From positions 1-32,071 of the forward strand of contig JACOXH010000002.1 of the NCBI GenBank assembly GCA_016176415.1: a DNA stretch of 32,071 nt. The letters are read 5' to 3'. Position numbers and translations under genes: made by a program. Within the stretch, counting starts at the first letter, position 1, and every line of letters begins with the position of its first letter. The stretch is from Candidatus Daviesbacteria bacterium (GTDB taxonomy: Bacteria; Patescibacteriota; Microgenomatia; Daviesbacterales; UBA10151). This document shows, in pieces, positions 1-32,071 of this stretch. The notes beneath the pieces were generated by a model. That model had not been told where the DNA came from. It saw nothing but the letters and a program-made list of their open reading frames with translations, and did no database searches.

Positions 1-2
1 AT

Positions 3-275
3 TTACTTAAATTGAACTGAGAGAGTAGTATCGAGAACACTTGCCAGTCTTTTTAGGAATGACAGGGAAGGGGTGGATTTACCACTTTCTACCCTGGAAA
101 TAACAGATTGTCTGGTTTTAAGCTTTTTGGCAAGTTGAGCTTGTGTTAAGCTTTTCTTTGCTCTTGCAAGAATTAAAGCCCTGGCAATTTCATATTCAAG
201 CCTTGTTTCTTTCCAAGCCTTCCTAACTTCAGGATCCCTCATTAATATTTTTCTGTGTGTTTCCCAATTCATCAT
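3..275 (-). CDS. XRE-family HTH protein, HigA-like antitoxin
   Basis: ORF of 90 aa; HTH region SLTQAQLAKKLKTRQSVISRVESGKSTPSLSFLKRLASVL typical of XRE/HigA; lies just downstream of a HigB-like toxin remnant on the same strand. Confidence 0.85.
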   Translation of the reverse strand: MMNWETHRKILMRDPEVRKAWKETRLEYEIARALILARAKKSLTQAQLAKKLKTRQSVISRVESGKSTPSLSFLKRLASVLDTTLSVQFK

Positions 276-316
276 AATATAAGCATAATATCACAATATT
301 ATGATATTTTCAAGTA

Positions 317-558
317 TCAATTTTTGCGTTGTTTATATTCGTTTAATCTATCAATGGCTGTCTTTATTTCTCTTTTGGAGGAGTGCTGGTTACTTTCTTT
401 GAATGCGGAGGGCCCACAAGAGTACCAAGGTTTTTCAACAAATCCATGATCCCTATCACTTTTGATTTAATTTTGGGATTCAGGTTTTGGATAAATTCAA
501 AAACAGGGGAGTTGCCTTGAGGGGTTTCATAATAAATAATTTCCCATTTCTGATTCAC
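317..558 (-). pseudogene. HigB/Gp49-like toxin with internal deletion and frameshift
   Basis: N-terminal ORF WEIIYYETPQGNSPVFEFIQNLNPKIKSKVIGIMDLLKNLGTLVGPPHSKKVTSTPPKEK* (364..558). A HigB-like C-terminus, KREIKTAIDRLNEYKQRKN*, continues in another frame to 317. The usual central core is missing. Confidence 0.7.
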
Positions 559-709
559 AAATTTAGTTTAACATACTGGGAAAGCAATTAAGGTTACATG
601 GTTGGTCTCCTGAAACTATCCAGCCATTATCAACTCTTGTGACGATAAAATCACCGGATGGGGTACCCGGTAAGGTGTGTCCGTATTTTTGTAAATATTG
701 ATTAATTCT

Positions 710-1399
710 TCAGAATTTTGGGGTATTGGAGTCATTGTAGTAATAATCACAAAGGTCGTAGTTTTTAAGTGTCTGGCCGTCTTTAACCACCGCCATCACC
801 GGAACCCGTTGTTTGGTATCAGCGCATGTTTTCTCGTTGCCCGTAGGACAAACAGTGGTTGAATAACCAAATAATTTGTTGTCAACATTATATCTTATAT
901 AATAATCTCCTTCTTTCAGTTCAAAAGCATAACTGGATTTACCGCCATTCTGGTTGCCGGGATAATCCTGGGTAAATATTTTGCCATCAGACAACCTTTT
1001 TGCTTCAATTACTCCTTTAGGTAACACTTCGGAGGGGTAACAAAGTTTACCTAAAATAGTCCCTGTAGTTGAAGGTGTAATTTCAAATTCCGGTCTAACC
1101 TCGCCGCTTTTGATGCTGACCCGGTACCAGTTAAAAGTAGCTGTGTGGCCGTCTTTTACCTCATAAACATGAACATTGTATTCTCCCTCCAATTCATTAT
1201 CTACTTCAACTTTTCCATTTGGCACATCTTTTAAATATTGTTGTACTTCAGGCAATTTTTTAACGTTTTCTAAAGCTGTCTGACGGCTGATTTTGATGGA
1301 TGCAACCTCTGCAATCTGATCAAGAACAGTATCTTTTTGTTGAAACAAAACAACCCCGGCAACTACGATTATTAAGACAATGATTAGTAAGATTTTCAA
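710..1399 (-). CDS. Hypothetical membrane-anchored protein, extracytoplasmic domain
   Basis: ORF with N-terminal hydrophobic segment MKILLIIVLIIVVAGVVLF. Confidence 0.6.
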   Translation of the reverse strand: MKILLIIVLIIVVAGVVLFQQKDTVLDQIAEVASIKISRQTALENVKKLPEVQQYLKDVPNGKVEVDNELEGEYNVHVYEVKDGHTATFNWYRVSIKSGEVRPEFEITPSTTGTILGKLCYPSEVLPKGVIEAKRLSDGKIFTQDYPGNQNGGKSSYAFELKEGDYYIRYNVDNKLFGYSTTVCPTGNEKTCADTKQRVPVMAVVKDGQTLKNYDLCDYYYNDSNTPKF

Positions 1400-2058
1400 A
1401 GGCTGACTGAAGAAATTATGCTTTCTAAATCAGGAAGGAATTTTTCATATTTGTCAGTTTCTGCAAAATACTGAAAGATATAGATGTTTTCATTTGCCAT
1501 GGTTATTTTGGCAAATCCTTTTGCTGCAATACCTTCAATATCAACAGTAAAGAAAAGATCTCTTGCTTCATTGCCTGCAATAGTTGATGATTTTCTGTCA
1601 GTAATTTGAAAATTTTTATCTTTTGAAGCTGCTACAGTTTGCTCTTCCCACAGATCAGTTGCTTGTTGTAAGGTAATATCAGGCTTAGAGGCAGTACTGA
1701 CAACTTTAACGCCTAAAAATTCACGGTATCTGTCAGATGATGACTCCAGCGGAGAGAAGAAAGCTGTAACATATTGGCCTTGTGCTTCTTTGTAATCCCA
1801 TTCTCCGGGATACTCAAGACTGAATTTATATTGCCCGTTGTTGTAGCTTTTTGGAGCAGAGGGTGCTTGAGTTGGTTCAGATTGGGATTCTGTTGTAGCT
1901 GATTCAGAAGACGGCTGGTCGTTTCTTGAGGCTGAAAAATTAAACTTACCTGTGGCTAAAATGATGATAACTGCTAAAGCAACGATTCCTCCGATGATTA
2001 TTTTTGGATCAACGATCCCTTTTTGGGCAGTTTTATTCACTAATTTAATCATGCTCAT
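1396..2058 (-). CDS. Membrane-anchored protein, paralogue family with 'QKG' N-terminus and YPGEW domain
   Basis: ORF; QKGIVDPKIIIGGIVALAVIIILATGKFNFSA and YKFSLEYPGEWDYKE closely resemble the neighbouring ORF 2092..2766. Confidence 0.65.
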   Translation of the reverse strand: MSMIKLVNKTAQKGIVDPKIIIGGIVALAVIIILATGKFNFSASRNDQPSSESATTESQSEPTQAPSAPKSYNNGQYKFSLEYPGEWDYKEAQGQYVTAFFSPLESSSDRYREFLGVKVVSTASKPDITLQQATDLWEEQTVAASKDKNFQITDRKSSTIAGNEARDLFFTVDIEGIAAKGFAKITMANENIYIFQYFAETDKYEKFLPDLESIISSVSL

Positions 2059-2091
2059 ATTGGATAATATTTGTCAATAAGGCGTTGTTTA

Positions 2092-2766
2092 TTACTTCAG
2101 GAGTCTGAAGCTATCCAAAACCTTTTGCAGATCAGCAGCGTGCTTGGACCATTTATCTCTATCAGTCACTACGGTTAATGCGTAAAGGTTATCTTCATCT
2201 ATTGTTGTTAAATACCTGCCAGTTAAGGGGTTACCTGAGATAGTGCCGTCAAAGCCCAGCAGGCGGGCCTCTCTGCCGCTAATTTCAGCTTTTTCGTCAA
2301 GAGTAAAATCCGTAACATTAAATTCTTTTTTAATGTTTACCTTTTGCAAATCGGCAACCGAAGCAAATTGCAAACCTTTGGCGCCTGCCAGTGGACCTTT
2401 TGCGGCGGTGATAACAGCCTCGGCATTTTTGGTTGAGCCTTCCTTCAGTAATGCGATGGTGACATTATTACTGCCTTCCTGGATAAGCCATTCTTCAGGA
2501 TATTCAAAAGAGATATTCATTCCTTCATTGGTGAAGGTTTTAAAATTAGAAGTGCTTACAGGGGAAGGGGTGGGAGTTTCTTCAACAGCTGTTTCCGTGG
2601 TAGCAGCTTGATCCTGATTGGGTTGATCAACTTTGGCAGAAAACTTAAAACTACCAGTTGCTAAAAAGAAAATAACTATGAGCGCAATAATACCGCCAAT
2701 AATTATTGGCGGGGAAGCCACGAACCCTTTTTGATTTAATCGGGCAGATTTGTTCACTGATTCCAT
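2092..2766 (-). CDS. Membrane-anchored protein, paralogue of 1396..2058
   Basis: ORF; NQKGFVASPPIIIGGIIALIVIFFLATGSFKFSA plus MNISFEYPEEWLIQE. Confidence 0.65.
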   Translation of the reverse strand: MESVNKSARLNQKGFVASPPIIIGGIIALIVIFFLATGSFKFSAKVDQPNQDQAATTETAVEETPTPSPVSTSNFKTFTNEGMNISFEYPEEWLIQEGSNNVTIALLKEGSTKNAEAVITAAKGPLAGAKGLQFASVADLQKVNIKKEFNVTDFTLDEKAEISGREARLLGFDGTISGNPLTGRYLTTIDEDNLYALTVVTDRDKWSKHAADLQKVLDSFRLLK

Positions 2767-2803
2767 TAAATAATTTATCTTAAGCCTTTGTCAAGGATTA
2801 AAA

Positions 2804-3325
2804 TCATTGCCTCTTTGCTTTTTTGGCACTGCCGGCATAATTTTGGGACCAGGGGTATTTGGCCATCAGGTTTTTGTCTTTATTTATAAACATCAATCCG
2901 ATAACATTGCCGATCAATACAGCAAAGATTACTGCTAAACTGGCAAAGCTGAAAGCCTGGACTCCGGTCATATTACTGACTCTAATCATGCCGGAAAAAA
3001 GCAAAACAGTGTTGATAAAATTCAAAACAACTGTTATGACATCCAAGGATCTTTTGGTCAGACTAAGCAGTATTATTTGGATCAAAGAAACAATAAAAAA
3101 TATCTCGAGAAATGAGGAAGGATAATTTAAGGCAAGTTCAAAACCGGTCCGGGTGCCTTTTAAAAAAGTTTCCCAGTTAAAAAAACCTAAAATTATTTGT
3201 AAAGATAAAAGTGATAAAAAAATTAGTCTTAATCTACTTTTAACTTTTTTATTCTGTGAAGAGGCAAGAGTAATAATCAAAGGGGAGAGGATTAAAATTC
3301 CGGCTAAAATAATCAGGTATGCCAT
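2804..3325 (-). CDS. Multi-pass membrane protein
   Basis: ORF with several hydrophobic segments. Confidence 0.55.
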   Translation of the reverse strand: MAYLIILAGILILSPLIITLASSQNKKVKSRLRLIFLSLLSLQIILGFFNWETFLKGTRTGFELALNYPSSFLEIFFIVSLIQIILLSLTKRSLDVITVVLNFINTVLLFSGMIRVSNMTGVQAFSFASLAVIFAVLIGNVIGLMFINKDKNLMAKYPWSQNYAGSAKKAKRQ

Positions 3326-3328
3326 GAG

Positions 3329-4540
3329 TTACAGGAATTTAAGCGAATCGATGATTTTTTTCATGAAAGGGTACCATTTATCCCAGGTTGATTCTAAAGA
3401 CACAATTGAGATTCTGATTTCATAGTTTTTCTCGTAAAGCACATAATTCTGGCTTTTGCTTTTAACGCCTGTTTTATAATCTTCCAGATTGTATTCAACA
3501 AAATAACCTTTTTTCCCATAATAATCGCCTTCTTTGGCGCCATCAGTTTTTAGTTTGCTTTGTTCCCAATACCAGTTATTATCTGCCTTGTAAATCATGG
3601 TGATGGAGATATTTGGTTTGCTTTTTCTAACAGTTCCATTTTTACCGGTTTGGGTTTCTTCTTCTCCGTCGTACTCAACTGAGTAATTTTTACCATCAGA
3701 AAATGAGGGTACTGATTTTGTCCAGTTTTCCGGTTCTTTCATGGAAAAAGATACCGGCGGCTTGAGTTTGTAAGGATTCCGATATGATGTTTCTTCAGCA
3801 GAGCCAAAAATTACATTAGAACCGGATGTTTTGACGGTATCCGTTGTTGACCCGGTTTGTTGCTGGGTGGCTGAAGTTTCTTGTTTAAATCTAAAGCTAT
3901 CCATTGATCCGAGGATAGCATCTTTTCTTTTATCCCAGGCTGAATCAAAAGTTCCCCCTTTGATATTAAATTCAAAACCGTTCTGGACGAATAAATAAGA
4001 TGCTGAATGCATTTTAATTCCCTCTTTTGTGTATCTTACTTCTGTAAAATATGCTTCATGTCCGTTTATAGTCAGCTTTTTGTCCGATAAATATTCTAAG
4101 CTTTCCAGACTTTGTGAAACTGATTTTGTGCCTTTTATAAAATCATCCAGGGCACTATTGTTTTTCGTAATATAAATAGCTATTTCAGGACTCAGGCTGG
4201 CTGTTCTGTTTCCAACCTTTTCTTTGTCTTTATCAGGCGCGGTAAGAGTTATTTTATTTTCTTTTTCCTGCTTTATCCAACCAACAGGTGGTTTAATGTA
4301 AAATACGGGAGCATCATAAGCAGAGGAGTCTTGGTTTTGTTGGGGTTTAGTGTTGGATTCACTGTTAGGGGAATTAGAGGGGGATTGTTTCTGGTTGGAA
4401 ATTTTAGACAAGTTAAGAGAAACTTTACCTTTGTTAACTTTAATGATTTCATTCTTTACGGCATATGCACCCCCTGCCAAAGTGGCAACGCCAATTGCTA
4501 TTAAAACAAATAAAGGGACAATCCCTTTTTGGTTAATCAT
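3329..4540 (-). CDS. Membrane-anchored protein with two tandem copies of a PPxGW/PxxW domain
   Basis: ORF; N-terminus MINQKGIVPLFVLIAIGVATLAGGAYAV; internal repeats FYIKPPVGWIKQE...WDKRKDAILGSMDSFRF and FSMKEPENWTKS...WDKWYPFMKKIIDSLKF. Confidence 0.65.
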   Translation of the reverse strand: MINQKGIVPLFVLIAIGVATLAGGAYAVKNEIIKVNKGKVSLNLSKISNQKQSPSNSPNSESNTKPQQNQDSSAYDAPVFYIKPPVGWIKQEKENKITLTAPDKDKEKVGNRTASLSPEIAIYITKNNSALDDFIKGTKSVSQSLESLEYLSDKKLTINGHEAYFTEVRYTKEGIKMHSASYLFVQNGFEFNIKGGTFDSAWDKRKDAILGSMDSFRFKQETSATQQQTGSTTDTVKTSGSNVIFGSAEETSYRNPYKLKPPVSFSMKEPENWTKSVPSFSDGKNYSVEYDGEEETQTGKNGTVRKSKPNISITMIYKADNNWYWEQSKLKTDGAKEGDYYGKKGYFVEYNLEDYKTGVKSKSQNYVLYEKNYEIRISIVSLESTWDKWYPFMKKIIDSLKFL

Positions 4541-4550
4541 TTCCTATCTG

Positions 4551-4817
4551 TTATTTCTTTTTACCCATTATGGCATCAGCTATTAGCCCGCCAACTGTTT
4601 TACCCCAGATTTTTTTAGCACCGATAAAGTAAATCAAGACAACTACAGCCCAGATAATAAGGCCTGTTGTATCCAGTTTAATTCCTACTGATGCAGATGT
4701 GCCGGTGGCTGATACGCCTTCACCGGTCCCCATCAATTTAGTGACTAATATTGAAGTTCCAATAATTCCGATGACAAAATTTAATACCCAAACTATTAAA
4801 GTTTTCAAATAGATCAC
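4551..4817 (-). CDS. Small membrane protein
   Basis: ORF of 88 aa with two hydrophobic segments. Confidence 0.5.
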   Translation of the reverse strand: MIYLKTLIVWVLNFVIGIIGTSILVTKLMGTGEGVSATGTSASVGIKLDTTGLIIWAVVVLIYFIGAKKIWGKTVGGLIADAIMGKKK

Positions 4818-4882
4818 CCCCTTTACTTTACAGTAAATAAAATTACTTGACTTGTCAAACGGAGAGCAGTACAGTTAATTTA

Positions 4883-5668
4883 ATGCCCAATTTTTTAAAC
4901 CAAAGGGGGATAGCCCCAATTGTCATAATACTTATTTTGGCTGTAACTGCGTTTACAGGCTTTAGTGTTTATAAATCAAGTAAAAAAATATCCATAAGGG
5001 AAGATAAAACAACAGAAACTACAGGTGGCAATTTGTATCCTAAGACCCCAAGTCCTAATACGGTTGATCTGGCCAACAGCGGAAGGTTAGTTTCTAAAGC
5101 TATTGAGGTGAGAGTTGATGAAAAATCCCCGGAGGCTCCCAGGTTTTCCATAAAACCTTTGGCAGGATGGGAAAAAATGCCTTCTTCAGGGCAAATCGTA
5201 GTTGAATTTCTGTCTCCTGTAAAAGATAAGATTGAAGAAAATTATACCTATTTTGATGTGCAGCCTAATATAACTGTTTTTGTTTCTTATGGTGATTTTG
5301 AGAGTTTGGATGAGGCGCATGCTGCTTTTTCATCTAAAAACAACACAAATATCAGCAGTCAAAAAACTACCATAAACGGAGAGGAGGCAATAGTCGCACA
5401 TTCTACAAAAGACTTGGCCGATTTATTAAGAGAAACTTTGGAATCTCAAATTAAAGAAGAAATTACCAAATCCGGTGCAGTTGTTTCCGAAACAGAGCTT
5501 AAAAGGGATTTAGAAAAACTGCTCAAACAAGCTAAGGCAAGGGTGCTAAGCTATTCATTTTACAAAGATGGTTATTATATACATGTTGCAGGTAAGGCTC
5601 TGGAAAGTTTTTGGGACAAACGCGAACCTCAAATAAAAAGCTCGTTAGATACATTTAAGTTTGAATAG
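4883..5668 (+). CDS. Membrane-anchored protein, same family as 3329..4540
   Basis: ORF track starts at 4847 (TTG); ATG at 4883 gives MPNFLNQRGIAPIVIILILAVTAFTGF, and a -10-like TACAGT lies just upstream. C-terminal FWDKREPQIKSSLDTFKFE matches the 3329..4540 family. Confidence 0.6.
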   Translation: MPNFLNQRGIAPIVIILILAVTAFTGFSVYKSSKKISIREDKTTETTGGNLYPKTPSPNTVDLANSGRLVSKAIEVRVDEKSPEAPRFSIKPLAGWEKMPSSGQIVVEFLSPVKDKIEENYTYFDVQPNITVFVSYGDFESLDEAHAAFSSKNNTNISSQKTTINGEEAIVAHSTKDLADLLRETLESQIKEEITKSGAVVSETELKRDLEKLLKQAKARVLSYSFYKDGYYIHVAGKALESFWDKREPQIKSSLDTFKFE

Positions 5669-5688
5669 ATAACCTCTGACATTTTAGT

Positions 5689-5694
5689 TATAAT
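5689..5694 (+). promoter_or_regulatory. -10 element (TATAAT) of the original ychF promoter, now detached from ychF
   Basis: TATAAT 8 nt upstream of the orphan ychF start ATGAGTTTAAAAGTTGG at 5703. Confidence 0.55.
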
Positions 5695-5702
5695 TTCCAG
5701 AT

Positions 5703-5719
5703 ATGAGTTTAAAAGTTGG
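5703..5719 (+). other. Left attachment scar 1 (attL1): orphaned native 5' end of ychF
   Basis: ATGAGTTTAAAAGTTGG encodes MSLKVG, matching the ychF start at 16214 (ATGAGCCTACGAGTAGG, MSLRVG); then diverges to stop after MSLKVGRLIIPSHI*. Confidence 0.8.
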
Positions 5720-5861
5720 AAGATTAATTATACCGTCCCATATTTAGACTTTAGCTTTGCTTTTACTACCCCAAAACCTAGATATGGGAGAAATATCATC
5801 CAAGAGAGATGAGTATGGTAAGATAGGTTTTCTAAATCGCCTGATTCTATGGTACAAATAA
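5714..5861 (+). pseudogene. Detached, frameshifted serine recombinase C-terminal tail (element 1)
   Basis: Phase set by the att core AGT: SWKINYTVPYLDFSFAFTTPKPRYGRNIIQER*, then DEYGKIGFLNRLILWYK* in another frame. Matches the element 2 tail DFPFQFNFKLPDSRKARIILERDSLGRI. Confidence 0.65.
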
Positions 5862-5864
5862 TTA

Positions 5865-6368
5865 ATGAAAACTTATGCTTTTATAGATAGCCAAAATTTA
5901 AATTTAGGGACAAGCAAAGATATTTTCCATGGGAGAAAACTAACTTACAAAGGTTGGAAACTGGATTTTAAAAAATTCAGGATATATTTAACTGATAAAT
6001 TTCGTGTGGATAAAGCGTTTCTGTGCATAGGATATATCAAACAAAATGAAAGTTTATATAAAAAACTCAGAGCAGACGGGTATAAACTGATTTTTAAACC
6101 AACAGTAAAAGATCATCAAGGTAAATCAAAAGGAAATGTTGATGCGGAATTGGTATTGCATGCAGCTGCAGTGGAGTTTTCTAGATACGATAAAGCAGTT
6201 ATTGTATCTGGTGATGGCGATTTTTATTGTCTACATGAGTATTTGGAGAAAAATAATAAACTGCTTAGAATCATTATTCCTAATTCAAAGTCTGAATCAT
6301 CACTCTTGAAAAAATTCCATAAATATAAAACATTTATTGAATTTGAAAAGAAGAAATTAGAAAGATGA
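5865..6368 (+). CDS. NYN-domain (LabA/DUF88-like, PIN-fold) putative RNase
   Basis: ORF; AFIDSQNLN, KGNVDAELVLHAA and VIVSGDGDF are characteristic NYN acidic motifs. Confidence 0.85.
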   Translation: MKTYAFIDSQNLNLGTSKDIFHGRKLTYKGWKLDFKKFRIYLTDKFRVDKAFLCIGYIKQNESLYKKLRADGYKLIFKPTVKDHQGKSKGNVDAELVLHAAAVEFSRYDKAVIVSGDGDFYCLHEYLEKNNKLLRIIIPNSKSESSLLKKFHKYKTFIEFEKKKLER

Positions 6369-6470
6369 GTATCAAAATGGGAGGCGTTGCATATAACACG
6401 CAGTCATATGTTCGTTTCTCCCTAGTGATAGATGTATGCCAGAAATATCAAGTAAAAAAGAGGTAAGAAT

Positions 6471-6487
6471 ATGAGTTTAAAAGTAGG
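6471..6487 (+). other. Left attachment scar 2 (attL2): second orphaned ychF 5' end
   Basis: ATGAGTTTAAAAGTAGG; identical to attL1 except one base, and shares the AGTAGG core with attR (16225..16230). Confidence 0.8.
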
Positions 6488-6643
6488 GAACTTCATCACA
6501 CAACTCCAACTTATAATTCAATAGACTTCCCATTCCAATTTAACTTCAAGTTACCTGATTCTAGGAAAGCCAGAATAATCTTAGAAAGAGATTCTTTAGG
6601 CAGGATTATTCACTCAAAAGCACCTGAAATGCTTACATTGTAA
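6482..6643 (+). pseudogene. Detached C-terminal tail of the element's own serine recombinase
   Basis: In phase with the recombinase through the AGTAGG core: SR-ELHHTTPTYNSIDFPFQFNFKLPDSRKARIILERDSLGRIIHSKAPEMLTL*. No own start codon in the integrated state. Confidence 0.8.
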
Positions 6644-6671
6644 AGGAAAAAGACTTAATGATTATTAATGA

Positions 6672-7139
6672 TTGTTAAGGATTTCGGTAAAAATGTTTAA
6701 ATACTCTTTTAATAAAAGACCAATAATAGAAAACTCACAAATAAATAATGTGAGTGTGTTTGTTAGGCATAATTATTTACTTATAAGAGACAAGTTAAAA
6801 GAAAAGGGGAGAGATCTTAATTTGAATAAGGAGGAAGACGTTCAAATGTTTATTGATTTGGTTAAGCAGAGTATAACAGTCAATCTTAGACAAGAGAATA
6901 ACGGGGATGTGTCTTGTACAGAGCATATGAATCCGATGAATCTTACTTATACTAGATCTAATTTAGGAAAAGGTTTTATATTTTGGTTTATCTGTAATCT
7001 TTGTGGAAGAAGGGTAAGATACTTATACTTTCCGCCAAACTCGGAGGTTATGGCTTGCAGGAGATGCCATAGATTAGCGTATAAGAATCAAAATGAAAGT
7101 AATTCTACATTTAGAAGAATGATGAGGGGTTATATTTAA
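6672..7139 (+). CDS. Zinc-ribbon protein of mobile elements
   Basis: ORF (TTG start; ATG at 6693 also possible); ICNLCGRRVRYLYFPPNSEVMACRRCHRLAYKNQ has two CxxC pairs. Confidence 0.65.
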   Translation: MLRISVKMFKYSFNKRPIIENSQINNVSVFVRHNYLLIRDKLKEKGRDLNLNKEEDVQMFIDLVKQSITVNLRQENNGDVSCTEHMNPMNLTYTRSNLGKGFIFWFICNLCGRRVRYLYFPPNSEVMACRRCHRLAYKNQNESNSTFRRMMRGYI

Positions 7140-7140
7140 T

Positions 7141-7713
7141 ATGGCAAAAACTAAAGCAGTAGTACCAGTAAAAACTCTTGATCAGATTAAAGATAGGATC
7201 AGTGGGTTTAGGACTGGATATGATTCAAGGCACGTTTTAGAGAAAGCGGATAAAGAACTAGGTGATAACAATGGTGAGCAGCTTGCAGATTCAGACACTT
7301 TTATTTTTAAAGCTATGACTGTGTATGAGTTTAATAATGGGATGCTTCTAGCTACTGCTATATCCGAGCAATATAAGACTTTAGCTATAGAAATGAGCCG
7401 TAACCTACAGAAGGAATTTGACTGCCAAAGTACTGCTGCAAAGGCTTTAGCCGAGATCGTAACCATGAATTATGTTAGGACTTTAGATATTCAAAGAAGG
7501 ATAAATAATTACTTAGAAAAAGGTACGATAAATGAGGTTGGAGTAAGGTTTTTAGATGTAATGAGTAGGGAATTAGACAGGGCAAATAGGCATTATATCC
7601 AGGCAGTAGAAACTCTTAAAGTATTTAAACAACCTGCAATGCAGCTCAAAATTAGTGCAAATACTGCTGTTGTAGGTCAAAATCAAGTTATCCAGGCAGC
7701 AAATAAACAGTAA
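7141..7713 (+). CDS. Hypothetical element protein
   Basis: ORF directly downstream of 7139, same strand. Confidence 0.6.
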   Translation: MAKTKAVVPVKTLDQIKDRISGFRTGYDSRHVLEKADKELGDNNGEQLADSDTFIFKAMTVYEFNNGMLLATAISEQYKTLAIEMSRNLQKEFDCQSTAAKALAEIVTMNYVRTLDIQRRINNYLEKGTINEVGVRFLDVMSRELDRANRHYIQAVETLKVFKQPAMQLKISANTAVVGQNQVIQAANKQ

Positions 7714-7780
7714 CCGCGTTAATATAGAAGAAATGATTTATACCATGTCCACATAAGTTTACATTGTTTATAGATTAAAA

Positions 7781-8224
7781 CTAATCAATTGTATAATCGT
7801 TGTCAGATGCCCAATTACTTATTGCATCATCAACTATGGAGGAATCCATATCTAAAGTGAAACTCCAGCTATTACCTTCGCTGTCTGTATCATAAGCATC
7901 TCCATCGCTATCAAATTCTGTATAGAAGTTTAAATATCCACCATTGGGGAAATATAAAGTTTCCAAGTGACCATTTGATATATCAGCATCTAAGCTGTAA
8001 CAGTTTCCGCTATCATCGGAACATGCTTCTATAGTTTCTGTTCCGTCCACATAGTCACTAATACTATCCCAATGACTGTCAATAGCGTCTGTTCTACTGA
8101 TCGCATTTTGATCATCGGAAAAATAATTACTGTCATTAAAACTAGAAGACTCATTAGATGAACCTGAATTAAAAATAAAAATAAAGAATGCTATTATCAG
8201 GCCCCAACCAAAAAAAGCTTTCAT
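7781..8224 (-). CDS. Acidic, membrane-anchored hypothetical protein
   Basis: ORF; N-terminal MKAFFGWGLIIAFFIFIF, then Asp/Ser-rich sequence including DSDGDAYDTDSEG. Confidence 0.55.
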   Translation of the reverse strand: MKAFFGWGLIIAFFIFIFNSGSSNESSSFNDSNYFSDDQNAISRTDAIDSHWDSISDYVDGTETIEACSDDSGNCYSLDADISNGHLETLYFPNGGYLNFYTEFDSDGDAYDTDSEGNSWSFTLDMDSSIVDDAISNWASDNDYTID

Positions 8225-8289
8225 TAATATTAATAATACTACTTATGGGATAAAAATAGTGTATATCTATGCTATAATTTTTTTATAAC

Positions 8290-8511
8290 ATGAATAAGAA
8301 AAAAATAGCTCCTTTTTTATTAGCTTCAGTTGCCATTATCATTTTGTTTTATTGGTTTCAAATCAGGCCAAGTGAGATTATAAAGTATTGTGATAACTTA
8401 GCTTGGAAAGAGGCAGAACCTTGGAAGAGGGGGGAAATTTATAAACAGTCGAGAACGCACTATTATAACTGGAAGTATGCTCAATGCTTGCATAGTTTAG
8501 GGTCAAAATAA
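8290..8511 (+). CDS. Small membrane-anchored hypothetical protein
   Basis: ORF of 73 aa; TATAAT immediately upstream of the start; hydrophobic N-terminus. Confidence 0.5.
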   Translation: MNKKKIAPFLLASVAIIILFYWFQIRPSEIIKYCDNLAWKEAEPWKRGEIYKQSRTHYYNWKYAQCLHSLGSK

Positions 8512-8553
8512 ATTCGATTGAAAAATAAACACATTAGGGGTATTATTCAAATA

Positions 8554-8793
8554 ATGAGAAAGAAATTATTCTCTTTTGTTATTGGTATTGCTCTCACATG
8601 TGTTTTTGTTGTGTCTTTTACATCTACCGCTGACGCTTATTCGTATAGAGTTAGAGGTTATACAAGATCAAATGGTGCTTATGTTCGACCTTATTACAGA
8701 ACTAATCCGAATTACACAAGATTTGATAACTATTCAACAAGAGGCAATTATAACCCCTATACGGGTAGGTTTGGTACAAGAAGCCCTTGGTAA
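8554..8793 (+). CDS. Small secreted protein, YxRSNGxYVxPYYRTNP family
   Basis: In-frame ATG at 8554 (ORF track 8518) gives signal peptide MRKKLFSFVIGIALTCVFVVSFTSTADA and motif VRGYTRSNGAYVRPYYRTNPNYTRFDNYSTRGNYNPYTG. Confidence 0.65.
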   Translation: MRKKLFSFVIGIALTCVFVVSFTSTADAYSYRVRGYTRSNGAYVRPYYRTNPNYTRFDNYSTRGNYNPYTGRFGTRSPW

Positions 8794-8963
8794 ATCCTAA
8801 GTTACTTTTTATTATTGCTTTTCTTCATTTATAACTAGACGCACTATGTAAAATGTTTACTAAAACCCAGACACTTATTAGAACAATAACTATCCATTTA
8901 AAAGTTATTACAAACCTTATTTTTAAGAATTCTATACCTTAATTTCATCCTAGCTAACCCTTT

Positions 8964-10556
8964 TTATTTACATAAGTTATTAATCTGAGAAGATAGATTT
9001 TTTTGTTCCCAATAAACATAGTCGCAAGATTTAGAAGCAGATGGGCATCCAGAAATACATTTGCTGTAGTTATCCCAAGCTTCCTTTGTACAAGCTGAAG
9101 AATTATCTCCTGAGTATCCGTAAGCTGCATAGCAAATATCTAAATCATTTTTATTGGTATTAGAACAAGAAACATAACAACTATCTGTTTTATAAAGATT
9201 ATCAGTACATTTATTATAATCAGATGACCATTGGTTCTTTTTGCTTTCCATAGTAGAAGCTATACTTTGAACAGCACCAACATTTTGTGAGGGACAATAA
9301 ACGGTATAGCCATTATAAGAAATAAACACTGGTACTTTATTGGAAGATGGTTGGGAAATATTTTGAGTAGTGTTTTGCACTGGTGCTTGTTGAGATTGAA
9401 AGTTCTTTTGAGCGTCGTCACATTTTTCGTTTGAAGGATAAATGGACCAAGTAGTTCCTACTTGGCAACAAGTAGTTTTCGAACATTGACTACTACGCAC
9501 TCTAATTGAAGTACCTTTACAATTAGGATAGGAAGATTCGCAATCAATAAAAGGATCTGGATCAGTATAGACAGTTTTTTGTGATGGTTTAATTGTGGCT
9601 GTTGGAGTTATGGGAGACCCAAAATGTATGACTACTATTTTTGTTTTTTTATCGGAAAGAAAGCCCTCTTTAACAGTTACGCCAATATCTTTAAAGTTCT
9701 TACCAAGGATGTTATCTTTATTGGTTTTATCAGTCATTAATGAAGATACGACTGAAGATGTATCATAGTAATTTCTAGCTAGGCTTTCACCACTATACTC
9801 TGAATTATAACCAGCTTCCTTTATGAAATAGCTAAAATCTTTCCCGTTTTTCGGTTTTATTTCCCATGAATTGGTATTTAATACGTCTTGCGCTCGTGTT
9901 TCTGATGACTTATCTAATAACTGATTTTCAAACAGTGGGGTAAGATCCTCTTTCTTCCTTTCTGTATTTATTTTTGCGATTATTTCAGTCTTCCAGATAT
10001 TTTCTACTGAAGCTCCACTTCTTTTCTGTAGGTCAGATTCTTGATACCCGTTCACAATATTTGTAATTAATCCATGCCCGTTAATCGTCATTATTGTTAA
10101 ATAAAATAGAAAGTATAAAAATGAAATCAGAGGGATGTAAGGAATAAATTTAAATTGGCTGAAATTTTTCAGTTTGTTTGGTAAGAATATAAAAACGAAG
10201 GTAACTATTCCGATAGCAATATTTGATAAGAAAAGTAAGCCCAAATAGTAAGAAAATTCTTTCTGGTTATTGGAAGTATTAATAGTGGCAACAAAAGAAG
10301 CAATGGTTGCAAGCCATAAGATTATTAAGGATCCTCTAATATTTATTCTATGATTTTTATTTTGAGATTTGGAAATTATATGATCAATAAGAGCTATAAA
10401 ATCATCTCTATGCACCTTTAAATCTTTCCCGATTTTTAAAGAGCCTGCCCTAATATATTGCCCTATATTTTCGCCTTCTTCTTCAAGTAAACTAGAGATC
10501 TCTTCTAATGAAAAGAATTCTTGAGAGCTTAGCTTGTCTTTATTTATCTTTTTCAT
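8964..10556 (-). CDS. Xis-like HTH - transmembrane - CAP/SCP domain - Cys-rich fusion protein
   Basis: N-term FFSLEEISSLLEEEGENIGQYIRAGSLKIGKDLKVHRDDFIALID (excisionase-type HTH); TM segments; IIAKINTERKKEDLTPLFENQLLDKSSETRAQDVL...NILGKNFKDIGVTV (CAP-like); Cys-rich C-terminus. Confidence 0.65.
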   Translation of the reverse strand: MKKINKDKLSSQEFFSLEEISSLLEEEGENIGQYIRAGSLKIGKDLKVHRDDFIALIDHIISKSQNKNHRINIRGSLIILWLATIASFVATINTSNNQKEFSYYLGLLFLSNIAIGIVTFVFIFLPNKLKNFSQFKFIPYIPLISFLYFLFYLTIMTINGHGLITNIVNGYQESDLQKRSGASVENIWKTEIIAKINTERKKEDLTPLFENQLLDKSSETRAQDVLNTNSWEIKPKNGKDFSYFIKEAGYNSEYSGESLARNYYDTSSVVSSLMTDKTNKDNILGKNFKDIGVTVKEGFLSDKKTKIVVIHFGSPITPTATIKPSQKTVYTDPDPFIDCESSYPNCKGTSIRVRSSQCSKTTCCQVGTTWSIYPSNEKCDDAQKNFQSQQAPVQNTTQNISQPSSNKVPVFISYNGYTVYCPSQNVGAVQSIASTMESKKNQWSSDYNKCTDNLYKTDSCYVSCSNTNKNDLDICYAAYGYSGDNSSACTKEAWDNYSKCISGCPSASKSCDYVYWEQKNLSSQINNLCK

Positions 10557-10692
10557 CTTAATGTTAATATTTTTTCCCTATAGGTATATCCTAATACTTA
10601 AGATTTGATAAGTAAAATTTATAATTTACCCCACCATCTTACTCTCTATAGTTTACAAAGATAAAATCAGGTAAAATTAGCTCAAAATTAAG

Positions 10693-12366
10693 ATGACTAT
10701 GACACCTGAAGAAAAAGTTAAAGCAGAGATATGGGAAGTTCTACAGGATTTGAAGGAGAAGAGTCTACTTCCAGATGACGATGGAGCGTTTTTCTATGAT
10801 ACTACCCACACAGTTATTGCAGCAGGTGAAATTAATCTTACTTTAGAAGAGAAATGGGCAGTCGTAAAAAAGCTTGCAAGAGATGGAGTTATTGAAATAG
10901 TAAGAGCCATCGAGCCAGATTGGAGAGGTGGAAGAAATGGATTTTACTTAAAGGTTATACAACCTACTTTTGAGGAGATATATGAGAAGTACAGAATAAT
11001 TAATGACTCTCAAGAAGGTACACAAGCAGTTCCATCTCATGCATATTCTTTAACCAATTCCGAACTTGTTGGTAGTCTAGAATTTAAGTTTAATAGTTTT
11101 AAAGATCTTCCAGAAAAAGGATTCTTCTTGGGCATTGCTGATTATATTAAGTTTATAGATGAAAATCCTGGTTTTGAGGAAATAATTTCAGCAATCGATG
11201 CTTTTAAAGAAAAAGATGCAGCCATACTTGTGGAACTAGGAAAGAAACTTTTGCTGGATGTTGAAAGAGTAGAAAAGGTTATTAAAGATAGATTGCAAGG
11301 GGTAGAGATTAGTTCAAAAATCGTAGAAAAAAGCCTTGAAGAATTAGAAATGAGGAAAGATGGTAGGATCCAGTCAAGTGTTTCAAAGACAGAGGAGCTT
11401 TACAGTGGACTAGGTTATGTTATTACAACACTTTATGAGAATGGGTATGAAAATCTTGTTTCTGATCTTATAAAATTTATTCCAAATACTAAATCAATCG
11501 CAGATTATAAAATCTCGGAATACTATTATCCTTATAAAGAAGAACTTACCGATTATAAGACCAAAATACAGAAAACTATTTGGGGTTCTTGGAACGAACT
11601 CATTGTTGTTTATCTCGTTGTTCACAAGTACAAAGAGAAAAAGAAAGAACTAATTGCTGCTAAAGATGCCTTAGGTGAAATGAACCTTTATGGATTACAT
11701 GAGGAGATGGAAAGTATATTAGGAAATTCTTATGATAAGGAGGGAAGAATGCAATTCATCAAGGATGATTATATTATTCACATTAATAGAGTGCATGACT
11801 TTGTTATTAACAAGCTTAATAGCGACCCAAATAGGAATACTGGGGATGAGGGAGGTAGAACCTTACAGGAAAGGTATACAAATCTTTTAGAAGAGGTAAG
11901 AACTAATACAATTGATTTGCAGGATCGGTACAATAAGCTTTTAGCAGAAATAAAATCCCAAAGATCAGAAAAAAGTAAAGCGATCCCGCAAGAGCCTCAT
12001 AATGAAGTACAAAGCAATTCAGCTGATTTGAACCTATTAGGTTGGAGTTTGATCAAGGATGTAAAAAAGCCTCAATTAAGGAAGAATGATAAAGTTGTAT
12101 ACGAGTTTGCAACGAATTGGTCTGATAAATACCGCTTCTTTGAATGTTTATGGGAGAATCAAGGACACGAAAAGAGTTCACAGGAGTTGTTTGAGTATAA
12201 AAGCAGCGAAAAGTATCCTGAAAAAGGAAAAAGATGGAAAATTAATAAATATATAGGTGAGGAGTTAACAAAGCTTCTCAAAGAGCCTGAATTCAAAAAT
12301 CATCCAATTAGAATTGATCGAAACAATGGTTATACCTTATTTATAGATGAAGTTGCCCCCAATTAA
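10693..12366 (+). CDS. Hypothetical large cargo protein
   Basis: Long ORF of 557 aa; coiled-coil-like centre. C-terminal ~80 aa (YRFFECLWENQGHEKSSQELFEYKSS...) may be a winged-helix fold. Confidence 0.6.
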   Translation: MTMTPEEKVKAEIWEVLQDLKEKSLLPDDDGAFFYDTTHTVIAAGEINLTLEEKWAVVKKLARDGVIEIVRAIEPDWRGGRNGFYLKVIQPTFEEIYEKYRIINDSQEGTQAVPSHAYSLTNSELVGSLEFKFNSFKDLPEKGFFLGIADYIKFIDENPGFEEIISAIDAFKEKDAAILVELGKKLLLDVERVEKVIKDRLQGVEISSKIVEKSLEELEMRKDGRIQSSVSKTEELYSGLGYVITTLYENGYENLVSDLIKFIPNTKSIADYKISEYYYPYKEELTDYKTKIQKTIWGSWNELIVVYLVVHKYKEKKKELIAAKDALGEMNLYGLHEEMESILGNSYDKEGRMQFIKDDYIIHINRVHDFVINKLNSDPNRNTGDEGGRTLQERYTNLLEEVRTNTIDLQDRYNKLLAEIKSQRSEKSKAIPQEPHNEVQSNSADLNLLGWSLIKDVKKPQLRKNDKVVYEFATNWSDKYRFFECLWENQGHEKSSQELFEYKSSEKYPEKGKRWKINKYIGEELTKLLKEPEFKNHPIRIDRNNGYTLFIDEVAPN

Positions 12367-12446
12367 GGTACAAAAAAGTATATTTCCGCTAATTGCTTAC
12401 CTGTAAATACCCTAAGTTACAATTCGTCTAGGCTATAAAAAGCTTG

Positions 12447-12719
12447 ATGAATATGACACAGCAAAGATTAAAAATTGATGATTATTACTCAACTTCGGAT
12501 TTGGCTTTGGCCAGTGCCATTGCACTTTATTATCCGCTTGAAGCGGTAGATAGAACCCAAGATCCATATAAGGCTCAGTTTCTTTTTAAGAAAGAGAGTC
12601 AGCTCGATCAGTTAATTGAATCATATTGGCGTGGAGAACTAAGGATAGAACCTCAAGCCTACTTTAATCAGCTTAAAGCGATTAAGGCAAGGTTATATGC
12701 GGATAGGAGGCAACCATGA
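12447..12719 (+). CDS. DUF5659-like small protein
   Basis: ORF; YYSTSDLALASAIALYYPLEAVDRTQDPYKAQFLFKKESQLDQLIESYWRGELRIEPQAYFNQLKAIKARL. Confidence 0.6.
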   Translation: MNMTQQRLKIDDYYSTSDLALASAIALYYPLEAVDRTQDPYKAQFLFKKESQLDQLIESYWRGELRIEPQAYFNQLKAIKARLYADRRQP

Positions 12720-14248
12720 CTGACGAAGAATATAGGGAATTTGAGGAAAAGTTTAATCAGGAGCAGGAAGAAAAAGCTCAAAAAAGGTTGGCAGAGCTAG
12801 ATAAGGAGTTCCCCTTAGAGGAAAGAATTTTAAGGCTAGAGCAAGCCAAAGCAGAGGAGAAGTTAGAGAAGCAAAAGGTTGAGCTGGAAGAGTTTGAAGG
12901 AGATGAACCAGTTATAGATACTTCTCAATTTCAGCCTTTAACAGTTGATGAGTTAACCAAAACTTTAGGCTTAACTATTAAAAGGGATCAGACCAATAAA
13001 CTTCTTACCTTTTTGGCTCAGCTTTCTGCCTACACAGAGGATTCCCAGCTAAATATTAGTTTTAATGCTCCTTCCAGCAGCGGAAAATCTTTTATCCCGA
13101 CTGAGATAGCTAGGTTATTCCCAGAGAAAGACGTTATTGAAGTAGCCTATTGCAGCCCTACGGCCTTTTTTCATGACTATGGTGAGTTTAACAAGGAAAA
13201 AGGTGGCTATACTGTTGATCTATCCCGTAGGATTCTTATTTTCTTAGATCAGCCTCATACTTTGCTGCTTCAGCACCTTAGACCCATGCTTTCCCATGAT
13301 AAAAAGGAAATTAGATTAAAGATTACGGATAAATCCCAAAAGGCAGGGTTGCGGACTAAAAATATCTATTTGGTTGGTTTTCCTACAGTTATATTCTGTA
13401 CAGCGGGTTTAAATTTGGATGAGCAGGAGGCTACAAGGTTCTTATTGCTATCTCCTGAAATAAACCAGGAGAAAATCAGGGAGGCTATTTACGAGAAGAT
13501 CAAAAAAGAATCCAATTCTTCTCTTTATAGCTACGAGCTGGAATCTAATCCAGAGAGGAAATTGTTAAGAGATCGGGTGCTTGCTATAAAGCAGGAAAGA
13601 ATTAGATTAATTAAGATTGCTAATCCAGGTTTAGTTCAGCAGATGTTTTTAGAAAGAGTTAAAGTTTTTAAGCCCAGACACCAAAGAGATATAGGCAGGG
13701 TGTTAAGTTTAGTTAAGGTTTTTGCCCTTTTAAATCTTTGGTTTAGGGAACGAAATAATTTTATAATCACGGCCAACGATGATGATATTAGGCAAGCTTT
13801 TAAAGTTTGGGATTCCATTTCTGAAAGCCAGGAGTTAAACCTTCCACCTTTTGTTTTCAATCTATTTAAAGACGTAATACAGGCTGCTTATAAGGATAAA
13901 AATGGCGAGTCAGATGGTATGGTGCAGATTGGGTTAACTAGGCAGGACATAATGCAAAAGCATTATGAGGTTTACGGCAGGTTTTTACCTCCTTGGCAAC
14001 TAAAAGAACAAATTATTCCATTATTGGAGGCTGCAGGCTTAATTAGTCAGGAACAAGATACAAGTGATAAAAGGAAAACACTAATTTACCCTACTGCATT
14101 ACTCTCTGTTCCTCAAACTCCAAACAATGGAGAGTTGCATGGTGGGGTAGAAGATAAAACCATTGATCAGTTAACGGCTGATGAGCAGCTTGAAGTAGGA
14201 AAGAGTGTCTTTGGTGAAGGAGTTAAGTGGGCAGAGGAGACAGCATGA
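12716..14248 (+). CDS. P-loop ATPase of mobile element (helicase/primase-associated type)
   Basis: ORF; Walker A FNAPSSSGKS, Walker B-like RRILIFLDQPH; overlaps the stop of the previous ORF. Confidence 0.65.
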   Translation: MTDEEYREFEEKFNQEQEEKAQKRLAELDKEFPLEERILRLEQAKAEEKLEKQKVELEEFEGDEPVIDTSQFQPLTVDELTKTLGLTIKRDQTNKLLTFLAQLSAYTEDSQLNISFNAPSSSGKSFIPTEIARLFPEKDVIEVAYCSPTAFFHDYGEFNKEKGGYTVDLSRRILIFLDQPHTLLLQHLRPMLSHDKKEIRLKITDKSQKAGLRTKNIYLVGFPTVIFCTAGLNLDEQEATRFLLLSPEINQEKIREAIYEKIKKESNSSLYSYELESNPERKLLRDRVLAIKQERIRLIKIANPGLVQQMFLERVKVFKPRHQRDIGRVLSLVKVFALLNLWFRERNNFIITANDDDIRQAFKVWDSISESQELNLPPFVFNLFKDVIQAAYKDKNGESDGMVQIGLTRQDIMQKHYEVYGRFLPPWQLKEQIIPLLEAAGLISQEQDTSDKRKTLIYPTALLSVPQTPNNGELHGGVEDKTIDQLTADEQLEVGKSVFGEGVKWAEETA

Positions 14249-14652
14249 AAAAGATAGCTGTTTTGAAAATAGACCATACCTATGCCAATACTGTTGACAG
14301 CGAGACAAGAGCGAATAGGTTTTATGATTGGTTAATTAACAAAGCCATAAATAATTTGCTTGAAAAGCAAAAGGGTATTGACAACAATAGTACACAAAAG
14401 TACACTGTAAATGATGAAAAAAATAGACGAGGAAAAGAAATCTATCGGCCAAGTATTTACAGAAGGGCTAAACAGAAGCTTGCTTCTAGAAGAGGAATAC
14501 TTAACCCCAGAAGAAGTAGCCAAAATTCTCAAAGTCGAGAAGATTACTATTTATCGAATGTGCCGAGCAGGCAAGCTCCCAGCAGTGAAATTTGGCAAGG
14601 TTTGGAGAATAAGCAGCAAGAAATTAAGGGAAGTTTTGGAGGAGAAGTTTAA
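14245..14652 (+). CDS. Hypothetical small protein, 3' half overprinted by the HTH gene
   Basis: ATG at 14245 gives MKKIAVLKIDHTYANTVDSETRANRFYDWLINKAINNLLEKQ. Only the portion before 14411 looks independently coding. Confidence 0.35.
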   Translation: MKKIAVLKIDHTYANTVDSETRANRFYDWLINKAINNLLEKQKGIDNNSTQKYTVNDEKNRRGKEIYRPSIYRRAKQKLASRRGILNPRRSSQNSQSREDYYLSNVPSRQAPSSEIWQGLENKQQEIKGSFGGEV

Positions 14653-14656
14653 ATGA
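14411..14656 (+). CDS. Excisionase-type HTH DNA-binding protein
   Basis: ORF; YLTPEEVAKILKVEKITIYRMCRAGKLPAVKFGKVWRISSKKLREVLEE; ATGA overlap with the recombinase start. Confidence 0.8.
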   Translation: MMKKIDEEKKSIGQVFTEGLNRSLLLEEEYLTPEEVAKILKVEKITIYRMCRAGKLPAVKFGKVWRISSKKLREVLEEKFK

Positions 14657-16329
14657 TTGCTGCCCTTTATGCCAGAGTTTCTACAGCCAGACAAGAAGAG
14701 CAAGAAACCATAGATTCACAAATTGAAGAGATCAAAAAGAGGATTCAGGAAGATGGAAATATCTTGCCGTCCGAGAATATATTTTCAGATGACGGCTGGA
14801 CTGGTGAAATGCTGCAACGGCCAGGACTTGATGCTATGAGAGACGCAGCTATGGCAGGAGCTTTTCAGATGTTGTATGTCTATGACAGAGGAAGGCTCTC
14901 CAGGGTATTTGCTTACCAGGAAATCATTATTGAGGAGTTGGTTAATTTTGATATTCAGTTTGTTACCATACATGACATTAAGGCTGAAACCCCAGAAGAG
15001 AGGGTGTTGCAGGCTATGCAAGGGGTCTTCCATGAGTATGAAAGGGTCAAGATTGTGGAAAGGATGCGAAGAGGAAAGCTATTTAAGGCTAGAAATGGAA
15101 TACTGATTAATGGAAGTTCAATTTATGGATATGACTATATTAAAAAAACAGAAACAGAACCAGCACACTATAAAATTAATGAAGAGCAGGCTAATGTAGT
15201 TCGCCAGATCTTTGATTGGGTAGGAAATGAAAGAATTTCACTTAACGAGGTTATAAGAAAGCTCTATGATATGGGTATTCCACCTAGGAAAAAGAAAAGC
15301 GAGTTTTGGACAAAAGGTCCCATTGTCAGGCTTTTGCAATGCAGCAGTTATATTGATGGCTATGTTTACTTTAATAAGTCTGAATCATGTGTAGCCAAGA
15401 AACCCATTAAGCACATTAAATATAAGAAAGTTAAAAGGTCTAGTAGAAAACCAAGACCAAGAGAGGATTGGATACCATTTAAGATCGCTCCAATTTTGAA
15501 TGACAGGCCACTTTTTGATAGGGTACAAAAGATCCTCAATTTTAATCAAACCTATGCTCCAAAGAATAGGAAGCATGATTATTTACTTCCAGGACTCCTG
15601 TTTTGCGAATGTGGTAATAGGCGAGCTGGAGATGGACAAAATAAGAGTGGACACTTCTATTACAGGTGTACAGAGAGGATTTATAACTTTCCTTCATTAG
15701 AAAGAAAGTGTAAGTTGCCAGGTGTAAATGCAGTCATATTAGATGGCATGGTATGGAGAGAGCTAATGAAGTTTGTAAAAGACCCAAAAAGGCTTAAAGA
15801 GCAGGTAGAAAGAGTTTTGAGGGAAAGAAAAGATCAGTCAGTAAGTAAACAGGAATGTGATCGTTTGGGGGTTCTTATAAGCAAGATCGAAGAGGAAGAG
15901 CAAAGATATGCTAAAGCTTATGGGGCAGGATCTTTAGAGTTTGGGCAATTTAAAGATCTTATGCGAGATGCAAAGAAAAGGAAGCAGGATCTACAAACAA
16001 AGCTTAATAATCTCCAGGCAAATATAAATGAAGTAGGCTTAGACAAAATACAGGTAGATGATATATGCTATGAGGCACAGAAAGTCCTTGATGAGATAGA
16101 TTACTCTGATAAGTTCAAATCTGTTAGGACTTTACTGGATAAAGTAACTATAAAGGAAGGAGGATGGGTTAACATATGCGGACATATACCATTATTTGCC
16201 CAAATGTTGGGAGATGAGCCTACGAGTAGGAATTGTAGGTCTCCCAAATGTAGGGAAAAGCACATTATTCAATGCTCTTTTGAAAAAGAGGGTTGCTTTA
16301 TCTGCAAATTACCCTTTTGCCACGGTTGA
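14653..16329 (+). CDS. Large serine recombinase (integrated-state form, last 32 codons supplied by ychF out of frame)
   Basis: ORF; resolvase-type N-terminus ALYARVSTARQEEQETIDSQ, DRGRLSR, recombinase domain, zinc ribbon (CECGNRRAG...YYRC), coiled coil. Codons 527-558 lie in ychF sequence (NCRSPKCREKHIIQCSFEKEGCFICKLPFCHG*). Confidence 0.9.
   Translation: MIAALYARVSTARQEEQETIDSQIEEIKKRIQEDGNILPSENIFSDDGWTGEMLQRPGLDAMRDAAMAGAFQMLYVYDRGRLSRVFAYQEIIIEELVNFDIQFVTIHDIKAETPEERVLQAMQGVFHEYERVKIVERMRRGKLFKARNGILINGSSIYGYDYIKKTETEPAHYKINEEQANVVRQIFDWVGNERISLNEVIRKLYDMGIPPRKKKSEFWTKGPIVRLLQCSSYIDGYVYFNKSESCVAKKPIKHIKYKKVKRSSRKPRPREDWIPFKIAPILNDRPLFDRVQKILNFNQTYAPKNRKHDYLLPGLLFCECGNRRAGDGQNKSGHFYYRCTERIYNFPSLERKCKLPGVNAVILDGMVWRELMKFVKDPKRLKEQVERVLRERKDQSVSKQECDRLGVLISKIEEEEQRYAKAYGAGSLEFGQFKDLMRDAKKRKQDLQTKLNNLQANINEVGLDKIQVDDICYEAQKVLDEIDYSDKFKSVRTLLDKVTIKEGGWVNICGHIPLFAQMLGDEPTSRNCRSPKCREKHIIQCSFEKEGCFICKLPFCHG
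16214..16230 (+). other. Right attachment junction (attR): element-supplied ychF 5' codons
   Basis: ATGAGCCTACGAGTAGG encodes MSLRVG but differs from the orphan starts at 5703/6471 mainly at synonymous or conservative positions; core AGTAGG 16225..16230. Confidence 0.8.
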
Positions 16330-17320
16330 ACCAAATGTGGGAGTAGTGGCGGTGCCTGATTCTCGTCTCTCGTTGCTCGCAGAGCTCGTTGCTCGTGAAG
16401 AGAAGATGGATCAATTGCCTCCAATTGTACCGGCAGTGGTGGAGTTTGTGGATATTGCAGGATTGGTAAAAGGTGCGTCAACTGGAGCAGGATTGGGTAA
16501 CCAGTTTTTATCACACGTTAGGGAAGTTGATGCCATAGTTCATGTTTTAAGGGATTTTAATGATCCAAATATTATCAGGGAAGGATCAGAAAATCCTGAT
16601 GCTGATAAATTAACTATTGAGACAGAGTTAGGGTTGGCAGATTTACAGACTATTGAAAAATTAATTCCTGCCCAAGAGGCTCAAGTCAGAGCCAGTAAAG
16701 ATGTTTTAGAGAGCGAGAAGTTAGAGATTCTGAAACAAGTGCAGAATGATTTAAATGAAGGAAGGGTTTTGGGAAAATATAGTATTGGTGACGAGAGGGT
16801 AAAGGATTGGTTCGAACATTTGCCACTGCTTTCTATAAAGCCTGTGCTGTATGTTTACAATGTGAGTGAAGAAGAGTACTCAAACAAGTTGAGAGATTCT
16901 TCGGCTTCGCCTCAGAATGACAAGGTTGTAGTAATTAGTGCAAAAGTAGAAGAGGAATTGGCTGATCTAAATGATGAGGAAAGAAAAGAATATTTAAAAG
17001 AATTAGGGATAGAAGAAACAGGTTTGGAGAGATTAATTAAGAAAACCTACTCTCTTTTGGGACTGATGTCCTTTTTAACTGCAGGTAAAAAAGAAGTTAA
17101 AGCATGGACTATTAAAAAGGGAACAAAAGCCCCACAAGCAGCAGGGGTAATTCATACTGATTTTGAGAAAAAATTCATCAGGGCAGAAGCAGTATCTTTT
17201 GATAAATTAATTGAGGCAGGATCAATGTCAGGAGCAAAACAAAAAGGCTGGGTCAGAACAGAAGGGAAGGATTATATTATGCAGGAAGGTGATGTAGTTG
17301 AATTTTTAATAGGGAGTTAA
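16214..17320 (+). CDS. ychF: Redox-regulated ATPase/GTPase YchF (OBG family)
   Basis: [69 protein letters not shown] and a C-terminal TGS-like region. Start at ATG 16214 by homology with the orphan starts. Confidence 0.95.
   Translation: [368 protein letters not shown]
16894..16924 (+). repeat. Half-unit of the TTGTCATTCTGA repeat inside ychF
   Basis: AGATTCTTCGGCTTCGCCTCAGAATGACAAG, related to the units at 25463..25549 and 26831..26899. Confidence 0.75.
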
Positions 17321-18427
17321 CTATTTTCTAATATGGCTAAGTCTCAGATTATGAAGCATGCGCATTAAGAATATTGTTGTTCTGAATCCAAAACCTTTAT
17401 CTTTGAATTGTTCTTTAACGGGTTGTCTTCCTAGTAGTTGATTTATATTTCCGCGTATGGGGACGTCTTCGTACCAAATTCCATAAAGCGCGGATATAAT
17501 AGGGTATTGGTCTTCTTCGCCTCTAATGAGATCTTTAGCTGTTTGTAAAGCATAGTAACCTTCTAGAGTTTTTGCAGCTAAAATTTTCTGAACAGACCAT
17601 CCCTCAACAATTCTTTCTCCTGCCCAATGATTTCTGGTATTTCCTCCATAACAGGATAAAGAAAAGTCTCCGCATCCTGCCAACCCAATAAAGGTTGATT
17701 CATGGCCTTTTAAGGGGGTATTTCTGATGGTGGTGCCTATGGCTGTAATTTCTCCTAAGGCTCTGGTTAAGTAAAAAGCTTTCGTTGAACTTGCTACTTT
17801 AAATCCGTCAGCCATACCCGCCCCTAAAGCCAACACATTTTTTAGTGCAGCTGCGATTTCAACACCAACCACATCATCTGATGTGTAGACATTGAAACTT
17901 TTCGAATTGAGTCTTTTCTGAAGCCTATTCCCGGTACTTTTATTGTAAGCTGCTAAAGTAGCGCCTGCCAATTCTCCTTCGGCTACTTCCTGGGCTTGAT
18001 TAGGTCCTGATAGTACGGCGATATGATCAATGCGCGAAGAGTCTGTCTGAAGTATTATTTCAGACATCCTAAGATGTGTTATTTGTTCTAAGCCTTTTGA
18101 TAGGATCAGGATATCGGTTTTATTTTTTACACTTGTTTTAACCGTATTCCAAAACTCACGAAAATGTATCGAGGGGGGTCCTAAAGCAACCAGTTCTGCT
18201 CCATCTATCCATGTTTTTACGTCAGTAAATCCCTTTACATTGGGAGACATTTCTATTCCCGGTAATCTTGGAGTTTGATGTTTGCTCTGAAAATATTCTA
18301 AATCAAGAGGATTCCTGAAAAAGAGACGCACATTATGATTTCTTTCTGCCATAACTTTGGTAAATGCAGAAGGCCATGCTCCGGCAGGCCCTACGGCAAT
18401 AGTTATTTTTTCTTTATCCTTAAACAT
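17321..18427 (-). CDS. gpsA: NAD(P)H-dependent glycerol-3-phosphate dehydrogenase
   Basis: ITIAVGPAGAWPSAFTKVMAERNHNVRLFFRNP; LSGPNQAQEVAEGELAGATLAA; VVGVEIAAALKNVLALGAGMADG; FIGLAGCGDFSLSCYGGNTRNHWAGE. Start placed at the ATG at 18427, next to a TATAAT. Confidence 0.9.
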   Translation of the reverse strand: MFKDKEKITIAVGPAGAWPSAFTKVMAERNHNVRLFFRNPLDLEYFQSKHQTPRLPGIEMSPNVKGFTDVKTWIDGAELVALGPPSIHFREFWNTVKTSVKNKTDILILSKGLEQITHLRMSEIILQTDSSRIDHIAVLSGPNQAQEVAEGELAGATLAAYNKSTGNRLQKRLNSKSFNVYTSDDVVGVEIAAALKNVLALGAGMADGFKVASSTKAFYLTRALGEITAIGTTIRNTPLKGHESTFIGLAGCGDFSLSCYGGNTRNHWAGERIVEGWSVQKILAAKTLEGYYALQTAKDLIRGEEDQYPIISALYGIWYEDVPIRGNINQLLGRQPVKEQFKDKGFGFRTTIFLMRMLHNLRLSHIRK

Positions 18428-18506
18428 AGCGAGGATTATAGATGCTATTTTTATGATAATCAAATAAAATTGAACCCAAAAATATTTTCTGTTACAATCC
18501 ATTGCT

Positions 18507-19442
18507 ATGTTAGAAAGATTTGATTTGACTAAAAGGCTTGATGTTTGTACTGACTTTAAAGTGGTGCCAGGGTTTGATGAGGAGTTTAAAGAAAGAGTTA
18601 GAGAAGCAGATCCAATTGTGGTATTTACCCACCAGACGCATGCTGATGGAGTTTTAGCCAGTGTGGTTTCAGCACACCTCTTAGACTTAATTAAAGAAAG
18701 TGGCAGAGAACCTCAGATAAAGGGGTTTGCTTTAACTGTAGCAAGTTCTTTAGTTAAAGGTCGTCAAAGTAGGGTTTTACAAGGATTTTATTATCCAATA
18801 AGTTATTTAATGTCAAGAAAAGGCTTAAAAACGATTTCGTACACAAGAAAAGCAGATGAAGATGAATATGGAATGAGTCGTGAGGGTAATCAAAACGAGA
18901 TAGGAGTACTTAAGCAGGCACTACAACGCGGATACAAATTGGCAGTTTTTGCAGAAGGAACTGTTCAAGCAGGCCGCCATAGACCCGGCAATAATCCGGA
19001 AAATATTTTCGGTATGCAAGAAGTTAAAAATGCAACACTTATTAATGCTGCCAGATTAACCAAAGAAGAAAGCGGCGGAAGACCTATTGTTTATATAACA
19101 GTAGGTTTACACGGAGGGTTTAGAATACAAAGTCCTAATAAAGAAAAACTTGGTCCTACTAAAGAAGGCTTAGCTACTTTATTTGGGGTTCCGGAGTGGT
19201 TAATTCCTCATGTGAAAGGTGAAGCAACAGTTGGGGGTATAATTCCAGAAAGTGTATTAGAAGCAAGATTTGGCGCGAATTGGATAAAAAAAGGAAGAGA
19301 TAAAAATAGCAAATCTAATGGAATGAATAGGGAGCTTGTAGGAGCAGTAAATAGGTTTATTATGGAGGATGCAGCTAGATTTGTACCCCTTCATGCCAGA
19401 GGGTTTTATGCTGCAGCAGTAAAAGAGGCAGTTCCGGTATAA
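18507..19442 (+). CDS. PlsC-like 1-acyl-glycerol-3-phosphate acyltransferase family protein
   Basis: HQTHAD (Hx4D) and LAVFAEGTVQAGRHRPG (EGT motif); divergent from gpsA. Confidence 0.6.
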   Translation: MLERFDLTKRLDVCTDFKVVPGFDEEFKERVREADPIVVFTHQTHADGVLASVVSAHLLDLIKESGREPQIKGFALTVASSLVKGRQSRVLQGFYYPISYLMSRKGLKTISYTRKADEDEYGMSREGNQNEIGVLKQALQRGYKLAVFAEGTVQAGRHRPGNNPENIFGMQEVKNATLINAARLTKEESGGRPIVYITVGLHGGFRIQSPNKEKLGPTKEGLATLFGVPEWLIPHVKGEATVGGIIPESVLEARFGANWIKKGRDKNSKSNGMNRELVGAVNRFIMEDAARFVPLHARGFYAAAVKEAVPV

Positions 19443-19484
19443 ACTATTGAACTTTTGATTTCTTCCTAGTACAATACCAAACAA

Positions 19485-19766
19485 ATGAATTCATATTATT
19501 TAACTTTAGTATTAAAACCTGATGTAGAGGAAAAAGAGCGCAAGGCTCTTTTGGATTCTATTGGTAAAAAAATTACTGGTAGTGAAGGTAAGATTACAAA
19601 AGAAGATATGTGGGGAGTAAGACCACTTTCTTATACTATTAAAAAACAAACTTCAGGCTTTTATGCTCATTTCGAAATTGAGGCTGACCCTAAAGATGCA
19701 AAAGGTATTGACAAAACATTGAAAACAGAAGAAGATGTGTTACGGTATTTACTAATAAGACGTTAG
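19485..19766 (+). CDS. rpsF: 30S ribosomal protein S6
   Basis: ORF; YYLTLVLKPDVEEKERKALLDSIGKKI...WGVRPLSYTIKKQTSGFYAHFEIE; followed by ssb and rpsR. Confidence 0.93.
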   Translation: MNSYYLTLVLKPDVEEKERKALLDSIGKKITGSEGKITKEDMWGVRPLSYTIKKQTSGFYAHFEIEADPKDAKGIDKTLKTEEDVLRYLLIRR

Positions 19767-19875
19767 ATGTTAGAAGTGGGAAGCTAGATATTGAAGTTAG
19801 AAGTTTGAGGTTTGATAGTCTAACTTCTAATCTCTAATTTCAAATTCCAGTTTCCAGCATCCAATGTCTAATATC
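19763..19875. repeat. Long imperfect inverted repeat in the rpsF-ssb gap
   Basis: Left arm TTAGATGTTAGAAGTGGGAAGCTAGATATTGAAGTTAGAAGTTTGAGGTTTGA against right arm TCTAACTTCTAATCTCTAATTTCAAATTCCAGTTTCCAGCATCCAATGTCTAATATC (reverse complementary with mismatches). Confidence 0.65.
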
Positions 19876-19880
19876 AAAAT

Positions 19881-20405
19881 ATGGCATCAAGATCCTGGAA
19901 CAGAGTAGAACTAATAGGTAATTTAACCCGCGACCCCGAACTCAGATATACTCCAAATGGCGCTGCAGTGGTAACTTTCGGAATAGCTACCAACAGAACT
20001 TATGTCACAGAAGGTGAAAGAAAAGAAGAAGTAGATTTCCACAAATTAGTAGCCTGGAATAAGTTAGCAGAACTTTGTAATCAATTACTAAAAAAAGGAA
20101 ACAGGGTATTTGTGTCCGGAAGATTGCAGACAAGAAGTTGGGAAGGCCAGGATGGTCAGCAAAGGCAAACCACGGAGATTGTGATAGAAGATATGATTTT
20201 GCTTACTCCCAAAACAGGTGGGGAATGGGTAGGAGCTGAAGAAAGAGTCAAAGAGTCAGAAGAGTCAAAGGTAGAAAAGAAAGAAGAAACAGAAGAATTA
20301 CCTGGGGAAAAAGAAGAAGTAAAAGAAGCGGAAGAAAAGACGGAACCTGAAGCAACAGAAGAGAAGCCTCCAAAAGAAGACGTTAGTGATGATCTTCCCT
20401 TCTAA
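19881..20405 (+). CDS. ssb: Single-stranded DNA-binding protein
   Basis: SWNRVELIGNLTRDPELRYTPNGAAVVTFGIATNR...; acidic tail DVSDDLPF. Confidence 0.95.
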   Translation: MASRSWNRVELIGNLTRDPELRYTPNGAAVVTFGIATNRTYVTEGERKEEVDFHKLVAWNKLAELCNQLLKKGNRVFVSGRLQTRSWEGQDGQQRQTTEIVIEDMILLTPKTGGEWVGAEERVKESEESKVEKKEETEELPGEKEEVKEAEEKTEPEATEEKPPKEDVSDDLPF

Positions 20406-20453
20406 TACCAAACTATTGCTCGCAAAGTTGATTTAATATATAATCCAAAGATT

Positions 20454-20828
20454 ATGGCAGAGAAAAAGATTACCAGAAAAGTGATATCTCCTTCAGGGGG
20501 CACCTCCGGTGTGAAGAAGGATGATGTGGTGAGTAAAAAAGCTCCTGTAGGGGCCACCTCCGGTGTTAAAACAGAAACAGGTGAGGCAGAAATCGCAAAG
20601 GCTGGCAAAACCGAAGAGGGTAAAACGAAAAAAGTTTGCACCTTTTGCCAGAACAAAACTGTCCCGACTTATACAGATATCGCAGCTTTGCGCCGTTTTG
20701 TTACAGACAGGACTAAAATTGTGCCCCGCGCCAGAAGCGGTGTTTGTTCCAGACACCAAAGGGTAGTCACAAGAAATATAAAATATGCCAGACACCTGGC
20801 AATGTTTTCATTTACTCCCAAAGTGTAG
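20454..20828 (+). CDS. rpsR: 30S ribosomal protein S18 with long N-terminal extension
   Basis: KKVCTFCQNKTVPTYTDIAALRRFVTDRTKIVPRARSGVCSRHQRVVTRNIKYARHLAMFSFTPKV. Confidence 0.93.
   Translation: MAEKKITRKVISPSGGTSGVKKDDVVSKKAPVGATSGVKTETGEAEIAKAGKTEEGKTKKVCTFCQNKTVPTYTDIAALRRFVTDRTKIVPRARSGVCSRHQRVVTRNIKYARHLAMFSFTPKV
20494..20569 (+). repeat. Two-copy palindromic repeat in the rpsR 5' region
   Basis: AGGGGGCACCTCCGGTGTGAAGA and AGGGGCCACCTCCGGTGTTAAAA, encoding GGTSGVK and GATSGVK. Confidence 0.7.
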
Positions 20829-20851
20829 GTGGTCGTGGTACACTAGATCAT

Positions 20852-21517
20852 ATGGTCAGACCTGCCGGACTGTTTGACATTTTTGATAATCTTGATCAAA
20901 TTTCCATTGAGGCAATAGCAAGCAATCTCAAACCTGTGCCGCAGCTAACTGCTTTGGAAAATTATTTAGCCAACAGGATTTTATACCCTCAGACAATGGC
21001 GCAAACCCAATACGATATGAAGGTTGATTTGGCGATACTGCGCGAGGCTTTAAAAATTAACGGCCCCCGGCAACCTCAAAAAAATAATGCGCTGCTTGGC
21101 GGCAATCCCTTTTTAAATACGACCTTGAGGAAAATACTGATACCTGCACACTTTTTAGACTACGTGCCCAATTTGGCTGTTTTAACGGAAGTTTTTACGG
21201 AAGCGTTTTTAATTAACCGTAAAAAAGAAGATTGGTTTTCAGATGTCTGGGCTGTAGCTGTTACAGACGGCAGCGAAGAGGTGGTAGGCACTGTTTTACT
21301 TCCTCAATTTAACAATATGCAGGCGGCTATGAATTTAAGGCTGGGGAATAAAAATTACCAGCTTAAAGCCGGTAATTTAATTCAGATACCCTGTCCTAAA
21401 GACAGATGTGAAATTGCTTATAAGTTGCAAAACGGGCAATGTTTGGGCAAACAGGAATCAGCCATAGAAGTTTATGGAGGAAAATTAGGCATAATTGTAA
21501 TGGGGAGACAGAGTTGA
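20852..21517 (+). CDS. Hypothetical protein
   Basis: ORF; ATG at 20852 (MVRPAGLFDIFDNLDQISIEAIASNL) next to the -10-like TACACT. Confidence 0.6.
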   Translation: MVRPAGLFDIFDNLDQISIEAIASNLKPVPQLTALENYLANRILYPQTMAQTQYDMKVDLAILREALKINGPRQPQKNNALLGGNPFLNTTLRKILIPAHFLDYVPNLAVLTEVFTEAFLINRKKEDWFSDVWAVAVTDGSEEVVGTVLLPQFNNMQAAMNLRLGNKNYQLKAGNLIQIPCPKDRCEIAYKLQNGQCLGKQESAIEVYGGKLGIIVMGRQS

Positions 21518-22659
21518 AACAATTTGTTCCGGCCAGAATACGGATTCAAAAAGATGTAATTATCCGCGTAGTCAGGGTTTTAAAAGGAAGAGGCTCTGTT
21601 AATGTAAGGGTGGGTCAGCAGGTCAGCCCTGAAGAAATAATCGGCACCGGTACAACAATGGCAGGATTCAGGACTTTAAATGTGGCAACGCTGCTGGGTA
21701 TTTCAGCAAAAGATATTCAAAAATATTTAAAAATTAAACTGGGGCAAAAAATATACAAAGGAGAATTGATTGCTTATAAAAGATCAGGGTTTTTATCAGG
21801 AGAAAAAGTAGTTACGTCTCCCGCGGACGGAGTGGCGGATTTTTTAAATGAAAAAAGCGGAGAATTAAAGATCAGCTTTCTGCCAAAAAAGAATGATTTG
21901 CCTGCCGGTGTTTACGGGATTGTTGAAAAAGCAGATTACCAGCGGGGACAGGTTATTATCCGGGCACAAGCCAGCCGCATTCACGGGGTATTGGGTTCAG
22001 GAAGGCCGAGGGACGGAATTTTAAAATTTTTAAGCAGAAAAGACGAGCTGATAAACAAGGACAGGATCAGGCCTGAATATGACGGACAGGTGTTGGTCGG
22101 AGGCAGTTTGTTTTTTAAAGATGCTATTTCTTCCTGTATTTCTTCAGGAGTAAGCGGGATTATTACCGGTGGAATAAATGCAGAGGATTTTAGAGGGATG
22201 ATAGGAGGGAGGTTGGTTTTTCCTCAAAAAATTGAATGTGACGTAGGTATTTCTGTTGTAGTTTGTGAAGGATTCGGATCGGTGGCGACGGGGGATGATA
22301 TTTTTGAAACCCTCCAGCAATATGAAGGTAAATTTGTATTCCTGGACGGTAATAATGCTTTAGTTAATTTGCCGTCTTTTTCTTCATCAAGTTTAATTAA
22401 AGTAAAAAATACTCAACTTCCGGAGTTCCAAAACCTACCGGCAGATAATTTCGAAAGATCAAAAAATTTGACAGAACTTCAACAAGGAATGAAAGTGAGG
22501 GTAGTAGGTAATGCATATTTTGGAGAACAGGGAAAGTTGGTGGCTTTGGATAACACACCTACTCTTTTGCCCTCAGGTGTCAAGGCTTCTCTTGCTACAA
22601 TTGAAACTTCACGGAGAAAACTTCAGGTACCGGTTGCCAACCTAGAAGTAATAGTGTAA
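21514..22659 (+). CDS. Hypothetical protein, possibly with biotinyl/lipoyl-like N-terminal segments
   Basis: TTG start at 21514 overlapping the previous stop; VRVGQQVSPEEIIGTGTTMAGFRTL...KKIYKGELIAYKR. Confidence 0.55.
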   Translation: MKQFVPARIRIQKDVIIRVVRVLKGRGSVNVRVGQQVSPEEIIGTGTTMAGFRTLNVATLLGISAKDIQKYLKIKLGQKIYKGELIAYKRSGFLSGEKVVTSPADGVADFLNEKSGELKISFLPKKNDLPAGVYGIVEKADYQRGQVIIRAQASRIHGVLGSGRPRDGILKFLSRKDELINKDRIRPEYDGQVLVGGSLFFKDAISSCISSGVSGIITGGINAEDFRGMIGGRLVFPQKIECDVGISVVVCEGFGSVATGDDIFETLQQYEGKFVFLDGNNALVNLPSFSSSSLIKVKNTQLPEFQNLPADNFERSKNLTELQQGMKVRVVGNAYFGEQGKLVALDNTPTLLPSGVKASLATIETSRRKLQVPVANLEVIV

Positions 22660-22670
22660 AGTTTACCATC

Positions 22671-23918
22671 ATGCGTGACTTCTTTAAAAACTTCAATGCA
22701 AAGATTATTTTAATGGTTTTACTGGCGTTTCTTTTAGGCTGGCAGTTGGGCCACCGTGATATACAACTTAAGCTTGCAGGCTACAGACCGACAGTTTCCG
22801 TAATTAATAAAGAACCGCCTGAAAATATAAATATAGATTTTAAATTATTTTGGGATACATGGGAGTTGGTTTCCAGGTCGTATTTGGATAAAAGAGCAAT
22901 TAATCCCAATAAGTTATTCTACGGAGCCATTTCCGGCATGGTTGCAGCACTGGGCGATCCTTATACGGTGTTTTTACCTCCTGAGCAGCAAAAGTTTTCC
23001 AAGGAAGAACTTAACGGGTCTTTTGAAGGCGTGGGAATACAGTTAGGTTTTAATAAAGAAAAAAGATTAGTGGTGGTTGCTCCGCTTTCAGGCACGCCTG
23101 CGCAAAAGGCCGGTCTTTTGGCCAGTGATCAAATTGTCAAAATTGGAGACAAAGATACTACCAATATCACACTGCCTGAAGCGGTAAGTTTGATCCGTGG
23201 AGCAAGAGGAACACAAGTTACACTGACTATTTTCAGGGAAGGAGATACGGATACGAAAGAAGTAACTTTAACAAGGGATACTATTATTGTCAGAAGTGTT
23301 GAAGTTGAATACAAAAATACCCAGTCAGGCAAAAAAGTGGCAGTAGTAAAGTTATCACGGTTTGGAGAAAGAACGCAGGATGAGTGGAATGAGGTGGTAA
23401 ATGAGCTGCTTGCAGCAAATTCTGATGCTGTAGTTTTGGATGTAAGAAATAATCCCGGAGGATTTTTGGAAGGGGCTGTATTTGTGGGTTCGGAATTTTT
23501 GGAAGGAGGAGATGTGGTTTTACAGGAAAACAGCGAAGGGGAACAAATTGCTTTTAAGGTAAATAGAATTGGGAAATTGACCAAAATACCAATGAATGTT
23601 TTAATTAATAAAGGGTCAGCTTCTGCTTCTGAAATTGTAGCAGGAGCATTACAGGACAGAGGAAGAGCAAAATTGATTGGTGAAAAATCATTTGGCAAGG
23701 GTACTATTCAGGAAGCGCAGGATTTGGAAGAGGGAACAGGAATACACATTACTGTGGCAAAGTGGTTAACACCAAACGGAAGATGGGTTAATGAAATACA
23801 GGGTTTGGATCCTGATGTAAAAGTAGAAGCAGATAAGGCAAGCTTGCCTTCTGATGAAGGTAGAGAGGATCAGAGTAAGGATCCACAGTTGGAAAAAGCT
23901 ATAGAATTGTTTAATTAA
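22671..23918 (+). CDS. C-terminal processing protease, S41 family with PDZ domain
   Basis: GDPYTVFLPPEQQKFSKEELNGSFEGVGIQLG; PDZ; NKGSASASEIVAGALQDRGRAKLIGEKSFGKGTIQ. Confidence 0.92.
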   Translation: MRDFFKNFNAKIILMVLLAFLLGWQLGHRDIQLKLAGYRPTVSVINKEPPENINIDFKLFWDTWELVSRSYLDKRAINPNKLFYGAISGMVAALGDPYTVFLPPEQQKFSKEELNGSFEGVGIQLGFNKEKRLVVVAPLSGTPAQKAGLLASDQIVKIGDKDTTNITLPEAVSLIRGARGTQVTLTIFREGDTDTKEVTLTRDTIIVRSVEVEYKNTQSGKKVAVVKLSRFGERTQDEWNEVVNELLAANSDAVVLDVRNNPGGFLEGAVFVGSEFLEGGDVVLQENSEGEQIAFKVNRIGKLTKIPMNVLINKGSASASEIVAGALQDRGRAKLIGEKSFGKGTIQEAQDLEEGTGIHITVAKWLTPNGRWVNEIQGLDPDVKVEADKASLPSDEGREDQSKDPQLEKAIELFN

Positions 23919-23952
23919 AGATTTTAATAACAGTAAAAGCCCAAAACAAAAA

Positions 23953-25077
23953 ATGGATTACTCAAAACTACCAAAGCTTAACTTAAAAGCCATGGCTGCA
24001 GCTATAGCGCTGGGGATTATAGTGGCTGTAGCGCTTTATCAGGCGCAAATCAGAGGTTTGATTCCTTCAGGTTTAAGTCAAAGACTACCTCAACCAGGTA
24101 TTTCTGAAACAAGGACTATTGTTTCTGAAGAAAATGCAGTAACTGCCGCTGTTGAAAAAACTTCACCAGGCGTTGTAGCAATAGGAGCCACACAGAGAGT
24201 GTTTAACCCTTTTGATCCTTTTTCCCTGCCACGCAGTCAAAGCAGCACTGTGGGAACAGGCTTTGTTGTGTCAAAAAAAGGAGTAATTGTTACTAATAAA
24301 CACGTAGTATCAGAAACAAATACCCGTTATACAGTGGTGACCAGAGACGGGAAAAAGTTTGAAATCCGTAAAATCTACCGTGATCCTATTTTAGATCTGG
24401 CAGTGGTGCAGGTTGATGGTGAAGATATGCAGACTTTGGAGCTGGGGGATTCTTCCAAAATAAAGGTAGGACAAACTGTTATTGCTATTGGAAATGCTTT
24501 GGGCAGATTCACCAATACTGTGACTACAGGAGTAGTATCGGGATTGGGTAGAAGGGTGGTGGCAGGAGACCCGTTTACAGGGGCAGAAACTTTAGATGAT
24601 TTGATTCAAACAGATGCTGCCATCAATCCCGGCAACTCAGGAGGCCCGCTTTTAAACTCTGCAGGACAGGTCATCGGTGTTAATGTAGCTACCACAGAAG
24701 GCGCTCAAAATATTGGTTTTGCAGTGCCGATTAATTCTGTTAAAAAAATTGTTGAGGAATTTGTACAAACAGGTTCAGTATCAAGACCATTTTTGGGAAT
24801 CAGGTACAGGTTTATTTCCAAAGACGTGGCTATTTTAAATGAAGTGCCTCAGGGAGCATTTATTCAGGAAGTGGTTATAGGCTCTTCAGCTGATAAAGCA
24901 GGAATAAAAGAAGGAGACATTATTACTAAAATGGATAATCAGGAAGTGGACAGTGAAGGGAAAATTTCTCAAACAATAGCAGGTAAAAGTATGGGAGACA
25001 GTTTGAATTTAACTGTCTGGAATGACGGCAAAGAAAGATCAATAAAAGCTACTTTGCAGGAGGCTCCAAGTCAATAA
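23953..25077 (+). CDS. HtrA/DegP-like trypsin-family serine protease with PDZ domain
   Basis: GTGFVVSKKGVIVTNKHVV, DLAVVQV, TDAAINPGNSGGPLLNSAGQVIGVN. Confidence 0.93.
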   Translation: MDYSKLPKLNLKAMAAAIALGIIVAVALYQAQIRGLIPSGLSQRLPQPGISETRTIVSEENAVTAAVEKTSPGVVAIGATQRVFNPFDPFSLPRSQSSTVGTGFVVSKKGVIVTNKHVVSETNTRYTVVTRDGKKFEIRKIYRDPILDLAVVQVDGEDMQTLELGDSSKIKVGQTVIAIGNALGRFTNTVTTGVVSGLGRRVVAGDPFTGAETLDDLIQTDAAINPGNSGGPLLNSAGQVIGVNVATTEGAQNIGFAVPINSVKKIVEEFVQTGSVSRPFLGIRYRFISKDVAILNEVPQGAFIQEVVIGSSADKAGIKEGDIITKMDNQEVDSEGKISQTIAGKSMGDSLNLTVWNDGKERSIKATLQEAPSQ

Positions 25078-25146
25078 CGAATATGAATAAACAAGAACTT
25101 GAGAATGCAAGGATGTGTCCATACAAATTGGAACCTCGAGTACGGG

Positions 25147-25887
25147 TCAGTGATGAATTAAGAGGATCCGCTGCAGGTGAGCCAAATCCTTTTTTACCTC
25201 AATCAGAGCCATTGGAAAAAATTTTTGGGTCTCGTTTAGAGCAAGTTTGCCGTGAGTATAATCAATCTCCCCAATAATTAACCTGGGGTGCCAACCTAAG
25301 GTCACCCCTAGGGTGGAAACTTGATGGAATAATTTTCTGTAGAGTTTGAAACCATCTTCTCCGCCATCCAAAGCAATATGGGGTTCAAAATCTTTGACAG
25401 AGGAGTCAAGATAAGGAATCCGGGCAGTTGGAATATAAGGCAAATTTGTGACTATGATAAGATTGTCATCCTGAGTGATTAGCGAAGGATCCCCCACATA
25501 TGTGGGTCTGACATTCGTCAGAGATTCTTCACTTCGTTCAGAATGACAAAAAGCTGAGAGCAAATCGCTTTGGGTAAAACGAATTTTATCCTCAACCCCA
25601 TGCAATTTTGCGTTTTGTCTTGCAATTTTTAAGGCTTTTGAAGAAACATCTGTAGCAATAATTTTTACGTTGTAACCCCCGAGGTTGCAAGCTAAAGATA
25701 CAGCAATGTTGCCTGCTCCCGTTCCTATATCCAAAATAATATCCTCATCTTTGATATTCTTTAATACCTCATCTACCAGTAATTCTGTTTCTGGTCTGGG
25801 AATCAAAACATCAGGGGTAACTTTAAATTTGAGTTTGTAGAATTCGACCCAGCCTTTAGAGTATTGAGACGGCCTTGACGATGTCAT
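25147..25887 (-). CDS. prmC: Release-factor glutamine methyltransferase
   Basis: [47 protein letters not shown] (NPPY variant); overlaps the end of prfA. Confidence 0.85.
25463..25549. repeat. 87-bp MITE-like repeat inserted in frame in prmC
   Basis: TTGTCATCCTGAG...TCAGAATGACAA terminal inverted repeats; internal palindromes CCCACATATGTGGG and CTGACATTCGTCAG; 87 bp = 29 codons ([29 protein letters not shown]). Confidence 0.8.
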
Positions 25888-26788
25888 CCAAATCTCCCTC
25901 CATAATCCTGTCTAAATTGTGCCAGGATTTACCAATTCTGTGATCTGTTACCCTGTTTTGAGGAAAATTATAAGTTCTGATTTTTTCTGATCTTTCACCC
26001 GTGCCAACTTGTGCAGATCTTTGGGTATCTATATTACCTGTACTTTTTTGCTGTTCAAGTTCCCATAATTTCGATCTTAACAGGTTCATGGCATTTTCCC
26101 TGTTTTGCAGTTGCGACCTTTCTGTCTGACAGGTAACAACAATTCCTGTGGGGGTATGTTTTAACCTTACTGCTGTGGAGACTTTATTTACATTTTGTCC
26201 TCCTGCTCCACCTGATCTGAACGCTTCAAACTCTATATCTGCAGGGTTTACAACTACTTGCGTAGCAGTAACTTGTGGTAAAACTGCCACAGTAGCAGTT
26301 GAGGTGTGAATTCTGCCGGAAGATTCTGTTGTGGGGACCCTTTGTACTCTGTGAACACCTGATTCGTATTTGAATGCATTGTAAGTTTCTTTACCGGTGA
26401 TTTTGAGGACAACTTCTTTAATTTGTCCTAATTTCCCTTCAGAACGGTCCAGCTCTTCAATACGCCATTTATTATTTTGGGCAAACCGTGAATACATACG
26501 CATCAAGTCTCCTGCAAAAATACCTGCCTCATCTCCTCCTGCAGCAGATCTTATTTCTAAAATAGCTATGTTAGAATTGATGCCTGCTTCATTGCTCACC
26601 TCGGGGGAGTCAAAGCCCACCCCCGAGGTGTCTTGCATTGCTGCTTCTAACTCTTTTTTTTGCTGTTCCAGTTCTTTAATTTCCTCTGCAGCCAGTTGAG
26701 CCATTTCAGGATCAGAAAGTAATACTTTTACTTCCTCAATTCTTTTGTTTATTTGATCAATTTGTTCTTTTAGATAGTTTGTATTCAT
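25856..26788 (-). CDS. prfA: Peptide chain release factor 1
   Basis: [28 protein letters not shown] and [17 protein letters not shown] (GGQ). Confidence 0.92.
26597..26630. repeat. Perfect 11-bp-arm palindrome inside prfA
   Basis: CACCTCGGGGG - 12 nt - CCCCCGAGGTG. Confidence 0.75.
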
Positions 26789-26830
26789 AAGAAAATCTTG
26801 TGAGCTAATCGCTCTTAGAGTTATTATACC

Positions 26831-26899
26831 TTGTCATTCTGAGCGAAGCGAAGAATCTGATTTAAATAGATCCTCCGGCCAGTCGCCTCAGGATGACAG
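26831..26899. repeat. 69-bp MITE-like repeat in the intergenic region between rpmE and prfA
   Basis: TTGTCATTCTGAGCGAAGCGAAGAATCTG...AGATCCTCCGGCCAGTCGCCTCAGGATGACAG; terminal inverted repeats as in the prmC copy. Confidence 0.8.
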
Positions 26900-26910
26900 T
26901 GGGGAGTAAG

Positions 26911-27237
26911 CTAACTTGGGATTTGTTTGCGGGCTTGCATAAGCAAGTCTTTGAGGCTTGGTCTGTCTTTTTTCTTATTTTCTACTTTGGATTTTCTGGC
27001 TTCCAGAATTTTCTTTCTTTCCTCCTGTTTAGTTTTTGAAGTTTCAGTTTTCTTTATGAACCTGTCAACCTGGCCTAAAGTGTCAATAAACTTTTGCTGC
27101 CCGGTAAAAAAGGGATGGCATTTGCTGCAGATTTCCACGCGGATTGCCGGCAGAGTAGAGCCGGTTGTAAAAGTATTGCCGCAAGCACAGGTAATTGTTG
27201 CTTCAGCGTGCCAGGCAGGTTGAATATTAGCTTTCAT
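26911..27237 (-). CDS. rpmE: 50S ribosomal protein L31 with C-terminal extension
   Basis: [60 protein letters not shown]. Confidence 0.93.
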
Positions 27238-27246
27238 AGGTTGATA

Positions 27247-28185
27247 TTATACTCTATGTGCTTTGTGATGTCTATGGTGGGCCTCTTTGGCCAGAGTGCC
27301 TAAATATGCACCGATTGCAATCAAAACTCCTCCCAATATAAAAGAATTGGAAAGCCTTTCTCCTAAAATAAATACAGCTAAAGCTGTTGCTACAAAAGGT
27401 TCAATGTATTGAAAAAGGTCTGCTACAGCGATTGAGGTTTTGGAAAGTCCCCATTCAAAAAGAAAGTAAGCAGAAATTGAAGATAAAAGAATCATAAATG
27501 CAGTACCCAATAAACCTAAAATCGTCACACCGCTGATCCAGTCAGGGTTTTTGATATATTCTACAGAAGCGGGAATAAAAAAAGTTATTGTTCCTATCAT
27601 GAAAGCAATAGCGGTAACTACCAAAGTAGGGTATTTATTTAGCAGTTTTTTGGAGATTACAGCGCCAAATACCCAAGAAGTTGCTGCCAGGATGATTAAA
27701 AGGTTTCCTGTCATTACAGTAGGAGAAAAACCCCCTGTGAATAGACGGGGCAGCCCCACAATAATTAAAGCTCCTGCAAGGCCCAGGGCAATCCCAAAAA
27801 GATTGATAATATAAACTTTTTCTTTTAAAAACCACCAGCCCAAAAGTACTGACAACATTGGAATGATTAAAGTTAAAACAGCAGCATCTGCAGCCGCAGT
27901 TCTTTTAATTCCTTCAAAGAAAAAAGTAATGTTTAAAGTAATAATCAAAATACCTATAGCAATTAACTTGGGTAAATCTTTTTTGTCAATCTTAACTTTT
28001 TTGGTTTGGGCAATAAAAAATGGTGCAAGCAGCAGCGAGGCAAAGGCGAATCTTAAAAAAGCCAGGCTCATGGGAGGGATTTCCTCCAAAGTTACCTTGG
28101 CTACTACAAAATTAATACCCCAAATAAGGTGGGCTAAAATAAGGGCAATATAAGGAATTGGTTTTTTAAAAACTTGTGAGGACAC
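27247..28185 (-). CDS. EamA/DMT-family transporter
   Basis: Ten hydrophobic segments, LAHLIWGINFVVAKVTLEEIPPMSLAFLRF; second half FILGERLSNSFILGGVLIAIGAYL. Confidence 0.88.
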   Translation of the reverse strand: MSSQVFKKPIPYIALILAHLIWGINFVVAKVTLEEIPPMSLAFLRFAFASLLLAPFFIAQTKKVKIDKKDLPKLIAIGILIITLNITFFFEGIKRTAAADAAVLTLIIPMLSVLLGWWFLKEKVYIINLFGIALGLAGALIIVGLPRLFTGGFSPTVMTGNLLIILAATSWVFGAVISKKLLNKYPTLVVTAIAFMIGTITFFIPASVEYIKNPDWISGVTILGLLGTAFMILLSSISAYFLFEWGLSKTSIAVADLFQYIEPFVATALAVFILGERLSNSFILGGVLIAIGAYLGTLAKEAHHRHHKAHRV

Positions 28186-28203
28186 AATATAAGAATATAG
28201 AAT

Positions 28204-29127
28204 CTACTCTTCTGAATCAAGTTCAGTTAGTGTTTGAATCAGGCGGTCAAGCCCAAAAGAAAAGCCAACTGCCGCGATATCTTTTTTGGCAAAAGAACCA
28301 ATTAAATTATCATACCTGCCTCCGCCTCCGACAGATAATGAAGCAGGGTCTTTATCAATTTTCAGTTCAAAAATAGCCCCTGTGTAATAATCAAGGCCGC
28401 GGGCTAAAGTTGGATCAAATTTAAAATCAGACCCTTCTTTTAAGTTATACTCTGTTTCTAAGATTTTAAAAATTTGCTGCAAGGAATCAGTCGGTTTTAA
28501 GCCTTTTATTTTAGCAACTGATTCCTTCGCCTGATTTTCAGACATTCCTCCTGTAATCAGTTCTTCGGTTACTCCCTCCTCACCAATTTTATTTATTTTA
28601 TCTATGGCTCTGATAACTACAGCAGGTAAATCCTTAAAATTAGTTCTGTCATTTAAAAGCATAAAGGCTTCTGAAAATTCCAGTTTTCGCATACACCGGA
28701 TAACTACTGCTATGACTTTAGCATCCTCACCCGGATCATTTGACCCAACAGTATCAAGATCAAATTGGGTAAATTCTCTGTACCTGCCTCTTTGCGGATT
28801 TTCCCCTCTGAAAACTTGGCCGATTTGGTAACGTCTGAATGGGGCAGGGGGATTATATGTTGCAACATACCTAGCCAAAGGCACCGTTAGGTCGTAACGC
28901 AAAGCAAGATTTCTGCCGCCCCTGTCCGTGAATTCATAGATTAATTTTTCTTCTTCACCATATTTACCTTTTAATGTGTCTGCAAATTCAATAGTAGGTG
29001 TTTCGATAGGTTCAAAATCATATTCCTCCAGCGTGCCTGCAATAGTATTTATTGCTTCACGTCTTTTTTTGGCAAGTTCAGGTTTAATATCCCTAAACCC
29101 TTTTGGTGTCGGCGGTGCTATATTCAT
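28204..29127 (-). CDS. hisS: Histidyl-tRNA synthetase catalytic core, lacks C-terminal anticodon-binding domain
   Basis: PPTPKGFRDIKPE, YDLTVPLARYVA, FRRYQIGQVFRGENPQRGRYREFTQFDLDTVG, LARGLDYYTGAIFE, GFSFGLDRL; stops 10 codons after the FGLDR motif. Confidence 0.8.
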   Translation of the reverse strand: MNIAPPTPKGFRDIKPELAKKRREAINTIAGTLEEYDFEPIETPTIEFADTLKGKYGEEEKLIYEFTDRGGRNLALRYDLTVPLARYVATYNPPAPFRRYQIGQVFRGENPQRGRYREFTQFDLDTVGSNDPGEDAKVIAVVIRCMRKLEFSEAFMLLNDRTNFKDLPAVVIRAIDKINKIGEEGVTEELITGGMSENQAKESVAKIKGLKPTDSLQQIFKILETEYNLKEGSDFKFDPTLARGLDYYTGAIFELKIDKDPASLSVGGGGRYDNLIGSFAKKDIAAVGFSFGLDRLIQTLTELDSEE

Positions 29128-29182
29128 ACTTTTATAGTAACAACAAAAAAGAGAGCTGTCAATAAGGCTATAGGATATTAAA

Positions 29183-29536
29183 CTAAAAGCCCTGTATTCT
29201 GATGTGAAGTCGATTCAATCCCATCCCGAATGCTGTTTGTTCAAAGCTTCTTCCTTCTTTTTGAGTAACCCGCACAACTTTTTTAATTGGCGCACTGGTT
29301 ACTGCAGCTTCTCTTAAGTTTCCATTAACGGGTTGTCCCTGCAGATCTTCCAGCATTAAATTTTTACTTCTGAATACTATTCTGATAACAGTACCTGCGC
29401 GTAGTCCAGTCATTCTGGCTACTTCAGAAACTACCAGATGAGGGAGTTCAAGACCTGCCTTTTGCCAAGGCTCGATAGTTTCTTTAACAGCAGTTGTAAC
29501 TGCTTCTTGAGGCGTAAACCCGTTTTCTCTAAACAT
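29183..29536 (-). CDS. Hypothetical protein
   Basis: ORF of 117 aa between hisS and the basic-protein gene. Confidence 0.5.
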   Translation of the reverse strand: MFRENGFTPQEAVTTAVKETIEPWQKAGLELPHLVVSEVARMTGLRAGTVIRIVFRSKNLMLEDLQGQPVNGNLREAAVTSAPIKKVVRVTQKEGRSFEQTAFGMGLNRLHIRIQGF

Positions 29537-29715
29537 TTTGTTTAGGCAGGCATTTAATTAACTATATCAGTTAAAAGAATTCTGTCAATATTTAAATATA
29601 CAGGTTTCTTACTACGAAATGGCAAGATTCTCTTACCATTATCTTGCTTCAATTTAATTGGTTTTTAGCACAGTAAGACTATAGTGGGCAGGTAAAGTGA
29701 GGAGGTGATAAATTT

Positions 29716-30165
29716 ATGGCACACAGACAATCTCATCGTAATTCAGACATGATGAACAGAGTTGCTTTAGGCACAGGTTTGGCCTTAGCTTCCGGTATGT
29801 TAATTACCGCTGCGGTGCTTGCTGTTAACAAAAAAGCCCGCGGTTCTGTCAGAAGAGGCTTCTCAAAAGCTTTAAAAGGAGCAAGATCAGCATTTATTGA
29901 AGGGGGGGAAAGATTCCAAACGATCCAGCATAGAATTGGTCTGGGTAAGAGTAAGAGCGGAAAAAAGAGCCATAGAAGCAGGAAAACTGCAAAAGGTATA
30001 TTTGCAAGCGTAGGACACCGTATTGGTCTTTCTAAAAGAGGCAGGAAAAGCCGTGGTGGCATGAGAGGCAGGGGAAGAAAAAGTATGACAAGAGGTGCGT
30101 TTCAAACAGTAGGCCACACCATCAGAATGTCCCAAAGAGGCAGAGGTAGAAGATCCCGTAAATGA
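29716..30165 (+). CDS. Highly basic, repeat-containing protein with N-terminal hydrophobic segment
   Basis: Strong GAGGAGGTGA upstream; repeats FQTIQHRIGLGK, FASVGHRIGLSKRG, FQTVGHTIRMSQRG; Arg/Lys/Gly/Ser-rich. Confidence 0.7.
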   Translation: MAHRQSHRNSDMMNRVALGTGLALASGMLITAAVLAVNKKARGSVRRGFSKALKGARSAFIEGGERFQTIQHRIGLGKSKSGKKSHRSRKTAKGIFASVGHRIGLSKRGRKSRGGMRGRGRKSMTRGAFQTVGHTIRMSQRGRGRRSRK

Positions 30166-30182
30166 TGTGATATATTTATTGC

Positions 30183-30890
30183 ATGGTAAATTGTGCAATA
30201 ATTCTGGCAGGTGGCAAAGGGGAAAGACTTCGTCCTTACACCAACGACCGTCCAAAGGTGATGGTAGAGGTGGCCGGTAAGCCTATTTTGGCCTGGCAGA
30301 TTAAGTGGCTTAAATCTCACGGCATCACCAAATTTGTCCTGACCGTAAGTTACAAATATGAAGTAATACAGGAATATTTTGGTGATGGTTCTAAGTTTGA
30401 TATAGAGGTGGATTACTCTATAGAAGAAACTCCGTTGGGGCGGGGCGGGGGAATTAAAAAAGCTTTTCAAAGTAAACTGGTAGAAGACGAGCAGGATGTA
30501 GTGGTGTGTAACGGGGATATTATCACCAAACTTAATTTAACTAATATGATTAATAATCATCTGGATCAGAAAGGTCTGGTCAGTCTGCTTTTAGTGCCTT
30601 ATATTTCCAGGTGGGGTGTGGTGAAAGTTGATGATGATAATCACATCACAGGGTTTGAGGAAAAGCCTAAACTTCCGTATTGGATTAACGGAGGTATTTA
30701 TCTTTTTAACAGGGAAGTTGAACCAATGCTGCCTGAAGTAGGAGATCATGAGAAAGAAACATTTCCTAAAATTCCCAAAGAAAGATTTTTAGGTTTTAAA
30801 GACGAAGGATTTTGGAGAGCAGTTGACGTAGTAAAAGATAAATCAGAAGCAGAGCAGTTTTTGGAAACCGGTAAAAAGGATTTCAGTTAA
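30183..30890 (+). CDS. Sugar-nucleotide nucleotidyltransferase
   Basis: AIILAGGKGERLRPYTNDRPKVMVEVAGKPILAWQIKWL; VVCNGDIIT; WINGGIYLFNREV. Confidence 0.9.
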   Translation: MVNCAIILAGGKGERLRPYTNDRPKVMVEVAGKPILAWQIKWLKSHGITKFVLTVSYKYEVIQEYFGDGSKFDIEVDYSIEETPLGRGGGIKKAFQSKLVEDEQDVVVCNGDIITKLNLTNMINNHLDQKGLVSLLLVPYISRWGVVKVDDDNHITGFEEKPKLPYWINGGIYLFNREVEPMLPEVGDHEKETFPKIPKERFLGFKDEGFWRAVDVVKDKSEAEQFLETGKKDFS

Positions 30891-31606
30891 CGCCGGGGTG
30901 AGGCAGAAGGCGTAGATATTTTTGCTGAAGGGGTTGCTATCTTCTTAGGCTTTAAGATTCCGTCGTAGGGTATCACATAAACAAACACTGCTTCAAAGAT
31001 CTCATTTTTATTTTTACTTCCGGTAAGGATTACAAAATCACCTGCTTTTACTTTTGCCTCTTTTGGTAAAGCAGCAGAGATATTCTTATTACTTTTATCC
31101 CGGATTGTAGCCAGTTTATCTTCAAACAAGACTACTTGTCCCCACAAATAAGTTTTGAGTTCGTAGTCTATAGTTGGTATCAGGATAATTTTTTTAGCAA
31201 TCAGCACTCCTGTTTCGTCTATGTCCCCCAAAGCGACTACCTGATCTTCCTGATTAATTGTAAGTTTTTGTTTTGTTTTGATTTGGCTGGCAAAGACTGT
31301 GTCCTGATTAAGACTGATAATTTTGGGGCCTGTAATAGCTGCCAGGGTTACAGAATTATCTGATTTGGATTTAACCCTGCCTATATATGCTTTGTTTTGT
31401 AGTTTTTTACTGATTAGCTCCTTCAATTGCGCGGCTTTTGAGGCAGCCTCTTTTTTAAATTCTTCAAGTTTGGATTTAATATCAGCAGAAGGGCTGCTTT
31501 CAGCAGCATAAAGAGGGTAAAGGGGGAAGCGTAAAGCGTAAAGTAATAAAAAGAAGCCTGTAATTATAAACTTTACCCTTAACGCTTTACCCTTAATGCT
31601 TTTCAT
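30887..31606 (-). CDS. Secreted/anchored hypothetical protein
   Basis: ORF with hydrophobic N-terminus MKSIKGKALRVKFIITGFFLLLYALRFPLYPLYAAES. Confidence 0.6.
   Translation of the reverse strand: MKSIKGKALRVKFIITGFFLLLYALRFPLYPLYAAESSPSADIKSKLEEFKKEAASKAAQLKELISKKLQNKAYIGRVKSKSDNSVTLAAITGPKIISLNQDTVFASQIKTKQKLTINQEDQVVALGDIDETGVLIAKKIILIPTIDYELKTYLWGQVVLFEDKLATIRDKSNKNISAALPKEAKVKAGDFVILTGSKNKNEIFEAVFVYVIPYDGILKPKKIATPSAKISTPSASPRR
31510..31600. repeat. Inverted repeat built of GGGTAAAG/GCGTAAAG units, overlapping a signal-peptide coding region
   Basis: AAAGAGGGTAAAGGGGGAAGCGTAAAGCGTAAAGT ... ACTTTACCCTTAACGCTTTACCCTTAATGCTTTT. Confidence 0.7.
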
Positions 31607-32037
31607 ATTTTTTCCTTTGAATAATATACGGTTCTTTGTTCGGATTTAGAATCTCCTGTGGAATCAAAAGAAACGACAGTAAACTTATTTACACCTTCTT
31701 CCAGAGTCCATTTGGCGGCAAATGAACCGTCAGGTTTTGCTTTGATGGCCTCATCATCGGTATCTGTAGAAATTAAAATTGTATTACCGGAGTTTGTTTT
31801 TCCTGAAATAACTATGGAAGGGGTAAAATTTAAAATATCTGATTCGGGTTGTTCCAGATCAAGTTTTAAAGATTTGGGGATTGTAGTAACAGGACCTCTG
31901 GCAAATAAACTGGAGGGGGGTTGATGCTGAATGTTTAATACATAGTAAAGACCTGCTAAAAATGCCAAACCTGTTATTAAAATTAGAATTTGTGAAAGGA
32001 TAAAATATTTGGCAGGTAATTTTTTCCCAAGCTTCAT
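31603..32037 (-). CDS. Membrane-anchored protein with Ig-like extracytoplasmic domain
   Basis: ORF; TM segment near the N-terminus; PSIVISGKTNSGNTILISTDTDDEAIKAKPDGSFAAKWTLEEGVNKFTVVSFDSTGD. Confidence 0.55.
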   Translation of the reverse strand: MKLGKKLPAKYFILSQILILITGLAFLAGLYYVLNIQHQPPSSLFARGPVTTIPKSLKLDLEQPESDILNFTPSIVISGKTNSGNTILISTDTDDEAIKAKPDGSFAAKWTLEEGVNKFTVVSFDSTGDSKSEQRTVYYSKEKI

Positions 32038-32071
32038 GGTGAAAATTCATTTTAGCACACTTGTCCCGATT

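Follow-up and report, generated by a model that had tools for sequence, protein, structure and literature searches.

Stacked insertions of serine recombinase elements as the probable source of three ychF starts in a patescibacterial genome

Why does the beginning of ychF occur three times within a single patescibacterial locus? We examined this question in a 32,071-nucleotide stretch of DNA, here called the window, from a patescibacterial metagenome-assembled genome (MAG) of 676 kb in 17 contigs (G000). The named relatives with close NYN/ychF loci belong to Candidatus Daviesbacteria and other Microgenomates; most of the genomes compared are MAGs, and the contigs of four of them (G001, G024, G030 and G038) end within stacks. 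Allowing up to two mismatches, the core ATGAGYYTAMRAGTWGG matches the window at 5703, 6471 and 16214 alone, compared with a mean of 0.20 matches in shuffled windows and no instance of three in 100 shuffles. A preliminary description of this DNA had listed these three starts, and the pattern scan finds exactly the same set. Its statement that only the last start leads into ychF also holds, as 16214 is the one core that opens into the gene. The region 5703-6487 is very probably the left part of a site-specific mobile-element stack at ychF codons 1-6. Judging from sequence comparison, at least two insertions have occurred at the first ychF codons, each leaving its recombinase tail as a scar, and such stacking recurs in relatives. 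The features of the stack are read as follows.

5689-5702, plus strand: putative native ychF -10 box (TATAAT) with its leaderless spacer, to the left of the earliest insertion
5703-5719, plus strand: putative original ychF start and attL core of older element A, with the GG of codon 6 at 5718-5719 (one of the three window cores)
5720-5830, plus strand: decayed C-terminal tail of a recombinase (tail A), in the recombinase frame, with a stop at 5810-5812 and one extra base relative to G123 (profile and DNA alignment)
5865-6368, plus strand: NYN-domain nuclease-like gene (Pfam NYN, 2.4e-13)
6373-6429, minus strand: convergent structured small-RNA locus, a hairpin ending in a U-run, with its 3′ end against the NYN stop codon (conservation and covariation)
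6460-6464, plus strand: Shine-Dalgarno-like GAGGT preceding the putatively donated ychF start (sequence)
6471-6487, plus strand: second ychF start, putative attL core of younger element B (core scan)
6488-6643, plus strand: intact recombinase tail B, 51 codons, apparently severed from the recombinase gene by integration (tail profile and frame test)
6644-14410, plus strand: element B cargo, mostly uncharacterised
14411-14656, plus strand: HTH_17 excisionase-like protein, candidate directionality factor (Pfam, 5.2e-16)
14653-16329, plus strand: large serine recombinase of element B (Pfam Resolvase, Recombinase and Zn ribbon; PHROG integrase, 8e-74)
16214-16230, plus strand: putative attR core of element B and start of the working ychF (core scan and comparison with relatives)
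16214-17320, plus strand: ychF (orthologs 68-79% identical in family members)

The leftmost core appears to be the original ychF start. A TATAAT box lies just 5′ of its ATG, and no such box accompanies the 6471 and 16214 cores. The combined promoter and start context, TATAATTTCCARATATGAGTTTAARAGTWGG, matches the window solely at 5689-5719, and the element-free ychF genes of relatives show the same TATAAT promoter-ATG context. This native leaderless promoter indicates that 5703 marks the original 5′ end of ychF. Of the remaining starts, 6471 is preceded by the ribosome-binding-like GAGGT and 16214 sits within the recombinase open reading frame. A core-like string at 6366 (ATGAGTATCAAAATGGG) was dropped as a further core, as it represents the NYN stop codon and the 3′ flank of the small RNA and is conserved in copies elsewhere.

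The sequence following the original start is a relic of a recombinase. Its translation in the recombinase phase reads YEFKSWKINYTVPYLDFSFAFTTPKPRYGRNIIQER up to a stop codon. The preliminary description had proposed checking the tails with a recombinase profile, and a tail profile from which the 5703 copy was excluded matches that copy with E=1.1e-6. In addition, the DNA at 5709-5825 can be aligned along 117 nt to a tail scar in G123, the genome of another family in which the matching tail belongs to a ychF element, at a score of 96 compared with 28 for the best of 500 shuffles. The diverged tail described earlier is therefore present, although its phase is that of the recombinase (ychF phase -1) and not the ychF frame; the two tails quoted at that time are in phase with their cores, like all 22 scars tested. 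The reported frameshift in GAGAGA is likewise real, since the G123 tail scar has one base fewer at this position. No recombinase remnant besides the tail survives within 5720-6470, so the identity of element A rests on this relic.

Element B is better preserved. From the 6471 core, the recombinase phase stays open for 51 codons (ELHHTTPTYNSIDFPFQFNFKLPDSRKARIILERDSLGRIIHSKAPEMLTL, then a stop). The recombinase possesses a Resolvase N-terminal domain, a Recombinase domain and a zinc ribbon, all above the Pfam cut-off, which identifies it as a large serine recombinase; it is in phase with the 16214 core and continues past the attR core into ychF, outside the ychF frame. Both A (5703) and B (6471/16214) combine a core at ychF codons 1-6 with an in-frame tail, the arrangement that defines the group of ychF-targeting recombinase elements. 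PADLOC and NCBIfam searches of the cargo and the NYN gene gave no match. Among the recombinase matches listed from phage and plasmid records, the best were all below 36% identity. Scans of viral contigs returned one match for the recombinase (30% identical) and one for NYN, neither revealing a free circular ychF element, and no excision product or circular form of such an element was seen. The HTH_17 gene directly precedes the recombinase in the window, and similar genes precede the recombinase in G163 and G280.

The same frame relations extend across the class. In a search of 374 genomes, 24 recombinase loci were examined, and ychF is at hand in every one, nearly always directly downstream. 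Recombinase and core share a phase in 23 of the 24 loci compared, and in 22 the recombinase reads through the core. All 22 tail scars lie in the recombinase frame relative to the core (a chance of 3^-22 if they are independent), 21 of them have no stop between core and tail, and homologous tails occur at the left ends of relatives' ychF elements. A single open reading frame spans recombinase, core and tail in G009 and G142. When attL and attR are compared pair by pair, the exchange probably maps to the GG of ychF codon 6. No tail was detected upstream of the recombinase in the 20-kb loci of G095, G256 and G274. A related serine recombinase in G015 (L009) ends in sequence that encodes a P-loop ATPase motif in another frame, which suggests a sister family targeting another ATPase gene.

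From the order, frames, homology and recurrence of these features, we infer how the recombination reaction may proceed. The attP core (GT.GG) would lie inside the recombinase gene. A crossover, probably at the GG of ychF codon 6, would shift the last recombinase codons to attL and join the remaining recombinase to out-of-frame ychF codons. Integration would thereby supply ychF with a new start inside the recombinase open reading frame, and this start would again resemble the target, so that the next element could land there. In the window, element A, the large serine recombinase of which would have been ychF-specific and of the G123 subfamily, would have integrated at the original ychF start, leaving the native promoter, the start and its recombinase C-terminal tail (5689-5830); the recombinase would later have been lost and the tail frameshifted. 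An NYN nuclease and small-RNA module lies between the scars and may be either cargo of A or a separate later arrival. Element B (6488-16230) would then have integrated at the 6471 start, where its own tail remains, and supplied the start at 16214. The relative ages of A and B are deduced from position and decay alone.

The preliminary description had proposed that an old insertion brought a new ychF start into which a second element inserted, and had suggested comparing relatives for the corresponding states. All of them exist, in support of this history. The empty state is found at 17 ychF loci, where the 1.5 kb upstream contains neither a tail nor a recombinase, NYN or small RNA. Single insertions with a tail and a recombinase or its remnant occur in G040, G046 and G237, those with a recombinase, the left end of the insertion being outside view, in G004 and G134, a relic with a tail but no recombinase in G042, and an NYN module lacking a tail in G029. 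Stacks are evident in G163, with tails at 7285, 10075 and 10913 and then a recombinase at 16130, and in G123, with tails at 164, 1865 and 5109 and then a recombinase at 11999; further independent stacks are present in G280, G038 and G009, and also at L146. The inner units of clear stacks usually have no intact recombinase, and an inner unit of 0.8 kb in G163 parallels the 768-bp unit of the window. The ychF locus can thus be read as a fossil record in which promoter, start and tail scars appear in order, at what seems to be a dedicated insertion hot spot of these ultra-small bacteria at the start codon of a conserved GTPase gene.

The body of the older unit differs from what had been proposed. 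The preliminary description had read 5703-6471 as a recombinase element; the tail stands, but the body is an NYN and small-RNA module, overlooked earlier, that is found in many contexts. NYN copies 72-93% identical to that of the window immediately precede either ychF or a ychF-start scar in G001, G007, G019, G024, G029 and G033. At third codon positions, NYN identity is 82% with G001, 69% with G029 and 65% with G024, far above the 44-45% of ychF in the same genome pairs, which indicates that the NYN gene has moved horizontally. Its relatives occur in many phyla. In nearly all of more than 80 copies, a hairpin lies directly 3′ of NYN. Two hairpin alignments, comprising 30 and 21 selected sequences, show 95% pairing, compared with approximately 38-58% when slid; compensatory changes affect 11 of 12 pairs in the first and 10 of 14 in the second. 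A minus-strand promoter-like pair at a fixed distance, with up to three mismatches, is found at 77% of 88 loci compared with 9% in shuffles, and a U-run closes the minus-strand locus; together these features make it probable that the small RNA and NYN are transcribed convergently. In the window itself, the small-RNA promoter is poor. With an NYN open reading frame followed by a convergent covarying hairpin, the window belongs to the same group as these copies. An Rfam search of the hairpin region identified no family, and a literature search that left most subscription journals uncovered gave no description of the pair. NYN and the small RNA possibly constitute an undescribed two-part module, and the covariation support for the pairing is strong. 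Dozens of phylum-diverse copies are represented by the window copy (5865-6429) and loci L142-L221. In four genomes (L130, L131, L138 and L141), the module occupies the interval separating pyrG from tmk and immediately precedes tmk; in one of these, G037 (L138), tmk is damaged in its P-loop region.

The module bears on the number of layers in the stack. What precedes 6471 is not a recombinase 3′ end but flanking sequence of the NYN/small-RNA module. Because the 6471 start abuts this right flank, its donor may be either A or the module, giving two or three layers. With three, A (now promoter, start and tail) would have been followed by a mobile module donating the 6471 start and then by B. This variant of the best explanation contradicts none of it, and we regard it as a serious contender that falls slightly short of an even chance; the choice between two and three layers is close to balanced. 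Three layers would fit the occurrence of the modules in many contexts and phyla, the abutting 6471 start, the module beside ychF with no detected tail in G029, G001, G024, G007 and G039, and, in G019, G010 and G027, the position of the module to the left of a core that leads into a tail or tail-like scar. By contrast, element A of the window and L146 both show the order tail, in some cases cargo, NYN/small RNA and ychF start, in which the module resembles right-end cargo, and no mechanism of module insertion was identified. At G029 and L146, the module at ychF has a left-hand copy of the ychF start without a tail, which raises the possibility that the module arrives in some other way, and the L146 start copy, which extends beyond the core, is outside the reach of the recombinase model.

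Readings without an older element fare far worse. It is very improbable that 5703-6470 is ancestral host sequence, with NYN as a normal ychF neighbour and the 5703 start a chance or slippage duplication. The preliminary description had itself named ancestral sequence at 5703-6471 as the case against its history, and several family members do have NYN immediately before ychF; however, many relatives carry ychF without NYN, and the native promoter at 5703, the in-frame recombinase tail after it and the third-position identity of NYN all contradict this view. Just as improbable is a partial duplication of the left end of element B, which would explain the same core and the same kind of tail at both places, since tails A and B share only about 43% protein identity, placing A in another element lineage, and tail A DNA closely matches G123-type tails.

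The preferred reading, a stack of site-specific elements at ychF, resembles several known systems. Like the SCC/Ccr elements at rlmH in staphylococci, which form tandem composite islands with pseudo-SCC remnants (SCCmec/ACME; PMC5964201), the ychF elements use a large serine recombinase, insert site-specifically into a conserved housekeeping gene that stays functional, and stack. Unlike SCC elements, which insert at the 3′ end of rlmH, they target the 5′ end of their gene and must supply a new start; their attP lies inside the recombinase gene, the tail of which is cut off on integration, and their hosts belong to another phylum. The best NCBIfam matches of the window recombinase are CcrB and CcrC, but the CcrB score of 82 bits against a cut-off of 900 falls short of Ccr orthology at the curated cut-off, and insertion is not at the rlmH 3′ end, which places these elements outside SCC. 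Suicidal integrases of the SSV type also have attP inside the integrase gene, which is partitioned by integration, and are described as exclusively archaeal tyrosine recombinases (PMC8371274). The ychF family shares this internal attP and separation of parts, as seen in 22 of 22 tails and 23 of 24 recombinases in phase, although it comprises bacterial (patescibacterial) serine recombinases that lose a short C-terminal tail and not the catalytic part. It thus appears to represent a milder form of the self-splitting hitherto described as archaeal and tyrosine-type (PMC8371274). Pneumococcal prophages (PPH005) carry int directly upstream of ychF and use as attB a 26-mer between ychF and its upstream neighbour, and a defective prophage was proposed as a ychF expression switch; the parts of the source consulted describe neither a donated start codon nor a split integrase (PMC8637289). 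Our literature search, with most subscription journals uncovered, found no account of ychF-targeting serine recombinases in Patescibacteria. Specificity for ychF in dozens of genomes offers natural attP/attB pairs for a large serine recombinase. As for the nuclease, window positions 5865-6368 share the NYN domain of NYN/PIN-like ribonucleases and a distant match to PDB 2qip, but differ from them in the constant pairing with a convergent structured small-RNA locus that has no Rfam or PADLOC match.

A more speculative proposal is that integration acts as a C-terminal swap of the recombinase. The full-length enzyme encoded by the circle would integrate, and the tail-less form would have changed directionality or activity. 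A second element at the same core would give the upstream recombinase the newcomer's tail in frame, so that stacking could restore a full-length enzyme (compare the G009 and G142 open reading frames), and the NYN and small RNA would form an undescribed two-part mobile module. Taken as a whole, we consider this proposal rather unlikely.

Other loci give glimpses of how such stacks are populated. Inner units of G123 (L257, 301-4914) and G024 (L124, reverse strand) carry genes that by eye are DUF3800-like, SWIM-like, zeta-toxin-like, Mrr-like and PD-(D/E)XK-like, a content resembling defence or toxin islands. In G033 (L126, 9138-15584), the counterpart of the gene upstream of the stack in the window (73% identity) precedes an orphan small RNA and a tail relic that borders on ruvC, and ychF with an NYN module lies approximately 5 kb beyond; this looks like a rearranged stack. 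Finally, L146 of Blackburnbacteria (9934-12520) holds at least three ychF starts. One start comprises 39 nt of ychF, the copy running approximately 20 nt beyond the core with no tail, and is followed by the NYN module; another leads through a tail, a purD-like gene and a decayed second NYN with another small-RNA class into ychF.

Follow-up and report, generated by a model that had tools for sequence, protein, structure and literature searches.

What are 51 open codons doing at 6488-6640, just inside the left end of an integrated element, when nothing in the chromosome could start their translation? The question arises in a window of 32,071 nucleotides (the whole stretch of DNA analysed here, positions 1 to 32,071 of contig JACOXH010000002.1) from a Candidatus Daviesbacteria genome of 675,768 bases in 17 contigs. 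The codons and their stop occupy 6488-6643 (+), within an open frame that extends from 6467 to 6640 and stops at 6641-6643. Start-type codons in this frame are limited to an ATG at 6629 and a TTG at 6638, both at its far end, so that the tail, as these codons are called here, is not translatable alone, and no ORF of at least 60 aa begins at its position in a mechanical ORF listing. Directly before it stands ATGAGTTTAAAAGTAGG (ATG AGT TTA AAA GTA GG; 6471-6487, +), an orphan ychF start that joins in frame to ychF and forms the left half of attB. Its last six bases, AGTAGG (6482-6487, +), are the left att core, in which GG at 6486-6487 is the presumed crossover dinucleotide.

The same core recurs on the right at 16225-16230, where AGT AGG are codons of a recombinase ORF (14653-16329). 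Between the two lies an element of 9,743 bp, or 9.74 kb core to core (6488-16230, +), inserted at codon 6 of ychF with AGTAGG on both flanks. Joining the ends of the element at the core produces a single 577-codon open frame (GDEPTSR/ELHHTTPTYNS...LTL and a stop) in which recombinase and tail are exactly in phase, and joining the outer flanks restores an intact ychF (MSLKVGIVGLPNVGKST...) whose sole stop is terminal. The preliminary description had portrayed a start-less recombinase tail stranded about 8 kb upstream of its gene and in phase with it across the element, and each part of that picture is borne out, the distance from the tail end to the recombinase start being 8,010 bp. The junction of a circular form would be expected to read ...CCTACGAGTAGG/GAACTTCATCACAC..., and the empty site ATGAGTTTAAAAGTAGG/AATTGTAGG. 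A repeat finder run on the window did not single out AGTAGG, which is too short to stand out. An alternative core in the P-loop of ychF (AAATGTAGGG) was rejected because the start of the GTPase domain would be deleted.

The recombinase body (14653-16230, +; 526 aa) ends at the core and carries the Resolvase (PF00239, E 4.6e-25), Recombinase (PF07508, E 3.2e-12), and zinc-ribbon (PF13408, E 9.4e-6) domains of large serine recombinases (LSRs), all above gathering scores. Its alignment to the SPbeta integrase reaches to about 30 (31) residues from the end of the SPbeta chain, which places the core near the point where the usual LSR fold ends. The tail gave no match in Pfam or the PDB and appears to be an extension without known relatives beyond that fold. 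In the integrated state the recombinase instead acquires a replacement C-terminus from ychF read in another frame (NCRSPKCREKHIIQ... to a stop; 16231-16329, +), giving 558 aa compared with 577 aa in the joined, tailed form. An AlphaFold model of the integrated recombinase, built from three sequences, had a mean pLDDT of 51 and a pTM of 0.35 and was discarded. The cargo (7141-14652) comprises mostly genes without assignment, together with a CAP/YkwD-domain protein (8964-10556, -), a DUF5659 protein (12444-12719), and a protein with a Walker-A-like SSSGKS motif (12716-14248), for which neither a search with this ATPase-like protein nor a defence library gave an assignment. Phage structural, packaging, and lysis genes are absent from the element, the matches being confined to the integrase, the CAP-like protein, and one unassigned PHROG.

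The target gene, ychF (16214-17320, +; TIGR00092, E 2e-121), has its present start, ATGAGCCTACGAGTAGG, at 16214 within the recombinase gene, where the element supplies ATG AGC CTA CGA GTA GG in the +1 frame (16214-16230, +). This arrangement recurs at 20 of 20 junctions examined, each with an in-frame ychF start codon inside the recombinase end, preceding the core by four to eight codons (19 ATG and one GTG), and the same bases are read in two frames, for example as GYEPIGR in the recombinase and as MNLSVG in ychF. Because the right end of the element encodes the start and first residues, ychF retains a complete frame, and the element thereby gives ychF a new start while parting the gene from its own promoter.

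Relatives were sought with the joined protein in 281 genomes of the class at a cut-off of E<=1e-40, which 23 genomes satisfied, including that of the window. The 3′ end of the recombinase overlaps or abuts the ychF start in 22 of these 23, and the majority of matches end at query residues 514-528, that is, at the core. Orphan tails lie upstream in 13 genomes of this set besides G159 (below), and every tail with a clear boundary starts at an orphan ychF start. Seventeen tails could be aligned, with invariant F, P, R, I, R, G, and I positions, and a profile built from them and run against 380 genomes of the phylum found tails in 27, in frames open for 25 to 135 codons except for one match in a 363-codon frame (E 8.7e-3), which was too weak to rely on. 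Wherever tail and ychF fall in the same fetched stretch, the tail is upstream and in the same orientation. Five recombinase loci of the first set have short contigs upstream, and four others have no tail in the stretch read, so that the association of tail and recombinase is incomplete.

Two relatives of the joined protein were found among named genome contigs (Microgenomates and Candidatus Collierbacteria), and both end at the core. Viral contigs held no close match to the joined recombinase; an alignment query retrieved 117 distant LSRs from them at <=30% identity, with a tail in none of the 80 retained. Phages and plasmids gave distant LSRs only, the best about 31-32% identical, and no circular form of the element was seen. 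Other families of the phylum have recombinases at ychF with upstream frames at orphan ychF starts that represent a second tail type, whose first half is common to both types (PFE.K..MP) and whose remainder differs (GNRGYSDKYI). Single matches to this type, which was noted at seven loci in seven genomes, are weak (E 0.003 to 1), and the position and mutual similarity of these diverged tails suggest the same layout in those families. At one locus (L043, in contig C22 of genome G170) the recombinase runs into a short ychF fragment, and a second, intact ychF start follows about 100 bp on.

The exception among the 23 genomes is G159, of the same genus as the window, in which the match covers residues 155-574 of the joined query and extends on through the tail as a 449-codon frame. 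The fusion arises because a second element sits between the recombinase body and ychF in a tandem array. The body lacks the catalytic N-terminus, so the fusion is evidence for the junction and not for a working enzyme. The intervening 5.4-kb cassette (contig C23) adjoins ychF, carries glycosyltransferase-like genes, and preserves just the remnant of one recombinase end; the tail fused to the upstream body belongs to this cassette. The check proposed in the preliminary description, homology of the tail to recombinase C-termini, thus has a direct answer in G159, and most other genomes with a ychF recombinase show what split integration predicts, a tail left upstream at an orphan ychF start. The outcome that would have counted against the proposal, conservation as an independent ORF, did not appear: no tail with its own start was found, and the tails bear a signature of protein-level selection.

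That signature comes from pairwise comparisons, in which all pairs with enough changes have a higher dS than dN, and dN/dS is mostly 0.1-0.5 (for example dS 0.54 and dN 0.09 for the tail of G084, and 0.83 and 0.13 for that of G054). These values are rough because the sequences are short and several pairs are saturated, yet their direction is uniform and points to purifying selection on the encoded protein. Such conservation means that the tail matters to the element in at least one of its states. Further support comes from the att site itself. The recombinase end and its cognate tail, the first ~30 bp of which form the right arm of attP, together make a dyad that is symmetric only when centred on the core GG. 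Its mean match across 13 elements is 0.492, compared with 0.388 after permutation of the tails between elements (p=5e-5), with the arms matched 16-27 bp out from the centre and the crossover position itself deduced. No clear centre of dyad symmetry emerged at empty attB sites.

A 17.8-kb element on contig C4 of genome G412 lies in a gene other than ychF, with a tail at its left end and a recombinase at its right, and its flanks join into an uninterrupted 379-codon frame on the other strand. By reading alone, without a database match, we take this frame to encode a glycosyltransferase of the heptosyltransferase type. The insertion is apparently ectopic, and the same arrangement in an unrelated gene indicates that the tail belongs to the element and not to ychF.

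Tails also accumulate in front of ychF, and the window contains such a case. Directly left of the element is a recombinase-less cassette (5720-6487) whose left end is a relic tail of 30 codons followed by a stop, the conserved second half no longer being in frame (5720-5809, +; E 1.9e-8). The relic follows an older orphan ychF start, ATGAGTTTAAAAGTTGG (5703-5719, +), with a core AGTTGG at 5714-5719 and a TATAAT-like box just upstream. This older, frame-broken tail and the 51-codon tail flank the cassette's only gene, which encodes an NYN-domain protein (5865-6368, +; PF01936) whose homologues lie shortly before ychF in several of the family's genomes. More than one tail precedes ychF in nine genomes, and one array, on contig C12 of G463 (2776-11483), has six tandem tails within about 6 kb upstream of ychF, separated by one or two genes, in a genome where no recombinase was detected at the threshold used. 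Most cassettes of this array end in a similar promoter-like stretch and a ychF start, and the encoded ychF N-termini differ (MSLKVG, MPLKVG, and MSSLKVG); the locus looks like a gene-cassette array. Given the low dN/dS of its tails, each probably descended from a working recombinase gene. Several loci retain a tail where the recombinase has been lost or broken. Recombinase-less ychF loci of the family include one with a tail 3.9 kb upstream of ychF (G043) and those of six genomes with an NYN gene close before ychF. In four of these genomes (G100, G120, G287, and G291) ychF has no obvious ATG.

These observations very probably have one explanation, namely that the element's own LSR gene lost its 3′ end on integration and that this end now stands at 6488-6640 as 51 displaced codons. 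In this scheme attP would lie inside the recombinase gene, immediately past the region for the conserved LSR domains on its 3′ side, and the circular form would encode a 577-aa enzyme whose last 50 or so residues are a conserved extension. Recombination at the GG in codon 6 of ychF would leave the recombinase body at the right end, where it would run into ychF in another frame and gain an unrelated C-terminus, and would strand the tail, now start-less, at the left end; ychF would receive its start and first residues from the right end, in the other frame, and so keep a complete frame. The full-length enzyme would be made from the circle, and the exchange of tails would change the enzyme or shut it off. 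If the exchange does alter the enzyme, the integrated state would hold until the tail is restored, for example by tandem insertion, or until an enzyme is supplied in trans. The sequence shows the split gene and its joins in phase, homologous tails under selection, the attP symmetry, and the ectopic arrangement. The preliminary observation is therefore real and its reading as a displaced recombinase tail is supported; the identity of ychF as the target, its re-created start, the relic at 5714-5809, and recurrence across the phylum go beyond it.

What the exchange does to the enzyme is more debatable. One reading, which we regard as a strong contender somewhat short of even, keeps the same anatomy and holds that the tail is essential, so that integration kills the enzyme and cannot be undone before a complete copy arrives, as for a 'suicidal' serine integrase. 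The tail is conserved, it persists at several loci whose recombinase is lost or broken, as expected of a gene that is useless once integrated, and the tandem locus of G159 shows a possible route by which a tail could be regained. However, the integrated form keeps its three recognised domains and aligns to the SPbeta integrase nearly to the end, and so it need not be dead. A second reading, that both forms are active and the exchange is a directionality switch, is rather unlikely. The tailed enzyme would favour integration and the integrated enzyme excision or inactivity, with the exchange perhaps replacing part of the role of a recombination directionality factor (RDF). Known LSRs steer direction through their C-terminal parts, the coiled coil in particular (PMC3783163), which makes a switch possible though not likely on present evidence. 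The tail is distinct from that coiled coil, and no known domain matched it.

Alternatives to the displaced-tail anatomy itself fare much worse. Were the tail a small gene or RNA in its own right at the left end, its phase with the recombinase being accidental, the conserved open stretch would be accounted for, but this is very improbable, given that the tail has no usable start codon, begins at the core and in phase with the recombinase in every clear case, contributes to an attP symmetry that depends on cognate pairing, and is naturally fused to a recombinase body in G159. A chance open frame in AT-rich DNA can be dismissed as negligible, for although the given frame is open over 51 codons in about 2% of composition-matched random sequences, which makes openness weak evidence by itself, other genomes carry tails of this family at the corresponding position.

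Displacement of the tail thus remains the preferred reading, and it suggests self-splitting integration by a bacterial LSR, here and in relatives across the phylum. A broader proposal is tentative: serine recombinases throughout the phylum may swap their own C-terminal extension by integrating, so that circular and integrated enzymes differ and the direction or stability of recombination is set by insertion itself, with the same DNA also encoding the start of the interrupted host gene. These loci offer a natural test of the role of the C-terminal extension in serine integrases, enzymes that are also tools for genome engineering. The tail would escape annotation, and every integrated copy would be given the wrong C-terminus, which matters for tool mining. 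Tails also serve as markers of past ychF insertions where recombinase genes have since been lost.

A search of open-licence papers found none that deals with these bacteria's serine recombinases or with ychF as an insertion target for them. In Streptococcus pneumoniae, a defective prophage has its int directly upstream of ychF and is thought to control ychF (PMC8637289). The likeness is one of position: that account places int beside ychF as a neighbour and, unlike the present case, does not speak of a gene split by integration (PMC8637289).

The best NCBIfam match of the recombinase is CcrB, at 82 bits, far below the cut-off of 900, so that the curated model does not class it as a Ccr recombinase. 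The resemblance to SCC elements lies in the use of a serine recombinase and in tandem elements that pile up at one conserved housekeeping gene. SCC elements target rlmH, unlike the present elements, which are inserted in ychF. To our knowledge, no Ccr gene is split at its own att site.

With LSRs such as SPbeta YokA, phiC31, the A118/LI integrase, and those of Wolbachia WO, the enzyme shares Resolvase, Recombinase, and zinc-ribbon domains and an attP dyad with a two-base centre, and its closest phage relatives are the Wolbachia WO recombinases, at about 31% identity. Unlike these phage and element LSRs, it has a C-terminal extension past the aligned LSR region and an attP inside the coding sequence. 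Deletion or mutation of the coiled coil in known LSRs permits attL x attR recombination (PMC3783163). Open-licence papers yielded no account of a natural LSR gene divided in this way, and an earlier one may exist in the subscription literature.

The closest parallel is with the archaeal type I (SSV-type) 'suicidal' integrases of SSV1/SSV2, pTN3, and pT26-2, whose att site lies inside the integrase gene (PMC8371274). On integration their gene is divided, with one piece left start-less at the element's other end, and excision is believed to depend on an intact copy acting in trans (PMC8371274). A 2021 review described self-disrupting recombinases as exclusively archaeal (PMC8371274). The present recombinase likewise has its att site within its own gene, which is split on integration. 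The archaeal enzymes are tyrosine recombinases whose catalytic part is severed from the N-terminal part, whereas the present enzyme is a bacterial LSR that carries serine recombinase domains only, retains its recognised domains, and exchanges only about the last 50 residues. It therefore appears to work like the suicidal integrases without being one of them, and a bacterial case in the serine class, with many independent examples, set beside the archaeal tyrosine class, suggests that the strategy arose more than once.
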